A stretch of DNA of 64,000 bases, from assembly GCA_900315095.1 (NCBI GenBank), contig OMXS01000003.1, positions 124,001-188,000 of the forward strand. The letters are read 5' to 3'. Positions 1 to 64,000 of this stretch are shown piece by piece. Position numbers and translations under genes: made by a program. Position 1 is the stretch's first letter; each line of letters begins with the position of its first letter. The notes beneath the pieces were generated by a model. It was not told the DNA's origin, ran no database searches, and was given only the letters and a program-made list of their open reading frames with translations. Source of the stretch: an uncultured Prevotellaceae bacterium (GTDB lineage: Bacteria > Bacteroidota > Bacteroidia > Bacteroidales > Bacteroidaceae).

Positions 1-648
1 AAATCTTCCAACGGAGAGTATCGTAAAATGTGATTTGTTAGGAAAATCAGATGTAATATCATAAGAACTATTACGAATCATTTTTGTATCGAGTGTGTTA
101 TAAACTGTAACAAAATTAGACGAAAAGCATGGGAACAATTTTTTCATGCCGTCGGCAAAAGTCTCAGAAACACATACAATTTTCGAATAATCTTGGTATA
201 AGTTTTCGAAATCTTTTTTCTCCTTTTCTCCAAACGCCATATATGGACTATGATACCATGCAATTTTATATGCATTATTCTTAATAAATGACACGAATTG
301 AGTTGCAAGACCTTCTTGATACGCTATTATTGAATCATACTTATATTTTTCTTGTATAAGGTTCGCTTCTCTTCTGTACAGCCATGAATAATTATCTCGT
401 CTGGTTATTCTGTTAAGTAAGCCTATGATTTTCCTCGTCATGATATTGTCATGGAGCCAATAGTATAGACGGGACTTTTTAATGATATAAGGTTTAAATA
501 TGTTTTTATAATAATCTCCTCCATCCTCATAAAGGCAGTATATGTTAATATCGTATTTTTCTTTATCTAAAAAATACAAGAGATTTTCCAATGATTTATT
601 TGTACCACCATGAGAATACTCTGGAATTACAAAAAGGATTTTCTTCAT
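1..648 (-). CDS. Glycosyltransferase family 4, N-terminal 216 residues (cut by window start)
   Basis: The frame is open from the ATG at 646-648 to the window edge, so only the N-terminal part is present. It begins with a beta-strand followed by the GT-B signature FVIPEYSHGGTNKSL, in which the GG loop and following helix are typical of GT4 glycosyltransferases. The visible part ends in ILSVGR, the strand that opens the C-terminal Rossmann domain in this family. The enzyme would transfer a sugar from a nucleotide donor to a growing capsule repeat unit at the inner membrane; donor and linkage cannot be predicted. Its start lies 4 bases after the stop of the acetyltransferase gene upstream in the same operon. 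Family is well supported; the catalytic EX7E region lies outside the window. Confidence 0.85.
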   Translation of the reverse strand, partial: MKKILFVIPEYSHGGTNKSLENLLYFLDKEKYDINIYCLYEDGGDYYKNIFKPYIIKKSRLYYWLHDNIMTRKIIGLLNRITRRDNYSWLYRREANLIQEKYKYDSIIAYQEGLATQFVSFIKNNAYKIAWYHSPYMAFGEKEKKDFENLYQDYSKIVCVSETFADGMKKLFPCFSSNFVTVYNTLDTKMIRNSSYDITSDFPNKSHFTILSVGRF

Positions 649-652
649 TATT

Positions 653-1267
653 TTAACGGAGGTTGTTTTCTGTAAATATATTCTTTAATGTTTCTATTGA
701 AATCCTAGCTTCTGGGGGATATAGTTTTTCTTCATGACGGATAATGTCGTCAAGTGGGAAAACTGGCTTTATAATTCTTGCGGGATTGCCCGCAATAACC
801 ATATATGGAGGCCATTCTCCAGAAATTACGCATCCTGCCCCCACAATACACCCCCGACCTATATGTGCACCATTAAGTAATGTGACATTAATGCCGAGCC
901 ATACATCTTCTTCAACGATAATGTCCCTGTCATACTTTCCTTCTTTGTCTAATTCATCTTTAATGGCATCCGTTACGTCATGTTTCCACATGCCGACGAG
1001 TGGCATGTGATTACCAGGACATACACATAGGTTATAGCTTGAAAAGGAACCGCGCTTCATAATAAACTTACTTCGTGGATTTAGAATCAGCCCTCCCTCT
1101 GGGATGGATGTGTTCTCATATAGGTATAAGTTTTTCTTACAGAAAACGATAACATCTGATGCCAAATATGCATCCTTGGCCATATACCCATATTCAGAAT
1201 GCCTGTCTATGTGGAGCAATTTGTCTATATGATTCTTTATTCTCTGTTTAATACTTACATAGTGCAT
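653..1267 (-). CDS. Left-handed beta-helix (hexapeptide) acetyltransferase
   Basis: A 204-residue protein with hexapeptide-repeat sequence in its C-terminal half (IIVEEDVWLGINVTLLNGA, then IGRGCIVGAGCVISG) and the closing motif VIAGNPARIIK found in CatB/maltose-O-acetyltransferase-like enzymes. The segment GMWKHD before the last coils may supply the family's catalytic histidine. Such enzymes move acetyl from acetyl-CoA to a sugar hydroxyl or amine. The N-terminal 60 residues are less conserved. It lies between two glycosyltransferases of the capsule operon, so O-acetylation of the repeat unit is the natural inference. Start chosen at the ATG at 1265-1267. Substrate unknown. Confidence 0.8.
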   Translation of the reverse strand: MHYVSIKQRIKNHIDKLLHIDRHSEYGYMAKDAYLASDVIVFCKKNLYLYENTSIPEGGLILNPRSKFIMKRGSFSSYNLCVCPGNHMPLVGMWKHDVTDAIKDELDKEGKYDRDIIVEEDVWLGINVTLLNGAHIGRGCIVGAGCVISGEWPPYMVIAGNPARIIKPVFPLDDIIRHEEKLYPPEARISIETLKNIFTENNLR

Positions 1268-1295
1268 ATAGAGTTTATATTATATTTGTATTATA

Positions 1296-2381
1296 TTAAT
1301 GCATTACACTAACTGTTGCTTTCATTGTTGTAAGATTCCCAACGCCCTGTCGTTTGCATTCCTCGTAAAGTTGTGGCATAAGAGACTCTATCTCTGTTTT
1401 ATCATAGATATAACCATTGTAAAAATAAACACTTGAATTAAATAGAATTATTTTGTCAAATCTCCATTTCATCAGAATGTATTCAACAGGGATATTAACT
1501 TCCTTTGCAACGACTATATAATGTAGTCCAAAACTTTCGGCAATACTAATTATTTCTTTCCTTGCATCGTCATGTGCACGTGGATGAAATTTAATATAAA
1601 GCAGGCTTCCTTTAGGTAATTCTGAAAACCGTTTTCTTATTATTGCATAAAAACATTCGTCTTTTCGATGACCTTCGTCGTGTGATTCTGACAAGAAAAG
1701 AATACGTTCGTTGTTATTGTTGAAGTCGAATTGTTGAAGATACCCGTTAAGTTGCTCTGAAAGTAAATCCTTGTCAACATATAATCTTTTGTCAAATGAT
1801 TCATGGTAATAACCGGGAACTATACTATATCTTTCGTCAATGGGTATGTGGTCTGTCAGTAATCCATAGTTATATCTAAACATGGCATACTTAACATGAT
1901 AAATTGGAAGATAGTACAAATAATCTTGTATTAATTCTTTGGCCTTGATAAATATGCCTTTTCTTTTTATTGAGGGCTGTTGTAGGTAATGACTTGAGCC
2001 TTCTTCAAAGTATATGATTTTGTAACCACGATGGTGAAAAACTACAGCAGTAAATCTTAAGGCATCGTTTTTTATTTCCCCTAAATATATATTCTTTATA
2101 TTGTTTTCTTCCAGAATTTGCTTTATTTTCTTATAATTAGCATAACAGTTCCTAATATCTGTAAAAGAGTGGGTGTGCACCCCGTTCCATATTGCGATGT
2201 CATGGAAATCAATTTTCTTTTTCCACATATCATCAATGCATATCATGTCATATATCTGGGAGAAATCTCTCAGTTCTCGATATCCTAACAATAGAACATT
2301 GTCTTTTAATCCCTCCTGATGAATTATCTGTTGTGCGACAAATAATTGGAAAGGCATAAAAACTACGAATAAGTTTCCCAT
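1296..2381 (-). CDS. Sialyltransferase-superfamily glycosyltransferase (candidate pseudaminyltransferase)
   Basis: From the ATG at 2379-2381 this is a 361-residue protein; a longer frame to 2432 exists, but the conserved sequence begins at MGNLFVVF. It carries the three short motifs of the bacterial sialyl/polysialyltransferase superfamily (GT38/GT52-like): an acidic-acidic-Gly motif EEG at residues 126-128, HP at 266-267 (KFHPRAH), and SS at 316-317 (LFNSS). These bind and act on CMP-activated nonulosonic acids in the known families. The same locus encodes a pathway ending in a CMP-nonulosonate synthetase (14309-14998), so transfer of pseudaminic acid or a derivative is inferred. It is the first CPS gene after the defence-like cassette. 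Exact CAZy family cannot be fixed by eye. Confidence 0.65.
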   Translation of the reverse strand: MGNLFVVFMPFQLFVAQQIIHQEGLKDNVLLLGYRELRDFSQIYDMICIDDMWKKKIDFHDIAIWNGVHTHSFTDIRNCYANYKKIKQILEENNIKNIYLGEIKNDALRFTAVVFHHRGYKIIYFEEGSSHYLQQPSIKRKGIFIKAKELIQDYLYYLPIYHVKYAMFRYNYGLLTDHIPIDERYSIVPGYYHESFDKRLYVDKDLLSEQLNGYLQQFDFNNNNERILFLSESHDEGHRKDECFYAIIRKRFSELPKGSLLYIKFHPRAHDDARKEIISIAESFGLHYIVVAKEVNIPVEYILMKWRFDKIILFNSSVYFYNGYIYDKTEIESLMPQLYEECKRQGVGNLTTMKATVSVMH

Positions 2382-2432
2382 ATTATTATCCTCATTTGCT
2401 GTTTTTCTCACTCTATTCCAGCTTTTTGGCAA

Positions 2433-2924
2433 AAGATTTCACGATAGTCCCTGAACTCATATTCTCATCTGTAAGCAGCTAATTTATACGCATACCCGAA
2501 AAGTTTATCCTTTCAGATATCCAACGTTTATAACTGACTAAGTTTTTATTGATTTTTAAATCTTAACCTTAGACGGTTATCGTCACGACTCGTCAAATCC
2601 TATGCACAATTTGCTATCTCTGCTCCGAGTTTTTTCGGAAAATAATTAGTGAAATTTAATCTGTGCCGCTCGGCTTCACCGCTTGTTCCAAAGGCCTCAA
2701 GAAAGGTATATCATCTTATATTCTCTTACCGCTCGGGCTTTGCACGCTTTTAAAGAACGTTTTCGGGCAGCCAAGAGCAGAGTCCAAATCTTGTTTGGCT
2801 ATGCCGAGGCAAGGAAAAGGTCGGAGAAAAACCAAAGAATACGTTTAAATTGGCCGCTTACTTATGAACGCTTAAAAAGAAATTGGGTGCTTACGTATTT
2901 TTGTTTGAATATTTTCTTATAAAA
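2433..2924. other. Gene-free gap with dispersed repeats
   Basis: No credible gene is visible here. Short frames on the plus strand are made of repeat sequence. A segment at 2701-2757 (beginning GAAAGGTATATCATC) recurs at 39451 and 45184. A 58-base block at 2768-2825 recurs at 47750-47807. The phrase TTATGAACG followed a little later by GTGCTTAC at 2863-2895 recurs near 36590-36620. The gap separates the distal end of the six-gene cassette from the last CPS genes. Confidence 0.7.
2701..2825 (+). repeat. Composite dispersed repeat (two modules)
   Basis: The first module (2701-2757) begins AAAGGTATATCATC and continues with a GCTCGGGCTTTG(C/T)ACGCTTT segment. It is shared with 39451-39503, and its first 14 bases with 45184-45197. 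The second module (2768-2825) matches 47750-47807 over 58 bases without gaps and with a few mismatches, including the shared run TGTTTGGCTATGCCGAGGCA. At 47750 this second module is read as the N-terminus of an M15 peptidase; here it is intergenic. Confidence 0.8.
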
Positions 2925-2944
2925 CACTCCCTTGTGAGGGAGTG
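2925..2944 (-). terminator. Hairpin terminator after the six-gene cassette
   Basis: A perfect 8-base stem (CACTCCCT / AGGGAGTG) with a 4-base loop. Read on the minus strand it is followed directly by TTTTAT, the layout of a rho-independent terminator for transcription arriving from the ATPase gene at 3196. A second weak GCCC/GGGC hairpin sits just upstream (2945-2960). It closes the cassette and separates it from the CPS genes further left. Confidence 0.6.
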
Positions 2945-2969
2945 CCCACCCCGAAGGGCAGTTGTCCTT

Positions 2970-3119
2970 TTATGAACGCCTGAACCAAAGACGTCTGTCT
3001 AGGCTACCTCGTAGCCGCCTGCAATGCTCTCGGACATACTCCCACTTTCCGAGACGGAAGCGAAAGTAGTCTGTCACATGTACAGGCTTTTCGACAGGGC
3101 ATGATAAACAACGTGCCAT
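2970..3119 (-). CDS. Possible small protein, 49 residues
   Basis: A short frame from the ATG at 3117-3119, beginning MARCLSCPVEKPVHV and containing a basic/aromatic stretch (DYFRFRLGKWEYVREHCRR) with three cysteines (positions 4, 7 and near 36). Its composition looks more protein-like than a random frame. It lies between the stop of the RecF-like ATPase (3196) and the terminator at 2925, so it would be the last gene of that transcript. I do not recognise the family. It could also be a remnant of a larger gene. Low confidence. Confidence 0.3.
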   Translation of the reverse strand: MARCLSCPVEKPVHVTDYFRFRLGKWEYVREHCRRLRGSLDRRLWFRRS

Positions 3120-3195
3120 ATCTTCTGTAACAATAAATATCAATAGACATTGTATTATCACTTCCGATATGATTGTTTAACTGCCTCATTTCATT

Positions 3196-4614
3196 CTACA
3201 TACCGTAGATATTGGTATGACGGAACGATTTCACATGATTCTCAAAGTATTTGAGTAGTTCAATTGAATGCCGTATTTCCTTATCCGTAAAAGTAGCCAT
3301 TGCTCCTGTGCTATGTGACAGCTGATGCAAAACAACCTTCTGGAACATCTTGAGTTCTCTGAGGATGTTTTTCACCTTTTCTATCTCCACATCCTTCTTA
3401 TACTTCTCAATCTCTGCTGTGATAATCGTCAGTTTATCGTGGTCTGCATCGTCACCAACAACTGTATTTATGATAGTATCCACCAAATCGCGACTTGTAT
3501 AAACAGTATCACCCTGCTTATGTATGTATATCGGTTTATTCTTGTCTATCATCCTTGCAAGGAGATTGCCGGAATCTTCAAAACAATCTACAAGGACGAG
3601 TTTGGCTAACTCATACATCACTGCCTCAAAACGACGGCGTATCTGATTGCCAGCCTCTTCACGATTGGTTGTTGCTGTATATTCTGCGAGTATAGCTTTG
3701 GCATCTTTCATCGTATTGTAACTGTACGCCTTGCTGTCATCAATACTCTCATAGATATTATACTCCTTCCATTTGTCGGGAATACCGTCAATAGCATTGC
3801 TCAGTTTCAAATGCGCCATATTGAAGAAACTGACATTGTGAGTAAGTAGTACTATCTGACAGTCTGAGAAATCACGGACTAGATAGTTCACGAGAAATAT
3901 CCTATTGGTGGCATCAAGACTGGTCACAATATCGTCAAGCACCAACAGTTTATCCTTACCTTCGGGAAGTGATGCCTTATGCAACTTCACGGTCTCAAAG
4001 AACAGAAGCAGTGCCACAAGGTGCAATTTAGCCTCATTCAGAAACTGACGGTAGTCTTTCTCTGGAGACACACCACGAGTAGCATCCTCTATCTTCAAAG
4101 TGTAATAAACATCAGCAAAGGATACTGTAAAATTCTCCTTGAAGTCATCATGAACTGCCTTGTTGATATTTTGCAAAAGTGTATCCAGGTTATCTCTAAA
4201 AAATGCATTCACGTCCATAGAGGGCATTGTAATGTCTTTAAGAAAATCTCCTGCACGTAGCACGTCACCCACCTGCACATTCTGATTACACAGCATATAG
4301 GTGGCATTGTCATCCATTGGAAAGGCTTCTCGCTTTACTCCGTTCACCTTCAGTTCAAAGTCAGCCTTGATAATCTGATTGTTGAAACCGCGCAAAAAGT
4401 TCTGCTTATCAGCCTCGGTTATCTCTCCTGCCTGCCCTTCTTTCTTCAATCCCGCCAAGATGCGATCTTGGTAGAAGAAAAGACGTAAGGCTTCATAGAG
4501 CGAACTCTTGCCGGAGCCATTCTCACCATATGCCAACATACTCTTGCCGTCAAGGTTGAACTCAACAGGTAGCCCAAAGGCTTTGAAGCTTGTTAGGCTA
4601 ATAGTATTAATCAT
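3196..4614 (-). CDS. RecF/SMC-like AAA ATPase (472 aa), last large gene of the cassette
   Basis: The Walker A motif GENGSGKSS lies at residues 30-38, right after the usual beta-strand start of RecF/AAA_15-type ATPases. The signature/Walker B region LLVLDDIVTSLD is near residue 225, followed by the switch strand VLLTHN near 258. The head halves are separated by only about 190 residues, so a long coiled coil is absent. The C-terminal 200 residues are helical and carry no domain I can name. Its start overlaps the end of the DUF262 gene by 8 bases, implying translational coupling. Such ATPases often power or gate a partner nuclease in defence systems; that role here is inferred from context. Confidence 0.8.
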   Translation of the reverse strand: MINTISLTSFKAFGLPVEFNLDGKSMLAYGENGSGKSSLYEALRLFFYQDRILAGLKKEGQAGEITEADKQNFLRGFNNQIIKADFELKVNGVKREAFPMDDNATYMLCNQNVQVGDVLRAGDFLKDITMPSMDVNAFFRDNLDTLLQNINKAVHDDFKENFTVSFADVYYTLKIEDATRGVSPEKDYRQFLNEAKLHLVALLLFFETVKLHKASLPEGKDKLLVLDDIVTSLDATNRIFLVNYLVRDFSDCQIVLLTHNVSFFNMAHLKLSNAIDGIPDKWKEYNIYESIDDSKAYSYNTMKDAKAILAEYTATTNREEAGNQIRRRFEAVMYELAKLVLVDCFEDSGNLLARMIDKNKPIYIHKQGDTVYTSRDLVDTIINTVVGDDADHDKLTIITAEIEKYKKDVEIEKVKNILRELKMFQKVVLHQLSHSTGAMATFTDKEIRHSIELLKYFENHVKSFRHTNIYGM

Positions 4615-6256
4615 TTTGGGGGTCTTTGAAGAAACTGTTCAATACTTGTTTCAGTTCGCTTGTTCGAACGACTAAATCTTCATAAGTTACCACAGGATGG
4701 GTTACCAGATAGTCTCGTACCTGCTTTATACCAGTATTCCCATAGTATCTACGTTTTTCTGAATAGGTCTTATTCTTCTTGCCGCAATCAAGGACGATAA
4801 AGTTGCCAAGGTCATCTACATGCTCATAGAAATCATGGCCCGTCCATGTTGAATCCAATTGCTTGTAGTCTTTCGACGTAAGAAGTTTGTCTATAGAGTA
4901 GTTAGTGATAGCTGTGGGTGACTGTAGATAATGTGCCAGCAGAGCATAGCCGTATTTTAGACGTCCTAGATAGTTGAAATAATTGTCATCAACACTCTTT
5001 TGATAATAGGGCTTAATGGGCAGGCTTATATACAGTTGACGGATGATATTGTATACTTCGAATTTCACCATGGTTGTAGAGCCTTGAAAATAGCAATAAC
5101 GTACCAACGATTTCAAGAATTCTATCGTCTGTGTTTCATTTGACTTTATCCCGTACTTGTAAGTGTATGCAACCAAAGCATACAAGGGGTAAATATTGCT
5201 ATAGGCATAAATCAATTGAATCCACGAAGCCAGTTCTGTTTTTTTGTTCATTTCCGCCCATATATCACGGAGCACCTCCAAGATATGCATCAGATCTTGC
5301 ATGACCTCGGTGTACCCTTTTTGGTTGAGTGGCGAATGGCTATCCTCAATAAAAAAGTCACGAAGACTCTTCTCTGCACCTGTAATACCCTTCTCCCCCC
5401 TCACTGTATGAGAATAAAAGCGAAAAGTGTCATCAATACTCAGATTCTGTTGTTCACAGGTGTTTTTGAATTCCACCCAAAGACCAATAAACTCTTTTTG
5501 ATCGTCCTCGGTGATGGCCTTGCCATAAAGCTTAGCCTTGAAAATGTCGGCATCCTGAAGGTCACGACCTCGGTTGTTGATAGTCTCAAAAATGGTGAGT
5601 GCCTTGTCATCAGCATCTTTCTGACTGTTACCGGTCAGTTCAATAGGCAACAGCGACACTTGTTCCAGAAAGTATTGTAGGAAATTTGTCACAGCATCCT
5701 TCCCGTACTGTTTGGCGTAGTCGCTAAACCAACTGTAGAAATAGAGACTGTTGGTAATGATATTGCTCTTGAACTTATTGGCACGAATATCACCCTGTCG
5801 GTTGCGAGCTTGAGTGAGTTTATTCTGGAAATCAGCATCGCTATAACCAGCGACCTCGCGAATATAGGTATCGTCGTCGGTCTCGAAAATGAGTGACTGC
5901 ACCTTCACTTCCTTATTCTTGCCATCCCATGAACGCACGGTGGTAATTTCGTCAAGCACCGGCACCTCATCAAGGATGACACTTAATGCCTTAAATGCCA
6001 GCCATAGGGTGATGATACGCTGCTGACCATCCACTATCTGCGGACGGTTGGCATCGCGGTTACTTCGTGAAATAATGATATTTCCAAGAAAATAATCGTT
6101 CTTGCCGTTGTACGCATCAATGATATCTGAATACATCTTTAGACAATGCTCATATTCCCAGCTATAAGGACGCTGGTACGACGGTATGATATATTTGTCG
6201 CGGGTAGTAAAAAGAGTCATCAAACTCTTCTGCTCCGCTGTTAATGATAATGCCAT
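4607..6256 (-). CDS. DUF262/GmrSD-like protein (549 aa)
   Basis: The N-terminus has the DUF262 signature: IPSYQRPYSW at residues 24-33 and DGQQR at 76-80, the motif tied to nucleotide-dependent activity in GmrS/SspE-type proteins. Helical sequence follows. The C-terminal 80 residues (DLGNFIVLDCGKKNKTYSEKRRYY) resemble the HNH-type DUF1524 domain of GmrSD enzymes in the GN-L-x-N-K-x-Y pattern. The usual H-x-x-P metal motif is not clear, with only GHDFYEHV at that position. GmrSD proteins cut modified phage DNA; related SspE senses phosphorothioate DNA. It lies 55 bases after a DNA methyltransferase gene and overlaps the following ATPase gene. DUF262 is secure; whether the nuclease half is active is not. 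Confidence 0.8.
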   Translation of the reverse strand: MALSLTAEQKSLMTLFTTRDKYIIPSYQRPYSWEYEHCLKMYSDIIDAYNGKNDYFLGNIIISRSNRDANRPQIVDGQQRIITLWLAFKALSVILDEVPVLDEITTVRSWDGKNKEVKVQSLIFETDDDTYIREVAGYSDADFQNKLTQARNRQGDIRANKFKSNIITNSLYFYSWFSDYAKQYGKDAVTNFLQYFLEQVSLLPIELTGNSQKDADDKALTIFETINNRGRDLQDADIFKAKLYGKAITEDDQKEFIGLWVEFKNTCEQQNLSIDDTFRFYSHTVRGEKGITGAEKSLRDFFIEDSHSPLNQKGYTEVMQDLMHILEVLRDIWAEMNKKTELASWIQLIYAYSNIYPLYALVAYTYKYGIKSNETQTIEFLKSLVRYCYFQGSTTMVKFEVYNIIRQLYISLPIKPYYQKSVDDNYFNYLGRLKYGYALLAHYLQSPTAITNYSIDKLLTSKDYKQLDSTWTGHDFYEHVDDLGNFIVLDCGKKNKTYSEKRRYYGNTGIKQVRDYLVTHPVVTYEDLVVRTSELKQVLNSFFKDPQND

Positions 6257-6311
6257 AATACCTTTTTTTATAAACCAAACTCTTTAAAGGACAACTCTCT
6301 TCGGTAATACA

Positions 6312-7604
6312 TTATTTTTCCATAACAATAACGCTCTCCCTCAATTTCTTTCCCAACAACCTACTTTGCTGAGGACTGGTCTTAATATCACGGGCTTTCC
6401 GTATTTCTTTTACAACAAAGCCACAGTCTTCCGCAATATCGCTAATAATATAGTCCACAGGGACCTCTACCCCAAAATATGCTGAATTGGCAACATTGAA
6501 ATAAACAATACCTCCCTTGCGCATTTTCTTAGAAAAAGCCGTGAACAGTTGTTTCATATCCTCAAAATAGCCGCATATCATATTAAATATGTCCGGATTC
6601 CATCTCTTTGTATCAGATTGCGTCATGTCTGACAAGCATTTTATCAGTCGAGGATTAGCGATAGGCTTCACTTCTGAATATTTTACTTGAACATGAGAGC
6701 GTATTGTGCTCTTGCGTAGTCTTTGCAAATCGTCATGACCACTTACCAATTGCAAAGTACGCAATTCCAACATATAAATATCTGTATAGTCACGGGAATT
6801 CAAATATGGAGGGGAAGTGATAATCAAATCTAAAGTATTGTCTGGAACAATCTCAATAGATTGGCGAACATCTCCATAATAACATATATCTACATTTTGG
6901 ACAGCCGTTTGTTGAGACGCTAATATTCGCACATCTTCTAATATCACTGTATCAAGTTGATTCAGAAAGAGGTTGTGTACTTCATCCCTTTTTATAATCT
7001 TTTTTTCCCATCCTTTTTTATATGAGAGGCATTTACCATTGCGGAATACATTGCTGGCCTGTAGAATAATGGAGGCCAATGCAATGGTAAAGAGACTCTT
7101 GTATCGTTCGTCGTCAACAACTGTTCTGATTGCATGTCGTATATCGAGAATCCCATCCAATGATGAATCATGGAAATTCCATTTCCTCAATCCATCCTTA
7201 CGCACTACTCTGTCTCCGAAAGGTACGGTCTCTACACTTCGAATGTCTGCTATAGGTTTAGCAAGTTTCTCGGATACCTTGTTCCGGTAGTTCTTGAGTG
7301 TTGACTCATCGTAGTTCCTTTCTAGTTTGACCTTGGCAAGGAGAAACATAAAGGGACTCACTTCAAAACTGTAACACCTGATGTCATGGTTTTGCAACTC
7401 AACCGGAGTCGTTCCGCTTCCACAGAATGGTTCCATAGCGCATTGCGGAGTGTAGGGCAGTTCCTTAAGTATCTCCTCAATAAACTCCTTGGAATAACCT
7501 TCAACAAAAGGATACCACCTGTGCACAAGAACATCTTTGTTCTTGCCAAACACCATGATTGAATCATACTTTTTAGTGCAGTCTATGAGTGGATAATCTC
7601 TCAT
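6312..7604 (-). CDS. DNA methyltransferase (adenine-N6 or cytosine-N4), 430 aa
   Basis: The SAM-binding motif FCGSGTT is at residues 60-66 and the catalytic motif SPPY near 263-266, with about 200 residues between them that could hold target recognition. This is the motif I then motif IV order. The C-terminal part has GGIVYFNVANSAYFG, another typical methyltransferase strand. The enzyme would methylate an exocyclic amino group in a specific DNA sequence, marking self DNA if the neighbouring nuclease-like genes restrict. It starts 9 bases after the stop of the PD-(D/E)XK gene and is followed by the DUF262 gene, so it lies in the middle of the cassette. Sequence specificity cannot be read by eye. 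Confidence 0.85.
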   Translation of the reverse strand: MRDYPLIDCTKKYDSIMVFGKNKDVLVHRWYPFVEGYSKEFIEEILKELPYTPQCAMEPFCGSGTTPVELQNHDIRCYSFEVSPFMFLLAKVKLERNYDESTLKNYRNKVSEKLAKPIADIRSVETVPFGDRVVRKDGLRKWNFHDSSLDGILDIRHAIRTVVDDERYKSLFTIALASIILQASNVFRNGKCLSYKKGWEKKIIKRDEVHNLFLNQLDTVILEDVRILASQQTAVQNVDICYYGDVRQSIEIVPDNTLDLIITSPPYLNSRDYTDIYMLELRTLQLVSGHDDLQRLRKSTIRSHVQVKYSEVKPIANPRLIKCLSDMTQSDTKRWNPDIFNMICGYFEDMKQLFTAFSKKMRKGGIVYFNVANSAYFGVEVPVDYIISDIAEDCGFVVKEIRKARDIKTSPQQSRLLGKKLRESVIVMEK

Positions 7605-7613
7605 GTGATTCTA

Positions 7614-8732
7614 TTATCGGGGCTTCTTATTGATAACTCTAAAATCAGCTACTTTTCTAAACTGTCGTTCGTATTTCTTATATGGTTCGTCAAGCATATC
7701 AGAATTGCGACCATCGCCACTGTCTCCTGCCACATCCTCTTTACGGGCATCGAAAACAACGAGATAACCTAATTTTACATGATAGGATAAATCGGAAAGC
7801 TCCTTTATATATCTGATTGTTTGCTTATAACCTTCGGGAACTACCTTGGGATTAGGATTGAAGGTTGAACCTATTTTCTTGCCAAGATGATGGATGCTGG
7901 TACCAACCCATTTTACCTCAATAAAGTATATACCCAGACCAGCCTCATCTTGTACCAGTATATCGATGCTGTCATCATTATTAAGTGTGTATTCCTTAGA
8001 GACTCTTGCGCGCATTACATCTTGCAAGTAGCCTAATAAATCATCCCTGAAATAGGCCTCTGGTTTATTCTTCACTAATTGCTTGTTAGCATCTATAAAG
8101 TCACTTTCAGACAAATCTGACTGTAAGTCCTTATGTAATGACCGCAATTCAGTCAGCGAAACAAAGAACTTCTGATAGTTATTGCTGTCAGTAATATGGA
8201 GGTTCCTGTAATCCTCGAGCACTTGATCCAGTTCATCAACAGTCTTTTTTCGTTTGTAAAGCGCCAAGTCGTCTGCTGTTGCGAAAAGTGCCCCGTGGTT
8301 GTGACCGTTGATAAAGTAACTCAACTCATTGCCACGTGCAAGTAGAAAAATAATCTTTCCGTCTTTGGATGCTTCGCTATACATCTGAATGGCCAGACTG
8401 CTGTCAGTAGCAAACTCTTCGTTATTAACAGCAAGAATCTTCAACTGGGCATCTATAACGACATGCCTATTTTTGATGAATTCATCACAGGAGAAAAGAC
8501 GCTTTACCAGTTCATCCATATCACTGGGTAACTTTGCAAGGTCGTCAGTGCCGATGGAGATACTCTTTACATCAACATCAGGGCTTTTGGCCAGTTCACT
8601 CATAATAAGTGAACGGAGCAACTTAAATTGAAATGTAGCGAGAATAGGCTCTGCCGCAAATTGCTCTATCCGTTCTTTCACACTCAGTATTTCGCTTCTG
8701 AATGATGCATTGTCAAAGTCTATCATATTCAT
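7614..8732 (-). CDS. PD-(D/E)XK-like nuclease protein (372 aa)
   Basis: The C-terminal third carries a restriction-nuclease-type core: YFRDDLLGYLQDVM, then SIDILVQ, a short turn, and IYFIEVKW around residues 255-273. This gives the D...E-x-K arrangement of the PD-(D/E)XK fold, and a helix with YKQTIRYIKEL follows. The N-terminal 200 residues are helical and unrecognised, and may bind the partner protein or DNA. The ATG follows immediately on the TGA of the preceding gene; a second Met two codons later is an alternative start. Between an SMC-like ATPase pair and a methyltransferase, a DNA-cleaving effector is the most likely role. The fold assignment rests on motif pattern only. Confidence 0.6.
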   Translation of the reverse strand: MNMIDFDNASFRSEILSVKERIEQFAAEPILATFQFKLLRSLIMSELAKSPDVDVKSISIGTDDLAKLPSDMDELVKRLFSCDEFIKNRHVVIDAQLKILAVNNEEFATDSSLAIQMYSEASKDGKIIFLLARGNELSYFINGHNHGALFATADDLALYKRKKTVDELDQVLEDYRNLHITDSNNYQKFFVSLTELRSLHKDLQSDLSESDFIDANKQLVKNKPEAYFRDDLLGYLQDVMRARVSKEYTLNNDDSIDILVQDEAGLGIYFIEVKWVGTSIHHLGKKIGSTFNPNPKVVPEGYKQTIRYIKELSDLSYHVKLGYLVVFDARKEDVAGDSGDGRNSDMLDEPYKKYERQFRKVADFRVINKKPR

Positions 8733-9332
8733 TCAGTTGCCTTTAATGATTCTACCGAAGAGGTACTCAAAATACAAATCAATATACTGCTCGTCTGACA
8801 GGACGACACTCTGGTCAAGGGTTTCCTCAAAACTTGCCTTGAACTTGTTGAGGACCTTTACAGTAAGGCTCTCTGCAGAGGCATCAAGCTCTACGTTGCG
8901 GTTTGTTTTTACCGCATGGTCATAGGAGGGGTCGTTAATAACGAAACCGAAAATTTTGTCTTCTCCATATTTCCCTAACAAAAGCAATATAAAACGCAGC
9001 CAAGACAACTTCTGTTCAGGGAAGTGGTCCAGCAGCGATTTATCGCTGTTGAAAGTATACATCTCATCCTTCTCTATCAACTTGTCGGAACTGGACAGAT
9101 AGACCAGAGCGTTGTTCACCTGAACGGAGTAGGGACCATTGATGATGGCAGTGAAATGATAGTTGGCAAAAAATGATGCCGTTTCTCCATGACGAAAAAC
9201 GTAAAGCACCTTCGCAAGATACAGTATCCTGTGGAACGAAAGACTGGCTATACTCTCCCATCCTATTTCTTTTCCATAATAGGATATAGCCATCATATCT
9301 TCATTGGCTGAATATAATGTACTACTGTTCAT
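8733..9332 (-). CDS. Small winged-helix-like protein, ABC-3C middle-component-like (199 aa)
   Basis: A 199-residue helical protein with no catalytic motif. The stretch ILYLAKVLYVF ... GPYSVQVNNALVYLSSSDKL resembles a winged helix with the GPY/GPxS turn also seen in Panacea and ABC-3C middle components. It overlaps the upstream SMC-like ATPase gene by 4 bases (ATGA) and abuts the nuclease gene (TGA-ATG), so the three proteins are probably made together and may form one complex. ABC-three-component systems have this ATPase / small middle component / effector layout. Assignment to that class is inference from order and size, not a domain match. Confidence 0.5.
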   Translation of the reverse strand: MNSSTLYSANEDMMAISYYGKEIGWESIASLSFHRILYLAKVLYVFRHGETASFFANYHFTAIINGPYSVQVNNALVYLSSSDKLIEKDEMYTFNSDKSLLDHFPEQKLSWLRFILLLLGKYGEDKIFGFVINDPSYDHAVKTNRNVELDASAESLTVKVLNKFKASFEETLDQSVVLSDEQYIDLYFEYLFGRIIKGN

Positions 9333-11329
9333 TTTTTTGACATTTCTTTAATTTTGTTATACAATCCCTTTAACTGTGCACTGGAGTTCTGAATCATCGA
9401 CTGTTTAGCGATATCCAACAAGCCAACAACATCAATGTAGCCTTCACTGTTCTCTATCAGATATCTGAGGAATGTGCTGTTATTAAGATTGGAAGTAATT
9501 ATAATTGAATTGGGCTTCTCTAAGAATTGCAAGAACACCTTGGCAGCATTATGCTCGTAAGATATGTCCAAACTACTGTCTGGTGTCTCGACGATATAAA
9601 AAGTCGGTCGCTGGTAGAAGAACGTCAGTATAGTCATTCGGAAAGAATGGTCGATAAAAAATCGCTGTGATTCAGACAACTCTTCCTCATTTTTGCGGGT
9701 GATGCCCGCAATGACGGGATAAAATCTCTCAGTAGTATCATCATCCAGTTTCGTGTAGGTGAGTTTACATTCTACACCCAAAAACTGTTCTGCATAAGAG
9801 GAGAATATTCTGGAAAATTGTAGGACGTTCTCTGTAACCTCGGCAACCATACGGTTGGAAATCTCTGTTGCTTTGGCTGACTCTGCTATGCTCCTTTGTT
9901 GGTTCTCGTCTTTTTCGCGCTGCAAACGATCCATCTCTTCAAGGAATGGCTGTATCTCTCCGCCATGAGGGATCTCTTGGGAATTGGCATACTGCAATTC
10001 GCGCAACGCACTATTCAAATTGCGGACATGGGTGCTCTGTTTCTCGAATTTTGAATCACCATCTCTAACTTCACTTTCCAAGCGGTTGATTTCCCGTTTC
10101 TTTTCATTAATGAAATTGTATGTTGAGGTCAAAACACCTTGAACTTCCTTGTACTGTTGCGTTAAATCATCGGCAGCATGTTTTTCCAAAAGGGAATCGC
10201 AAACAAAACAATTATCTGAACTGTTTTCTACTTTTGCTGCAAGGGCTTCGTTGGGTTTATTACACAGAGGGCATACATGATTAAATCTTATATTCCGCTC
10301 AAACTTATAGTACGATGGGTGAACAGTTTCCCATATCTGCGAATTACGCTTACTCTCTAATTGGGCCTTTTTCCTCTCTGATTCAGCTACGCGAGCACTG
10401 GCTATATTGATTTCATTTTCAAGAGTTTCTATGCGTGCCATCCGATTGCGCTGCTCTTTTTGTATCTGCTTCAATTGCGCAGAAGCTTCAGAGATTTTCT
10501 CTTTAAGTTCAATTATTCGTAATGGGATATCGTTTGAATGCTTCTGTTTCTTGGCCGCATCAATTTTGTCGAGTACCTTCTTGATGGCTCGCATGTCTTC
10601 TGAACGATGGCGTGACAAACTGTCATAATACTTCGCATGGCGTAGTGCTTCCTGCCTCTCCTCGTCCAACTTGGGGTCGTTAAAATACTTATTAAATAAC
10701 TCATCCTGAACATCTATTGCGGAACCCGACATTGAATTGCTCCACATAATTGTCTTATGATCCTCTCCAAAGAACAGTACTTCATTAACAAAGACAATCA
10801 GGTCATCGAACGTAATATTTGCATAACGCTCTACCTCTTCCTCGTATTTATACAGCAAATATGGGTGCTTTTCCGTTTCGGTCAACCTCTCGTATTTGGC
10901 TTGAGTTATATATTCTCCAGTGATGGGCTGACCATTGACTTCTACAGAGAGAATGCAAATCTCTTCAAGTCCTCTTTTTACTTTAAACTCAGCATCGTGA
11001 ATCTTGAAGACAAGTTCCACGTATGGTTGTTCGCCATCTGTGGCTATGCTTGCATCCATCCTGTTACTAAAATAGGTTGGAGAGTTTTCCTGCCGGCGCT
11101 GGATCATCTTATCAAGATACGTCCGTCGGAAATCAAAACGATTCTTGTAATTCCCAAGGATTCCATATTTGATAAGATTAACAAACGTTGTCTTTCCCAT
11201 ACCATTGCCGCCCAAGACCAAATTCACACCCTTAATGAAATCAAAAGTATAATTCAGACCGTTCGGATACAAGGTATAGTTCTTGATATGTATACGCTGT
11301 AACTCGGGCAGATATATTATGCGACTCAT
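9329..11329 (-). CDS. SMC/Rad50-like ATPase with paired CxxC motifs (666 aa)
   Basis: Walker A GGNGMGKTT is at residues 40-48. Two coiled-coil arms follow (about 230-340 and 385-470) around a middle insert with CPLC near 353 and CFVC near 372, a four-cysteine set that could bind zinc at a hook or hinge. The C-terminal head has YIVETPDSSLD near 585 in the signature/Walker B position and IIITSNLNNS near 610 as the switch strand. Residue E in the usual DE pair appears replaced (TPDSS). At 666 residues it is shorter than Rad50 or SMC. It is the first gene of the cassette, 87 bases after pseI, behind a candidate promoter at 11351. Likely DNA sensor/motor of the system. Confidence 0.8.
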   Translation of the reverse strand: MSRIIYLPELQRIHIKNYTLYPNGLNYTFDFIKGVNLVLGGNGMGKTTFVNLIKYGILGNYKNRFDFRRTYLDKMIQRRQENSPTYFSNRMDASIATDGEQPYVELVFKIHDAEFKVKRGLEEICILSVEVNGQPITGEYITQAKYERLTETEKHPYLLYKYEEEVERYANITFDDLIVFVNEVLFFGEDHKTIMWSNSMSGSAIDVQDELFNKYFNDPKLDEERQEALRHAKYYDSLSRHRSEDMRAIKKVLDKIDAAKKQKHSNDIPLRIIELKEKISEASAQLKQIQKEQRNRMARIETLENEINIASARVAESERKKAQLESKRNSQIWETVHPSYYKFERNIRFNHVCPLCNKPNEALAAKVENSSDNCFVCDSLLEKHAADDLTQQYKEVQGVLTSTYNFINEKKREINRLESEVRDGDSKFEKQSTHVRNLNSALRELQYANSQEIPHGGEIQPFLEEMDRLQREKDENQQRSIAESAKATEISNRMVAEVTENVLQFSRIFSSYAEQFLGVECKLTYTKLDDDTTERFYPVIAGITRKNEEELSESQRFFIDHSFRMTILTFFYQRPTFYIVETPDSSLDISYEHNAAKVFLQFLEKPNSIIITSNLNNSTFLRYLIENSEGYIDVVGLLDIAKQSMIQNSSAQLKGLYNKIKEMSKK

Positions 11330-11350
11330 GTTATCAATCTTTTAATTCCA

Positions 11351-11358
11351 CAAAATTA
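11351..11358 (-). promoter_or_regulatory. Candidate -7 promoter element for the six-gene cassette
   Basis: On the minus strand the octamer TAATTTTG matches the Bacteroidota -7 consensus TAnnTTTG and lies about 20 bases before the ATG of the SMC-like ATPase. A well-spaced -33 TTG is not obvious (one TTG is only 12 bases upstream). It sits in the 87-base gap after pseI, so the cassette may be transcribed on its own as well as from the CPS operon. Confidence 0.4.
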
Positions 11359-11416
11359 CCACCTTTTCAGCAATCTATAGGCTATTTAACCATCTTTAAC
11401 CTATAACCAATAACCC

Positions 11417-12421
11417 TTAACCAATAATCATTTTCATCTCGAACCTCTCCCCTTTCTCACAATCCTTCACAAACCTTTTCCCAAGCACCTCAGGTAGATA
11501 CTTCGGATGTAATCCATAGCCGGGTCTTACACTGCGTACATTTTTTTCAGTTACAACATCCCCAGCCTTCACATTCTCTGCCACATAAAGAGACCTTCTA
11601 CGCCCCTTATCTTTCTCGGATACGTCATAAGTAACGGTGCCTAAAGAGGCTTCAACTTCGCGCACGACCTTAACCATTGAAGCAAATTCTTCAGGATTTA
11701 AAGAAAATTGTGAGTCAATCCCACCCAGTGAACGGTCAAGTATGAAATGCTTTTCAACAACAGTAGCCCCAAGTGCTACAGCTACCATGGGGATAGTATT
11801 TGTCATAGAATGATCAGATACACCGACCTTAACACGATAGCGCTCTTTCATATCTACCATTGTCTGTAAGTTCGCTTTTTCAAGAGATGCAGGATAGTCA
11901 GAAGTACACTTAAGCAGTGTTATATCAAAGTTCTTCTCTTCACGGCAAATTTGTATTGCAAGTTCTATGTCTTCTTGTGTTGCCACTCCAGTTGAAATAA
12001 TCATTGGCTTGTGTTTGCTTGCAATATAACGTATAAGATTCACGTCCGTTATTTCGAATGAAGCTATTTTATAAATAGGCATATTCATCTGCTCCATAAA
12101 GTCAACTGCCTCATTATCAAAAGGTGTTGAGAAGCATGTAACTCCCAAGTCTTTACATACCTGCTGTAGTTTTGGCTGCCATTCGTAAGGCATAGCCCCT
12201 TGAGTGTATAGGTCTATTGGGCGGTATCCCTTCCAAAGGCCATCTTTACGAGGGCCAAAATCCTCAGTTCTAGCGTCCATTGTGAAAGAGTCAGGCCTAA
12301 ATGTTTGAAACTTAACGGCATCAGCCCCTGACTTTGCCATTGCTTCTATAGTTTTAACCGCAAGGTCAAAATCGTTGTTATGGTTTGCCGAAAGTTCAGC
12401 AACTATCATCGTCTTATTCAT
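11417..12421 (-). CDS. pseI: Pseudaminic acid synthase
   Basis: A NeuB-family protein of 334 residues. It condenses phosphoenolpyruvate with a 2,4-diacetamido-hexose to make the nonulosonic acid. The N-terminal TIM barrel starts with the family motif AELSANHNNDF and contains ADAVKFQT, FSTPFD, KIASFEI, STGVAT and VEKHFILDRS. The C-terminal SAF (antifreeze-like) domain begins near residue 275 (SLYVAENVKAGDVV) and holds VRPGYGLHPKYL, a segment more typical of PseI than of sialic acid NeuB. It is the last pse gene in transcription order, 223 bases after pseG. The pathway assignment is supported by PseB, PseC, PseG and PseF encoded upstream. Confidence 0.9.
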   Translation of the reverse strand: MNKTMIVAELSANHNNDFDLAVKTIEAMAKSGADAVKFQTFRPDSFTMDARTEDFGPRKDGLWKGYRPIDLYTQGAMPYEWQPKLQQVCKDLGVTCFSTPFDNEAVDFMEQMNMPIYKIASFEITDVNLIRYIASKHKPMIISTGVATQEDIELAIQICREEKNFDITLLKCTSDYPASLEKANLQTMVDMKERYRVKVGVSDHSMTNTIPMVAVALGATVVEKHFILDRSLGGIDSQFSLNPEEFASMVKVVREVEASLGTVTYDVSEKDKGRRRSLYVAENVKAGDVVTEKNVRSVRPGYGLHPKYLPEVLGKRFVKDCEKGERFEMKMIIG

Positions 12422-12644
12422 TGTTTAATACTATATTTTGAATTAATAATTCTCATAACATATATGTGTCCTTTATATATTTTACAAAGATTGGATCGCT
12501 ATATAACGTACATTGTTCAGAATTCGCCATCCAATTTCTCGCATCTGTATGATTCCTTTCTTGTTATATGGTATGGTTCAGTCCTTTTGTCATATTACAT
12601 AACTTACAGAATGGAAATGTGGCGACTCTCCCTTATAAAATGTC
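12422..12644. other. 223-base gap inside the pse cluster
   Basis: Unusually long for this otherwise tight cluster. One minus-strand frame reads RNHTDARNWMANSEQC followed by a short tail to a stop at about 12425; this looks protein-like but is only about 34 residues and has no start codon. It could be the fossil of a lost gene. Nothing else is supported here. Confidence 0.4.
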
Positions 12645-13640
12645 TTATAATGCTTCAAATATAGACAAAAGATTCTTCTTCAGGTTGACAGGAATAATCG
12701 ATTGTGAGAGGTGTGAATATCCGAAAGTACCGTTTTCAATTATTTCTTTCACTTTCAATAGATTAGTTCTTTTATTAAAACTACCACAACCAATAATCGC
12801 ACCAGAATCAACATACTGGTGATAGTTATAAATTTGGTTATCCATGAAATAACCTCCGATAATCGGTATACTACATGCTATTGCTTCAAGAGTTGTTGTG
12901 CTAGCTGGTAGTATTGCTACATCATTGGATATAAAAGCATCTCGCATTTCGTTTGCTGTCAAATTGGTTTTCAACTTTATTTTACTACTGTTGTTTGAAA
13001 GTTCCCCCCTTGAATAATTGCCTATGACAGTAATTTCACTTACATTTGGTGAATTATCTAATATATCCGCAATAGATACAGCTATTCTCTTACGGTCAGC
13101 ACCTCCAAATGAAATAACCACTTTAATATTTTTTTTATCTTTAATAGGTGGGTGTTTCTTGGCGATTTGACAAATAAATGGTTCTCGTAAAAGAGAATAT
13201 GAGGGGCCCAAATACAGTTTCGTATATGGTTCTATAGAATAGGATTCTGCTTTTAGTCCTATGGAAAAACCAATAATAACGTCGGCATTACTGTGTCGCG
13301 CATGAAGGTTATCTATTAGAACAACAACTGCCCCTTTGCTTCGCAAAAGATTTTCATATTCAGAATCATAAAAATAATTATCGAGAACTACAATGTCGCC
13401 ATTTTCAACCATCTCCGAAAAAAGCGTGAATCGCGTCACATCAGGTGGCAATTCTATAAGTTTGCAGACATCCGTCAAACATTCTTTTTGGAATGCAGAT
13501 GGTGACTGAGTTACGAAGATACAATCAAAATCAGTGGATAAAACTTCAGCTAATGCAAGGGTGCGCATGAAATGCCCATATCCAATTTTACTGTCGGCAT
13601 CAGCACGAAGATATATTTTACGTTTGCCAGCTATCGCCAT
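12645..13640 (-). CDS. pseG: UDP-2,4-diacetamido-2,4,6-trideoxy-beta-L-altropyranose hydrolase
   Basis: Removes UDP from the diacetamido sugar to feed PseI. The N-terminal signature RADADSKIGYGHFMRTL (residues 12-28) contains the G-x-G-H segment whose histidine is catalytic in the family. The rest follows the MurG-like GT-B fold: VVISFGGADRKR near residue 167 and AILPASTTTLEAIACSIPII near 245. At 331 residues it is slightly longer than stand-alone PseG and carries no fused acetyltransferase domain. Its ATG overlaps the stop of the NeuD-like gene by one base. Well supported by motifs and neighbours. Confidence 0.85.
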   Translation of the reverse strand: MAIAGKRKIYLRADADSKIGYGHFMRTLALAEVLSTDFDCIFVTQSPSAFQKECLTDVCKLIELPPDVTRFTLFSEMVENGDIVVLDNYFYDSEYENLLRSKGAVVVLIDNLHARHSNADVIIGFSIGLKAESYSIEPYTKLYLGPSYSLLREPFICQIAKKHPPIKDKKNIKVVISFGGADRKRIAVSIADILDNSPNVSEITVIGNYSRGELSNNSSKIKLKTNLTANEMRDAFISNDVAILPASTTTLEAIACSIPIIGGYFMDNQIYNYHQYVDSGAIIGCGSFNKRTNLLKVKEIIENGTFGYSHLSQSIIPVNLKKNLLSIFEAL

Positions 13641-14296
13641 TATTCAACCTTACCAATTACACGAGATGGATTTCCAACCACTTTAGTGTATTCTGGAACA
13701 TCTTTTATTATTATCGACCCCATACCTGCTAACGACCATTTGCCCATGCTCTTAAATTCTATTATTGCACTGTTAGGTCCCATATATGCTCCCTCATGCA
13801 ACGTGGAATATGCACCAACATAAGATTTTGGGGCCATATAACAATAGTCTTCAAGAGTTGCCTGTGTACCTAAAAAGGTTTGAGGCAGGAGTTGGGCAAA
13901 ATTACCGATTACAGAGTACGCAGATATGCAACTTTGTGCCATTACAATAGTGCCGTGACCAATTTTGACATTTTCAGCCATAATCACTGTTGGATGAATA
14001 AGTGTTGCAAATCTTTCGAGCGGAATACAAAGATTATGTAATTTCGATAAGAATTTGAAATTGAGTTTTACAGATATAAGAGCATAAAAGAAAAACACGT
14101 TGGGGTCTGTTAAATATTTTTTTATTACATCATGCTCAACTTTTCCAAGAACAGGGTAACCCATAATAGGTTCGGTCTCGCGGTCATTCAGAAAGCCAAG
14201 AATCTCCCACTCTTTTTTTTCCTTATTGATATCAGAGATTGTGGACAATGCCAATGTCCCATTACCTTTACCACCAATAATAATTATTTTTTTCAT
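13640..14296 (-). CDS. NeuD/PglD-like hexapeptide acyltransferase (218 aa)
   Basis: The N-terminal Rossmann-like subdomain (MKKIIIIGGKGNGTLALSTI) and C-terminal left-handed beta-helix ending in VVGNPSRVIG match the PglD/NeuD family, which acetylates amino sugars or sialic acids using acetyl-CoA. In most members a histidine stands in the motif N-H-D/E-x-x-IG; here the aligned stretch reads ISAYSVIGNF, with no histidine. The protein may use another residue, bind without catalysis, or have a different job. It lies between pseF and pseG and is a candidate for supplying the 4-N-acetylation normally done by PseH, or for decorating the finished nonulosonate. Confidence 0.75.
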   Translation of the reverse strand: MKKIIIIGGKGNGTLALSTISDINKEKKEWEILGFLNDRETEPIMGYPVLGKVEHDVIKKYLTDPNVFFFYALISVKLNFKFLSKLHNLCIPLERFATLIHPTVIMAENVKIGHGTIVMAQSCISAYSVIGNFAQLLPQTFLGTQATLEDYCYMAPKSYVGAYSTLHEGAYMGPNSAIIEFKSMGKWSLAGMGSIIIKDVPEYTKVVGNPSRVIGKVE

Positions 14297-14308
14297 CTTT
14301 CTTATTCT

Positions 14309-14998
14309 TTATTTTTTTTTCCAAGCTTCATACTTAATTTCTGCCAACGCCCAATCTGTAGTAGTATCCAAATCCTGTACTTCTAATTCTGATAATATGA
14401 ACCCTAAAGTGTTATTACCTTTCAAAGCCTTTCTTTCCACGAATTTATGTACCTCAGTTATATAAAATTGACCTGCATCATGGTATGACTTCTCAAGATC
14501 CTGAGATCTAGATCTCATATATTCGGGCCATCTCATACTAACCTTACCATCTTCGATTTTTAAGCTACGTTGAATGGGATATGAATACTCAACAATAGTA
14601 TATGTCGAATCAAATCCACCGTCTATCATGTCATGGTATGCAGATTGTAGTTTTTGGGAGGTAACAAAAGGTGCTGTTGAATACAAACAACATATGTAGT
14701 CAAATGTTAGGCCTAATTTTTCGTACCCTTTTAGAACCTCTAATATAACATCAACCGTTGTGGCATAATCGTTTGCGGTTTCTTTAGAGCGCATAAAAGG
14801 AACTTTTGCCCCATAACTTCTTGCAACGGCAGCAAATTCCTCATCATCAGTTGAAACCATCACTTCATCAAATAAACCACTTTTCATGGCGGCTTCTATG
14901 CTATATGCAATAATAGGCTTACCCATGAATGGTTTAATGTTCTTTCGAGGAATACGTTTACTACCTCCCCGAGCAGGAATAATACACAAGTTCTTCAT
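14309..14998 (-). CDS. pseF: CMP-pseudaminic acid cytidylyltransferase
   Basis: A NeuA-family protein (229 residues) that activates the nonulosonic acid with CTP to give the CMP-sugar donor. It has the nucleotide-binding start IPARGGSKRIPRKNI (residues 7-21), STDDEEFA near 50, and the PseF-typical block SYPIQRSLKI ... RSQDLEKSYHDAGQFY. That last block distinguishes it from sialic acid NeuA. A product of this enzyme would be the donor for the sialyltransferase-superfamily protein encoded at 1296-2381. It lies 6 bases after the FemAB-like gene. Strongly supported. Confidence 0.85.
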   Translation of the reverse strand: MKNLCIIPARGGSKRIPRKNIKPFMGKPIIAYSIEAAMKSGLFDEVMVSTDDEEFAAVARSYGAKVPFMRSKETANDYATTVDVILEVLKGYEKLGLTFDYICCLYSTAPFVTSQKLQSAYHDMIDGGFDSTYTIVEYSYPIQRSLKIEDGKVSMRWPEYMRSRSQDLEKSYHDAGQFYITEVHKFVERKALKGNNTLGFILSELEVQDLDTTTDWALAEIKYEAWKKK

Positions 14999-15003
14999 AT
15001 TCG

Positions 15004-15966
15004 TTATATTTGTGCCTCAAATGTTAGTTTCGCTTTGAGAATCGTATTAAAACCGCGTTGATATTTTACGATGTCATTTGCTTTGGGGTCTTCTCTATCT
15101 GTTACATTTCCGACATTGAATATTTTAAACCCCTTTTCCTTTGCTAAATAGATGCATCTTAATAACGTCGCATGACCGATTGGTTGTTTTTGTGCCATTA
15201 AATCTCTTCTGTTGACACATACACCATAAAAGCATTCCTTTTCTCCAGATAGAATTAATATTGCTGTTACTAATTCGTCATGGAGCTTGCCAAAGACAAC
15301 AAATCCCATCCCTTCTTTAACTGCTTTAAACTGAAGAAGCCAACTCTCATGGCTACGCGTCCTTCTGCCAGATGTGATGATATGAAAGTTCTCAAATGTA
15401 TCAAATACTTCTGGAGTTATATTTGTATTATCATATAACTCAAAAGTCATTGAACGTTTTCCCCAATTAATAAGAGATTTATAACTCTTACGAACATTCA
15501 TATAAATTTCTTCCTCTGTTTTTGAGAGGTCTATATATGAATGATATGTTATTTTCTCTTTGAATCCGGGTGTACTATAATATTTGAATACAAAATGTTG
15601 GTTATCAGAGAATCTGATAATTCTTACACCATAGGTACTCTTAAAACTCTCAATTTTTGCAAAAAGTTCTTGATATGCTCTGGCCATAACTTTTACAGGG
15701 CTGTCATCTATAGCAAACACTTCAATTGGACTGCCAAAAAAGGATAGTTCATTACCATCTGTAAACATGTTCAAGCAGATGTAAAAGTCATCATTGTCAA
15801 ATGCAATTAAAGACAGATCCTGCCACTTTTGCTGCCAATATTCTTTATAATATTCAATATGAATATCACAGAATATATAGTTAGAATGGACTCTGCTATA
15901 TAATTCGGAGTTCTTATATCTAGAATAATCTTCCTCCGAAAGATCTTTTAAAAAAACTATTTTCAT
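15004..15966 (-). CDS. FemAB/GNAT-like acyltransferase (320 aa), possible PseH substitute
   Basis: Two tandem GNAT-like halves, as in FemAB/Acetyltransf_6 proteins: the second half contains the stretch GFVVFGKLHDELVTAILIL, then KQPIGHATLLRCIYLAKEKG and FNVGN. Proteins of this type move amino-acyl or acyl groups onto sugars and cell-wall precursors. Position is telling: it lies between pseC and pseF with gaps of 2 and 5 bases, where the N-acetyltransferase pseH often sits, and no classical short PseH GNAT is present. It may acetylate or otherwise acylate the 4-amino group, giving a variant pseudaminic acid. Family fairly secure; substrate is inference. Confidence 0.65.
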   Translation of the reverse strand: MKIVFLKDLSEEDYSRYKNSELYSRVHSNYIFCDIHIEYYKEYWQQKWQDLSLIAFDNDDFYICLNMFTDGNELSFFGSPIEVFAIDDSPVKVMARAYQELFAKIESFKSTYGVRIIRFSDNQHFVFKYYSTPGFKEKITYHSYIDLSKTEEEIYMNVRKSYKSLINWGKRSMTFELYDNTNITPEVFDTFENFHIITSGRRTRSHESWLLQFKAVKEGMGFVVFGKLHDELVTAILILSGEKECFYGVCVNRRDLMAQKQPIGHATLLRCIYLAKEKGFKIFNVGNVTDREDPKANDIVKYQRGFNTILKAKLTFEAQI

Positions 15967-15968
15967 TT

Positions 15969-17126
15969 TTAATTTATGTATGATAATACTTTGTCAATAA
16001 CGTATTGTTGCTCTTCATCGGTGAGTGTGGGATACATAGGTAGAGCCAAACAATGCTTATAATAATTCTCTACAATTGGAAGCTTGTCATTTTTTGAACC
16101 GAATTGTCTATAATATGGCATAAGATGAAGGGGATAATAAAGCACTTGGGCATATATTCCCTGAGTACGAAGGTAATCATACAGCCCCTTGCGGTCTTCT
16201 ATCTGAATTATATACAGATGATATGCATGATAGACATTGCTAGATTCAAATGGAATCTTAATTCCCTGTATTCCATTGAATGCTTCGTTATAATGCTTAA
16301 CAAGAACTCGGCGTCTAACAACATTGGCACGTGCCATTTTCATTTGACTAATACCGAGAGCTGCCTGGATATCAGTCATGCGGTAATTATAGCCGAGTTC
16401 TACCATTTCATAATACCATTTACCATCGACTTTTTCCATTTTGTCAGCATCATGAGTAATGCCATGGGTGCGATTAATCAATACACTATCATATATGTCT
16501 TTACGGTTTGTAACAATCATGCCTCCCTCACCTGTGGTAATATGTTTAACAGGATGAAAGGAGAAGATTGTTGCATCTGCATATTTACAATTGCCAGTGT
16601 ACTGCTTTTCTCCATTGCTGTCAATGAAATAGGCACCAGGGGCATGACATGCATCTTCAATAATCCAACAATTATATTCGTCAGCTACCTTTCGGAATTC
16701 TTCCATATTATGGGGATAACCGGCAAAGTCCACCACGATAATTCCTTGATAAGTACCTTCGGGTGATGCTGCTAATATCTCACGAAGCTTGTTTATGTCC
16801 ATAAGATAAGTATCTGGATCAATGTCGCAGAACTTGACATTTCCTCCACAAAACTTCACGCAGTTGGCACTGGAGGCAAAAGTCAGAGGAGTGACAATGA
16901 CATTCACTCCAGGTTTCACACCTAAAGCATGAGCTGCTAAGTGCAGCCCCGCAGTGGCATTGCACACAGCTACAGCATATTCTGGATTACCAACATATTC
17001 ACGGAAGACTTGCTCAAACTCTGGTATCTTAGGGCCACAAGTCAAGTAGTCGGACTTCAGAACATTTACAACTGCCTGTATGTCGTCATCGGAAATATAT
17101 TGATGACCATATGGAATTATTTTCAT
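15969..17126 (-). CDS. pseC: UDP-4-amino-4,6-dideoxy-N-acetyl-beta-L-altrosamine transaminase
   Basis: A PLP-dependent DegT/DnrJ/EryC1 aminotransferase of 385 residues. It has the N-terminal IPYGHQYISDDDIQAV typical of PseC, VCNATAGLHLAAHALG for PLP-phosphate binding, EDACHAPGA with the PLP-nitrogen aspartate, and the Schiff-base lysine in FHPVKHITTGEGG near residue 190. It aminates the 4-keto product of PseB. The gene begins 14 bases after the pseB stop, so both are clearly cotranscribed. The choice of PseC over other sugar aminotransferases rests on the N-terminal motif and the adjacent pse genes. Confidence 0.88.
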   Translation of the reverse strand: MKIIPYGHQYISDDDIQAVVNVLKSDYLTCGPKIPEFEQVFREYVGNPEYAVAVCNATAGLHLAAHALGVKPGVNVIVTPLTFASSANCVKFCGGNVKFCDIDPDTYLMDINKLREILAASPEGTYQGIIVVDFAGYPHNMEEFRKVADEYNCWIIEDACHAPGAYFIDSNGEKQYTGNCKYADATIFSFHPVKHITTGEGGMIVTNRKDIYDSVLINRTHGITHDADKMEKVDGKWYYEMVELGYNYRMTDIQAALGISQMKMARANVVRRRVLVKHYNEAFNGIQGIKIPFESSNVYHAYHLYIIQIEDRKGLYDYLRTQGIYAQVLYYPLHLMPYYRQFGSKNDKLPIVENYYKHCLALPMYPTLTDEEQQYVIDKVLSYIN

Positions 17127-17140
17127 TTTTTTATATTATT

Positions 17141-18160
17141 TTACTTAACATCAAAACCAGGGATAACCTTTAAGAATTTCTCACGGAGTGTTTCGACAGA
17201 ATCCCAGTTCTCATTGTTATTAGAAGCGAAATAGAATCCTTGAGGAACTTTCTTTCCATTATGATGTTTAATGAAATCCTCTTCATGATGTGCAAAAGAA
17301 ACGGAAGGAAGAATTGCGTAGTACTTACCTATGTCTATTGTATTTAAAGAATCCGTTGCGGTAATCATTTCTTCATGAAGTTTCTCACCAGGGCGAATGC
17401 CAACTTCCTTCATAGGAAGATTTGGGGCTATGGCTTTGGCCACATCTGTAATCTTATAAGAAGGGATTTTTGGTATAAAAATCTCACCTCCAAGGTGATG
17501 ACCTAATGCCCACATAACAAGATCGACACCCTCTTGAAGTGAGATATTGAAACGTGTCATACGCATGTCGGTAATAGGTAATTCTTTCGCCCCTTCATCT
17601 CTCAGTCTGATAAAGAATGGAATGACCGAACCGCGAGACCCCATTACATTGCCATATCGAACGACAGAGAAGCGAATGTCTTTTGATCCCTTAATATTAT
17701 TTGCTGCAGTAAAAAGTTTGTCACTTGTTAGCTTAGTAGCTCCATATAGGTTAATTGGAGCACACGCCTTGTCTGTAGAAAGTGCCACGACATCTTTCAC
17801 ACCACATTCCAATGCTGCATTAATAACGTTAATCGCGCCATTAACATTGGTTTTGATACATTCACGTGGATTATATTCTGCGGTATCCACTTGCTTGATT
17901 GCTGCCGCATGAATAATAACATCAACACCTTCACATGCAGTTTTTACACGTTCAGCATCACGCACATCTCCAATGAGATAACGAAGCATAGGATAGTCCT
18001 TGGGAGGGTATTTTTGCTTCATGTTATACTGCTTCAACTCTCCACGTGAAAAGATAACAATCTTCTTTACGTTAGGATAATCTCGGAGAATAGTCTCCAC
18101 AAACTTGTTACCGAAGGAACCTGTTCCACCGGTAATCAACACAGTTTTTCCGTTTAGCAT
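17141..18160 (-). CDS. pseB: UDP-N-acetylglucosamine 4,6-dehydratase (inverting)
   Basis: First enzyme of the pseudaminic acid pathway: dehydrates and C5-epimerises UDP-GlcNAc. The sequence MLNGKTVLITGGTGSFG gives the NAD(P) Rossmann motif at residues 8-16; LSTDKACAPINLYGATK supplies the active-site Tyr-x-x-x-Lys near 138; GNVMGSRGSVIPFF and ITDMRMTRFNI are characteristic of the PseB/FlaA1 branch. The ATG at 18158-18160 is preferred: upstream frame to 18202 would overlap the cupin gene and adds a non-conserved segment. About 340 residues, the usual length. Confidence 0.9.
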   Translation of the reverse strand: MLNGKTVLITGGTGSFGNKFVETILRDYPNVKKIVIFSRGELKQYNMKQKYPPKDYPMLRYLIGDVRDAERVKTACEGVDVIIHAAAIKQVDTAEYNPRECIKTNVNGAINVINAALECGVKDVVALSTDKACAPINLYGATKLTSDKLFTAANNIKGSKDIRFSVVRYGNVMGSRGSVIPFFIRLRDEGAKELPITDMRMTRFNISLQEGVDLVMWALGHHLGGEIFIPKIPSYKITDVAKAIAPNLPMKEVGIRPGEKLHEEMITATDSLNTIDIGKYYAILPSVSFAHHEEDFIKHHNGKKVPQGFYFASNNNENWDSVETLREKFLKVIPGFDVK

Positions 18161-18171
18161 AATTGTATGTT

Positions 18172-18585
18172 TTATGAATTGTTTATGTCTAAAATACCAC
18201 ATATTTCATGTGGAATATATGGTCCTTCTTTCACTTCAAAGATGACAGTTCCTGTCTCTAAAACCTCTAATGAATGCCAAGTGTTGGCAGGAATCTGTAC
18301 TCCGTATAGCCCTTCTTTTTGGGAAAGGATATGCTCTTCAACAACATCTCCTTGATTGTTATGTATCGTAACTTTCAATTTTCCTTGCAGAACCATCCAC
18401 ATCTCATCCACCTTGTGGTGGTGTATGGGCATAATTGTCCCCGGCTCCATCGCATTTAGCAATCGTTGACATTTATCATTTAGATCTGCATGAAAATTAT
18501 AATTCATACGGAGTCTAGGAGAATGTTTTGCCTCGTTTATAACTTGATCTAATAAGTACTGGTCAACCAAAAGAATTTTTGCCAT
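18172..18585 (-). CDS. wbuC: WbuC-family cupin protein (137 aa)
   Basis: A small cupin: SPRLRMNYNFHADLNDKCQR is the N-terminal signature of WbuC proteins, and GTIMPIHHHKVDEMW gives the metal-binding histidines of the beta-barrel. WbuC genes are common in O-antigen and capsule clusters, but the reaction is not established; a nucleotide-sugar modifying or sensing role is usually proposed. It is the first gene of the pse block, 12 bases ahead of the pseB start. The gene symbol reflects the family, not a proven function. Confidence 0.75.
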   Translation of the reverse strand: MAKILLVDQYLLDQVINEAKHSPRLRMNYNFHADLNDKCQRLLNAMEPGTIMPIHHHKVDEMWMVLQGKLKVTIHNNQGDVVEEHILSQKEGLYGVQIPANTWHSLEVLETGTVIFEVKEGPYIPHEICGILDINNS

Positions 18586-18672
18586 GATAATAATTTGAGT
18601 TCATGAAGTTTAATGTAGGAAGACTTCTATTCTTTAATGAATAATTATGTTACGTCGGCATAATTATAATTA

Positions 18673-19704
18673 TTAAGACTTTATTTTTCTTTCTACAAAA
18701 TGAGAAACTCGAAAAAGACAATATTTAGGGAATAACCATAATTTACTTTTTGAGCGCACTTTTCTCCATAATTTTACAATTTCAATCTCTACAATTTTAG
18801 ACTTTAGTACTATAGTATCTGCGTATTTGTAATAGTAATCATATTTCCTCAATTGCGTGTCAAAATCCTCCAAATCAAATTTGTTACATTTTGTGTTGAG
18901 ATAGGACATATATACTCCAGTTATTCTACCTTTTAACAGGTTGTCAAAATACGGGTATGCCATGTTATTATTATTTAATGTGTTAAAGAACTCAAGTTCG
19001 TTCATAACACCTTTTGCTGTATGGGAAATCCTTTTCAGCCGTACGTCATCTCCAATGGTCTGTCCATCTCTTCCTACCAAATACCTGTAAATGATAATAG
19101 GATAATATGTTGCCGTATGAACATTAGTCATAGGAATCATAACCCACTCCATATCAGTAAATGATATCCCTTCTGTTTGATGATAATTAAGATTCTCGAA
19201 CACTTTTACATTATATGTTACCGAATGCATTGCCATAAACGTATGGTAATCGATATCTGAGAAGGTTATTGTCTTTTTTGTTGGCAACTTATATTCGTGT
19301 CTTTTGAGTGTTCGACCTTCGGGATCTATGTCAATATAATCGGATAATACTAAATCAACATGGGATGATTCTAGGAAAAACAGAAACTCCTCCAGATTCT
19401 TTGTCTCATAACTGTCATCTGCATCAAGAATCTTGACATATTTCCCTTGAATTAGTGGTAAAGCCGCATTGATGCACGAGCCATAGTTACCATTCTCCTT
19501 GTCTATTACCCTGAATGTTTCAGGATATTTATCTGCATATCGATGAGCAATTTCAGAAGAACGATCCTTGCTACCATCGTTAACCACTAATACATCCAGT
19601 TTCTCTTTACCTTCTTTTACGAGTAGAGAATCCAAACATTGAGACAACAATGCCTCCATGTTATAGGTGGGAATTATTATGGATAATACCTTGTTTGTTT
19701 TCAT
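18673..19704 (-). CDS. Glycosyltransferase family 2 (343 aa)
   Basis: A GT-A fold enzyme with the classic start LSIIIPTYNMEALLSQCLDSL, VVNDGSKDRS near residue 40 and the metal-binding ILDADDSYE near 95. The C-terminal half is helical with basic patches and lacks obvious membrane spans. It would add one sugar of the repeat unit at the cytoplasmic membrane face. Start overlaps the stop of the next upstream GT2 gene by 4 bases (ATGA). Donor and acceptor unknown. Confidence 0.85.
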   Translation of the reverse strand: MKTNKVLSIIIPTYNMEALLSQCLDSLLVKEGKEKLDVLVVNDGSKDRSSEIAHRYADKYPETFRVIDKENGNYGSCINAALPLIQGKYVKILDADDSYETKNLEEFLFFLESSHVDLVLSDYIDIDPEGRTLKRHEYKLPTKKTITFSDIDYHTFMAMHSVTYNVKVFENLNYHQTEGISFTDMEWVMIPMTNVHTATYYPIIIYRYLVGRDGQTIGDDVRLKRISHTAKGVMNELEFFNTLNNNNMAYPYFDNLLKGRITGVYMSYLNTKCNKFDLEDFDTQLRKYDYYYKYADTIVLKSKIVEIEIVKLWRKVRSKSKLWLFPKYCLFRVSHFVERKIKS

Positions 19705-20705
19705 TTCTTAGTTTTGTATTTTAAGCATTTCAACATTCCTATTACATCTATCATAATAGGTGAAGAAAAAAGGAATCTATCATGGGCTAACCTTTCTTCT
19801 AATCTTTTGTTCAGTCCCTTCTGCCTCGCTTCTGCTTGTATAATTCTAATACTGCGAATCCTTTCCTTTCTTGATAATGCTTTGTTGTTTTTAGGTTCAT
19901 ATAATGAAGTGATTCCCTGAAATAGCATATCAACATATTTTTTGACTAATGTCTCTTTGAATCTTGTAGAATCAGATATATTTAAACTTGACTTGTGTAA
20001 ACATTGCGCAGTTTCAATTCTCTTTTCTACTGGAATGTATTTTGAACACAACGACTCGTTTCCAAATCTCCTATAAATGTATGTTACATCTGATATCGTT
20101 TTGACAATGTCGCAATGTGCCAAATAGTCCAAAAAGAATAGTCTGTCTTCAAAACTGGCAAGCCTTTCATTAAATCTGATACTGTTCCTTTTTATAATAT
20201 CATTCTTAAACAATCTGCTCCACACAAAACCAAATAAGTATTTGGATTCTATATATCTTACCATGTCCTCAAAGTCTTTCTTTAAGAACGTCTTGTTTTC
20301 CAAAGTAAAGAATTCTGCTTCTTTTTCATCCCTGACAAATATTTTTTTCATTCCAGAAACGATGGCATCAACCTCGTTAGATTCAACAATTGATGAAATG
20401 TAGCATTCTAATGAGTTGTCGGTGAGTTCGTCATCACTGTCAACAAATAGAATCCATTCACCAGTGGCATTGTCAATGCCTGTGTTTCTTGCTTTGCTAA
20501 CGCCAGAGTTCTTCTGGTGTATAACCTTAATACGGTTATCCTTTTTGGCATAATCATCACAAATGTCGCCTGAGATGTCAGGACTCCCGTCGTCAACAAG
20601 AATTAATTCAAAGTTTTTGTAACTTTGATTGAGGATACTCTCAATACACGTGGGAAGATATTCTTCAACGTTATATACTGGAACTATAATAGAAATCTTA
20701 TCCAT
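19701..20705 (-). CDS. Glycosyltransferase family 2 (334 aa)
   Basis: GT2 signatures are clear: ISIIVPVYNVEEYLPTCIES at the N-terminus, LVDDGSPDISGDICDDYA, KNSGVSKARNTG, and the DXD-like FVDSDDEL near residue 90. The C-terminal 200 residues are the variable acceptor region. The gene overlaps its neighbours on both sides (4 bases with the following GT2 gene, 8 with the preceding phosphotransferase gene), so the three proteins are probably coupled in translation. Specificity unknown. Confidence 0.87.
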   Translation of the reverse strand: MDKISIIVPVYNVEEYLPTCIESILNQSYKNFELILVDDGSPDISGDICDDYAKKDNRIKVIHQKNSGVSKARNTGIDNATGEWILFVDSDDELTDNSLECYISSIVESNEVDAIVSGMKKIFVRDEKEAEFFTLENKTFLKKDFEDMVRYIESKYLFGFVWSRLFKNDIIKRNSIRFNERLASFEDRLFFLDYLAHCDIVKTISDVTYIYRRFGNESLCSKYIPVEKRIETAQCLHKSSLNISDSTRFKETLVKKYVDMLFQGITSLYEPKNNKALSRKERIRSIRIIQAEARQKGLNKRLEERLAHDRFLFSSPIMIDVIGMLKCLKYKTKK

Positions 20706-21933
20706 TATAACTTAGAATTGCATTAATTATATTTTCAGAAGCAGTCTTACCATAAGGAGGAAGTAGATTCTCATTATAAAAAGAAAGTCGCTCGTCTCTT
20801 TTAGTATCCACTTCGTTTATTACATTGTTTATGAATTGTTCTATGTCTTGTTCGCTTTTGCCCATGTAATGAAGTTCGAAAGCCCTCTTGGCAAAAGTAT
20901 TCATCCCTCTTTCATGTTCTTCAATGTCGTCGCAGAGGTACAAAGCAGGATTATGTGTGTAATGATACTCTATTTGGAATGAACTGCAGTCGTGAATCAT
21001 AGCGTTGGAGTTTTTGAATAGTGATACATAGTCACCCTCCTCAATCTGGGTGTTTGGCATTGTCGCCCATTTGTTATAATAGTTGTCGATTTCCTCTTTA
21101 GACCAGAATTTCTCTAGTTTCATTTTTAAAAGTGGATGGGGTTTAAAAGCGAACTGCACCGAGTCTTTATACTTTTCTGCCATTTCCAACATGAAATCAG
21201 AGTATTTGAGGAAAGTGGAATATACAAGGAACGAGTTTGCGCCTCCAGGCAATGTATGGTGAGGTGCCCATATAATCTTTTTTCTGTTGCCAGAAAGAAC
21301 TTTCCACGGATTACTGTTGTTGACGTTTATAAACATGTCGGTCATCGGCAGTCCTGTGACGACACCATTGTTTGCATAATCTCCTATTGATTTCTTCAAG
21401 TCCTGCAGTGTGGACTCGTTCTCGAAATATAGTTGAAAGACACATCCATACAGGGGCATGTTATTCGCGTCAGGAACCACCATACTATGGAATGCATAAT
21501 TCACATAGCAGAATAAACTTCTTAAATTATATGCGAAGTAGTGGTTTTCTAAGTAATAGTTATCGTAAGGCTCTTGATAAAAAATGATGTCTGGACGAAA
21601 TGTATCAGTAATGGTCTTCTCTTGCTCCAAGAAGGTATATGGATATCCTTTAGAATCAAGATACTTCATCACTCTTTTCTCGCTTCCATTATGAAGCATT
21701 GTATCTACGACAATTAACATGGGAGAAAACCTTACATGCTCCTTCATCTCATTATACAAAGACTCTGTTTTCCATTTCCCCAATTCAGACAAGACAAATA
21801 CTACCTTTATCTTGTCTTTCTTCCTCATCCTTTTGATAAGATATGGTTTATAAAGAGGATATAATGGCAGTAAGAGATGATTTTGCAATCTCCATTTAAG
21901 GCTTTTCTTTATTCTTGTGTATGACAAATCCAT
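20698..21933 (-). CDS. CDP-glycerol/ribitol phosphotransferase-like protein (411 aa)
   Basis: Resembles the TagB/TagF family, which transfers polyol-phosphate units from CDP-activated donors. Visible motifs are IIWAPHHTLPGG near residue 225, FAFKPHPLLK near 265, and the acidic/serine loop MIHDCSSFQIEYHY near 318, the counterpart of TagF's DYSS region. The N-terminus (KVVFVLSELGKWKTESLY) forms a first Rossmann-like half. A second such protein is encoded at 30511-31851, and an IspD/TarI-like cytidylyltransferase at 23001-23717 could make the CDP-polyol. This suggests a phosphodiester-containing, teichoic-acid-like capsule. Polyol identity unknown. Confidence 0.75.
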   Translation of the reverse strand: MDLSYTRIKKSLKWRLQNHLLLPLYPLYKPYLIKRMRKKDKIKVVFVLSELGKWKTESLYNEMKEHVRFSPMLIVVDTMLHNGSEKRVMKYLDSKGYPYTFLEQEKTITDTFRPDIIFYQEPYDNYYLENHYFAYNLRSLFCYVNYAFHSMVVPDANNMPLYGCVFQLYFENESTLQDLKKSIGDYANNGVVTGLPMTDMFINVNNSNPWKVLSGNRKKIIWAPHHTLPGGANSFLVYSTFLKYSDFMLEMAEKYKDSVQFAFKPHPLLKMKLEKFWSKEEIDNYYNKWATMPNTQIEEGDYVSLFKNSNAMIHDCSSFQIEYHYTHNPALYLCDDIEEHERGMNTFAKRAFELHYMGKSEQDIEQFINNVINEVDTKRDERLSFYNENLLPPYGKTASENIINAILSYNG

Positions 21934-21960
21934 GATACATGTTTCGAAATAGATACATTT

Positions 21961-23001
21961 TTAAATATAGACTTGCAAAGTCTTTTCAGAGCCTTCTGAT
22001 ATTCCGTATAGTGGTTTCCACCCTAAGGACTCTAATTTCGCCCCATTTAGTGAGGAGTTGTCCATCAAATTGAACCCTTTTTTCTCCGTTTCCGATGCAT
22101 TCTCAAACACCACATTGACATTCCCTGCTTTTGCAAGTGCTTCGGCAATGTCGCGGATAGAACAGACTAATTCTCTGCTTGAAATGTTATATGCCTCGCC
22201 GCTATTGCCGTTAATCAATGCTGTGAGTATTGCCGAGGCACAGTCTAAAGTGTAACAATATGAACGCAACTGTGTACCAGCACTTTTCATGATAATATCC
22301 TTGCCTGCTTTGGCGTTCCTCGTGAACTGTGCCGAAGCCCTGCTATCGGTCTTGGTTATCGACGGACCGTAGATATGCCCTGGCCGAGTCACGACGAAGT
22401 CAAGTCCATGCTCTTCTTTATATGCAGCGCATAGTGTTTCCGCTGCACGCTTAGAACTTGGGTAACTGGCACGTGGATTCAGTATATCAACAAATCCATA
22501 GTCATTTTCCTCGAAAGGCCGGCGTTCCTCTTTCCTGCCATAAACCTCACTCGAAGAAATCAGCAACACCCTCTTGGATTTGTTTTCTACGGCTGATAAC
22601 AGCAGCGCATTCAGTCCGACTATATTAGCAAGCATCGTTTCCACTGGTTGTTTCGTGAATGAGGCCGGGTCTGCATTGCTTGCTCCATGGATAATATAAT
22701 CTGCTTTGATATTAATCTTCTCTGAAGACGTGGCATCGTATGGCAAGAAAGACATGTGCGTGTTTCCATCCATAAAAGGGAATCTCTTTCTTGTCCGTTC
22801 CTCATTTCTTCCTGCCAATATAATGTGAATATTGCCGTCAAGATGGCAGTTCATCCAGTGCAGGAGGTCAACAACGGCAGAGCAAATCATGCCTGTGGCA
22901 CCCGTAATCAGGATGGATCGGTTAAAAAGGTCGCTTTTATTTGGGATTACTCCAACAACCTCTGCGACGTCCTTCCAATAACTTTCAGAATATAGAACCA
23001 T
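21961..23001 (-). CDS. NAD-dependent epimerase/dehydratase (extended SDR, 346 aa)
   Basis: Rossmann motif ILITGATGMICSAV at about residues 30-43 (one glycine of the usual GxxGxxG is replaced by C/S), then SSSEVYGRKE and ASYPSSKRAAETL with the catalytic Tyr-x-x-x-Lys, and VVTRPGHIYGP. This is the extended SDR fold that acts on nucleotide sugars. Its ATG overlaps the stop of the IspD/TarI-like cytidylyltransferase gene by one base, so the pair probably acts in one pathway, perhaps making or reducing a CDP-activated sugar or polyol. It is not the MDR-type TarJ reductase. Exact reaction open. Confidence 0.75.
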   Translation of the reverse strand: MVLYSESYWKDVAEVVGVIPNKSDLFNRSILITGATGMICSAVVDLLHWMNCHLDGNIHIILAGRNEERTRKRFPFMDGNTHMSFLPYDATSSEKINIKADYIIHGASNADPASFTKQPVETMLANIVGLNALLLSAVENKSKRVLLISSSEVYGRKEERRPFEENDYGFVDILNPRASYPSSKRAAETLCAAYKEEHGLDFVVTRPGHIYGPSITKTDSRASAQFTRNAKAGKDIIMKSAGTQLRSYCYTLDCASAILTALINGNSGEAYNISSRELVCSIRDIAEALAKAGNVNVVFENASETEKKGFNLMDNSSLNGAKLESLGWKPLYGISEGSEKTLQVYI

Positions 23002-23717
23002 TATTTAAGCCAGTCCTCTTTGTGCACATGCATCAGAGCCTTTATCATCTCAAGGTCTTCAACTGTAGTTACTTTGATGTTCTTTTCAGAACCTGGCACT
23101 ATATGCATTGTCCTGCCTCCAAGTTCTGCCATCAGTGTACATGATGCCACTGAATTAGTAATCCCTTTTTCCTTCGCCTCCTCGTGGGCTGCAATGATAT
23201 TCTTCAGGCGGAAAGTCTGAGGTGTCTGTGTGCGAATGAGTTTATCACGCGGAATACTTGTGTCAGTAGAGAAACCATCCTCGCTTTCCAATATCGCTTC
23301 ACGGCATTGTATTCCAGTAACAGCATATCCGTATGCCTTGCATATTGCAATGTTAGAAGAAATGATGTCCTGACTCAGCAGCGGACGAACAGAGTCGTGG
23401 ATAAGCACCAGATCCTCATCCTCACATCCTGCCTCTTTTAGTCCGTAAATGCCATTGTGGATAGACTCCATTCCAGTCTCTCCACCGGGGAAAATCCATT
23501 TCAACTTGTCAATCATAAACTGGTTGGCATACGACTGCAACACTGTTTCCCAACCTTTAAGACATACCACAGCAATGGCGTGAATGTCAGGATGATTTTG
23601 GAAACATTTCATAGTATGCACGATAATCGGGCAATTATCTACGTGCATAAACTGTTTTGGAATGTCCTGTCCCATACGGTTGCCAGAACCGCCCGCTATT
23701 ATTAATGCAATGTTCAT
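23001..23717 (-). CDS. IspD/TarI-family cytidylyltransferase (238 aa)
   Basis: The N-terminal CTP-binding loop IIAGGSGNRMGQDIPKQF (residues 7-24) and VLIHDSVRPLL near 105 identify the IspD/TarI family. IspD makes CDP-methylerythritol for isoprenoids; TarI makes CDP-ribitol. Placement in a capsule locus with two TagF-like phosphotransferases favours the polyol function over housekeeping IspD. Immediately followed (one-base overlap) by an SDR gene, a pairing also seen with polyol-phosphate cytidylyltransferases. The IspD alternative cannot be ruled out without knowing whether another ispD exists in the genome. Confidence 0.75.
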   Translation of the reverse strand: MNIALIIAGGSGNRMGQDIPKQFMHVDNCPIIVHTMKCFQNHPDIHAIAVVCLKGWETVLQSYANQFMIDKLKWIFPGGETGMESIHNGIYGLKEAGCEDEDLVLIHDSVRPLLSQDIISSNIAICKAYGYAVTGIQCREAILESEDGFSTDTSIPRDKLIRTQTPQTFRLKNIIAAHEEAKEKGITNSVASCTLMAELGGRTMHIVPGSEKNIKVTTVEDLEMIKALMHVHKEDWLK

Positions 23718-23723
23718 ATTCTA

Positions 23724-24701
23724 TTATCTTATCTTATTGTTAAATTTTAAAAGTGCAGCATGTTTAACGCCGTACATGCCCAATAACATGGTTTGGTCAT
23801 CGATAAAATCTATATCCTCAGGCTCTACATCAGAAGCATTATTTATATCAATAGATTCTATCTTTTTTTTCTTGTCCAGGTCATAAACAGAAATGTATCT
23901 GTCTCTACGGTCTCTAAAAATTGAACCCGTTACAAAGTACAATTTATTAGCGTACACCTTCATCCCTTGCCAAATACTATTGCCACTCTCCATGGCTTCA
24001 AAACCGTCAATGGGATTATCCCAATTTATCTTTGCCTCTTTCTCTTCTAATGATGGTCTTTCAAATTTTTGGAATAATACTATAGATTGTACTCCTCCAG
24101 AGGCTGCACATCCCGCTGTCCATAAGTAACCATCGTCACCAATTATAAATTCCTGTATCGGAATAGGATTGTCCATCGTTATCGATTGTACGGTCTCGCT
24201 CCCTGTTAATGATATCTTCTCCACATTGCATAGGATGCCTTTTGAAGTGTGACCAACATAAAGAAGTGGAAATCCCGTGTCTGGCTGGACCTCATTACCA
24301 AACTGTGCAGAATTACAATGATTACTGGATGCCCATGAGCCGAGTTCAAATTTATTAATGAATTTGATATCGTCTATATCACTTATGTCATATACATAGC
24401 AATAACCGGAATGTAACAATCTGAAAAGGTAATTATTGTAAATAGCATGAGCTTGACCAGTGAGCATGATTTTCTTATATCTGTTACCTCCATTGTATAT
24501 AACGTCTTCTCCAACTGTTCTGCTGGAGAACTTATACATATCTATAACGGGTATTACTTCTCCATTGTCTAAGACAATCTCTTCTATTTCTTCTATTTCT
24601 TCTTCTGCTGAACAGGATAAAAGAGAAAGAAAAATAAGCATAAAAGGTAGTATTAGAATTTTTCCCAACAAGGAAATGCTATATAGTTTTGCTTTGACCA
24701 T
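23724..24701 (-). CDS. Lipoprotein with possible beta-propeller domain (about 325 aa)
   Basis: From the ATG at 24699-24701 the protein starts MVKAKLYSISLLGKILILPF and reaches the lipobox LLSC near residue 30, followed by acidic SAEEEIEEIEE, so it should be a lipoprotein exported to the envelope. The longer frame to 24779 would bury the signal peptide. The mature part has repeating blade-like strands (YVYDISDIDDIKFINKF, LWTAGCAASGG, ISVYDLDKKKKIES), reminiscent of a WD/LVIVD-type propeller. No enzyme motif seen. A surface lipoprotein inside a capsule operon is unusual; it could aid polymer attachment or surface retention. Function unknown. Confidence 0.65.
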   Translation of the reverse strand: MVKAKLYSISLLGKILILPFMLIFLSLLSCSAEEEIEEIEEIVLDNGEVIPVIDMYKFSSRTVGEDVIYNGGNRYKKIMLTGQAHAIYNNYLFRLLHSGYCYVYDISDIDDIKFINKFELGSWASSNHCNSAQFGNEVQPDTGFPLLYVGHTSKGILCNVEKISLTGSETVQSITMDNPIPIQEFIIGDDGYLWTAGCAASGGVQSIVLFQKFERPSLEEKEAKINWDNPIDGFEAMESGNSIWQGMKVYANKLYFVTGSIFRDRRDRYISVYDLDKKKKIESIDINNASDVEPEDIDFIDDQTMLLGMYGVKHAALLKFNNKIR

Positions 24702-24769
24702 GTATACTGTGGCTATGGTGTTTGTTAATAGCATGATATTAAGGAAGTATAAAGAGTGTGTCCGTCTAT

Positions 24770-25660
24770 TTATTTCCAACTACGTAAGGTCGCATTATAT
24801 ATTGTCTTGTAATGTATCGTAGAATACATGAAATTCAAGAAACGTCCTTTCTTGGTATTATTCCTCATACATATTCTTTCCATCTTGTCAAGGAATGATT
24901 TTTGCTTGCTTGAAAGAAATGGTAATCTTTCTCTTATTGTTCTTATCGCATCAATTTTATTAGTCCATATAATATGATTGCGATATTGCCAATATCTTGA
25001 ACGGGGACGACTTCTTTTTCCGGTAACGCTGTTGTCAAGCCTTCGATATTTTAGTATTGATTTTTTTACACATTTAATACCACCACAAAAACATGCGATG
25101 TGGGCGAACCAGGAATCATGATATGTCATAGATGGAGGAATTGGCAATGCATATTGCAATAGTTCATTCTTTATCATCATGGCGGCACCTTGATATGGAC
25201 TTCTAAATAGCGTTATAGACATTGCCTTGTCTAAGTCGGAAGCAGGGATATAGTCAAATGCTTCTTGCTCCCAAAAGGTAGTGCCCATACTGTTTCCGTC
25301 TTTGTCTATTAAGTCAGCGTTTCCACACGAAAGCACTTTGCCTTTAATTGCATTTTTCAGAAGTTCCAAATGGTTAGGCATCCATATATCATCTTGATCA
25401 CTCAATGCAATGTATTCTCCTTTGCATAAAGTAATCGCTTTCTCAAAATTCTTTTTGAAACCTAAATTATCCTCGTTTTGATATATATGGAATCGTTCAT
25501 CGTTTTGGGCGTATTCTTGAAGAATGCGAACTGTACCGTCCGTAGAGCAGTCATCACAAATCACGATTTCAAAGTCTTGAATAGTTTGATTTAAGATAGA
25601 GCCAATTTGCTCTCTTATGTATTTCTCACCATTATAGGTGGCCATTGCGATAGATATCAT
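24770..25660 (-). CDS. Glycosyltransferase family 2, rhamnosyltransferase-like (296 aa)
   Basis: GT2 core: ISIAMATYNGEKYIREQIGS, CDDCSTDGTVRIL near residue 38, and ALSDQDDIWMPNHL near 88, a DQDD motif typical of the rhamnosyl/WfgS-like GT2 group. SVTGKRSRPR in the C-terminal half is a basic loop. Soluble or peripheral, adding one sugar to the lipid-linked unit. It has a 305-base gene-free gap on its upstream side, where an older gene seems to have decayed. Donor not predictable. Confidence 0.83.
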   Translation of the reverse strand: MISIAMATYNGEKYIREQIGSILNQTIQDFEIVICDDCSTDGTVRILQEYAQNDERFHIYQNEDNLGFKKNFEKAITLCKGEYIALSDQDDIWMPNHLELLKNAIKGKVLSCGNADLIDKDGNSMGTTFWEQEAFDYIPASDLDKAMSITLFRSPYQGAAMMIKNELLQYALPIPPSMTYHDSWFAHIACFCGGIKCVKKSILKYRRLDNSVTGKRSRPRSRYWQYRNHIIWTNKIDAIRTIRERLPFLSSKQKSFLDKMERICMRNNTKKGRFLNFMYSTIHYKTIYNATLRSWK

Positions 25661-25965
25661 ATCTGCAAAATTAATTAGAGATGTTGATATATCTGTATCC
25701 TCGTCAAATTATTCTGATATTATATAACCACTGCATTCTCAAACCAAGTGGTAGTCACTCTGCCATTCGTGGGTTTCATTATTGTTTTTCTTGCTTTTAT
25801 GCAAAGAAACATTACTGGGCTCAAAGTATCGGACTACTGATATGCCCTTATTTATGCTCTCATCGGAAAAACTCTTCCAAAGTGTCTCAATGCCTTTACT
25901 TTTTATTGCCGTATGGACACATTACATCTCCACTTTAAAAGTGGCAGGATGTCTTTTTTTGTTGA
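25661..25965. other. Gene-free gap with probable coding remnant
   Basis: No intact gene. On the minus strand one frame is open from about 25910 to a stop at 25739-25741 (containing TLWKSFSDESINKG and SVVRYFEPSNVSLHK) but has no start codon, so it looks like the tail of a lost gene. A perfect palindrome, CCACTTT-T-AAAGTGG (near 25935), lies just upstream of it. The residues are not recognisable as a family. Confidence 0.4.
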
Positions 25966-26901
25966 TTATTCTAATTCTAAGTGGTGCGTTTTGAAGTAGT
26001 TGAATTTCTTCATTGTTGTTTTAAATTTATAGTGATCAGGATTAATGATATTAAACAGATAAAGAAATTTTCCAATAATGGAACCTTTATATTTTAAATA
26101 TCTTGTCCAAGTGTAAAAATGCATAAAAAGACTCACGTGTTTAAGGTGATTATGGGCAAAACTTACACTTTTGTTTAGCGATTTTATATAATTAGGGGAC
26201 AGATTTTGGTTATGAGACATATGAGAAATAGATGTTATACTGAATCTATATTCTGCTACATATTCATCGTAAAAATAAAGATTAATTCCGTTAAAAACGG
26301 CTTTTACCCAAAATGGCCAGTCTTCTAATAAAGGGATAGATTCATCATATCCGCCGATTTGGTCGTATACATCTTTCCTAATAAAAGCCGACGCGGCAGG
26401 AAGGAAATTATCTTGTGTTAAAAGAATCTTCATGTCTCTATGTGAGAGATTAGCGAATAGCCAAGTTACATTTTTAAATGGCCAATTCTCTGCTGCTTCC
26501 ATATTTCCGAATCCTTTTACTTTGGCAAAAACAATTCGTTGTTTAGGCTTGTTTTCTACATGGCTTAAGAATTGTTCTATGCAATGTGGCAGTAAGTGGT
26601 CATCTCCTGCTATTATTTTACACCAAATGCCTGTGGTTTTTTTTAGTGCACGATTTAAATTGCCTGCTGTCCCAGTGTTTATTGGGCTTGTAATTATTTT
26701 TGAACTCTCAAACCTTTTTTGATGTTTATTAATCCAATTCTCACAAACAGTAACTGTATCATCGTTTGAGTGGTCGTCAGTAATGATAAGTTCAATGTTT
26801 TTATATGTTTGTTCGTAAATACTATCTAGGGTTTCTATAATGGTTTTGCAAGAGTTATAGGTAGGAACAATAATGGAAACTAAGACTTCTTCTTTAAGCA
26901 T
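25966..26901 (-). CDS. Glycosyltransferase family 2 (311 aa)
   Basis: Begins LVSIIVPTYNSCKTIIETLDS, with ITDDHSNDDTVTVCE near residue 40 and IIAGDDHLLPH near 93 as the metal/nucleotide site; the GDD form replaces the commoner DXD. GGYDESIPLLEDWPFWVK is the acceptor-side acidic motif (ED) that supplies the catalytic base in GT2 enzymes. The C-terminus is basic and aromatic. Acts in repeat-unit assembly; specificity unknown. Confidence 0.85.
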   Translation of the reverse strand: MLKEEVLVSIIVPTYNSCKTIIETLDSIYEQTYKNIELIITDDHSNDDTVTVCENWINKHQKRFESSKIITSPINTGTAGNLNRALKKTTGIWCKIIAGDDHLLPHCIEQFLSHVENKPKQRIVFAKVKGFGNMEAAENWPFKNVTWLFANLSHRDMKILLTQDNFLPAASAFIRKDVYDQIGGYDESIPLLEDWPFWVKAVFNGINLYFYDEYVAEYRFSITSISHMSHNQNLSPNYIKSLNKSVSFAHNHLKHVSLFMHFYTWTRYLKYKGSIIGKFLYLFNIINPDHYKFKTTMKKFNYFKTHHLELE

Positions 26902-26983
26902 GTTAAAAACAAAGTTATATTTGGTTGATTTGTTTCCGATAGAGTATATTATAACAAGAATGTGTTCTTTAAAAAGGGAGGAA

Positions 26984-28135
26984 CTACTTGAAAATATTTA
27001 TACAATTGATGATAGAATTAATTTCTTCCAAAGTTATTGTAGCACCAATGGGTAGACTCAACTCTTCTACTGCTATCTTTTCTGTAATTGGGAGTGAAAT
27101 GTGGTTCCATTTTTTATAACACTCTTGTTTATGTGGAGGAATGGGGTAGTGGATAACCGTACCAATTCCCTTTTCCTCCAAATAGTCGTGAAGTGCATCA
27201 CGCTTGCCTTCTCCCACTAATATAGGGAACAGGTGATACACGTTCTGTTCGTTAGGTAGCAGGTCGGGTAGTGTTATCAGAGGGTTGTTGATGTTCTCAT
27301 AATAATAACGAGCCATGTCCTTGCGATGCTGGTTGTCTTGGTCAAGATATTTCAATTTTACATCCAGAACAGCAGCCTGAATTTCGTCTAAACGGCTGTT
27401 ACGTCCTGTGTATTTGAAAACATATTTCTTTTGCGACCCGTAGTTTGCCAAAGCACGAATGGCCTTTGCCAATTCCTTGTCATTGGTTGTGACAGCACCA
27501 CCATCACCAAGGGCACCTAAGTTCTTTCCAGGATAGAATGAATGACCGGCAGCATCGCCAATCCCTCCTGTCCGCTGAAAGGCAGAATCAGAACTTGGAA
27601 CTTGAAACTTGGAACTTGAAACTGTTGTCTGACACCCATGAGCTTGCGCATTATCCTCAATTAATTTAAGATCGTATTTCTTGCACAGCGAACCGATTTT
27701 TTCCGTGTATGCATTGCGACCGTAAAGGTGAACAATGCAGATAGCCTTGGTCTTCGGAGTGATGACTTCCTCAATTCTGTCGTCATCAATCTCAAGGGTG
27801 TTTAACTTTGGTTCTACAAGTATCGGTTTTAATCCGTTCTCTGTTATTGCAAGAATTGTAGCAATATATGTGTTTGCAGGAACGATTACCTCATCGCCAG
27901 GCTGCATCACACCAAGTTCTATGTAAGCACGGAATATCCAGATGAGAGCGTCTAGACCATTGGCACATCCGATGCAGTATTTAGAACCAACATATTTGGC
28001 GAAGTTTTCTTCAAAACGTTCGTTTTCTTTTCCCTGAAGGTACCAACCTCCGTTGACAACACGGCTTACTGCCTCGTTAATCTCTGCTCCATGGAGAGCA
28101 GTTACATCTTTAAGTGATAAAAAAGGTATGTTCAT
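26984..28135 (-). CDS. dTDP-sugar 3-aminotransferase (FdtB/QdtB-like) with in-frame repeat insertion
   Basis: A DegT/DnrJ/EryC1 PLP enzyme (383 residues): [33 protein letters not shown] with the PLP aspartate, and [17 protein letters not shown] with the Schiff-base lysine near residue 202. Together with the ketoisomerases and acetyltransferase encoded upstream it should form a dTDP-3-amino-3,6-dideoxyhexose (Fuc3N or Qui3N). Between AHGC and GGIGDAAG, where relatives have only a few residues, lies an extra segment, [13 protein letters not shown]. Its DNA (27591-27622) is four copies of a GAACTTG(G/A)AA-type repeat found in many intergenic regions of this window. The insert is in frame and next to the active site. 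Catalysis probably persists but is untested. Confidence 0.82.
27591..27622 (+). repeat. TTGAAAC-type repeat inside an aminotransferase gene
   Basis: Alternating GAACTTGGAA / CTTGAAACTT units, identical in kind to the intergenic arrays near 46800, 49860 and 50850. Here they are read on the minus strand as residues of the insert [11 protein letters not shown]. Flanks are normal aminotransferase sequence. Confidence 0.85.
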
Positions 28136-28145
28136 AATGATATAT

Positions 28146-29186
28146 CTACATTTGGCTCTTAGAGAATAAAAACTGTTTTTTGTTAATCTTCTGTATGTTT
28201 CTTTCCAAATAATTGCCTATCGGAACCGTCACTATTTTCGCAATCTTATCGTATATGATACTTCCTATAAAAACAACTATGATTAAACCTCCCATTATTA
28301 AAAGATAAGAAGGATATGTGTGGTTAGTCAATGTTTTTACATCAAAGTTGCGAAGCCAATTGAATACGGGATCGCTTGTATGGATAATATATACGGCAAA
28401 GGTACTTGATGCAATCCAGTTTATCCATCGATTATAATATGTAGATTTGGCAAATATCATAAATAGTGAGCAAGTCGCAATGATGTTAAAAGGTGAACAG
28501 TAAGAATATGAGGATGACACGTCAAAAACAATATACAGGCATAAAATTATGAAAGTGCTCAAAATATAGCAAATTAGATACCTTTTTCTGCTGATCTGAA
28601 ACAACGGGTCCTGATATAAACTTAGTGTTCGTCCTGTTATGTATATTAGCACGAAATGTATAAAAGAATATCCATTTTTGAATCCTAAGTCCGCATCGTG
28701 CAGAATAAATTCGAAATAGATTTCTATGCCCCAAAACAGCAAAACCCACAAAAGAATACTCCTTCCTAATTTATCAATAAAGGCATTTAGAACAGGAGAG
28801 AAGAACATCAGCAGTAGATAGCATTCAACAAAGTATCCGCTTCGGGAAAAGGCCATGAACCTTGATAAGAACTGCCTGATAGAAAATGTTCCGCCCAGAT
28901 AGACACTTAAGAGATAAAATGGAATGGATATCGAAATCAGTAACATGTAGATATTCAATATGGATTTCCATTTCAGCTTCAATCCGAAATAACCAGAAAT
29001 GAGAAGGAACATATTTACACAAGTACATGTAATAGCTTGTATTGTTGCTTGTGAAACACGAAATAGGCTGATGTTTGTCTCATCAAAATCATCAGGCATA
29101 CCACCAACAAGCCATCCGTTGCAATGTACAATCACAACGAAAAGCATGGCAATTATTCTATATAACTCGATGCTGGAATTTCGCAT
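28146..29186 (-). CDS. Membrane acyltransferase family 3 (346 aa)
   Basis: Starts [19 protein letters not shown], the first transmembrane helix with the family's R-x10-H catalytic signature, and continues with eight or nine further hydrophobic spans. AT3 proteins (OafA/WecH/NodX-like) move acetyl groups across or at the inner membrane onto polysaccharide hydroxyls. The protein sits between the dideoxyhexose acetyltransferase and aminotransferase genes. O-acetylation of the capsule at the membrane is the likely role. Strongly hydrophobic profile and start motif make the family call safe. Confidence 0.85.
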
Positions 29187-29203
29187 GGATAATAATAGTA
29201 TGA

Positions 29204-29662
29204 CTACTTTCCCACCTTCTTAACAAATCTTGCTGGATTACCGACCCATAGTTCTCCTGCTGGGATATTTTTTGTTACGACACTGCCGGCCCCAATCATT
29301 GCCCCTTCCCCAATGGTGATGCCTGGGAGTATAGTTGAACCTGCACCGATGGTGGCACCTTTGCAAACGTGAGTTTTCAAAAGTGTCCAATTCTCATTCT
29401 GAGAATGAGGATACTTGTCATTGGTGAATGTGACATTAGAACCGACGAAAACATCATCTTCAATTTCTATTCCATCCCATATCTGAACACCGCATTTGAT
29501 CGTGCATCGGTTGCCAATGGATGCTTCATTTTCGACAAGGCAATGAGAGCAGATATTGCAATCTTCGCCTATCTTAGCGTTTGGCAAAATAACACAATAC
29601 TGCCAAATTCTTGTGGATTCAGGAATGTTCTTGCATTGAACGTCGGATAGCGGATGAATCAT
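29204..29662 (-). CDS. Sugar N-acetyltransferase, FdtC/WxcM-N-like (152 aa)
   Basis: Almost the whole protein is a left-handed beta-helix ([20 protein letters not shown], then [20 protein letters not shown] and [14 protein letters not shown]). Length and the motif [18 protein letters not shown] match the dTDP-3-amino-hexose 3-N-acetyltransferases of the FdtC/QdtC type. It should acetylate the 3-amino group made by the aminotransferase at 26984. Its start overlaps the end of the preceding ketoisomerase gene by 4 bases. Confidence 0.82.
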
Positions 29663-30075
29663 AATTTCTTGTAATTCAAATACTCTTCGTAATCACGGAT
29701 ATAATCCTCAACTTCATATTTCTCGCTGGCCAATACAAGACATACTGAACCTGAAGAGAAATCGTCGAGTGTACGCCAAATGCCGGGGACAACATATAGC
29801 GCCTGATAGGGGCGGTTAAGCATAAATGTCCGTTTCACTTTCCCGTCGTCTAACGTTACAGTGAAACTGCCGCTAACGGCAATGATTAACTGACTTAATG
29901 CTTTGTGAGCATGTCCTCCGCGACTCTCGCCACCGGGAACGTCATACAGATAATAAGCACGCTTCACTTCAAACGGAACATCCTTGTTGTTCTCAACAAC
30001 AGAGATGTTTCCTTGAGGACGATGATGTTTAGAGAGCTCAATCATCGTACAGTCGTAAACACTACTTTTCTTCAT
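29659..30075 (-). CDS. dTDP-4-keto-6-deoxyhexose 3,4-ketoisomerase, FdtA/QdtA-like (138 aa)
   Basis: A cupin of the WxcM-C/FdtA/QdtA family, which moves the keto group from C4 to C3 of dTDP-4-keto-6-deoxyglucose. From the ATG at 30073-30075 it reads [19 protein letters not shown], then [14 protein letters not shown] with the conserved His-x-His pair at residues 55 and 57. The frame continues upstream to 30147, but that part would overlap the previous gene more deeply and is not conserved; with this start the overlap is 14 bases. It has a diverged paralogue directly upstream. RmlA and RmlB, needed for the substrate, are not in the window. Confidence 0.82.
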
Positions 30076-30472
30076 TTGACCATGATTTAAACTCTTCATA
30101 ATCGCGGATATAGTCATTCTCATCATATTGGATGGATGAGAGTACAAACGCTACAGAGTTAGTTGAAAAATTCTCCATCTCTCTCCACCATCCTTTAGGT
30201 ACATAAAGACCATAGTATGAGCGGTTTAATTGGAATCTTTGCTTCTCAACACCATTGTCAAGGATAACATCAAAGGCTCCAGAAAGTGCAATTATGAACT
30301 CTTCGTTTTCCTTGAACGCATGTCCTCCGCGTATTTCACCGCCTGGAACATCGTAAATCCAGTAACTGCGTTCTACCTTAAACGGTATTTGCTTCTCGTT
30401 TTCAAGAAACGAGAGATTTCCGCGAGGGTCTGTAAACTTTGGGAGTTCAATCATTGTAGGATGTTTCATCAT
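30062..30472 (-). CDS. Second FdtA-like cupin lacking the His-x-His pair (136 aa)
   Basis: Clearly a paralogue of the next gene: IELPKFTDPRGNLSFLEN, DVPGGEIRGGHAFK, and a similar C-terminus ending in [12 protein letters not shown]. Where the paralogue has H-A-H it has H-A-F (residues 51-53), losing one of two conserved active-site histidines. It may be catalytically altered, act with the other protein in a heteromer, or use another sugar. The two genes overlap and must be cotranslated. Family certain, activity doubtful. Confidence 0.78.
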   Translation of the reverse strand: MMKHPTMIELPKFTDPRGNLSFLENEKQIPFKVERSYWIYDVPGGEIRGGHAFKENEEFIIALSGAFDVILDNGVEKQRFQLNRSYYGLYVPKGWWREMENFSTNSVAFVLSSIQYDENDYIRDYEEFKSWSNEEK

Positions 30473-30510
30473 GTAAACTCGACAGAAGTATAATTAGTTA
30501 AAATTGAAAG

Positions 30511-31851
30511 TTATAACCTACAGTTTTTTATACTATCAATAATATCATTAATGATATTCTCTGAGGGCATTCCTCCTTTGGGAATCAAAACGTCATTTAC
30601 GAACTTTGTCCTAAGAGATTTTAAAGAATCATCTTCTTGAATGACATTTACTATAAATGTCTCTATATCTTTTTCGTTGAAAGCTTTGTAATAATAATCC
30701 AAACAATTAAGCGTAAAATCATTATACATTTTTGTGGGGTCTTCACCATTATAGGTTCTCATGACAGGCTTATTTACATATAAATACTCAATCAAAAATG
30801 AACCAGAGTCATGTATCATTGCATCGCTTGTCATAAACAGGTCGATGTACTCACCCTCAATATAAAAAGTGTTTTCTCCGTCTTGCCACTTTCTGTAGTA
30901 ATCTTCTGTCTTTTCTTTTCCCCATGCATGATAAAGTTTATTCTTCAACAGAGGATGGGGTTTAAAACATAATTCTATTGAGTTCCTATACTTATGTGCC
31001 ATAGAAAGCATAAAATCCGCGTATTTCAAAAAGCAAGAATAATATACAATTCCAACAGGTTCGATAGAGTGGTGAGGAGCCCATATAATTCTTTTCTTAT
31101 TGTGACTCTTATTAATCCAAATGTCTTTAGGTCTATAATCGGAGGTTATAAAACTCTCTATACCTGGATATCCTGTCACAACAACGTTTCTTCCTCGATT
31201 TGAAGCATGAGATTCTGCATAAGACTTATGAAATAATGTTTCAGCATAATTTCTCCAAACAAAATTGTGCATTGGAAGATTGAAGAACATGTTGTAATCT
31301 CTGGAGTTACCATAATTATAACTTACATAAACAGTAAGCACATCCTCGAATTTGTCTATATAGTATCTGTCATCAATTAAACCCTTATACGGATTGGTGT
31401 AAAATATAATATCTGGTGTTAAGTCTTTTTTCAAATCTATGTATTTGTCATTTACAGAATCGTATGATTTTATTACGTGATAATTTTTATTTTTAAAATA
31501 ACTAAAGCAATTTTCCATTCTGCTTAGCATATTTTCTTTGCCATAATTTACAATAGGACATACAAGAATTATTGGATAAAATCTATCATCTTTTTCCATT
31601 AATTTATATAAATAATCGTATTTCCACACAGAATCCAGTAATGCAAGAAATATACATCTAATCTGTTTTTTCGAATCCAATTTTTTTAGTGCAATCAAAT
31701 GCTTTTTTTCAACATCCCTAACTTTATTTCTGAAACATAATTGCTTTTTCCATAATTTATAATTGTACAAAGGATGTTTAATAATGGAAAACAAATGAAT
31801 TATATAATTCGGAAGACGTTTTTTTATGTGTTTTTTAAAAGACTCTAACAT
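30511..31851 (-). CDS. CDP-glycerol/ribitol phosphotransferase-like protein (446 aa)
   Basis: Same family as the protein at 20698: RIIWAPHHSIEPVG near residue 255, LCFKPHPLLKN near 300, and MIHDSGSFLIEYLY near 350. The N-terminal 35 residues are basic and amphipathic (MLESFKKHIKKRLPNY), fitting peripheral attachment to the inner membrane. It should transfer a polyol-phosphate from a CDP donor, either priming or polymerising. Start set at the ATG 31849-31851; a TTG two codons earlier is less likely. Confidence 0.75.
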   Translation of the reverse strand: MLESFKKHIKKRLPNYIIHLFSIIKHPLYNYKLWKKQLCFRNKVRDVEKKHLIALKKLDSKKQIRCIFLALLDSVWKYDYLYKLMEKDDRFYPIILVCPIVNYGKENMLSRMENCFSYFKNKNYHVIKSYDSVNDKYIDLKKDLTPDIIFYTNPYKGLIDDRYYIDKFEDVLTVYVSYNYGNSRDYNMFFNLPMHNFVWRNYAETLFHKSYAESHASNRGRNVVVTGYPGIESFITSDYRPKDIWINKSHNKKRIIWAPHHSIEPVGIVYYSCFLKYADFMLSMAHKYRNSIELCFKPHPLLKNKLYHAWGKEKTEDYYRKWQDGENTFYIEGEYIDLFMTSDAMIHDSGSFLIEYLYVNKPVMRTYNGEDPTKMYNDFTLNCLDYYYKAFNEKDIETFIVNVIQEDDSLKSLRTKFVNDVLIPKGGMPSENIINDIIDSIKNCRL

Positions 31852-31878
31852 GTTCAAAATACTTAAAACACAAGTTAA

Positions 31879-32862
31879 TTATTTCTTGTGTAATCCATAA
31901 AACCACAACAAAATGCGATATATCCAAAAATTGTAATAATAAACTTTAATCCATTTACTATTATTATTCAACAATAGAACATCCTCCTTGTATGCAGTAA
32001 GGAAATTTTCAAATTTTCTTATAAGAGGCTTGTTTTTTCTCCATGATAAAACATGATATGCTTTTACTATCAATTGAACAATCTGTTTAATAGCGTCTCT
32101 TTTTATATTGGGATATTTTGTTTCAATAAACATTAATCTTTCATACCATGAATCATATATATCATTAAAATCTCTTGAAGAAGATGTATCCCCTGTATTA
32201 TTACCAGCGGTTATACTATCTTCCCTTCTTACATAATGATATAAAGGGCTAGAATCTACGTAAATCCTTCCAGCGACGTCAAATAGTTTGTAAGTTGTAC
32301 CTTGATCCTCAAATAATTTTCCTTCAGGGAATCTTATTGTGCGAAATAAGTTTTTGTGGAAAATTTTATTGCAGGCCAAATTATATATTACATCACGAGA
32401 GGTAATAACAGACAATATTCCTTCTTCAGCATTTATAATACGAGGATTCTTTGTACCTAATGCCCTAGTGATATTATTTTTGTGCTCAAAATAGCCGAAA
32501 GAAGCACAAGTAACGTTTTTTTCTTTAAGAATCTGATATGCCTTCTCGCAGAAATTGGGTTCCACATAATCATCACTATCCACGAACATTAAATACTCTC
32601 CTTTAGCGATGTCAATACCTGCATTTCTGGCAGAAGAGAGTCCTCCGTTTTTCTTATGGATTACAACAATACGGTCGTCTTTTGATGCATAGTCATCACA
32701 CATTGTTCCACAATTGTCTGGACTTCCATCATCTACAAGGATAATTTCAATATCTTTGAAGGTTTGATTAATTATTGAATCAACACATTTATTCAGTAAT
32801 TTCTCTACCTTATAAACAGGCACGATGACTGAAATCACATATTTATGTATAAAGTCTTTCAT
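31879..32862 (-). CDS. Glycosyltransferase family 2 (327 aa)
   Basis: Typical GT2: ISVIVPVYKVEKLLNKCVDS, LVDDGSPDNCGTMCDDYA, KNGGLSSARNAGID and FVDSDDYVEP near residue 95. The C-terminal half includes EDQGTTYKLF, the acidic acceptor-site motif. The ATG at 32860-32862 is used; the frame extends four codons further to a TTG. Adds one sugar to the repeat unit. Confidence 0.86.
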   Translation of the reverse strand: MKDFIHKYVISVIVPVYKVEKLLNKCVDSIINQTFKDIEIILVDDGSPDNCGTMCDDYASKDDRIVVIHKKNGGLSSARNAGIDIAKGEYLMFVDSDDYVEPNFCEKAYQILKEKNVTCASFGYFEHKNNITRALGTKNPRIINAEEGILSVITSRDVIYNLACNKIFHKNLFRTIRFPEGKLFEDQGTTYKLFDVAGRIYVDSSPLYHYVRREDSITAGNNTGDTSSSRDFNDIYDSWYERLMFIETKYPNIKRDAIKQIVQLIVKAYHVLSWRKNKPLIRKFENFLTAYKEDVLLLNNNSKWIKVYYYNFWIYRILLWFYGLHKK

Positions 32863-32886
32863 CTTGTTTTGCAAAACTTAAACAAC

Positions 32887-33645
32887 TTATTTTATAATGG
32901 CATGATACAAATGAGCAGCGATATGGCGTGGCTTTAAATAGCACCAGCGATATAGTTTGTGGAGGTAAGGATGCCTTCTCCAAAATGTTTGTTTGGAGTG
33001 TTTCTTTTTAACATCTTTGGGTAACCAACTTCCTGCAAAGTGATGGATGGTCACAGTGTTTTTGGTCATATAAATTTTAAAGTCATGATAGGATTTTGGG
33101 CAGAAATAGTCTTTGGGATACATTGTGCAGAGCCCTGGGAAGTCTTGATATGTATTATCCTGCCTCAACCCAAATTGCAGCATATAGTTGCTTATGGTTA
33201 TTACGTTTGTTGTAATGTCAAAACTTCCGTCTTCTTTGACAAAATGCCTTCCATTATAATAATCAAGATTATCCTTGGCCCATTTCGCTCCTTTTTCGCT
33301 GGCCATGATACCTGTAGGGACTAAAGTGTCATTCTCATATCCACTAAAGGCAATATGTTTTAAGAAAGGATCTAACGGCTTTATAACTTCAACATCTGTG
33401 TCCATATAAATACCACCTTCAGTGTAAATTGCATATAATCTTACAACATCAGTAACAAATGCAAACTTCCGATTGTCGTATGCCTCACGAGCATATGGAT
33501 ACTGGTCAAGGTCAAAATTGTCTTCATTCCACTCCTTAATTTCGTAGTCAGGACAGTATTTTTTCCATGACTTAATGCATTTCTTTGCCAGTGGAGGCAT
33601 CTCTCCACGTCCGAACCAACAATAATGAATCTTTTTGGGTATCAT
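32887..33645 (-). CDS. Capsular glycosyltransferase with DXD motif, GT32-like (252 aa)
   Basis: MIPKKIHYCWFGRGEMPPL is the hallmark start of the Gly_transf_sug/GT32 family. The DXD motif lies in GGIYMDTDVEVIKPLD near residue 80, and SWLPKDVKKKHSKQTFWRRH near the C-terminus gives a basic membrane-facing tail. Members transfer hexoses in capsule and O-antigen assembly, often forming alpha linkages. Lies 11 bases after the wecB-like gene. Strong family call, unknown sugar. Confidence 0.85.
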   Translation of the reverse strand: MIPKKIHYCWFGRGEMPPLAKKCIKSWKKYCPDYEIKEWNEDNFDLDQYPYAREAYDNRKFAFVTDVVRLYAIYTEGGIYMDTDVEVIKPLDPFLKHIAFSGYENDTLVPTGIMASEKGAKWAKDNLDYYNGRHFVKEDGSFDITTNVITISNYMLQFGLRQDNTYQDFPGLCTMYPKDYFCPKSYHDFKIYMTKNTVTIHHFAGSWLPKDVKKKHSKQTFWRRHPYLHKLYRWCYLKPRHIAAHLYHAIIK

Positions 33646-33656
33646 ATAAATAGTTG

Positions 33657-34802
33657 TTATGCTAAATGTTTTACAATTCTTTCACACGCATGGCCGTCGC
33701 CATAAGGATTAACAGCCTTACTCATCTTTTCATAGGCGGAATGATCCTCAATAAGGGTACTTACTTCCTCGACAATTAATTGATAATTGGTTCCTACCAA
33801 GTGAACTGTTCCACTTTCTAATGCTTCCGGACGTTCTGTCGTATCACGCATTACCAAGACTGGCTTGCCTAGACCTGGTGCTTCCTCTTGGATGCCACCA
33901 GAGTCTGTCAAAACAATCGTTGATTTCTCCATTAGATAAACAAACTCCAAGTACTGTAGTGGTTCTATAAAGAAGAAATTTGGACGAGTAAGATTTTCTC
34001 CAAATACTTCGTGGATGGGTTTGCGAACATTCGGATTCAGATGCATGGGATATACGAAGTCAACCTCAGGATATTTTATGGAGAGATCTTTCATTGCTGT
34101 CACCATGTGGATAAACCCTTCACCAAAGTTCTCTCTACGATGTCCAGTAATTAACACCAATTTTTTGCCATTATCTAGGCGGCTTATGTTATAGCCAGCA
34201 GCCTGTAACACTTTTACTTGTTCTGCTGCCAGTGCTTTGTCGTTCTTCAACCTTTCGACAACCATGTGAAGGGCATCGATAACAGTGTTACCTGTAACAA
34301 AGATTTTACCTTGAGCCTTTTCTTCCTTGAGATTCTTTTCAGACAAAGGGGTAGGTGAGAAGTTATATGTAGCAATGCGACCTGTTATTTGCCTATTCAT
34401 TTCTTCCGGCCAAGGACTATAAATGTTGTGAGTGCGAAGTCCGGCTTCTACATGACCTACCGGAATCTGTTGATAGAATGCAGCCAAAGCAGCAGCCGTA
34501 CTTGTTGTGGTGTCGCCGTGGACCAAAACTACGTCAGGTTTAGTCTCTTTTAGTATATCCCTCATGCCAGTAAGCACTTTTGATGTGACATCATAGAGGT
34601 CTTGTCCTTGTTTCATAATATTCAAGTCGTAATCAGGCTTAATATCAAATATATGAAGGACTTGGTCCAACATCTCGCGGTGCTGGCCTGTGACACAAAC
34701 GATTGTTTCAAAAGTATCGGGATGTTTTTGGAACTCTTTTACTAATGGAGCCATTTTAATGGCTTCAGGACGTGTCCCGAAGACAAGCATGATTTTTTTC
34801 AT
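33657..34802 (-). CDS. wecB: UDP-N-acetylglucosamine 2-epimerase (non-hydrolysing)
   Basis: MKKIMLVFGTRPEAIKMAPL is the diagnostic N-terminus. VHGDTTTSTAAALAAFY, HVEAGLRTHNIYSPWPEE, TGHRRENFGEGF and TDSGGIQEEAPGLGKPVLV follow in order, covering the active-site acids, His and UDP-binding loop. It interconverts UDP-GlcNAc and UDP-ManNAc. No UDP-ManNAc dehydrogenase is intact here, though a fossil C-terminus of a UDP-sugar dehydrogenase lies at 43789. ManNAc itself may enter the polymer. Start at ATG 34800-34802; its first bases overlap the flippase stop. Confidence 0.92.
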   Translation of the reverse strand: MKKIMLVFGTRPEAIKMAPLVKEFQKHPDTFETIVCVTGQHREMLDQVLHIFDIKPDYDLNIMKQGQDLYDVTSKVLTGMRDILKETKPDVVLVHGDTTTSTAAALAAFYQQIPVGHVEAGLRTHNIYSPWPEEMNRQITGRIATYNFSPTPLSEKNLKEEKAQGKIFVTGNTVIDALHMVVERLKNDKALAAEQVKVLQAAGYNISRLDNGKKLVLITGHRRENFGEGFIHMVTAMKDLSIKYPEVDFVYPMHLNPNVRKPIHEVFGENLTRPNFFFIEPLQYLEFVYLMEKSTIVLTDSGGIQEEAPGLGKPVLVMRDTTERPEALESGTVHLVGTNYQLIVEEVSTLIEDHSAYEKMSKAVNPYGDGHACERIVKHLA

Positions 34803-36352
34803 ATCCAAGGTATCTTATTTTTTATATTAGCAACCCTCTGTTTTATAAAAACGCGGTCGTTCTTTTCTAAACTAATGTTGTAATTGGTAATAATACAGAT
34901 AGCAACAGCAAAACTTGCTATTATAAATAATCTCAACCAACTATCTATGGTAAATATATATCTAAGAGGGAAACACAATGCAATTTCCAAGATAAAACAA
35001 GAGACTGACTTTATTAAAGGTTTATAAAACGTTGTTTTCTTATACCCCAGACAATATGCCCCGTACATAGGTAAGAAAAAGAAATTCTTGAGATTGTTCC
35101 AAAAAGTACTGGCTGCAACCAATATAATTAATCTTGTATAGAGTGATTCTACAAAAAGCATAGATACCATTAGTGTTAAGAAAATCAAAATATTAATACT
35201 CAACATTGTAATGGAAGAAATCTTTAATTTGTTGGTAATTGTAAAGATGTTCCATAACGGCTCTAATGGCATTGCTGTCACCGTGTTCATAGCACCTATA
35301 ATTGTAAGTAACTGAATAGTTTTATAGTCTTGGCCAGGTAACCATATTTTATAAAAACTATCTCCAAAAACAAATAAACATACCAATGGAATGTTTGCTA
35401 GAAAGCCACAGATACGGATGGCTTTGTTTATCTCACTCTTTAGTTCTTCATTCTTTTTCTGTGCCCATAGCATTGTGAAAAGAGGCGAAAAGACTCCGGA
35501 AATCATACCGAAGATGCCTATAATATGCATTGGGATACTCTTTGACATGGTAAAAAGTCCCATTGCCGTTGCATTAATAAAAATATTAGCAATAACCAAG
35601 TCAAAACCATGCCCTATTATTCCACTAAGCCTATTAACTAAACTCCATACGCCTGCGGATAACAATTCTTTTACTTTTGCCCAGTCGTAGTTCTTTATTG
35701 AAAGATGGAACTCTGGTGTTAATCTCCTTGTGAATCCAAAATTAGTAAATGAAAAATACAATGTCATCAACACACCTGTAATTCCATAGTACCAGAGGTG
35801 AGGAGGGAAAAAACCGAATAGGATAACAAGGGAGCATGCGCGAAGAATATTGCCTATTATTGACCGTATCGAGGTAAGTTCCAACCTGTTTTTTATAAAT
35901 GTGGCAACGCCATAAACATTAGTAAGCAATCCTACAATTGTACTTAATATGGAAAAAGCAAAAAGCGCTTTGACATCTAAAACAAGGTGGGGTGGTATCT
36001 TGAAAAAACGGTCAAGATTGAATAGGAAAACGATTAATATAATTATGACTACAACACTCAAAACTAAGTTGCTAAAAAAAACTGATGAAAAATATTTATT
36101 GGCTTCATCTTTTTTGCCCTCTTGGTATTTGATGGCTATAAATCTTCCCGCCATCGCATTCAATGCCAATGTTATAAGGCTGGTGTATCCTATAATACTG
36201 CTCGACAATCCAAGAAATCCCATGGCGCTTATTCCTAATCTTTTGATAACAAAAGGACTTAGGAAGAAGTTAATCAGCATGCTTGCGCCGAAAGCGACAA
36301 AAGAACTAATTAAATTTATGGTTAATTGCTTGTTTTTTGATCTTTCTGCCAT
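34799..36352 (-). CDS. wzx: Wzx-type polysaccharide flippase (517 aa)
   Basis: A polytopic MATE/Wzx-like protein with 12-14 hydrophobic spans, starting NKQLTINLISSFVAFGASM and INFFLSPFVIKRLGISAMG. This is the family of lipid-linked oligosaccharide flippases (polysaccharide biosynthesis protein) that move the repeat unit to the periplasmic face. It is the only intact flippase in the window; an N-terminal fossil of another lies just upstream (36651-36788), suggesting this one replaced it. Specificity follows the repeat unit and cannot be read. Confidence 0.85.
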   Translation of the reverse strand: MAERSKNKQLTINLISSFVAFGASMLINFFLSPFVIKRLGISAMGFLGLSSSIIGYTSLITLALNAMAGRFIAIKYQEGKKDEANKYFSSVFFSNLVLSVVVIIILIVFLFNLDRFFKIPPHLVLDVKALFAFSILSTIVGLLTNVYGVATFIKNRLELTSIRSIIGNILRACSLVILFGFFPPHLWYYGITGVLMTLYFSFTNFGFTRRLTPEFHLSIKNYDWAKVKELLSAGVWSLVNRLSGIIGHGFDLVIANIFINATAMGLFTMSKSIPMHIIGIFGMISGVFSPLFTMLWAQKKNEELKSEINKAIRICGFLANIPLVCLFVFGDSFYKIWLPGQDYKTIQLLTIIGAMNTVTAMPLEPLWNIFTITNKLKISSITMLSINILIFLTLMVSMLFVESLYTRLIILVAASTFWNNLKNFFFLPMYGAYCLGYKKTTFYKPLIKSVSCFILEIALCFPLRYIFTIDSWLRLFIIASFAVAICIITNYNISLEKNDRVFIKQRVANIKNKIPWI

Positions 36353-36365
36353 GAACTATTAAATA

Positions 36366-36575
36366 TTAGTATCTAACAATGTTTTCACATGCAGAGGTGT
36401 AGTCTGCGATGTGTATCTTCTCGCGAAGATTATTTCTTTCCGCACGATATTTATCATTGTTGTTTACAATGTCATCAATGAAATTGTATAACTGACTAAT
36501 GTCGTAAATATGTTCGCCCTTCATAAGAGATTTTGGATCGTCAATTAAGAAGCCACTTTTTGAATAAATGTCGCA
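36366..36575 (-). pseudogene. C-terminal fossil of a CDP-glycerol phosphotransferase-like gene
   Basis: An open stretch without start codon reads SKSGFLIDDPKSLMKGEHIY, then ISQLYNFIDDIV and a helical tail to a TAA at 36366-36368. The pattern G-F-x-x-D...G...L...I and its position at the very C-terminus resemble TagF-type proteins, though a glycosyltransferase tail is possible. It directly precedes (downstream on the minus strand of) the flippase fossil. Decayed remnant; not expected to be expressed as a protein. Confidence 0.45.
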
Positions 36576-36650
36576 AAGGTAGTAATATGTTTATGAACGT
36601 CTAAGAAGCAATAGAGTGCTTACTTGGCATCTTTTATATTGCTTTGTTAA

Positions 36651-36788
36651 TAGTCCTATAAAACCGTATGCAGTACTTCCTAAAGTGCCCACAATATATG
36701 GAGTTAAAAAGAACGTTATAGCATTACCAATTACAAAACTGGTAATTGATTGAGCGATGTTAAGAGTTATTTGTTTAAATACCCCAAC
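36651..36788 (-). pseudogene. N-terminal fossil of a second Wzx flippase
   Basis: An open stretch reads FKQITLNIAQSITSFVIGNA, then ITFFLTPYIVGTLGSTAYGF and IGL before the similarity is lost. This parallels the N-terminus of the intact flippase (LTINLISSFVAFGASMLINFF, then SPFVIKRLGISAMGFLGL). It has no start codon of its own; an in-frame stop lies just upstream, and it overlaps the tail of the F420-dehydrogenase-like gene by about 20 bases. It marks an old recombination joint where one flippase was swapped for another. Confidence 0.6.
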
Positions 36789-38065
36789 AACTTAATTCTC
36801 AGGATTCCCAATCTGACAAGAAGCCCATTGATTTTAGGCAGTCTGCAGAACAAACGAAAAATGCGAGAATGCTTCTTAAGTTTATTTAATCTCTTGTGTA
36901 ATAGCTTTATACGGTATTGTTCTTTATATTTTTTTAGCGATGCTTTGTATGCTTTAGACGTATTGGTTGGATATGTATTAAGAAATATATCACGCTCTTT
37001 AGGACGTACCGAAGGCTTTATTAGTCGGCCATTTCCGCTAATAGCTTCTTCTACGGGCCTTTCGCAAATATCAAATTGATTTTTATTGTCTTGTATAAAT
37101 TGCACGCCTTTAGGTGTGGATGGAAGTAATAGAGATATACCTTGACTCGTCTGAAATGGTGCATGTTTTATTCCCCAAAAATCAGCGATTGTTATGTCGC
37201 CACATCTTTCGCTTTTTGCATATGGGCAGTTATAACAATTATCTCTTAAGATTGTTTCGGCCATAAAGGCTGTAATGTAATTATCTATTAGAAATATCTG
37301 TTTTTTCTTATAATTGGACGAAGTGTTTCTTTCTCCCATTACTAGAAAAACACCATATGAGATATATTTGCCCCAGTCTGGTTCAAACACTTCAGGACTC
37401 TCTTTTTTTCTTCGGAATTCTACTTTGATCTTTTCTTTATCCGCATTAGGATAATCGCGCAGGAGATATTCTACATCTTCTGCAAGTAGTTTTTGGGAAG
37501 GTACTCCATGGCATACCAAATCCGCGAGTATGAGATTATCATAGTCCTTCTTCAAATATGATTTTAAACCTGCTATTTGGCAAGGGGTTCCAGTAAATAA
37601 TACTGTTTTACCTGCTTTAAGATCCTCTTTTACATCCCGATAAATGTATCCTATATGACTTTGTACATATTTGCTTCCTTTTAATAAATGTGCGTCCTCG
37701 ATTTTATCAATCCTCTCATGAGAGATATTCTTATAATTTCTTTGAACACATCCATAAACAATACCATTTTTGTTTAAAACGCTATTTACTAAAACAGAAG
37801 AAGCACCTCCACTTGCACTTGTCATTAAATCATGATGGTCTTTGCTGATGGCGGCAAATGCCTTCAAGGGACTTTTTAATTTTACTGGTGTATTCACGGG
37901 ACATGTTTTCACACATAGCCCGCAATCAATACATTTATCTTGGTCTATTTCAGGATAAATATATCCACAGACACCTTGTTCTGCCATGGATATAGCATTG
38001 TGTGCGCAGACATTCATACATGCAGCACATCCTGTACATTTTTCTTTGTCACAAATATTTGTCAT
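36767..38065 (-). CDS. Coenzyme F420 hydrogenase/dehydrogenase beta-subunit-like protein (432 aa)
   Basis: Two 4Fe-4S motifs at the N-terminus: CTGCAACMNVC near residues 10-20 and CIDCGLCVKTC near 41-51. A FrhB-like middle follows (FTGTPCQIAGLKSYLKKDY, then LVCHGVPS). Such proteins are often encoded next to polysaccharide pyruvyltransferases in capsule clusters, as here (2-base gap), where they may carry out a redox step on a sugar or its pyruvyl group; F420 itself is not expected in Bacteroidota. The tail is basic (FRLFCRLPKINGLLVRLG). Function in capsules is not established. Confidence 0.78.
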   Translation of the reverse strand: MTNICDKEKCTGCAACMNVCAHNAISMAEQGVCGYIYPEIDQDKCIDCGLCVKTCPVNTPVKLKSPLKAFAAISKDHHDLMTSASGGASSVLVNSVLNKNGIVYGCVQRNYKNISHERIDKIEDAHLLKGSKYVQSHIGYIYRDVKEDLKAGKTVLFTGTPCQIAGLKSYLKKDYDNLILADLVCHGVPSQKLLAEDVEYLLRDYPNADKEKIKVEFRRKKESPEVFEPDWGKYISYGVFLVMGERNTSSNYKKKQIFLIDNYITAFMAETILRDNCYNCPYAKSERCGDITIADFWGIKHAPFQTSQGISLLLPSTPKGVQFIQDNKNQFDICERPVEEAISGNGRLIKPSVRPKERDIFLNTYPTNTSKAYKASLKKYKEQYRIKLLHKRLNKLKKHSRIFRLFCRLPKINGLLVRLGILRIKLLGYLNK

Positions 38066-38067
38066 GG

Positions 38068-39195
38068 TTATGAAAGAGCCTTTTTTAGAAAGTCTATAGA
38101 ATGAAGACGTTCTGTTTCGATATTATGTAAGGCGTTAGAAAGAACATCCTTATCTATTTGTGTACTTGAAACATATGACAGGTTATCAGTGTCGATATAC
38201 CTGTCTTTAATATCGGTTAACCGGAACAAGTTTACCAGCCTAGAATTTTGATCGTTCTCGCTTCCGTCCTTAAATCGCTTAAAGGTAAGAAAGTCTTTCT
38301 CGTAAAGAATGGAAAAGACAGTGGCATGGAAAGAGTCTGTATAAACAAATTCTGCTTCCTTAATATATGATATAAATTCTCTGGGTCCAGCAGCAACGAC
38401 ATTATTTGAATATTCATAAACATGTGGATTAATCTGGAAAAAGAAAAGTTTTACATTTCTTCTCTTAGCGTCCTGTATTGTCCAGTTTATATATTCCGGA
38501 TTATATGTCAAAAAATAGCCAATGGCATATTTTTTGTCTTGTTTCGTTTTCGTCGCTATCTTATCCCATTCCTTTCTACTTAAAAGTAAGGTAGGATCAA
38601 GGACTGTAGTGATATCTTTTCCCATGAAAGACGAAAGCAATTCTTCTCCTTCTTTTTCTCGTATAGAAATATGACTAAATGAAGATAGCAGTTCTTTTAC
38701 AACATCCTTGTATTCATTAGGGTAAACAGAGGTTCCTAGACTGGGTGCATAACTTACCTTCTTCCTATTTGTAAAATCAAGATAATAAAATGGTTTAAAT
38801 ATATTTTTGCTGGGATGCCATATTTGGTCGCTTCCAGCTATATATACGTCATATTTGTCGCCAAGTTCAAGAAAACTAGTGTATTCGTTGTCTACAATCA
38901 AATCATTATTCCTAAATTTGTCAAAATAGAGTTTTGTATAATAATCGTTTCGAAAACTCTTATATAATATGAATCGTTTCCAGAAACCTAATGATCTTCT
39001 TATTTTTTGAAGCGGACAGATGGAGGAATCTACTTGATTATATTTATGTGGATAAACAATTCTTTCATCAGAAATAATACGATTATCGTATCCAAGCGAT
39101 TTTATTATGTGTTGGAGGGCATATGCTTGAAGGAGTGAGCCATAGTTATTCCATGAAATCCATGTTACCGTAGCAGTATTATTTTTTTTACACAT
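38068..39195 (-). CDS. Polysaccharide pyruvyltransferase family protein (375 aa)
   Basis: The N-terminus WISWNNYGSLLQAYALQHII and the sequence YIAGSDQIWHPSKNI, SYAPSLGTS, ISIREKEGEELL and TDSFHATVFSILY define the WcaK/CsaB pyruvyltransferase family. It adds a pyruvate ketal from PEP to a sugar, making the polymer acidic. Start at the ATG 39193-39195; the frame runs 13 codons further to a TTG, without conserved residues. First CPS gene after the second accessory island. Confidence 0.85.
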   Translation of the reverse strand: MCKKNNTATVTWISWNNYGSLLQAYALQHIIKSLGYDNRIISDERIVYPHKYNQVDSSICPLQKIRRSLGFWKRFILYKSFRNDYYTKLYFDKFRNNDLIVDNEYTSFLELGDKYDVYIAGSDQIWHPSKNIFKPFYYLDFTNRKKVSYAPSLGTSVYPNEYKDVVKELLSSFSHISIREKEGEELLSSFMGKDITTVLDPTLLLSRKEWDKIATKTKQDKKYAIGYFLTYNPEYINWTIQDAKRRNVKLFFFQINPHVYEYSNNVVAAGPREFISYIKEAEFVYTDSFHATVFSILYEKDFLTFKRFKDGSENDQNSRLVNLFRLTDIKDRYIDTDNLSYVSSTQIDKDVLSNALHNIETERLHSIDFLKKALS

Positions 39196-39239
39196 GATTA
39201 TATTAAAAAAGGGAATCAGTGAGTTGTCTGACAACTTTT

Positions 39240-39551
39240 TGTTTTTTATTTAAGTCGTTCATTCTTCGCTAATTGCCTTTTTCTCGATGTTTGGTTGAGT
39301 AAGACTCGAAATCTTTCATTTGTCTCTCCTGCCCGTATTGAGAATTGTAACAAGCAAATTCTTTCTTTGGGAAGTGTCATCCCACGAGATGTCGAGTGTT
39401 AACAGTATTCTAATTGTTTGCTGCTCTAGTTCGGATTTCAATGTCTGAAGAAAGGTATATCATCGTATATTATCTTGACGCTCGGGCTTTGTACGCTTTC
39501 AAAAGAAAGGATAATAATGGATGCTTGAATTAATCGGCTACCGCAGAGAAA
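39240..39551. other. Gap with repeat and gene remnants
   Basis: No gene. It holds a block at 39378-39464 that recurs at 45106-45197 with small gaps. Read on the minus strand both copies look like the end of a lost coding region (SKQLEY... versus SKRLEYASTLGISWDD), frame-broken in this copy by a TAA. The GCTCGGGCTTTGTACGCTTT segment shared with position 2731 follows. Confidence 0.55.
39378..39464 (+). repeat. Duplicated block A, copy 1
   Basis: Starts GTCATCCCACGAGAT and ends AAAGGTATATCATC; similar to 45106-45197 (copy 2), which has a few extra bases. The terminal 14 bases also occur at 2702-2715. Confidence 0.7.
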
Positions 39552-39944
39552 TCATTGCTGGCAAATGGGAATCAGTAATTCATTTATCCTCATTTTGGCG
39601 AGGGTCTTATTTTGTCCTATTTGATAATAAGACAATGCCTTTAGAAATTCCTTAGTGAGTGGTGCTACTATCATGTGTTCTACACTTATATCCACCAAGT
39701 CTTTATGTATCTTTTCTATCTTGTCAAGAGTATCATGTCTGACAATCCCGTTGGCAAGCGTATTCTCTATGTCTTTGGCATCCCTGCAGTTTAGCATCAA
39801 CTTTATCTGGCCAAGGGCACGTTTATCTTCGTCAGTAGCCCCGGGAAGAACAATCAAAGATTCAACAACACTGAGCAAACCACCAATGAAGTTCACAAAA
39901 TTGTCGTGCCATTCTGATATGTATTGTTGTTGGAGTGTAGTCAT
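39552..39944 (-). CDS. Hypothetical protein (130 aa)
   Basis: A small helical protein beginning MTTLQQQYISEWHDNFVNFI; no signal peptide, membrane span or recognised motif. Its 5' end and upstream region (39858-40033) are duplicated at 43910-44085, where only the first 30 or so codons survive. The duplication suggests the gene belongs to the mobile part of this island. Function unknown. Confidence 0.55.
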   Translation of the reverse strand: MTTLQQQYISEWHDNFVNFIGGLLSVVESLIVLPGATDEDKRALGQIKLMLNCRDAKDIENTLANGIVRHDTLDKIEKIHKDLVDISVEHMIVAPLTKEFLKALSYYQIGQNKTLAKMRINELLIPICQQ

Positions 39945-40033
39945 GTCATTTTTCTCCGTTCAAGTCATGTCGCCTTGATAGTCCAGGATAAGTTAAATTG
40001 CGGATAACAGTTTGTTGTCTTAGTGCTATGGGG
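39858..40033 (+). repeat. 176-base direct duplication B, copy 1
   Basis: Aligns without gaps to 43910-44085 (also 176 bases), with scattered mismatches. It covers the first codons and upstream leader of the hypothetical gene at 39552-39944. Same orientation as copy 2. Confidence 0.85.
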
Positions 40034-40089
40034 ATGCGCACTTTTATAAGAAAGGAGATGTGGGAATTGGGTGATTTTACAAAATATTG

Positions 40090-40362
40090 TTATTTACTCA
40101 ACGGTATAATATCGTCTAACTCATATCCTTTCTTGGCTATATTCTCAGAAAGGATTACCAGCTCCTTGACCTCTGAACCATCAAGGGTCGAAAGTGTACG
40201 TAATAATTCACGCTGGTCAGGACGAAAGTCCTTATGCTCTTGCAGGTAGTTTCTTAATTCCTGTATGGTAGCATCAAAACTGATAAAGTTTACAGCAAGT
40301 CTCAGTATTCTGGGTGAAAATTTATTTAAAAGTATACTCACCCTTTCCGTATCTTCATCCAT
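40090..40362 (-). CDS. Hypothetical protein (90 aa)
   Basis: Reads MDEDTERVSILLNKFSPRIL ... DFRPDQRELLRTLSTLDG; acidic, helical, no known domain. It lies 145 bases before the 130-residue hypothetical gene and after a stretch with a coding remnant. May be a small regulator or antitoxin-like protein; nothing in the sequence proves that. Confidence 0.5.
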   Translation of the reverse strand: MDEDTERVSILLNKFSPRILRLAVNFISFDATIQELRNYLQEHKDFRPDQRELLRTLSTLDGSEVKELVILSENIAKKGYELDDIIPLSK

Positions 40363-40870
40363 TGTCGTCTATTATATTTTTAAATATTTTAAACCATCCA
40401 ACTTAAATCCAGCAACCAAAACCTCATTCCAAAAGCTTATTGCATTTTCATAAGTTCTATGAAATATATTTGCAGTTACTTCTTCTATAATAGCTTTATT
40501 TGAGGTTTTGTAATCAGAATAGGTTATATTCTACCGTTTTCCACGTCTATTTGCATATAATGTATTAAAATCGCTTGGATGAGTTGCAAATCATTTTGTG
40601 CGTTTTTTACTGCCTGTAAACAAAAGTCGAGTTCATATTTTATCATTCGATGTTTTATTCTTCATTAGTAAACGCTCTTGTCAATGACGAATCCGGTCAC
40701 CGGTTTATGTGGATAATATACATGAGTCCCCAACAGGCACTCTCTGTATAGTGAATAAATATTGTATTTCATGCGGAATGGAGAATATCTTATGTATGAT
40801 GAATGATTAATATCAAATATCCCCTCGTATAACTGCTAGAGGGTTAAAGTATAATCAAACTTGAATTAAG
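40363..40870. other. Gap with a short coding remnant
   Basis: No intact gene. On the minus strand a start-less frame from about 40530 to a stop at 40372 (SDYKTSNKAIIEEVTANIFH, then a tail ending GLKYLKI) looks like the C-terminus of a lost gene. The rest (40535-40870) is AT-rich with no frame worth naming. Confidence 0.4.
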
Positions 40871-41647
40871 CTATATCACTTGAAGATCATCATCAATCTT
40901 TGCGGGAACAAGGCTGTTTCCCCAAAACTCAATTGGCGAAATGCCCGTAGAGTGAGTCCTATAGTAAAGATTCAATGCAAGTGGACTGGGTGATATATTT
41001 GCATTAAGTTTATTATCAGAAGCATCAAATCCACCTCCTGGGGTAAAGACGCCACCATTTACTAGTAACTCTATTGCACGCATGTGGTCAAGTTCGCTAT
41101 CTAATCGATATTTGTCATCTGTACCTGTTATATTTACAAGATTTTCAAAAGAGACTATCAAACTATCAGAAATTATTAGTTTGTTAGGATAAATTATTTT
41201 CTTACTATTTTTACATGAATAATCAATAATTTTGGCCTCAACTGAGCTCATACGTTTTAGTAAGTCAACAAAATTCATATTACTATCGTCACGTCCGTCG
41301 GGAGTACATGATGAAATAAAAAGACCTGCCCACAAATCCTGCAGTTCTTCGTTATCTACCTCAGAACAGCCATCCATGATGGAAAGACCTACCCGAGCAT
41401 TGGCTGTCAAGTTTATTTCATTGCCATCAAATCCCATTCGCCCCTTAGCCTTATCTAGTACTCTCAGTATATTGTTTAAACGCCATTGACGTACCTTATC
41501 TTTTACCATAAAACCAAGTTCCTCCAAACCAGGTTTGAAAACACTACCCAAAAAAGAAGAAACTCCTTCTACTGTAGCTTCTGTAACCTTAAGTCCAACT
41601 TGTCCGAAAGGTCCTATTCCGAGCAAATCTTTAACTTCTACACTCAT
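40871..41647 (-). CDS. Abi-alpha (DUF4393)-like protein (258 aa)
   Basis: The middle matches the Abi-alpha/DUF4393 pattern: a helical N-terminus, then INLTANARVGLSIMDGCSEV and ELQDLWAGLFISSC (the family's LQxLWAxLL-like core), then a short helical domain with FVDLLKRMSSVEAKIIDY. A hydrophobic/glycine segment near residues 25-40 may touch membranes. Members are annotated as abortive-infection related, so a phage defence role is possible. Stand-alone here, next to other Abi-like genes. Family moderately supported, function not shown. Confidence 0.6.
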   Translation of the reverse strand: MSVEVKDLLGIGPFGQVGLKVTEATVEGVSSFLGSVFKPGLEELGFMVKDKVRQWRLNNILRVLDKAKGRMGFDGNEINLTANARVGLSIMDGCSEVDNEELQDLWAGLFISSCTPDGRDDSNMNFVDLLKRMSSVEAKIIDYSCKNSKKIIYPNKLIISDSLIVSFENLVNITGTDDKYRLDSELDHMRAIELLVNGGVFTPGGGFDASDNKLNANISPSPLALNLYYRTHSTGISPIEFWGNSLVPAKIDDDLQVI

Positions 41648-41694
41648 TGCTAATCGATAATCTATTAGTGGACATTAGTATAAATCAGCATTCC

Positions 41695-42150
41695 TTAATC
41701 TATTACACCAAACACAACTTTTATCCATTCTAGAAAGGTTCTCGCAGACTCTGAGTCGGCATTCAGGACATTAGCGGTTATGGCCAGCCCCATAGGTCTG
41801 CCTGGTTCCTCCTGCCAAGCAAGATAAGTATGCATCATTGCCTTGGAACGGTGGACTGAAGTGTACAGGTTAAGTCCTTTGCTCTCTATTTTGCTAAGCG
41901 CCAACTCTGCTTCTTCCATAAGGACATCATCGCCATTAGTCAAAGTAATAACAAAATCTTCCAACATGCCATTAGTTTTATTATTGGGCATTAGCCATAG
42001 CCCAACTAATGGATAATTTCCATCCTTAGGAAGTATCACGGTTCCGTTCTTTAAAAGACTTACATCTTTGGTATCATACTTGCTCGTCTTGATCAAGCAG
42101 ACCCTCAGTGGCATCTGAAAGATCCTCTTCGAATAATCTGGAGCGTATTC
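41695..42150 (-). pseudogene. Truncated DUF3226 (TOPRIM-like) protein fragment
   Basis: The reading frame continues upstream into the ATPase gene in another phase and has only a GTG at 42181-42183 as a start. The recognisable part is GNYPLVGLWLMPNNKTNGML followed by EDFVITL, a motif of DUF3226 proteins, whose normal N-terminal half (with the E-G-x-D-D TOPRIM motif) is missing. Together with the truncated ATPase at 42074 it looks like an ATPase/TOPRIM pair collapsed by an internal deletion with loss of frame. Confidence 0.55.
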
Positions 42151-42532
42151 TGTGCTCCAATCCCTCTTCGTCTTTTTCCGCACGTTCCCTAATGTATACT
42201 TGGTAAATCTTCACACCATAGGTATCTGTTATGTTATTACCAATATATACGTAATTACTCTTGCTATAATTCTCACCATAATCATTAAAGAGGGAAAGGA
42301 AATGTTCCTTCCTCTCCTCTTCGGTTTCATCCTGATGGGGTTGCAACTCTCCACGGCGTTCCAAAAGTTTCTGGAGATATGCGGGAGTTCCTTGATTTAG
42401 ATAAAGAGAAATTGCCTCCAACAAAGTAGACTTACCTACATTATTCTTTCCTACAATCATATTTACTCGTCTGAGATTGTCTAATTGCAATTTCTTTATA
42501 TTTTTAAAGTTTTCAATATACAAAGATTCCAT
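42074..42532 (-). pseudogene. Truncated OLD/AAA-type ATPase (N-terminal 150 residues)
   Basis: Starts MESLYIENFKNIKKLQLDNL with Walker A VGKNNVGKST at residues 27-36, a standard AAA_15/OLD beginning. But it stops after 152 residues, before any signature or Walker B motif, and runs out of frame into a DUF3226 fragment. An intact relative would be several hundred residues and followed by a full DUF3226 gene. The product cannot hydrolyse ATP normally. Confidence 0.7.
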
Positions 42533-42630
42533 ATATACTGTTTTCGTTACTAGTCCTTACATAAATATGTGACATTATCAATATGTTTCTTCGAAGATGA
42601 GTCGATTATCAATTACTTTGGTAGAAATTA

Positions 42631-43107
42631 CTACCGCCTGCGAATACCATAACGTTTCTTTTGTTTTGTTGAGAAAATATCGGATGTCTCCAAAATATCA
42701 AAGATGCCATTGCGATCCTCATCGTTCAGGAAGCCATAGAACTCACCTTGTTTAAGACGCTCTGTGGGAATAGAGAATAATTCTCCACAATCCACATAAC
42801 TATTATAATCAAGAAAATCAGGATAGTTCTCTTGTTTCAGTTCATACTGCGCAGAAAGATATTCTTCTGAATATTGAGCTCTGGGATTAGTCTTGGTATT
42901 CACCAATACAGATCCAAAACACAAAGCATGGTCATAGTCAACGCCAATAACTACAAGGCGCTTGGGTTTCTCCTTTCGTCCGTTTTTGAAAGTTAGTCCG
43001 TCACTCTCGGAAAGAATTGTGCGAATTAAGGCTCCTATCTTAATACGTTCGTCTGTTACTTCTCGCTGTTCACGGAGGTATTCAGCCTGAAGCTCTCTTA
43101 AATCCAT
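42631..43107 (-). CDS. Putative toxin partner of the Panacea protein (158 aa)
   Basis: Helical first 45 residues, then KPKRLVVIGVDYDHALCFGS, VLVNTKTNP, and YPDFLDYNSYVDCGELFSI, a beta-rich sequence suggestive of a PemK/MazF-like barrel. Its start overlaps the stop of the Panacea (DUF4065) gene by 10 bases, the layout of antitoxin-toxin pairs. Growth-inhibiting activity is inferred only from this pairing; key toxin residues were not identified. Confidence 0.5.
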   Translation of the reverse strand: MDLRELQAEYLREQREVTDERIKIGALIRTILSESDGLTFKNGRKEKPKRLVVIGVDYDHALCFGSVLVNTKTNPRAQYSEEYLSAQYELKQENYPDFLDYNSYVDCGELFSIPTERLKQGEFYGFLNDEDRNGIFDILETSDIFSTKQKKRYGIRRR

Positions 43108-43685
43108 GACAAAGCCTTGCGGTTTAATTGGCGTTCTCTTATGACGCTCAGCATATCTTTGCTGGCACCTCCTGAAGCTGCCATATCATATAACGTTATC
43201 TTAGTGTCTTCGCCTGTCTTCTCTGCTTGACGTTTTGCTTTCAACCATGCTTTATCATGAGAAAGTTCTGATAAGTCAAAAGATGCGATTTCCTTACAAT
43301 GGGCAATCCATTTGTCCAATATGCGAATGTTACTTCTGGACAATTCATCCATATCCACCTCAAAATCATTAGATAGACTAACAACCTGATGCCCATTACT
43401 CTGACTAAGAAGCAATTCTGAAGCAAATTCATTTAAGTCTTCAGTCACATCGATGGCTTTACCTTCTGCTAGACGCAACACCTTATAAGTAAGCGAAGGT
43501 ACTGGACCGTGTTTGCGAGCTACAAATGTGTCGTACATAATGGGAATGCCATACAGAGCCAGGTGCTCTTCTTGGGCAAAATACATAACTTTGAATAGGT
43601 GAATGTAGTCAACGGCTACCCCCATCTGTTGCAGTATGTATTCCACCACTGCTTTAATTTTTAGTATTTGATCAGTTGTTTTCAT
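43098..43685 (-). CDS. Panacea/SocA-type (DUF4065) antitoxin-like protein (195 aa)
   Basis: KIKAVVEYILQQMG, IHLFKVMYFAQEEHLALYG and VARKHGPVPSLTYKVLR form the Panacea core, a winged-helix-like domain first named from SocA proteins and later found as a general antitoxin with many toxin partners. Length is typical. The downstream overlapping gene (42631) is the expected toxin. Upstream lies a dehydrogenase fossil, so the pair sits on its own. Family call is good; the TA function is inferred from gene order. Confidence 0.75.
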   Translation of the reverse strand: MKTTDQILKIKAVVEYILQQMGVAVDYIHLFKVMYFAQEEHLALYGIPIMYDTFVARKHGPVPSLTYKVLRLAEGKAIDVTEDLNEFASELLLSQSNGHQVVSLSNDFEVDMDELSRSNIRILDKWIAHCKEIASFDLSELSHDKAWLKAKRQAEKTGEDTKITLYDMAASGGASKDMLSVIRERQLNRKALSWI

Positions 43686-43788
43686 GCTTATATGATTATC
43701 TATTCTTCTTTTATTTGCAATAGTGAAAATGTAGAGTGTGTTATGAGATTCCGCATCGAGTGCGCGATAAGGAGAGAGGGATATTCAC

Positions 43789-43884
43789 TTAGTCTCTTCT
43801 AAATAGGTCGCGGGTGTAAACCTTGTTTTGTACACAGTCGAGGAGGCGAGCATAGCGGTTGGCAATGATGGCTTTATCATTTTT
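43789..43884 (-). pseudogene. C-terminal fossil of a UDP-sugar dehydrogenase
   Basis: About 30 codons read [20 protein letters not shown] then [10 protein letters not shown] and a TAA at 43789-43791. The segment N-R-Y...V...KVYTRDLF is the conserved end of UDP-glucose/UDP-ManNAc dehydrogenases. No other part of such a gene is present; the sequence joins directly to the truncated duplicate of a hypothetical gene (43910 onward). It shows that a capsule gene of this type was once here and was removed. Confidence 0.7.
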
Positions 43885-43909
43885 TTGCAGGAAAGCCTGC
43901 TAGATAAAT

Positions 43910-44085
43910 AGATTCAGCAAAACCGAGCAAACGACCAACGAAGTTCACGAAACTGTCGTGCCATTCTGATATGTATTGTTGTTGGAGTGTCGTCATGTCA
44001 TTTTCCTCCGTTCAAGTCACGTCGCCTTGATAGTCCAGGATAAGTTAAATTGCGGATATCAGTTTGTTGTCTTAGTGCTATGGGG
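43910..44085 (+). repeat. 176-base direct duplication B, copy 2
   Basis: Gap-free match to 39858-40033. On the minus strand it encodes a start MTTLQQQYISEWHDSFVNFV that soon leaves the frame of the 130-residue relative and stops, so this copy is a pseudogene 5' end. Confidence 0.85.
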
Positions 44086-44144
44086 CTTTTATAACGAGAG
44101 AATTATGGTATAATTGTCTGCCAGCATTAATTTGAAAGACTTAA

Positions 44145-45056
44145 CTAATGCTGATTCTTATTCAAAACGATATCATAATGCAGACCACTTAAGCCGTCCT
44201 GTATTATTTTTCCTAGTTTGTAATCTTTTATAGGAAAAATTCTGTTAAGAAGTTTATTCCGCTCTTCAATAAGCCATTCTTCAGTTACTATTTCTCCTCT
44301 TAATTCCTTTTCTTGGACTAACCGTTCTAATTCTGAACTAGTGTTCCTCTCAACATAATCATCCATAGCGGCCACAGCTTCCAATGCTTTTTGCTTGCTC
44401 TTTGATTCGTAATCTTCAATATACACGCATTCGTCGTAATCCGCTCTCTTTTGATATATACCATCAGCCTTTATACCATCTCCAATATGAACTTTAACAG
44501 CAAACAGAGATGAACCAAAACTATAGTTAATACTTGTCTTATCTTTCGATGAAATGTTCATTATTGACTTATCGGCATAATATAAATTCAGCACATAGAG
44601 AGCAGCAAGTCCATGTAGAAGGTTCTTGATGCACCCTTTCGAGAGTTCTTTGACTCGATTGTGTTTCAATGCTTGATATGCCTTGTTCCAATCTGTGGAA
44701 CTTGTCCCTCTCTTTTGAGCTTTGTGGAGTGGACGGAGTATTGTATTCTCTTCTTTTTCAAAGAAAATGGTTGGAGATACGACGAGTACTACCTTCATGT
44801 CAAGATTCCATAATCTGTCAAGGTATGCCATGCAGACAGTATCGAAATACATATCTTCGTCAGGGACTACTGGACCACCATTGGCAAGGTATAACTCTTT
44901 AGATAAAGCTTCAATTTCTATTACTGTACGAATAATCAAGTCCGCTATCTTCATTGAATAGACAGACTGCTGTCTGTCATTGACGTGAATCGCGTCTGTC
45001 AAATCAATAAACTCTTTTTCAAGGTTTAGGTAAACTTGCCAATATAATTGTGTCAC
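44145..45056 (-). CDS. Hypothetical protein, possibly HEPN-like (303 aa)
   Basis: Mostly helical. The stretch STDWNKAYQALKHNRVKEL near residue 118 resembles the W-x-x-x-Y-x-x-x-K-H-x-R pattern in HEPN-type or HEPN-associated proteins, but the canonical R-x4-6-H pair is not certain. The frame has no ATG near its start; a GTG at 45054-45056 is used, with a stop four codons upstream, so the gene may be slightly truncated. Neighbours are Abi-type genes, making defence plausible. Not recognised with confidence. Confidence 0.5.
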   Translation of the reverse strand: MTQLYWQVYLNLEKEFIDLTDAIHVNDRQQSVYSMKIADLIIRTVIEIEALSKELYLANGGPVVPDEDMYFDTVCMAYLDRLWNLDMKVVLVVSPTIFFEKEENTILRPLHKAQKRGTSSTDWNKAYQALKHNRVKELSKGCIKNLLHGLAALYVLNLYYADKSIMNISSKDKTSINYSFGSSLFAVKVHIGDGIKADGIYQKRADYDECVYIEDYESKSKQKALEAVAAMDDYVERNTSSELERLVQEKELRGEIVTEEWLIEERNKLLNRIFPIKDYKLGKIIQDGLSGLHYDIVLNKNQH

Positions 45057-45105
45057 TTTTTTCGTTTATGTATTTAATTGGGAAATCAATTCTATCTTGG
45101 ATAGA

Positions 45106-45197
45106 GTCATCCCATGAGATACCGAGCGTTGACGCGTATTCTAAACGCTTGCTACTCTGGTGTAGATTCTTCAAAGTTTGAAAAAAGGTATATCATC
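45106..45197 (+). repeat. Duplicated block A, copy 2
   Basis: Starts GTCATCCCATGAGAT and ends AAAGGTATATCATC. On the minus strand it reads SKRLEYASTLGISWDDS, an open stretch that looks like a real but unrecognised coding remnant. Partner at 39378-39464. Confidence 0.7.
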
Positions 45198-45321
45198 ATA
45201 CATTTTCTTGAAATTCGTCAAAATTGGCGGTTTGCAGTCAATTAAGAAATAACTATTTAATCATTCTTACAGGCTTCTCATTAGGCATCTCCTACTGCTA
45301 TTCTGTCTTCTGTCCAATGAC

Positions 45322-46251
45322 TTAATTCAATAGCTCTATTGCTTTTTTCACTACTTCTTCTATTGCTGTTTTGCATGAGACGGTAGCCCCCCAAGTTAAA
45401 GCTTTAAAAGACTTTTTGAGAAAACCACTGTCTGGCTGGGGCTTTGATAGTTCCGTTCGTATATCTATAATTTCTCGTGCTATGTCATCAAATTCTTCAT
45501 TTGTATCTATTGCAAGCTGTTCAACATCATTTGCTAGCGATACTAATTTTGATATAGTCTCTACTGACAAAGGTGGTTCTGTTTTGGCAGCTATCGTTGA
45601 ATTGCTGGCATCTATTGTGCCAGCTCCCGTTTGTACTATGCCTGCTGTAATGTTGTTTGTAATCACTTGATGTATCTCTTCTTTTGCTGTGCTGGACTTA
45701 ATATCCAATTCACCATTGAACACTTTCTCGTTCAAGTCCATAAACATATCAATTATACGCCCTTGAACGTTATCAATGATAGTCTGAAATGTAGATGGTG
45801 ACAACACCTTATGGACACTTTGTATATGAGCTTCCCCCAACACCTTTTGTACTAATATCAGTTCGTATGGACTTAGAGACATTGAAATGTCTTCTGGATG
45901 TTTGGAATATCCAATAATTGCAGAAATCGTATCTGTGAAACGAACCGTCATTATCTTTTTGTATTTTTCCGTTCCCAAATTCATCACGGGTACACTTTGA
46001 CCTCTAAAGGATATTGCACCAAAACCGTGTGGAACCAGATAGTTCGCTTGAATATCAGCTGCTTGCGATACTCTATAGTCGGGAAGTTCCTGATTTCTAT
46101 ACCCAGTTACGAATTCACTAGCATACCAATTTTTCAACTTTTCGTCGCCGAGAAGTCTGACAATTATCTGTATCTTGCTTGATACCTCTGTAAGACTCTT
46201 GTTATTACCAAGGTCTAGAAGTACCTCTTCTATAAGTTTCTTTGTATCCAT
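45322..46251 (-). CDS. AbiTii-domain protein (309 aa)
   Basis: From the ATG at 46249-46251 (preceded by a GAGGAAAG purine tract) the protein begins MDTKKLIEEVLLDLGNNKSL followed by RLLGDEKLKNWYASEF and VTGY, matching the AbiTii pattern (helical hairpin, then L-x-x-W-x-x-x-E-x-x-GY). AbiTii is named after an abortive infection locus and is found fused to various effectors. The remaining 200 residues contain a variable linker and a C-terminal helical segment (SFKALTWGATVSCKTAIEEV) of unknown role. Upstream frame to 46386 is not conserved. A phage-response function is inferred. Confidence 0.6.
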   Translation of the reverse strand: MDTKKLIEEVLLDLGNNKSLTEVSSKIQIIVRLLGDEKLKNWYASEFVTGYRNQELPDYRVSQAADIQANYLVPHGFGAISFRGQSVPVMNLGTEKYKKIMTVRFTDTISAIIGYSKHPEDISMSLSPYELILVQKVLGEAHIQSVHKVLSPSTFQTIIDNVQGRIIDMFMDLNEKVFNGELDIKSSTAKEEIHQVITNNITAGIVQTGAGTIDASNSTIAAKTEPPLSVETISKLVSLANDVEQLAIDTNEEFDDIAREIIDIRTELSKPQPDSGFLKKSFKALTWGATVSCKTAIEEVVKKAIELLN

Positions 46252-46886
46252 TACTCTTTCCTCTAAAGCCCTTTTGCTCTGGAAGACAGTATAAAACTGC
46301 AAATCATCGTTCCACGGTGCTGCAACAAATATTTTTTTTTCAATAAGCTTCTCATACCCACAGAAATGCACGTTTAGCTCGCGCAAATACTCCTGCAGAA
46401 TACTAAGGGGAGTGTTCGTCCTTCTCTCGCTCTTCTCTCGCTCTTCTCTCCTTGTTCTCTCCTTGTAAGCATACTAAAAGAGTGGCTTAGGTGCTTAGTT
46501 GAGGCCCAATGGCCGGTTTCAAGGTTCAGAGCCCGTGGGGCGTTTCAGGTTTCAGGTGCTTATTGGCTTAGGTGCTTAATTGCTTAGTGGCTTAACTGCT
46601 TATTAGCTTAGTTGCTTATTAGGTTAATAGCTTATTAGCTTAGTTGCTTAGTTGCTTAATTGCTTAGTTGTTTAGTTGCTTATTAGCTTATTAGCTTATT
46701 AGCTTATTGGCTTAACTGTTTATTAGTTTAATTGTCCTTTCATCAGAAAGCACTGAGGGCACAGAGAAGACAGAGAACTCGGAGGGTCGAGCGGAACATG
46801 AATCTTGAAACTTGAAACTGGCAGCTCCGCTGCCTTGAAACTTGAAACTAACACCACACCCATAGCCCCTTAAGGGCGGGGAGTGG
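46252..46886. repeat. Gene-free gap with GCTTATTA array and TTGAAAC module
   Basis: A run of near-identical CTCTTCTCTCG units at about 46423-46450 is followed by a degenerate tandem array of 9-11-base units (TTAGCTTATT, GCTTAGTTGC and similar) from about 46545 to 46735. Then come a GCACTGAGGGCACAGAG module (46749-46765) and a TTGAAAC unit around a GGCAGC-TCC-GCTGCC palindrome (46801-46850). Noncoding. Confidence 0.75.
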
Positions 46887-47423
46887 TTAGTGGGCTATTG
46901 GCTTGTATTTTGGGGAGTCGATTAGCTTGGAGATGGCGTTTTGGATGGATGTGGAGGGTGAGACGCCCAGGTGATTGCGGGTGGAACACTCCCAGGTTCC
47001 TTCCAGTTGAATGGATATCTTCTTCGCATCCCATGCCTTAAACACTCCTTTTTTCTTACCTTGATAATTGCCAAGGAAATGGATGATGTTGGCTGCCATC
47101 TCGCGATTGAACACTGTGCCTACTTGTTTCCCCTTGTTGTATATCTTGGCATCTACCTCTTCTATTTCCAGTATGTCTTTCCATAAGTCCACGTATTTGT
47201 TTCGCCACTCGTCCTTGGTCATTAAGAGGGTTTTGCTTACATAATCAATAATTTGAGGCCGAATATCATCCTTATTGATCTCCGTATTGCTGGATTTTTC
47301 TTTCTGCTTGTCACCATAGTAGTTGTTGACAATTGTTTGAGCCATTGGGTTTAACTGGCCTACTGAACCAATATAAAAGTTCTGGATGATTTTAGGACTG
47401 TTTTCGTTTTCTTCTTCTATCAT
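46887..47423 (-). CDS. Hypothetical protein (178 aa)
   Basis: Acidic, asparagine-rich start (MIEEENENSPKIIQNFYIGS, with NPMAQTIVNNYYGDKQ), then a helical middle and a C-terminal block DAKKISIQLEGTWECSTRNH. The N-terminal pattern resembles low-complexity linkers before small effector or regulator domains in Bacteroidota accessory regions, but I cannot name a family. It is the rightmost gene of the second accessory island and the first minus-strand gene downstream of upxY in that direction, apart from the 48616 gene. Confidence 0.55.
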   Translation of the reverse strand: MIEEENENSPKIIQNFYIGSVGQLNPMAQTIVNNYYGDKQKEKSSNTEINKDDIRPQIIDYVSKTLLMTKDEWRNKYVDLWKDILEIEEVDAKIYNKGKQVGTVFNREMAANIIHFLGNYQGKKKGVFKAWDAKKISIQLEGTWECSTRNHLGVSPSTSIQNAISKLIDSPKYKPIAH

Positions 47424-47597
47424 TATATCATTTTTTTGTTAGATTACATCTGATCTTTTCCTTGCCTCATTAATATTACGGGCGCACACGGGGGAACGCC
47501 CCTACAGAGTCATGGAATTATTTTCCCCCTTTTTGATCGTGTATTTAACTGATAATCTGATAGTGTTATGCAAGAAACTTGTGCGTAGGTTTCTTTC

Positions 47598-47628
47598 TTG
47601 ATTTCGGGTGGCTGTCGTTGTAATTTTG
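47598..47628 (+). promoter_or_regulatory. Bacteroidota-type promoter for the M15 peptidase gene
   Basis: TTG at 47598-47600, a 20-base spacer, then TAATTTTG at 47621-47628, matching TTG-N19-22-TAnnTTTG. It is followed by CACCC and a leader of about 85-90 bases to the peptidase start. A GGGCGCACAC...CGCCCCTACAG repeat lies upstream at 47481-47507. Confidence 0.6.
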
Positions 47629-47721
47629 CACCCAGAAACAAGAACGGATGTGCATCCTGGGAAGTCACCGACGGTAGGTTCCTGCAAAGTTAAAAAACAA
47701 TTTGTTGAACATTAATAATGT

Positions 47722-48531
47722 ATGTGTATGAAAAATCAACGTTTCTATGCAGCCGAGAGCAGAGCCCAAACCATGTTTGGCTATGCCGAGGCAAGGGAAA
47801 GGTCGGATAAAATCCAACTTTTGACACCGCACTTCGCGCTGCAAGAGTTCATCAGAAGCGCCACGGCACGTAAACATGGCATCGCTAACAATCCACCTCC
47901 AGAGGCGGTGGAGAACCTGAAGCTGCTGTGCCGCCACACTCTGGAGCCGCTGCGCGAGGCGCTGGGACTGCCGGTGGTCATCACGAGCGGGTACCGCTGC
48001 AAGGCACTGAACAATATCATTGCTCATCACTCGAACCGTAGTCAGCATATGAAAGGACAGGCGGCAGATTTTCATGTGGGGCAAGGGGAGGTTTCTGGTT
48101 CCAAGTTCTTTCAGTCGCTCTGCTTTGTGAAAGCGCCCCTTCGGGTCGAGCGGCAAGTTTCAGGTTCCAAAGCAGCGGAGCTGCTGGTTCCAAGTTCTTT
48201 GCAAGCAAAGCGACCCTTCGGGTCGAGCGCCAAGTTTCAGGGTTCAGGTTCCAAAGCAGCGGAGCTGCTGGTTCCAAGTTCTTTGCAAGCAAAGCGCCCC
48301 TGCGGGACGAGCGTCAAGGTTCAGGGGGATAGTCCTCGCGAACGATTGGTAAGGGCGTTTCGGTTGATTCTAACTGAACCGTCTATCGACTTCGACCAGC
48401 TGATTATCTATCCTAACTTCATTCATGTGAGTTATGTCTCGCGTGAGAAGAACCGACGGTGCGTTATGACGGGCTCGGGTGCGGGTAAGTACTGCGCGTT
48501 GACGAGGGAGGCGGCGATGAGGCTCGCTTAG
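47722..48531 (+). CDS. M15 family D-Ala-D-Ala-type peptidase with in-frame repeat insertions
   Basis: Cell-wall peptidase of the Peptidase_M15_3 group, common in Bacteroidota prophage-like cassettes. Zinc motifs: SQHMKGQAADFH (residues about 108-119) and NFIHVSYV near 235. Between them relatives have a short loop, but here about 75 residues come from intergenic repeats, including two copies of a 28-residue unit (SGSKAAELLVPSSLQAKRP...; 48161-48244 and 48245-48328). The first 30 residues also come from repeat DNA: the block 47750-47807 recurs at 2768-2825. Start ATG 47722 or 47728. If folded, the active site could survive with a large surface loop. Confidence 0.8.
   Translation: MCMKNQRFYAAESRAQTMFGYAEARERSDKIQLLTPHFALQEFIRSATARKHGIANNPPPEAVENLKLLCRHTLEPLREALGLPVVITSGYRCKALNNIIAHHSNRSQHMKGQAADFHVGQGEVSGSKFFQSLCFVKAPLRVERQVSGSKAAELLVPSSLQAKRPFGSSAKFQGSGSKAAELLVPSSLQAKRPCGTSVKVQGDSPRERLVRAFRLILTEPSIDFDQLIIYPNFIHVSYVSREKNRRCVMTGSGAGKYCALTREAAMRLA
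48101..48328 (+). repeat. Repeat-derived insert with 84-base tandem duplication inside a peptidase gene
   Basis: Contains GGTTTCTGGTTCCAAG, GAAAGCGCCCCTTCGGGTCG and GCAGCGGAGCTGC modules like those in nearby noncoding regions. The segment from 48161 repeats from 48245 with period 84 bases (28 codons), so the reading frame is kept. Confidence 0.85.
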
Positions 48532-48624
48532 TAGCTTAGTGGCTTATTAGCTTAGTGGCTTATTAGCTTAGTGACTTAGTGGCTTAGTGGCTTAGTAGCT
48601 TAGTTGCTTATTAGCTTAGTTGCA
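48532..48624 (+). repeat. GCTTAGT/GCTTATTA tandem array
   Basis: About nine degenerate units of 9-11 bases (TAGCTTAGTGGCTTATTAGC type), directly after the peptidase stop and running into the 3' end of the convergent four-helix-bundle gene. Same unit as the arrays near 46600 and 50170. Confidence 0.75.
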
Positions 48625-49017
48625 ATTGGGCTTAGATGTATGCTCTTCCAGTTTCTTGGAATATGCATTGCTTAGACCATTAATCATCTTGGCTACTGCG
48701 TCAATACGAGGCTTGATATCCTCAACGCTCGTTTGGGTAATATATGTAAGATCTATGGCTATCAGAAGTTGATTGTATGTTTCCATCAACGAGCCATATG
48801 AAATCTCAAGGAATCGAATCTGCTCTTTCAGTGACTTGCGTCCACTGCCTTCGGCAATATTCGACGGCACTGAGACAACAGCTCTGCGAATCTGGTCACA
48901 AAGGGCATATTTCTCAAACTTGGGAAATTTATCCAGCAAGTGATAGATATCAATCACCAGTCTCTTGGCTTCCTGCCAGACATTCAATTTCTGAAAAGAA
49001 TACTCAAGTCCTGTCAT
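48616..49017 (-). CDS. Four-helix-bundle protein, 23S rRNA IVP/S23 family (133 aa)
   Basis: FQKLNVWQEAKRLVIDIYHL, DQIRRAVVSVPSNIAEGSGR and FLEISYGSLMETYNQLLIA are the three signature segments of the small four-helix-bundle family (TIGR02436/S23), often called intervening-sequence-encoded proteins and widely found in Bacteroidota as stand-alone genes. Biochemical role is not known. It is the only minus-strand gene in this plus-strand block. The family call is secure. Confidence 0.88.
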   Translation of the reverse strand: MTGLEYSFQKLNVWQEAKRLVIDIYHLLDKFPKFEKYALCDQIRRAVVSVPSNIAEGSGRKSLKEQIRFLEISYGSLMETYNQLLIAIDLTYITQTSVEDIKPRIDAVAKMINGLSNAYSKKLEEHTSKPNCN

Positions 49018-49019
49018 AA

Positions 49020-49122
49020 CCCATTATCCTATTAACCTACTAACCTATTAACCTACTAACCTATTAACCAATTAACCTATTAACCAATTAACCAATTAAC
49101 CAATTAACCAATTAACCTTTAT
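49020..49122 (+). repeat. AACCTATT/AACCAATT tandem minisatellite
   Basis: About ten 9-10-base units (TATTAACCTA, CAATTAACCA) in a row between divergent genes 48616 and 49128. A shorter run of the same sort lies at 11397-11430, just before the end of pseI. Lacks CRISPR spacers. Confidence 0.85.
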
Positions 49123-49127
49123 TCAAA

Positions 49128-49685
49128 ATGGCAAAAGTAACTCAAGTCGGCCCAGGCCGCAAGACATCGGGTACCATCGATGGTATCACGTATGTAACTC
49201 GTAACGGTGTGACTTACGCCCGCTCGGCTCCTAAGATGCCTGCAAGGGCTTTCAACAACCCTGAGGCGAAGAAGCGTCAGGCTATCTTCAAACTTATACA
49301 GATGCATCTGAAATATCATTTGCGTACTATCCGTCAGACTTTTACCCCGAAGGGTAACGGCTCTCCAACGAACCGCTACTATAGCATTAACAGTAAGGCG
49401 CTGAATAAGGCGCTGGAGCCGCTGGCTGAACTTTATGTGGCAGGCAATGATGTGACAATCAATGATGTGGAACTGGCTATTAGTAGCTATGCTGAGAAGT
49501 ATCCTAACAGTATTAAGATTGCTTCGAAGTCTGGCTATTCAGAAGTGTTCCTTACCGGTCCATGGCCGAATACCATCACACTGAATGCCACGTCTGGCGA
49601 TAGCACTGTTATCATTATCGTAGCGGAGAATGGTACGACGACCACCATCAACCCGGATGGAACTACTACGGTGAGTGGTGATTAA
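49128..49685 (+). CDS. DUF6266-like protein (185 aa)
   Basis: MAKVTQVGPGRKTSGTIDGI then TYVTRNGVTYARSAPKMP, followed by a helical KKRQAIFKLIQMHLKYHL block: a short glycine-rich beta start, then a basic helix, as in DUF6266 proteins of Bacteroidota. The last 50 residues are threonine-rich and beta-like. Relatives lie in similar small cassettes near cell-wall hydrolases and upxY. DNA-binding is sometimes assumed for such basic proteins but not shown here. Flanked upstream by a tandem minisatellite and downstream by repeats. Confidence 0.55.
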   Translation: MAKVTQVGPGRKTSGTIDGITYVTRNGVTYARSAPKMPARAFNNPEAKKRQAIFKLIQMHLKYHLRTIRQTFTPKGNGSPTNRYYSINSKALNKALEPLAELYVAGNDVTINDVELAISSYAEKYPNSIKIASKSGYSEVFLTGPWPNTITLNATSGDSTVIIIVAENGTTTTINPDGTTTVSGD

Positions 49686-49972
49686 AGCCTCACCTCGGAG
49701 AGGCGCCCAGAGCGGTTTCAAGTTCTTAAGACTCGCTTCGCTCATATAAGCGGCAGAGCCGAGCGTCAGGTTTCAGGTTTCAGAGCAGCGGTGCTGCGGG
49801 TTTCAAGGTTCAAGTTTCAGGTTTCAGGCAGCGGTGCTGCGGGTTTCAGGTTTCAGTCAATGGAACATGGAACTTGAAACTTGAAACATGGAACTTGAAA
49901 CTTGAAACATGGAACTTGAAACATCCTTTCGACATTCTCAATTGTAACTTTTAACAATCAAAATTTATCGTC
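49686..49972. repeat. Repeat-filled gap (TTTCAGG/TTGAAAC modules)
   Basis: No gene. GGTTTCAGG units flank two GGCAGCGGTGCTGC/GAGCAGCGGTGCTGC palindromes (about 49780-49850), followed by five or six GGAACTTGAAAC units (49861-49922). Confidence 0.8.
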
Positions 49973-50155
49973 ATGAAGATTAAACTCACAAAACAACAAA
50001 TTGAAAGTATCTTAGCAGATCCTTACAAGGCTCAGGAAACTGGTGTCATTGCTAGCGACCCTTGGTGGGTCATCGTCCTGAAGGTCCTTGCTTATATCAT
50101 TGGTCTTCTCCTCGGAGGGGCAGTAACGACATCGTGCGCGAGTGCGATAATTTAG
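49973..50155 (+). CDS. Small membrane protein, smalltalk-like (60 aa)
   Basis: A charged N-terminus (MKIKLTKQQIESILADPYKA) is followed by one transmembrane helix (WWVIVLKVLAYIIGLLLGGA) and TTSCASAII. Short proteins with one helix ending near T-S-C occur in Bacteroidota next to amidase/peptidase genes and are annotated smalltalk proteins. Its placement before the amidase-like gene fits. The TTSC could be a lipobox-like feature. Function unknown. Confidence 0.55.
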   Translation: MKIKLTKQQIESILADPYKAQETGVIASDPWWVIVLKVLAYIIGLLLGGAVTTSCASAII

Positions 50156-50388
50156 TTAGCTTAATGGCTTATTAGCTTAATGGCTTAATAGTTTAGAGTG
50201 TAGAGATTAGAGGCAGTTTGGAAGTTTAGAGTTATTTAGTTTGCTGCTTATTAGCTTAATGGCTTAATGGCTTATTAGCTTATTAGTTTAGAGTTTTTTA
50301 GTTCTTAAAACTATCAACTTTCAACTTTCCACTTTCCACTTTATAACTGTCTCTACACTCTTAACTTTCGACTCTCAACTATATTAAT
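50156..50388. repeat. Gap with GCTTAATG array and an inverted relative of 57480-57560
   Basis: TTAGCTTAATGGCTTATTAG units (50156-50195, 50245-50285) enclose GTTTAGAGTGTAGAGATTAG and GGCAGTTTGGAAG. The reverse complement of that enclosed part is nearly the same as 57508-57556. Confidence 0.75.
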
Positions 50389-50394
50389 GTGTTT

Positions 50395-50742
50395 ATGAAA
50401 ACAGTGAAGTATATATTAATTAATGATTGCGTTTCTAGGAACGTGGGATTTCATTCGACCTGTTCTCGTATTGTTCGGGACAGTTTTGTGACTGACCTCC
50501 GGTGCTGTCACGTCGTTGAATTCAAAAGACTTGACGACGTTGGTTTCATGTCTCAGGATTCAGGTGTCAGGTTCTTTCAGCCGCTTGGCTTGTCGCGCAA
50601 AGCGCTGTTAGCAGAACTTGTTCGTCTCCGTCTTCGCTATCCCTCTGCCAAAATCCTCGGTCTCTCTGAACTGGGCCGCCACCGCGTACATCCCTCTGAT
50701 GAGATGAATGGGGTGAGGAGGGAGATGAGCGATGGGCGATGA
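50395..50742 (+). CDS. Degenerate amidase-like protein with repeat-derived insert (115 aa)
   Basis: From the ATG at 50395 it reads MKTVKYILINDCVSRNVG and ends ALLAELVRLRLRYPSAKI...GRHRVHPSDEMNGVRREMSD. Those parts recall the N-acetylmuramoyl-L-alanine amidases common in these cassettes, whose C-terminus resembles HPSxxMNxLRRExSD. The zinc-binding histidines are largely missing and the middle (SQDSGVRFFQPLGL) is encoded by repeat DNA (TCAGGATTCAGGTGTCAGG). Probably a broken or neofunctional relic; a stop-free frame is kept. Confidence 0.4.
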   Translation: MKTVKYILINDCVSRNVGFHSTCSRIVRDSFVTDLRCCHVVEFKRLDDVGFMSQDSGVRFFQPLGLSRKALLAELVRLRLRYPSAKILGLSELGRHRVHPSDEMNGVRREMSDGR

Positions 50743-50749
50743 GCCCGTT

Positions 50750-50910
50750 GGGCTGTTTCAGGTTTCAGAGCAGCGAGGCTGCTGGTTTCAGGGTTCAGGT
50801 TTCTGGTTTCAGGTGCTTATGACTCGCAGCGTAATTTGGAACTTGAAACTTGAAACTGGCAGTCCCGCTGCCTTGAAACATGAAACTTGAAACCTGAAAC
50901 TTGAATCTTC
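50750..50910. repeat. TTTCAGG/TTGAAAC module between amidase-like gene and upxY
   Basis: GGTTTCAGAGCAGCGAGGCTGC, several GGTTTCAGG units, then GGAACTTGAAACTTGAAACT around GGCAGTCCCGCTGCC, ending just after the upxY stop. Noncoding on both strands. Confidence 0.8.
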
Positions 50911-50913
50911 TGC

Positions 50914-51471
50914 TTATGGTTCTATTTCCTTAAGGAAAGTGCGGGGGACGGCGGTGATCATTACTGCGGCGATGTCGTTGATGGCGACTACTACCTGACG
51001 GTTTTTCTTGATGCGCTTGATTACTCCTTCTACTCCGGTGAATGGACCATCGATGATCATGACACGCTTGCCGGGCTTGTTGAGGTAGTCCTCGTAATTG
51101 AGATAGACGAGACTCTCGTCTTCTACCTTCGTGGCCTTGATGAAGTTCTCCATCTGGGCATCGGGTACTGTTACGATGGTGGCTGGTGCGTCTTTGTCCT
51201 CGTGCGACCGATGCATGATGTAGCGCAAGGGATCCATCGTGGGGTCGGTCATCTTGAGGTTGGTGATGTATGCCTGGGACGAGTGCACGAAGATAAGGTT
51301 GTGGATGGCAGGAACAAGCAGGCGTTTGCGGTTGCCACCACGAACAACAATCTGGTAGTGCATGGGTATGTAGGTCTCTACCTCCAGAGCGTCAAGGCGT
51401 TCCTTCACCTTGACTTCACGGTTGTATGTGACTCTCATGGGATACCAACGTATTATATCACGCTCTGCCAT
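50914..51471 (-). CDS. upxY: UpxY-family transcription antiterminator (NusG paralogue)
   Basis: 185 residues: RWYPMRVTYNREVKVKERLD begins the NGN domain, LVPAIHNLIFVHSS is its conserved strand, and GPFTGVEGVIKRIKKNRQV gives the C-terminal KOW motif. In Bacteroides each capsule locus has its own UpxY, which binds RNA polymerase and stops premature termination of that long operon. Here it is followed on the minus strand by gaps, opposite-strand genes and accessory genes before the CPS genes, so processive antitermination over some 50 kb is implied. No UpxZ was found next to it. Strong call. Confidence 0.92.
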   Translation of the reverse strand: MAERDIIRWYPMRVTYNREVKVKERLDALEVETYIPMHYQIVVRGGNRKRLLVPAIHNLIFVHSSQAYITNLKMTDPTMDPLRYIMHRSHEDKDAPATIVTVPDAQMENFIKATKVEDESLVYLNYEDYLNKPGKRVMIIDGPFTGVEGVIKRIKKNRQVVVAINDIAAVMITAVPRTFLKEIEP

Positions 51472-52173
51472 ACATCAATTCGGGAAAAAGCATAAGAGAG
51501 GGTCACCGCAACAGGTAATGCGGAGTCTTGCGAAATAAACAATCTATACCTGCACTGAACACCAGCAACATGTAATGATCTGAAAATGCAACGTGCTTGT
51601 TAACAGCGCCTTGCGAATGTCTTGAGGAATTTCGTCTTGGCTTCTTGGCTGAAAATGCTGTAATTGCGCTATCCCTGCAGACATGTTTTCGGGTGCAAAG
51701 ATACGATTTTATTTTGTAATATGTTCCTTTTTCTTGGTGTTTTTTGTGATTATTTGTTTTCTTTCTCCGCTTTGCTCCGAAAGCACGGATGAACATTGAA
51801 CTTTGAACATTGAACATTGAACTTTACGCTCGTAAGCTAATAAGCAATTAAGCCATAAAGCTCCCCGAGCGAAGCGACTGAAAGAACTTGAAACTTGAAA
51901 CTGGCAGCCCCGCTGCCTTGAAACTTGAAACCTTACACGACCTTGGTCGAGCGTGAGTCGAGTGAGGAGAGAAATAGGGGATGTCGGGCAATAAATGTGG
52001 GGGAGGGGCGTTAGTATAAGTAAAGGTGACAGGCTTTGGAGAACTTTGAACATTGAACTTTGAACATTCTTTCTCCGCTTCGCTTTGAAAGCGCCCCCTA
52101 TGGGGTCGAGCGGAACTTGAAACTTGAAACTGGCAGCTCCGCTGCCCTGAAACTTGAAACTAAAAATAAATAT
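51472..52173. other. upxY leader region and repeat-rich gap
   Basis: 51472-51695 is a leader of about 215 bases for upxY without an obvious gene. 51765-52165 is packed with repeat modules: TTTCTCCGCTTTGCTCCGAAAGC (51765), AACATTGAAC units, GGCAGCCCCGCTGCC, CTTTGAAAGCGCCCCCTATGGGG with GTCGAGCG, and GGCAGCTCCGCTGCC. A long frame on the minus strand over this and the GH43 gene is composed of these and is not a gene. Confidence 0.7.
51696..51703 (-). promoter_or_regulatory. -7 promoter element for upxY
   Basis: On the minus strand TATCTTTG followed by CACCC fits TAnnTTTG. A -33 TTG is not clear. No pair of inverted repeats typical of invertible Bacteroides capsule promoters was found around it, so on/off inversion is not supported here. 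Confidence 0.5.
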
Positions 52174-53790
52174 ATGATGAAAAATTTTATTTACTCTGTG
52201 GCTGTGCTGGTGGCGATGCTGGTGCTTCCTGTGATGAATGTGGTGGCGCAGAATCCGTATCTGCCGCTGTGGGAGCATATTCCAGACGGTGAACCGTATG
52301 TTTTTGAGGACCCTGACATGCCGGGGAAGTATCGTGTGTATATCTATGGATCGCATGACTCGCGCCGTACTGACTATTGCGGACGGGAGCAGGTGGTGTG
52401 GTCGGCTTCTGTGGATAACCTGACGCAGTGGCGTTATGACGGGGTTCTCTTTGAGTCGAAGAAAGATGCACGTGGGAACCTGCTCAACGAGGGTGGGGAA
52501 GGAGACGTGCTCTTCGCTCCGGATATTGCGGTGAAGACAGAGAAGAACGGTAAGAAGACGTATTACCTCTACCCGAACAACCAGGCGGGCGGCAGGCAGA
52601 CGATGGTATGTAAGAGTGACCGACCTGACGGACCGTTCGAGGTGTGCAACTGGAACCCGGAGAATCCGAAGGAGACGGTGGGCATACTGCAGTTCGACCC
52701 GGGTGCTTTCGTAGATGACGACGGACGGGTGTATGGTTACTGGGGCTTCACGCAGTCGTGGGGTGCAGAGCTTGATCCGACCACGATGGCAACGCTGAAG
52801 AAGGGCGGTCAAAGGATAGAGAATATGGTGCCTAGTTTCGAGCAGGACGATGTGTTCCGTTTCTTTGAGGCATCGTCGATACGTAAGATTAAGGATAAGT
52901 ATGTGTTTATCTACAGCCGTTGGACACGTAATGGTGAGTTTGGCCTTTACGACACCAATTACACTCTGGCATACGCATACTGCGATTATCCGCTCGGCCC
53001 GTTTACATACGGTGGTACAATAATCGATGGTCGCGCGCGCGACACCGACGAGAACGGAAAGGTGATACCTACAGCAAACCCGACGGGAAACACTCACGGC
53101 AGTATCTGTGAGATAAACGGACAGTGGTATGTGTTCTACCATCGTCAGACTGGTGTCAACGAGTATTCTCGTCAGGCAATGGTGGCTCCCATCACGGTGA
53201 AAGTGACCGAGGGACTGGGTGGAAAGGTGGAGATATCAGAGGGAGAGTACACCTCTGAAGGTTTCGAGATTAATGGACTTGACCCGCAGAAGCGTTATCC
53301 TGCAGCCATTGCGTGCTATATGACTGGTCCTGAGGAGGTTTATCGTAACGAGACGGGTTCGGTGTTCTCGGGTCCATACGTCAAGGCGACTTACATTGAG
53401 GGCATCCCCAAGGGTGATGTCTACGACTTGAAAGTGAACTGCAACCCTGTGGTGAACAATACAGACGGTTCTGTTCTTGGTTATAAATATTTCAATTTCA
53501 GTAAGATAGACCGCAAGCGTGCTGCACGTATGTTGTTGAACATGAAGACGTTAGGCATCAACGGACATATCGATGTTATGGTGGATAGCCCTTGGGAGAG
53601 TAAGGGAGGAAAGAAGATTGGTAGCCTTGACATCAAGAAGAATACCGCTGCAAAGGCAAAGGATGTTACTATTAAACTCTCAGGCATAGAAAACCTTAGC
53701 GGTAAACATGGCGTTTACCTCGTTTTCTCGTCGCCAGTGAAGAAACAGTCGATGTGCGAGATTTATAATTTGTGCTTAATAGGTTATTAG
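52174..53790 (+). CDS. Secreted GH43-like glycoside hydrolase (538 aa)
   Basis: The signal peptide MMKNFIYSVAVLVAMLVLPV then NVVAQ leads to a five-bladed propeller of the GH43 type: FEDPDMPGKYRVYIYGSHD with the first aspartate, LFAPDIAVK, DPGAFVDDDG, FFEASSIRKIKDKYVF with the acid, and GNTHGSICEINGQWYVFYHR. The C-terminal 150 residues (YVKATYIEGIPKGDVYDLKV) resemble a CBM6-like beta-sandwich. Such enzymes release arabinose, xylose or galactose from plant glycans. Start at ATG 52174 or 52177; the longer frame from 52060 is made of repeats. No SusC/D pair is nearby. Confidence 0.82.
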   Translation: MMKNFIYSVAVLVAMLVLPVMNVVAQNPYLPLWEHIPDGEPYVFEDPDMPGKYRVYIYGSHDSRRTDYCGREQVVWSASVDNLTQWRYDGVLFESKKDARGNLLNEGGEGDVLFAPDIAVKTEKNGKKTYYLYPNNQAGGRQTMVCKSDRPDGPFEVCNWNPENPKETVGILQFDPGAFVDDDGRVYGYWGFTQSWGAELDPTTMATLKKGGQRIENMVPSFEQDDVFRFFEASSIRKIKDKYVFIYSRWTRNGEFGLYDTNYTLAYAYCDYPLGPFTYGGTIIDGRARDTDENGKVIPTANPTGNTHGSICEINGQWYVFYHRQTGVNEYSRQAMVAPITVKVTEGLGGKVEISEGEYTSEGFEINGLDPQKRYPAAIACYMTGPEEVYRNETGSVFSGPYVKATYIEGIPKGDVYDLKVNCNPVVNNTDGSVLGYKYFNFSKIDRKRAARMLLNMKTLGINGHIDVMVDSPWESKGGKKIGSLDIKKNTAAKAKDVTIKLSGIENLSGKHGVYLVFSSPVKKQSMCEIYNLCLIGY

Positions 53791-54081
53791 GTTAGTGGCT
53801 TAATAGGTTCTTTCTCCGCTACGCTCCGAAAGTACAGAGTTCACAGAGGAGACAGAGCGCACAGAGGGGAAGGTGATGGACGATGAGCGGAGAATGCTGT
53901 AGGGGCGTACCTCCGTGTGCACCCGTTATAATCACGATAGGACGTGTTTTGCGGGCGCACACAGAGGTACGCCCCTACAATTAAGGGTTGTGTAAGGGTG
54001 ATGCTCCGGCAAAGACAAACAAATAATGGGGACGGAAATTGGGGTATCCGTCCCTATCTTTGTTTGTCAGAAAAATGTTTC
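53791..54081. repeat. Repeat gap after the GH43 gene
   Basis: TTCTTTCTCCGCTACGCTCCG with CAGAGTTCACAGAGGAGACAG (53808-53860), then two oppositely oriented GGGGCGTACC...GTGTGCACCC / GGGCGCACAC...CGCCCCTAC units (53902-53980) forming a large imperfect inverted repeat. Could terminate transcription between the convergent GH43 and secG genes. Confidence 0.7.
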
Positions 54082-54525
54082 TTATTTCTTTGCTGGTGCA
54101 GCAGGAGCTTTCTCTGCTGCAGGAGCCTGAGTGGCAGCAGCATCCTTTGCGGGAGCAGCCTCTTCCTTAGTGTCTGTCTTTGCACCTTCAGCAGCGGGAG
54201 CAGCTTCTTGCCGGCTTGCACCAAATCCCTGAACGTTGTTAGGATTGGTCTGTGGAGCCTGTGTCTGTGTGTTCTCAAGAACACTGCGGTTGCCCTCAGC
54301 CTGTGGTGCGGTCCAAGCGCATACGATGCTGAAGAGAACCATAGCGATAGCGAGACCCCATGTAGCCTTCTCGATGAAGTCGGTGGTCTTGCGGACACCC
54401 ATGATAGCGTTAGAAGAAGAGAAGTTAGAGGAAAGACCTCCACCCTTAGACTCCTGGATGAGCACAATGCCAATCATAAGCACTGCTGCCAGCAGGATGA
54501 GCACTAAAAATAATGTGTAAATCAT
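54082..54525 (-). CDS. secG: Protein translocase subunit SecG
   Basis: Part of the SecYEG channel in the inner membrane. The N-terminal helix MIYTLFLVLILLAAVLMIGI with VLIQESKGGGLSS is the SecG core, followed by FIEKATWGLAIAMVLFSIV as the second helix. The tail from residue 80 is rich in Ala, Pro, Glu and Lys (AEGAKTDTKEEAAPAKDAAA), a feature of Bacteroidota SecG. Preceded by the TPR gene with a 6-base gap, as in related genomes. Confidence 0.92.
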   Translation of the reverse strand: MIYTLFLVLILLAAVLMIGIVLIQESKGGGLSSNFSSSNAIMGVRKTTDFIEKATWGLAIAMVLFSIVCAWTAPQAEGNRSVLENTQTQAPQTNPNNVQGFGASRQEAAPAAEGAKTDTKEEAAPAKDAAATQAPAAEKAPAAPAKK

Positions 54526-54531
54526 CTTTTT

Positions 54532-55299
54532 TTATTGTTTTTTATATTTGTTGTTTATAATCAATTTTTCCAAGAATCGAATTTGGTCTGCAAAGTAAGC
54601 ATTTTTTTTTGGATAATTCAAATTTAAACGCTTAATAATTTCCAAAGCCTTAGAATATCGCCCTTGTTTTATGTAAATTCGGGCTAAAGTCTCGGTGAAA
54701 TAACTTTCTTCCGACTCTTTTTCCTCCTTTTCCTCGCCAGCATCATCGGGGATGACGTAGTCGGGGATTTCCTGAAGTTCTATCTTTCCGCTCTGGTTGT
54801 CGATGAAGTCGTCGATGAGTTCTTGCCCCTTCATCTGTGGCGCTTCTTCGGCAGCCTTGCGCTCCTCCTCACTTTCTGTCTCAAGCAGATAGGCGACATA
54901 ATCGACAGCGGCATCCACGGGTGTGGGCTTGCGTTTCTTGTCGTCGGTGCTCGCGCCGTCTTTCGGCAGCGACTCGAGGAACTGGTCTATCAACGACATC
55001 GTGCGGTCGCAAGAGTTCTTCGCATCTCCTGTTTGCACCGCCACTTCATTACTGTTCTCGTTGCGCAGTCGGTAGTGCGCTGCCTCCACGAGGTTGAATA
55101 TTACTCGACGGTCAGTGATGTATATCGCAGCCCTGCGCAGTTCCTCGTCGAACGTCGGGTCGTGCAGCAGGTACAGGTTTTGCAGCATCAGCAACCGTGC
55201 AGTCTGGTAGTATGGGTAGAGGGCAAGCAGGGAACGCAGGTCGTAGAGCGTCTCCTTATCCATTAGTTCTGGATGTTTTATCAGTTGTCCTATGTCCAT
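54532..55299 (-). CDS. TPR-type hypothetical protein (255 aa)
   Basis: From the ATG at 55297-55299 (MDIGQLIKHPELMDKETLYD) the protein has helical-repeat character, with DLRSLLALYPYYQTARLLML near the start and a C-terminal TPR-like motif ETLARIYIKQGRYSKALEII. A low-complexity acidic middle separates them. In Bacteroidota it is conserved between lptE and secG but uncharacterised. The longer frame to 55329 would overlap lptE and is not preferred. Confidence 0.75.
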   Translation of the reverse strand: MDIGQLIKHPELMDKETLYDLRSLLALYPYYQTARLLMLQNLYLLHDPTFDEELRRAAIYITDRRVIFNLVEAAHYRLRNENSNEVAVQTGDAKNSCDRTMSLIDQFLESLPKDGASTDDKKRKPTPVDAAVDYVAYLLETESEEERKAAEEAPQMKGQELIDDFIDNQSGKIELQEIPDYVIPDDAGEEKEEKESEESYFTETLARIYIKQGRYSKALEIIKRLNLNYPKKNAYFADQIRFLEKLIINNKYKKQ

Positions 55300-55306
55300 G
55301 TTGTTT

Positions 55307-55867
55307 TTACCATTGTGCCACGGTGGCATTGAATATCTGGTCGGTGAGGTCCTCGCACATCTCTGTCACAAGCTGTTCCTGTACCGAACTTAGACTCTGT
55401 GTCGTCTCGTATGACGAGGTGGCGGTGAACTGCTGTTCGAAGTCCTGCTCGTGGTTGGTGTTGTTTGTGAATCTCACGTTCACCGTTAGCGAGAGCTCTG
55501 TCTGTGCTGAGTAACCCTCAGAAGACACCGACTTGTTACGCTGACTATAGTTGGTTATCTCGCCCTCTAGTTTGAGGTCGCCGTTACGTCTCACCTGTAT
55601 CAGCTTGGTGTGACTGGCAAACTCGTCTTTCAGCTGGTTGTTGAAGAGGGCCTCCATAGGTCCCCAAACGTAACTTGAACGGATGGGGAAGTTGTCTATC
55701 TGTATTGTTTTTACCTCGTTGTAGTTGATGCTCGCTCCGTTGAACTTGTAACTCACAGAGCAACCATATATGACGAGTGATGTAATGGCAACCAGACACA
55801 CACATATAACTGTGCGCACCCAAGGGCGAGCCAATGCTATTGATGTTTGTTTCTGTCTGATGTCCAT
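55307..55867 (-). CDS. lptE: LPS-assembly lipoprotein LptE
   Basis: The N-terminus is basic, then VICVCLVAITSLVIYGCS, a signal with lipobox ending at a cysteine near residue 36. The mature part GASINYNEVKTIQIDNFPIR and TELSLTVNVRFTNNTNHEQDF is typical of Bacteroidota LptE (LptE/LPS assembly family), which plugs LptD in the outer membrane to deliver lipopolysaccharide. Neighbours secG and the sigma-54 activator match the conserved order. Confidence 0.82.
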   Translation of the reverse strand: MDIRQKQTSIALARPWVRTVICVCLVAITSLVIYGCSVSYKFNGASINYNEVKTIQIDNFPIRSSYVWGPMEALFNNQLKDEFASHTKLIQVRRNGDLKLEGEITNYSQRNKSVSSEGYSAQTELSLTVNVRFTNNTNHEQDFEQQFTATSSYETTQSLSSVQEQLVTEMCEDLTDQIFNATVAQW

Positions 55868-56052
55868 TTTTTTTATTTAAATAATGTTAAATCGCTCGTT
55901 ATTTCGTTATAACGTTATTCGTTATTTTGGTCGGGCGCACACGGGGGTACGCCCCTACAGCATTCTCTGCTCATCGCTCGTCATCCTCCCCTCTGTGCCC
56001 TCCGTCTCCTCAGTGAACTCTGTGCTTTCGGAGCGAAGCGGAGAAAGAACTC
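55868..56052. repeat. Repeat gap between sigma-54 activator and lptE
   Basis: GGGCGCACACGGGGGTACGCCCC (55935-55957) and the reversed ACAGAG/TTTCTCCGC module (about 55985-56050: CTCTGTGCCC...GCTTTCGGAGCGAAGCGGAG). Noncoding; same units as near 53830 and 60040. Confidence 0.8.
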
Positions 56053-57273
56053 CTAGCTCTCCAGTCCGTACTGCTTTATCTTTCTGTACAATGTGCGGTC
56101 GGAGATGCCTAGTTCTGCTGCAGCCTTCTTACGGTTGCCGCCATTCCTCTCAAGTGCTTTCTCCACCATCTGCCTGCCGATGTCGCTGAGGTTAAGGGTT
56201 TCTGGTTCCTTTATCTCCTCTGCCACCGCGTCCTGAACACTTGGTGTTTGCGGCGGCATCTGCACATCGCCTGACGGCCTGTAGATGGCAGGTATCTGGG
56301 CGTCGCCCGACACTATTGGAGTGTTGCGTGCTGCATCGAGTTGCTTCCGCAGGTTGTTCATGTCGCGACGCAGGTCGGACACGTTACCACGCAGTTCATA
56401 CAGAATCTTATAGAGAATCTCACGTTCGTTCTCGTATGATGTGCTTCCACCTTTATTGATAGGAGCAAGTTGCATGCTCTCTGGGTCTTCCGGGATGAAC
56501 TTCTGGAGGTCTTGAGCCGTTATCTCACGGCGCTGACTCAGTATCGACATCTGCTCCGTGATGTTCTTCAGTTGTCTTACATTGCCAGGCCATTTGTATT
56601 TCAGCATTATCTGCTGCGCCTCTTCTGTGAGCGTTATCTTAGGCAGACGGTATTTCTCCGCCATTTGCATTGCGAAGAGACGGAACAGAAGAAGAATGTC
56701 TCCACCTCGGTCACGCAATGGCGGCATTTGTATGGGTATGGTGTTCAGACGGTAATAGAGATCCTCGCGGAAACGCCCTTCACTAATTGCTTTGCGCATG
56801 TTTACGTTGGTGGCAGCCACGATGCGCACGTCGGTCTTCATCACTTTCTGACCGCCCACGCGGAGATATTCACCTGTCTCCAGCACACGCAACAGTCGTG
56901 CCTGTGTCGCCAACGGCAGTTCTCCCACCTCGTCGAGGAATAGCGTTCCTTTGTTTGCAACACCGAAATAGCCCTCGCTCTCGCCAATGGCACCCGTAAA
57001 CGAGCCCTTCTCATGTCCGAACAGTTCGGAGTCGATGGTTCCTTCAGGTATCGAACCGCAGTTGATGGCGAAATACTTCTCGCGTCGTCGCGGTGAGTTA
57101 TCATGGATAACCCTCGGTATAATTTCCTTTCCCACACCGCTCTCGCCCACGATGAGCACACTGAGATCGGTCGGTGCCACCTGTAACGCGACATCGAGTG
57201 CACGGTTCAGAGCATCGCAGTTACCTACGATATTATACCGCTGTTTTATGCTTTGAAGTTCCGAAGTGTTCAT
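56053..57273 (-). CDS. Sigma-54-dependent transcriptional activator (406 aa)
   Basis: A bacterial enhancer-binding protein without an N-terminal receiver domain: AAA+ core from residue about 15, Walker A GESGVGKE near 43, the sigma-54 contact loop GSFTGA near 98 (Ser in place of Ala), Walker B LFLDEVGELP near 119, and a Fis-type helix-turn-helix at the C-terminus (NRKKAAAELGISDRTLYRKI). It activates sigma-54 promoters, controlled probably through its own level since no sensor domain is present. It stands ahead of lptE-TPR-secG. Strong family support. Confidence 0.9.
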   Translation of the reverse strand: MNTSELQSIKQRYNIVGNCDALNRALDVALQVAPTDLSVLIVGESGVGKEIIPRVIHDNSPRRREKYFAINCGSIPEGTIDSELFGHEKGSFTGAIGESEGYFGVANKGTLFLDEVGELPLATQARLLRVLETGEYLRVGGQKVMKTDVRIVAATNVNMRKAISEGRFREDLYYRLNTIPIQMPPLRDRGGDILLLFRLFAMQMAEKYRLPKITLTEEAQQIMLKYKWPGNVRQLKNITEQMSILSQRREITAQDLQKFIPEDPESMQLAPINKGGSTSYENEREILYKILYELRGNVSDLRRDMNNLRKQLDAARNTPIVSGDAQIPAIYRPSGDVQMPPQTPSVQDAVAEEIKEPETLNLSDIGRQMVEKALERNGGNRKKAAAELGISDRTLYRKIKQYGLES

Positions 57274-57283
57274 TTTGGGGTGA

Positions 57284-57316
57284 CAAAATTACACATTATT
57301 TTCCAAATAACTGCAA
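57284..57316 (-). promoter_or_regulatory. Promoter for the sigma-54 activator gene
   Basis: On the minus strand TTG (57314-57316), a 22-base spacer and TAATTTTG (57284-57291), ending about 10 bases before the ATG at 57273, so the transcript may have a very short leader. Confidence 0.55.
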
Positions 57317-57349
57317 TTTTGGCAGAAAACTTGCTTTATTTAACGAAAA

Positions 57350-57562
57350 ATAGGTTATAGGTTATGGGTTATGGGTTAGAGTTTAAAGGTTATTAGCTTA
57401 ATGGGTTATTAGATTATTAGCTTAATGGGTTCTTTCTGTCGCTTCGCTTGGTGAAAGTGGCCCTTTGGGGGGTTAACGGAGAGTTGATAGTCTTAAAGAC
57501 TTAAAAACTCTACACTTCCAAACTGCCTCTAATCTCTAAACTTTACACTCTAAACTAATAAG
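57350..57562. repeat. GGTTATAGG/GCTTAATGG repeats and inverted relative of 50180-50225
   Basis: A run of ATAGGTTATGGGTTATGGGTT, GCTTAATGGGTTATTAG units, a TTCTTTCTGTCGCTTCGCTTGG module and CTCTACACTTCCAAACTGCC, the reverse complement of which appears near 50200. Noncoding. Confidence 0.7.
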
Positions 57563-57570
57563 CTACTAAA

Positions 57571-58563
57571 CTAAACATGTCTTTTTGTCTTCCCTACCTT
57601 TATTAGAAGTAAACCAAGAGCTGTCCAGAACAATTCTCGCAGACGCACAATTAATGCAACGAAAATGCCTGCTGACGTGGTGAGAGCAAGTCCCGAAGCA
57701 GACATCATAAACCCTCCTTCGCGACCTCCTATCTGCAAGGGCATGAAGAAAAGGAGGTTGGCGAAAAGACTAGTGAATGCTAGTATCAGTACGCATTGGA
57801 AATAGTTTGCCGACGGCATGATGACAAGCAGGATGAAGAATATCTCGAATGCCGAGAGGAAACGGCACGAGAGTTCCAGCGTCAGAGCGCCCCAGAAGGT
57901 GTGGGGGTTCTGTTTATGCAGCGCTGCTATCTGGTGGTCGATGTTGTCGAGCTCGTCGTGATGGTTGTCGATGAACCGTCGTGCCCATTTCTTTGCCCCT
58001 GGGATATGACTTAAGAGTGCGAAAGCGCGGTTGGCAAGCCCTTTCTGATAACCTTTCATGAAGAACCAAATACCGAGTATGCAAAATGCGGTGACGGCTG
58101 TGAGCAGACCAATCATGAGGGGAGTCAACGGTTCGGTGATGATGAAAAGCACAACAGATATCAACCAGAACCAGAAATGACTGAAGATATGTGTCATTGT
58201 GTGAAGAATCACCGATGAGGAAGCTTTTTCTGTACCGATGTAGGGCGAGAGTTCCATGATGCGGTATGGCTCACCGCCCATTAGTCCTCCTGGTGTGGCA
58301 TAGTTGAGTGCGAAGCCCGAGACCATCACCTTATAAAGCCACATATAAGAGAACTTAGGCTTTGGGGAGGTGCTCCTTATTATAATATACCACGCCGTGG
58401 TGTTGAAGAAATACAGAAAGAACCAAAGCACGAGGACAGCCACGAACCAATAGCCCGCATGTTGAAGACCTTCCCACACTTGCTTAAAGTCGAGTTGGGT
58501 GATCATCAAAGCGAGCAGTACTAATCCGAAGATGAAGAACGCGTTCTGGTATTTCTTTTTCAT
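57571..58563 (-). CDS. UPF0104/lysylphosphatidylglycerol synthase-type membrane protein (330 aa)
   Basis: Seven or eight hydrophobic spans (YWFVAVLVLWFFLYFFNTTA, LYKVMVSGFALNYATPGGLM, and others) with the conserved N-Y-x-x-P-G-G-x-x-G-E segment (NYATPGGLMGGEPYR), which marks the LPG_synthase_TM family. Stand-alone members of this family are uncharacterised or act as flippase/lipid-related proteins. The ATG overlaps the pdxA stop by 4 bases, implying cotranslation. Confidence 0.85.
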   Translation of the reverse strand: MKKKYQNAFFIFGLVLLALMITQLDFKQVWEGLQHAGYWFVAVLVLWFFLYFFNTTAWYIIIRSTSPKPKFSYMWLYKVMVSGFALNYATPGGLMGGEPYRIMELSPYIGTEKASSSVILHTMTHIFSHFWFWLISVVLFIITEPLTPLMIGLLTAVTAFCILGIWFFMKGYQKGLANRAFALLSHIPGAKKWARRFIDNHHDELDNIDHQIAALHKQNPHTFWGALTLELSCRFLSAFEIFFILLVIMPSANYFQCVLILAFTSLFANLLFFMPLQIGGREGGFMMSASGLALTTSAGIFVALIVRLRELFWTALGLLLIKVGKTKRHV

Positions 58564-59675
58564 TCGGCGTCGTTTTCCTTGCTCTGTTTCTTAGGTATGT
58601 TGAAACGCACCTTCTCGCTCTCGTCGCGTTTTTCGTGATAAAGTTTCTTCAGAGGGTTCTTCAACGGCTCGTCGTAACTGGCACGGTTGCGCGCGATGTC
58701 GATAGCCATGTAAATGGCGTTGCGCATCGGCTGCTCCTCAGCCTCGCCCTTTCCTGCCTTGCGGAACTCTGGGCCCATGTCTGGCTGAGTCATTATCACA
58801 GGCAACGCGGCACTCAGTTTAAGTCCGTTCTCCTGTTCAATGGTGCGGTAGGGGATTATTCCCTGGTCCTTGTACATTGCCAGCACGCCGTCGAAGGCAG
58901 CATACTGCGCCTCACCGAAGAACTCTTCTGCGGTGTAGGGACCGAATGCCTGCTTACCTTCGCTCTCGAGCTTCTCTATCGCAGGCTTTATAATTACTGT
59001 TTCCTCGCTGTTCTGTGCATTATCCTTATCAATGGAAGGGTTCAATGCAAGCACAGCAATGCGCGGGTTAGTGATGCGGAAGTCGCGTCGCAGAGTATCG
59101 TAGAGTGCTGCGGCCTTCTCTTCGATGAGTTCTTTGGTGATGGCTGTTGACACTTCTTTCAAGGGTATGTCAGTTGTTGCGAATGCCAGTCTTAATTTCT
59201 TTCCTATAATTATTCGCAACGTCTTTGCGCCACTTTTGAGTTCTGACTCCAAAAGAGCCGACTGTCCGTTGAAAACCTTGCCGTTCTTCTTGAAAGTGCT
59301 TTCATTTACAGGTGCAGCAATGATGGCATCAACGAGACCGTTCTTCTGGTCTTCGATAGCGCGCTCGAGTGCTTTTACTGCTGCCGCTCCCGATTCGTCG
59401 GAAGGCTTCCCAAGGTCCACTTTCACATCATCTTCGAACACCGTTAGCAGGTTCATCCTTCCGTCATGAGCCTCGTCGGCCTTGCTGATGATACTGAAGT
59501 TTGCCTGAATACCCAATACATTACGATGATAGGCTGCCACTTTAGGCGAACCGTATATAATCGGCGTACACAGTTCCAGCATCTCTTGCTCGGCGAAAGT
59601 CTTGAAAATCATCTCGTAACCGATGCCGTTAGTGTCGCCGTGCGTTATTGCAACGCGAATTTTCCTGTCTTCCAT
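58560..59675 (-). CDS. pdxA: 4-hydroxythreonine-4-phosphate dehydrogenase
   Basis: PdxA oxidises 4-phosphohydroxy-L-threonine in pyridoxal phosphate synthesis. IRVAITHGDTNGIGYEMIFK (a Bacteroidota variant of the usual GDPxGIGPE), IIAAPVNESTFKKNG, and AALPVIMTQPDMGPEFRKAG are recognisable metal/substrate segments. Length 371 matches the family, slightly longer at the C-terminus with a basic tail. Secure assignment. Confidence 0.88.
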   Translation of the reverse strand: MEDRKIRVAITHGDTNGIGYEMIFKTFAEQEMLELCTPIIYGSPKVAAYHRNVLGIQANFSIISKADEAHDGRMNLLTVFEDDVKVDLGKPSDESGAAAVKALERAIEDQKNGLVDAIIAAPVNESTFKKNGKVFNGQSALLESELKSGAKTLRIIIGKKLRLAFATTDIPLKEVSTAITKELIEEKAAALYDTLRRDFRITNPRIAVLALNPSIDKDNAQNSEETVIIKPAIEKLESEGKQAFGPYTAEEFFGEAQYAAFDGVLAMYKDQGIIPYRTIEQENGLKLSAALPVIMTQPDMGPEFRKAGKGEAEEQPMRNAIYMAIDIARNRASYDEPLKNPLKKLYHEKRDESEKVRFNIPKKQSKENDAE

Positions 59676-60081
59676 ATTTCTATATGTTATATATTATATT
59701 TTTAGGTAATTATATACTGTTAGGTCCCATTACTAATGAATCCCCGCCCATTGTAGGGGAGGGGCCAGGGGTGGGGTCAGTGTCTTTTATCCACACATAA
59801 CTTTTAATCTCCCCTTTTCTCCTTCCTTTTAATCACCGCCCCCGCCCCTATCCCCGTCCCTGCATGGGTTGGGAACCAACGGTAGCGGGCCTTCTATTCC
59901 TAACTCCTCGCCTTTGTAAAAGCGGCAAAGCCGAGCATCAAGTTCAATGTTCCGCTCGACCCCATAGGGGGCGCTTTCATAGCAAAGCGGAGAAAGAATG
60001 TTCAAAGTTCCGCTCAGCGCTTTCCTCCGTGCCCTCTGTCTCCTCTGTGAACTCTGTGCTTTCGGAGCAATGCGGAGAAAG
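59676..60081. repeat. Repeat gap between DUF4837 gene and pdxA
   Basis: A GC-rich unit GGGGAGGGGCCAGGGGTGGG (59757-59776), a CCGCCCCCGCCCCTATCCCC stretch, then CGCTCGACCCCATAGGGGGCGC (59953-59974) and the reversed ACAGAG/TTTCTCCGC module (60020-60080). No gene or promoter is seen. Confidence 0.75.
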
Positions 60082-61017
60082 TCAATATATTGCCGCTTCC
60101 AGTTGTCTTATCAGGTTGCGTTTCTTACGTTCTGGGGCATATACGAATGCCTCTTTTACCACGATGCGGTGGTTGGCGGAGTCTACATAACTGCGACTTA
60201 CAAACGGACCGCCCATAGCGTCGCCTGTCATTTCCCATAGTCCGCGCTGCACCAGCACCTTTCGTCCGCTGTTTGTCATCATCTGTGAGATGACACTCTG
60301 TGCTGCCGTCGTCATGTGCATGTCCTTTGTTTCGCCCTCGATGTTTCTGCCCAAGACGCTGTCGCGCATCGACAAAGCCCTTTCAGCATTGAGCGTGAGA
60401 CCAGGATAGGAGTACACACAAATGCTCTGCATCCCTGTCAAGGCATCGTTTGAGAGCCAAATGAACTGTTCTCCTACCTTGCTATGCTGCATGTCGGCAG
60501 GTATCAGCATCTCAACTCCCGTCACGTCTTTTACCTTCTGCTCTGCTTTAGGGTTGTGCTTAGTCTTCAGCAGGTCTTTTGCCACTGCCATTTCGTGCCT
60601 TAGCAGTTGCTCACGCATTATATTGCCTATACTGTCTATGGCGTTTGCAAGCGATTCGCTACTGTCTGCGTTGAGAAATATATGTATCGTGCCGTCACTC
60701 GTCTGCCATGTAACCGTTGGCGAATGGTACTTTTTCCTGTTGATGTCAATGAGCACGGTGCTCTTTTTCTTTATTGCGGACAGATAGTCAGCGAGTTCCA
60801 TCTTCACCGCATCGAACTGTGGTTCGGGCTGTGGCAATGCTTCAACCTCTACGCTCAGAGTCTTGCACACCATTGCAATTGCTGCTGTGTCGCCAGTTGT
60901 AGAGGTCACGAACACCTCATATGGCCGTCCTGCGCTTGGCTCTTTGGGCCGTTTTTTGGTGCATGCCGTGATGCATAGCACTATACCTATTATATATATA
61001 AGGTGTATATTTCTCAA
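60082..61017 (-). CDS. DUF4837 family lipoprotein (311 aa)
   Basis: Signal peptide IHLIYIIGIVLCITACTKK with a lipobox cysteine near residue 19, then the DUF4837 body (VFVTSTTGDTAAIAMVCKTL near the start, LIPADMQHSKVGEQFIWLSN in the middle, MTGDAMGGPFVSRSYVDS towards the end). No ATG lies at the conserved start; a stop precedes by five codons, so translation must begin at TTG 61015-61017, which is unusual. It follows rlmN by 12 bases and is probably cotranscribed. Function unknown, envelope-localised. Confidence 0.8.
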   Translation of the reverse strand: MRNIHLIYIIGIVLCITACTKKRPKEPSAGRPYEVFVTSTTGDTAAIAMVCKTLSVEVEALPQPEPQFDAVKMELADYLSAIKKKSTVLIDINRKKYHSPTVTWQTSDGTIHIFLNADSSESLANAIDSIGNIMREQLLRHEMAVAKDLLKTKHNPKAEQKVKDVTGVEMLIPADMQHSKVGEQFIWLSNDALTGMQSICVYSYPGLTLNAERALSMRDSVLGRNIEGETKDMHMTTAAQSVISQMMTNSGRKVLVQRGLWEMTGDAMGGPFVSRSYVDSANHRIVVKEAFVYAPERKKRNLIRQLEAAIY

Positions 61018-61029
61018 TGATGCTTTGTT

Positions 61030-62118
61030 TTATTCGGAGTGATCGGAATAATCTGAATGATCAGAATGTACTGAATAATCGGGATTATCCTTTTTTCTCT
61101 TCGTGTTAAGCAGTCCGCAGGCGGCGTAGATGTCTTGTCCGCGCGATGCACGGATAGTAGTGAACACGCCGTGGGCGGTGAGGTAGTCGCGCAGTTGCTC
61201 CATCTTCTTGTCGTCGGCACCATGCAGGGGCACGTCGGGAATCTGGTGAAACCTTATGAGATTGATGCGACATTCCAATCCTGCAAGCAATCTTACGATG
61301 GCCTTTGCGTGGTCGAGAGTGTCGTTGACACCACCGAAAACGATGTACTCGAACGACAAACGGCGCTGATGACTGAAGTCATATTGTCTGAGCAGAGCCA
61401 CCACATCCTCGATAGACATTGCCTTTTCGGCAGGCATCAGTTCCATTCTTTGCTCATGGATAGGGGAGTGCAGGCTTATCGCCACATGGCATTGACTCTC
61501 GTCAAGGAACCTTTTCAGTTTGTTCTTAACGCCAACGGAGCTCACCGTGATGCGTTTCGGACTCCATGCCCAGCCGTAATCAGCAGTCAGTAATGAGGTT
61601 GCACGCAACACATTATCCAGGTTGTCCATCGGCTCGCCCTGTCCCATGAACACTATGTTTGTAAGCAAGTTGCGCTCGGGCAGCGAGTATATCTGGTTCA
61701 GAATGTCTGTAGCAGACAGATGCCCCTCAAATCCTTGCTTCCCCGTTTGACAAAAAAGGCAGTTCATTCTGCATCCGACCTGACATGATACACATAGCGT
61801 GGCGCGCTCTCCCTCCGGAATAAACACCGTCTCAACAGTGGCGTTTGACGTGCCTGCAGGGAACAGATACTTGCGTGTGCCGTCAACAGAGATCTGCACC
61901 ATGATGGCGTCTCGCCTTCCCACGGTGTATCGTTCTGCCAGCAGCTCGCGGTTTTTCTTCGAGATGTTGGTCATCTCGTCGATGCTCGCAACGCCCTTTT
62001 CGTAAATCCATCCTGCTATTTGCTTGCCTGTGAATGCAGGCATTCCGAGACTGCCGACCACTTCTTTCAGCTCGTCTACGGTCAGTCCTAATAGCGGTAG
62101 TTTCTCTTTACTGTCCAT
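61030..62118 (-). CDS. rlmN: 23S rRNA (adenine(2503)-C(2))-methyltransferase
   Basis: Radical SAM enzyme methylating A2503 of 23S rRNA and A37 of some tRNAs. The motif CRMNCLFC (C-x3-C-x2-C) binds the 4Fe-4S cluster; GMPAFTGKQIAGWIYEKG at the N-terminus, FMGQGEPMDNLDNV, and SSVGVKNKLKRF are family signatures, and a C-terminal cysteine for the methyl-transfer intermediate is in YAACGLL. Start at ATG 62116-62118 after a promoter; an upstream in-frame ATG at 62178 lies within the promoter. Secure. Confidence 0.93.
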   Translation of the reverse strand: MDSKEKLPLLGLTVDELKEVVGSLGMPAFTGKQIAGWIYEKGVASIDEMTNISKKNRELLAERYTVGRRDAIMVQISVDGTRKYLFPAGTSNATVETVFIPEGERATLCVSCQVGCRMNCLFCQTGKQGFEGHLSATDILNQIYSLPERNLLTNIVFMGQGEPMDNLDNVLRATSLLTADYGWAWSPKRITVSSVGVKNKLKRFLDESQCHVAISLHSPIHEQRMELMPAEKAMSIEDVVALLRQYDFSHQRRLSFEYIVFGGVNDTLDHAKAIVRLLAGLECRINLIRFHQIPDVPLHGADDKKMEQLRDYLTAHGVFTTIRASRGQDIYAACGLLNTKRKKDNPDYSVHSDHSDYSDHSE

Positions 62119-62139
62119 AAATAATGGAAATATCGGTTG

Positions 62140-62170
62140 CAAAGTTACGCTTTTTTCCTGTAATTTACAA
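62140..62170 (-). promoter_or_regulatory. Promoter for rlmN
   Basis: On the minus strand TTG (62168-62170), a 20-base spacer and TAACTTTG (62140-62147), followed by a short leader to the ATG at 62118. A good match to the Bacteroidota consensus and a reason for the downstream start choice. Confidence 0.65.
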
Positions 62171-62254
62171 TTAATCATTTGTTTTTTGCATATTATGACA
62201 ATGAAGATTATTTAACGTTGAATGTAAATTAATGAAAAAAAACATCAAAAAAAC

Positions 62255-62285
62255 TTGCGTATATTAAAAAGTCTTTATACTTTTG
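62255..62285 (+). promoter_or_regulatory. Promoter for the outer-membrane barrel gene
   Basis: TTG at 62255-62257, a 20-base spacer and TACTTTTG at 62278-62285, then CACCC. This is divergent to the rlmN promoter; the leader to the ATG at 62409 is about 115 bases with no gene in it. Confidence 0.65.
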
Positions 62286-62408
62286 CACCCGAAAAGTAAT
62301 GGTAATTACATTCTTTATTCCTATAAATTAGAATATAAGTAATGTAAGGTACAAGACAAAATGATGAGTATTAATAAATAATTATGTCAAATTAAAAAAC
62401 TAAGTAAG

Positions 62409-62999
62409 ATGAAAAAGTTATTTATGATTGCTGCCATGATGGTGGCTACGTTGAGTGTTAGTGCTCAGGAGGCAGGACAGATGTTCATCAAACCTATGGC
62501 AGGTGGAACATTTTCAACACTTGTTGGTGATGTAGATGATGTAAAAGGCAAGATTGGACTCGTAGGAGGTGCAGAGTTTGGATACAATATCAATGAGACA
62601 TTCGGTATCACAGCTGGACTTCTCTATACTATGCAGGGCTGCAAGGATAAGGATGTAGACGCGAATTTTAACCTCGACTATATCAACGTTCCTGTTCTGG
62701 CTAATGTATATGTTGCCCCAGGTTTGGCATTGAAGGCAGGTCCTCAGATTGGATTCTTGACCCGTGCAAAACTCGACGATGTTGACATGAAGGACGTATG
62801 TAATACTATTGACTTCTCCATTCCTGTAGGAGTTTCTTATGAAATTAGTGACTTTGTGATTGATTTCCGTTACAATATCGGTATCACAAGCGTTTCAAAG
62901 AATAAGGAAATAAAGGCTGATGTTATAGAAATTGAAAGTGATAGGAAAACTCGCAACAGCGTTTTTATGCTGACTGTAGGTTATAAGATTCCATTCTAA
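62409..62999 (+). CDS. Outer membrane beta-barrel protein (196 aa)
   Basis: Signal peptide MKKLFMIAAMMVATLSVSAQ, then alternating strand pattern with FGYNINETFGITAGLLYTMQ, GLALKAGPQIGFL and the C-terminal strand VFMLTVGYKIPF ending in Phe, a feature of outer-membrane barrel proteins. About eight strands fit the OMP_b-brl/PorT-like group of Bacteroidota porin-family proteins. Single gene with its own promoter and a strong hairpin behind it. Function undefined. Confidence 0.82.
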   Translation: MKKLFMIAAMMVATLSVSAQEAGQMFIKPMAGGTFSTLVGDVDDVKGKIGLVGGAEFGYNINETFGITAGLLYTMQGCKDKDVDANFNLDYINVPVLANVYVAPGLALKAGPQIGFLTRAKLDDVDMKDVCNTIDFSIPVGVSYEISDFVIDFRYNIGITSVSKNKEIKADVIEIESDRKTRNSVFMLTVGYKIPF

Positions 63000-63011
63000 T
63001 AATAAAAAATT

Positions 63012-63047
63012 AAGCATTCGATAAACTATCTGGTTTATCGAATGCTT
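63012..63047 (+). terminator. 15-base-pair hairpin after the barrel gene
   Basis: AAGCATTCGATAAAC pairs perfectly with GTTTATCGAATGCTT around a 6-base loop. AT-rich with weak T-run, so it may act in both directions. Confidence 0.65.
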
Positions 63048-63146
63048 TAGTTTACCAATAATGGTAGGCACCCCAATAATGAAGAGTGCCACCATTGTTT
63101 TTTGTGTACACCAAATGGTCTCTTTGGCAATCAATATGTACCCAAG

Positions 63147-64000
63147 ATGAAAAAGTTTATTTTATTTCAGTTAGTCCTTCTGCTGTCGCTTCGTGCGCTA
63201 GCCGATGGGACTGTTTCGTTTGAAACACGACAGGTGCCCGTAAACCGTGGCGGTGAGGATGGTGGCACCGTCACTTTGCGTTTTTATGAAGACATGCCTT
63301 CGGTTCCATACATCTCTGTGGCCGATTTCCAACAGCTGATGCTCCCCGGCACCACTATAACAGTCAGTAAGACGGGTGAGGGAGAGTATCTCCTCGAGGG
63401 GCCGTTGGCCAAAGCCACAGTAAACATTACCAGCGATCAGTTCTCGTCAGACGACTACATGAACTTCACCAACCTGATGGGACAGGTACAGGAGGGGATG
63501 GACAATGTCGGTGGCGCCAGTGCACCCTTCTTACGCTATAACCATCAGGAGTTGACACCAGCCTCCGCTACAGTCTCTTTCGACTTCAGTAAGTACGGCA
63601 TCGACCTGCGCGGCGACGATACGGCCGTGTATTTCCCTTTCGCCACCATCTCAGATATCTTTTGTGATACCGATTTCCACGTTGCCAGCTATAACGGTGA
63701 GAAGGTGGTGGTGTTGACAGGTGATTCGAACAACAATGTTGCCGTTTTAGAGCCAGAGAATGCCAAGAGATTCCTTGAGACGGAGAACCGCAATGAAGAC
63801 ATGGCTGCTTTCTGCTACGCAGAGTTGTGCTTCGTCATCGACCACTTCTATGGCATGCCAGGACGCTCTCCTTTGGAGAGTGGCATCCAAAGCGAAGGAC
63901 TGGACAAGACCCTCGACACAGCAGAAAATGGACCACTTATCAAACAGCTGATCAAAAGCACCAATATGAGCGATTACTTCATCGGCATGAAAAGCCTGCA
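63147..64000 (+). CDS. Secreted protein of unknown family, N-terminal 284 residues (cut by window end)
   Basis: Starts at ATG 63147 with MKKFILFQLVLLLSLRALAD, a signal peptide, and is open to the window edge. Visible parts include TVSFETRQVPVNRGGEDGGT, YISVADFQQLMLPGTTITVS and AVYFPFATISDIFCDTDFHV. Some Prevotella S41-type peptidases begin in a similar way (short N-terminal domain with DFQQL), but the catalytic domain is beyond the window, so this is only a suggestion. It stands alone after a terminator. Confidence 0.6.
   Translation, partial: MKKFILFQLVLLLSLRALADGTVSFETRQVPVNRGGEDGGTVTLRFYEDMPSVPYISVADFQQLMLPGTTITVSKTGEGEYLLEGPLAKATVNITSDQFSSDDYMNFTNLMGQVQEGMDNVGGASAPFLRYNHQELTPASATVSFDFSKYGIDLRGDDTAVYFPFATISDIFCDTDFHVASYNGEKVVVLTGDSNNNVAVLEPENAKRFLETENRNEDMAAFCYAELCFVIDHFYGMPGRSPLESGIQSEGLDKTLDTAENGPLIKQLIKSTNMSDYFIGMKSL

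Follow-up and report, generated by a model that had tools for sequence, protein, structure and literature searches.

The conserved unit in this region consists of four genes, encoding an SMC-like ATPase, a middle protein (MC), a nuclease and a DNA methyltransferase, which recur together in distantly related bacteria; the six ORFs among which they lie are not one conserved system. We are moderately confident that these first four genes specify a defence of the restriction-modification (R-M) type, with a Lamassu-like SMC complex as the restriction arm. The features discussed lie in a window of 64,000 nucleotides (the whole stretch of DNA analysed) as follows.

11351..11358, minus strand: TAATTTTG, candidate Bacteroidota-type -7 element (present; motif frequency in the window is that of chance)
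9329..11329, minus strand: SMC-like ATPase, 666 amino acids, LmuB-related, zinc-hook, gene 1 of the four (PADLOC LmuB; motifs in 18/18 alignment rows)
8733..9332, minus strand: MC, 199 amino acids, putative divergent Panacea/SocA-like protein, gene 2 (G66-P67 invariant in 18/18 rows)
7614..8732, minus strand: two-domain nuclease, 372 amino acids, gene 3 (alignment, structure model, fold comparison)
6312..7604, minus strand: DNA methyltransferase, 430 amino acids, type II family, gene 4 (PADLOC MTase_II, 9.3e-50; motifs in 18/18 rows)
4607..6256, minus strand: DUF262 (GmrSD_N) protein, 549 amino acids, neighbour outside the conserved set (GmrSD_N, 1e-32)
3196..4614, minus strand: RecF-like ABC ATPase, 472 amino acids, neighbour outside the conserved set (AAA_13/SMC_N, 6.9e-12)
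about 2924..2945, minus strand: hairpin followed by UUUU, candidate terminator (stable fold; begins approximately 250 nt past the last stop)

The ORF coordinates bear out the initial annotation's description of six minus-strand ORFs with tiny gaps or overlaps, the spacing being a 4-nt overlap, a direct TGA-ATG junction, a 9-nt gap, a 55-nt gap and an 8-nt overlap. The motif TAnnTTTG, which we take to be the Bacteroidota-type -7 consensus, is indeed present ahead of gene 1, but it is no more frequent in the window than chance would give (75 observed against 64.4 ± 7.6 expected, with 11 of 100 shuffles reaching 75). The hairpin after the last gene folds well (z of -3.0 for a 61-nt stretch, 2 of 200 shuffles being equally stable) and does carry its U-tract, but it lies well beyond the stop and is absent from the output of the terminator scan. 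The flanking genes, NeuB, a polysialyltransferase-like gene and a cytidylyltransferase, fit a sialic-acid capsule locus; the polysialyltransferase has a relative, 42% identical, in one other of 81 genomes of the genus.

A peptide-pattern scan of genome contigs with the nuclease alone, taking one genome per species across 84,980 species, returned 16 loci. In every one the SMC-like ATPase, MC and methyltransferase accompany the nuclease, contiguously and on one strand, and the complete six-gene set occurs in none. The proposal of a self-contained, six-gene, defence-like cassette is supported in its defence-like character and in the company of four genes, but not for the DUF262 and RecF-like genes. 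By their record titles, the related loci come from Bacteroidales, Lachnospiraceae/Clostridium, Spirochaetes and Chloroflexi. Gene order varies, the methyltransferase being last in 11 loci and first in five, while the four genes stay together. The nuclease is rare and patchy, found in 2 of 201 family genomes and 2 of 295 order genomes (the window genome counted in both); it had no match among 72,556 plasmid or 50,697 phage records, and no viral contig was matched by two peptide patterns. The only plasmid record matched by the SMC-like ATPase is a Burkholderia replicon of 3.2 Mb. At other loci we scanned ten flanking proteins, our own selection from 109 listed flanking ORFs, and six of them look defence-like: ResIII/T5orf172, type ISP R-M, a Schlafen-type helicase, an AbiEii-type ATPase, AAA_5 and a FokI cleavage domain.

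Pairwise identities of the four proteins across 17 loci are correlated (Pearson 0.89-0.98), as expected from shared descent alone. The gene trees nevertheless place the window differently: SMC and nuclease group it with L006-L009 (support 87 and 86), MC groups it with L016-L020 (84), and in the methyltransferase tree it falls inside L010-L015. The methyltransferase data reject a grouping with L006-L009 (p 0.008), but the SMC and nuclease data are compatible with the grouping in the methyltransferase tree (p 0.16 and 0.30), and gene exchange is for that reason only a possible explanation of the conflict. In Burkholderia (L034) and Azospirillum (L035) just the methyltransferase and SMC are recognizable, the small genes being equated by position only; in Azospirillum the two are encoded on opposite strands, with the SMC reading as two ORFs. 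Both the tree conflict and these partly recognizable loci count against the R-M reading.

The SMC-like ATPase matches AAA_23 in Pfam (6e-11) and, best of all in PADLOC, LmuB (3.7e-19, residues 12-626); against solved structures, its sequence profile finds Rad50 and SMC first. The CxxC pairs noted in the initial annotation are confirmed at 353/356 and 374/377, where the four hook cysteines are present in 18/18 rows. The position expected to hold the catalytic Glu is Thr in all 18 rows. The Walker B catalytic position is altered in LmuB also, from Glu to Gln, a change that the available part of one account reads as slow hydrolysis with irreversible activation (PMC10586767).

The nuclease comprises an N-terminal domain that is weakly DisA-like and a C-terminal PD-(D/E)XK core, a type already proposed for this protein, that is visible in both alignment and model; no Pfam match exceeds the cut-off. 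Residues P224, E225, E247, E272, K274, Q304 and Y308 are invariant in 18/18 rows. LmuA from PADLOC matches one of the 18 rows (0.0013), and a sequence search of solved structures gave no match. DAC enzymes have the catalytic motifs DGA and RHR, which occur in neither the window nuclease nor the compared segment of 17 rows; sequence comparison gives no support for DAC homology, and the DisA likeness is a weak resemblance of fold.

MC from the window has no Pfam match. The Panacea family (PF13274) matches three of the 18 MC rows, at best 0.0082 and below Pfam's cut-off, and a Cullin match in one row is stronger (0.00082). Profile comparison by hhalign with 14 Panacea proteins scored 80%, against 12.8% for the best of 40 shuffles and 0.3% for the L016-L020 subset alone, and the invariant GP aligns, with the profile, with the GPV-motif domain of Panacea (DUF4065/SocA) antitoxins, as this appears in the available text of PMC8832971. 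From these alignments MC may be a relative of those antitoxins, although, unlike the Panacea two-gene toxin-antitoxin pairs, it adjoins SMC and nuclease. Neither LmuC (PADLOC, E<=0.01) nor ABC-3C (Pfam, E<=0.1) was matched by any of the 18 rows, thresholds that divergent members could escape. Searched by sequence against solved structures, MC gave one match, at 0.7.

The methyltransferase matches N6_N4_Mtase in Pfam (2.6e-6), and its FxGSGTT and SPPY motifs are intact in 18/18 rows; we take SPPY to mark N4-cytosine methyltransferases, and N4-cytosine is the predicted target. Among 247 genomes of the order searched, 12 have a methyltransferase match at E<=1e-20. Two of these enzymes, from the window and from genome G381, are at least 64% identical and both belong to a four-gene set; in the ten genomes with matches of 24-31%, SMC, MC and nuclease were not found in the stretches examined. 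A second genome of the genus (G925) has a methyltransferase match of 73%. Within its type II family, the methyltransferase of this set thus forms a clade of its own, dedicated to the set. Of six plasmid regions examined that hold distant relatives of it, two have a type II restriction enzyme next to the relative, one enzyme being of the AvaI/BsoBI family and the other annotated as type II; the methyltransferases of these two regions are approximately 25% identical to the one here.

The set can be compared with several known systems. It resembles Lamassu, ABC-3C and DdmABC in combining a short, zinc-hooked, LmuB-related SMC-like ATPase with a small middle protein and a PD-(D/E)XK nuclease. It differs from Lamassu in an MC that looks Panacea-like, and in the methyltransferase found at 16/16 loci, where ordinary Lamassu is described, in the portion available, as a three-component system lacking a methyltransferase (PMC10586767). 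Type II R-M systems of the AvaI/BsoBI type share the family of the methyltransferase and the layout of its motifs, but at all 16 loci SMC, MC and a two-domain nuclease replace the single ATPase-free restriction enzyme. A zinc-hook ABC ATPase is also shared with the CxC ABC-ATPase/DndE systems (including PbeABCD), whose neighbourhoods, according to extracts of PMC10853773, in some cases include cytosine C5 or N4 methylases; those systems, however, possess DndE together with an HKD nuclease-SF2 helicase, none of them named among the six genes here. MADS, PDC-M19 and Dnd appeared, among the PADLOC matches listed, only as single-component or weak hits. In the open-licence PMC literature we recognized no system of SMC, Panacea-like protein, PD-(D/E)XK nuclease and methyltransferase. 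Krishnan et al. 2020 is cited, in the part available of PMC12839542, for ABC-ATPase-anchored R-M-like systems, and it is possible that the arrangement has been described before, for example in that survey.

In an R-M defence of this kind, the methyltransferase would mark a specific host DNA sequence (marking of self DNA by this enzyme was plausibly proposed in the initial annotation), with the ATPase-nuclease module as its conserved partner. The zinc hook would dimerize the SMC-like ATPase, which with MC and the PD-(D/E)XK protein may form a Lamassu-like complex that engages unmarked DNA from an incoming phage or plasmid. MC would restrain the nuclease until the SMC heads, driven by ATP, rearrange and release it. 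This reading draws on co-occurrence at all 16 loci, cohesion through a change of gene order, the dedicated methyltransferase clade, the conserved catalytic motifs of nuclease and methyltransferase, the type II enzymes beside distant methyltransferases, and the defence-like neighbours. Because a dedicated type II family methyltransferase is always co-inherited, modification-protected restriction is likelier than the modification-dependent (type IV) direction first suggested. Weighing against it, no part of the restriction arm was recognized that would give it the methyltransferase's sequence specificity. More speculatively, and with little confidence, the set could be a distinct R-M class in which a non-cycling zinc-hooked SMC clamp gates restriction. 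The Panacea-type MC would then serve the nuclease as its built-in antitoxin, and a catalytically dead diadenylate-cyclase-like domain of the nuclease would respond to a nucleotide or DNA-structure signal; cutting would take place only where the target is unmethylated and a further cue is present.

The alternative that survives best, although we consider it rather unlikely, is a Lamassu variant acting by abortive infection, in which the SMC detects a DNA structure arising in infected cells and the freed nuclease attacks any DNA present there. The role of the methyltransferase would then be that of guard or regulator rather than classical modification partner: it might, for example, shield host sites from the nuclease until infection occurs, or itself be what is watched. 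The LmuB-type SMC, the invariant Thr that parallels the Gln of LmuB, and a Panacea-like MC, suited to a restrained toxin, all speak for it, and Lamassu effectors are described, within the available text, as acting without discrimination between host and invader (PMC10586767), so that methylation would not be needed, a point against the R-M reading. The constant methyltransferase, foreign to ordinary Lamassu, is what argues the other way. A role mainly outside defence, whether an SMC-nuclease complex for DNA processing or repair with a methyltransferase or an addiction module maintaining its carrier DNA, is improbable given the rarity and patchiness of the nuclease and the defence genes that are its neighbours at several other loci.

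The DUF262 and RecF-like genes are probably a separate neighbouring module, unrelated to the four-gene set. Relatives of the two were found at none of the 16 loci (tblastn, E<=1e-3; phmmer, E<=1), the downstream side being judged on 12, because the sequence of L009, L011, L014 and L021 stops no more than 0.8 kb beyond the final gene. The DUF262 domain recalls the type IV systems GmrSD and SspE, but the C-terminal HNH His motif is missing, the protein having KQL where two relatives have EHI, and no second Pfam domain was found. Among 395 Bacteroidota genomes, no other matches the RecF-like ATPase at E<=1e-15, no viral contig matched its six peptide patterns, and it was not seen next to the two DUF262 relatives examined. 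For all their common strand and tight spacing, it is thus highly improbable that the six genes are one composite modification-dependent restriction system, and the two ATPase-nuclease modules invoked for it are unsupported, since the DUF262/RecF-like pair is missing from every related locus and its DUF262 member has a degenerate HNH motif.

The signal sensed by Lamassu-type SMC systems is, according to the part of PMC10586767 available, poorly understood, and it is likewise unsettled how such systems avoid harming their host. If the R-M reading is true, one Lamassu-like branch would define self by DNA methylation, joining two large classes of defence, SMC-based and R-M, and placing an antitoxin-type (Panacea) protein within an SMC complex. 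Self/non-self recognition by an SMC clamp would become directly testable, and a compact set of four genes in approximately 5 kb, recurring in several phyla, lends itself to tests in laboratory hosts.

The six cassette ORFs (3196-11329) all lie on the minus strand, with the spacing that the initial annotation had reported. The genes named by position here are:

1299-2432, polysialyltransferase-like gene, one flank of the cassette
3196-4614, minus strand, RecF-like ATPase
4607-6256, minus strand, DUF262 (GmrSD_N) protein
11420-12421, NeuB gene, the other flank

The remaining four genes encode an SMC-like ATPase (SMC), a middle protein (MC), a PD-(D/E)XK nuclease (NUC) and a DNA methyltransferase (MT). 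The contig has 320,541 bases in a genome of 3.24 Mb. The cassette has a GC content of 0.38-0.43 (1-kb steps) and its flanks mostly 0.33-0.38; it may be an insert, although GC by itself does not demonstrate insertion, because the flanks rise to 0.39-0.40 at 11.5-12.5 kb and 16-18.5 kb. The promoter-like element upstream occurs at the motif frequency expected by chance. The hairpin followed by UUUU is plausibly a terminator; it is absent from the output of the terminator scan. The non-coding stretch 2440-3195 contains a repeat element of ~80 bp (2754-2835) that is found again in the genome: the 756-base query gave 13 more partial matches (75-90% identity). Twelve cover this element, with a tandem run of three on contig C37; the remaining match covers the stretch immediately before it.

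The nuclease, the sole probe used for related loci, is present in 2/201 family genomes and 2/295 order genomes, each count including the window genome. An alignment of three nucleases gave two peptide patterns, which were searched against one genome per species (84,980 species); 16 of the 135 pattern matches encode a relative (loci L006-L021). By tblastn with the six window proteins, all 16 carry SMC, MC, NUC and MT contiguously on one strand, and none carries the DUF262 protein or the RecF-like ATPase, in agreement with phmmer at E<=1; in 12 loci at least 3.2 kb lies past the last gene, judged from lengths and block ends. These loci do not support a single system of six genes. The order is SMC-MC-NUC-MT in 11 loci (L006-L015 and L021) and MT-SMC-MC-NUC in five (L016-L020). 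The 16 loci represent a smaller number of independent lineages: L006/L007 and L011/L012 are near copies, and the L006 and L008 contigs turned up as well under the genomes G381 and G126. Record titles name Bacteroidales, Bacteroidaceae, Bacteroides, Prevotella, Lachnospiraceae, Clostridium, Spirochaetales, Spirochaetaceae and Chloroflexi, and for L009 and L016 'bacterium' only. In Bacteroides caecigallinarum (L008) the set adjoins a 1676-aa type ISP restriction-modification protein (6500-11530), followed by an ORF that by eye is integrase-like; an AbiEii-type ATPase lies near the set in L012 (12773-14245) and a FokI-cleavage-domain protein in L020 (9280-10908).

The DUF262 and RecF-like genes are tied to the four-gene set by adjacency only. 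The DUF262 protein retains QRPYSW and DGQQR, but perhaps only its N-terminal domain is active, because the C-terminal HNH His motif is replaced (KQL where two relatives have EHI). For the RecF-like ATPase, a search of 395 Bacteroidota genomes gave nothing further at E<=1e-15; at E<=1e-3, partial matches inside longer proteins appeared in seven other of 201 family genomes, and a local search on a small set scored four of these proteins at E 1e-14 to 1e-20 over the full ORF length.

The top PADLOC match of the SMC is LmuB of the Lamassu defence system (3.7e-19), and 18/18 alignment rows keep Walker A, the four cysteines of the hook and SESQ. Its Walker B/D-loop segment is ETP(D/E)xSLD in 18/18 rows; compared with the canonical form DEPTxxLD, Thr replaces the catalytic glutamate, and Glu the Walker B aspartate. 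In LmuB the catalytic position generally shows Glu to Gln, suggesting low or no hydrolysis, according to a review (PMC10586767). We infer slow ATP hydrolysis by the SMC of the four-gene set.

The window's middle protein has no Pfam match. Across the 18 family rows, Pfam gave SocA_Panacea in three (best 0.0082) and Cullin in one (0.00082), which we read as chance, and PADLOC gave PDC-M19A in eight and DarG in five. With hhalign, a 17-row MC profile against 14 Panacea proteins scored 80.3% (E 1.4e-5, 154 columns), against at best 12.8% for column shuffles (n=40) and <=1.0% for reversed profiles; the swapped comparison gave 49%, the L006-L015 rows plus the window 70%, and the L016-L020 rows only 0.3%. 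The invariant G66-P67 aligns with the Panacea GPV motif, described in PMC8832971 as critical for neutralisation. The middle protein is probably a divergent Panacea-like protein, an assignment with moderate support, and we hypothesise that it inhibits the nuclease. A Panacea (SocA-like) antitoxin-family gene elsewhere in the window (43245-43598, minus strand; G000:C26:167245-167598) passes the Pfam cut-off (1.8e-18).

The methyltransferase is dedicated to the four-gene set. At E<=1e-20 it matched in 12/247 order genomes, namely the window's, G381 (68%) and ten at 24-31%, near which no SMC, MC or nuclease was seen in the stretches searched, some of them short; at E<=1e-40 it matched in 2/151 genus genomes. 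All 18 rows have FxGSGTT followed by SPPY, which we take to indicate an N4-cytosine target. Forty-five plasmid records gave matches, all below 60% identity. Among six such regions examined, the SMC adjoins the methyltransferase in Burkholderia, an SMC lies close by on the other strand in Azospirillum, and two regions adjoin annotated type II restriction enzymes, one of the AvaI/BsoBI family. On the Burkholderia replicon MT and SMC are followed by a pair of genes at the positions of MC and NUC, and Azospirillum has a rearranged version; the small genes of both gave no recognisable match to the MC and NUC profiles, so their identification as counterparts is a guess from position. Burkholderia stagnalis (L034) also has a second, divergent family SMC (5148-7175, minus strand, 2e-71), in opposite orientation on the far side of the methyltransferase, and the Azospirillum SMC (L035, 12500-14700, minus strand) is two ORFs in the deposited record.

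Across 136 pairs from 17 loci, pairwise identity is correlated between the four proteins (Pearson 0.89-0.98), as shared descent predicts. The trees differ on the window: SMC and nuclease join it to L006-L009 (87 and 86), MC joins it to L016-L020 (84), and the methyltransferase puts it within L010-L015. For groupings picked after the trees were seen, the methyltransferase data rejected window plus L006-L009 (p 0.008) and, less firmly, an L010-L015 clade without the window (p 0.027); the methyltransferase's grouping was not rejected by SMC (p 0.16) or nuclease (p 0.30). The methyltransferase may possibly have been exchanged.

The simplest account is that the four-gene set is a restriction-modification system with a three-protein Lamassu-like SMC assembly as its restriction enzyme. 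The methyltransferase would shield self sites, the SMC clamp, middle protein and nuclease would engage unprotected DNA, and closure of the SMC heads would release the nuclease. The chief alternative is a Lamassu variant that acts abortively and in which the methyltransferase serves as guard. Among the papers listed by searches of open-licence PMC we recognised no description of the four-gene arrangement; an earlier mention is quite possible, because PMC12839542 attributes ABC-ATPase-anchored restriction-modification-like systems to Krishnan et al. (2020). Another zinc-hook ABC ATPase, different from this SMC, occurs with cytosine methylases, as reported in PMC10853773.
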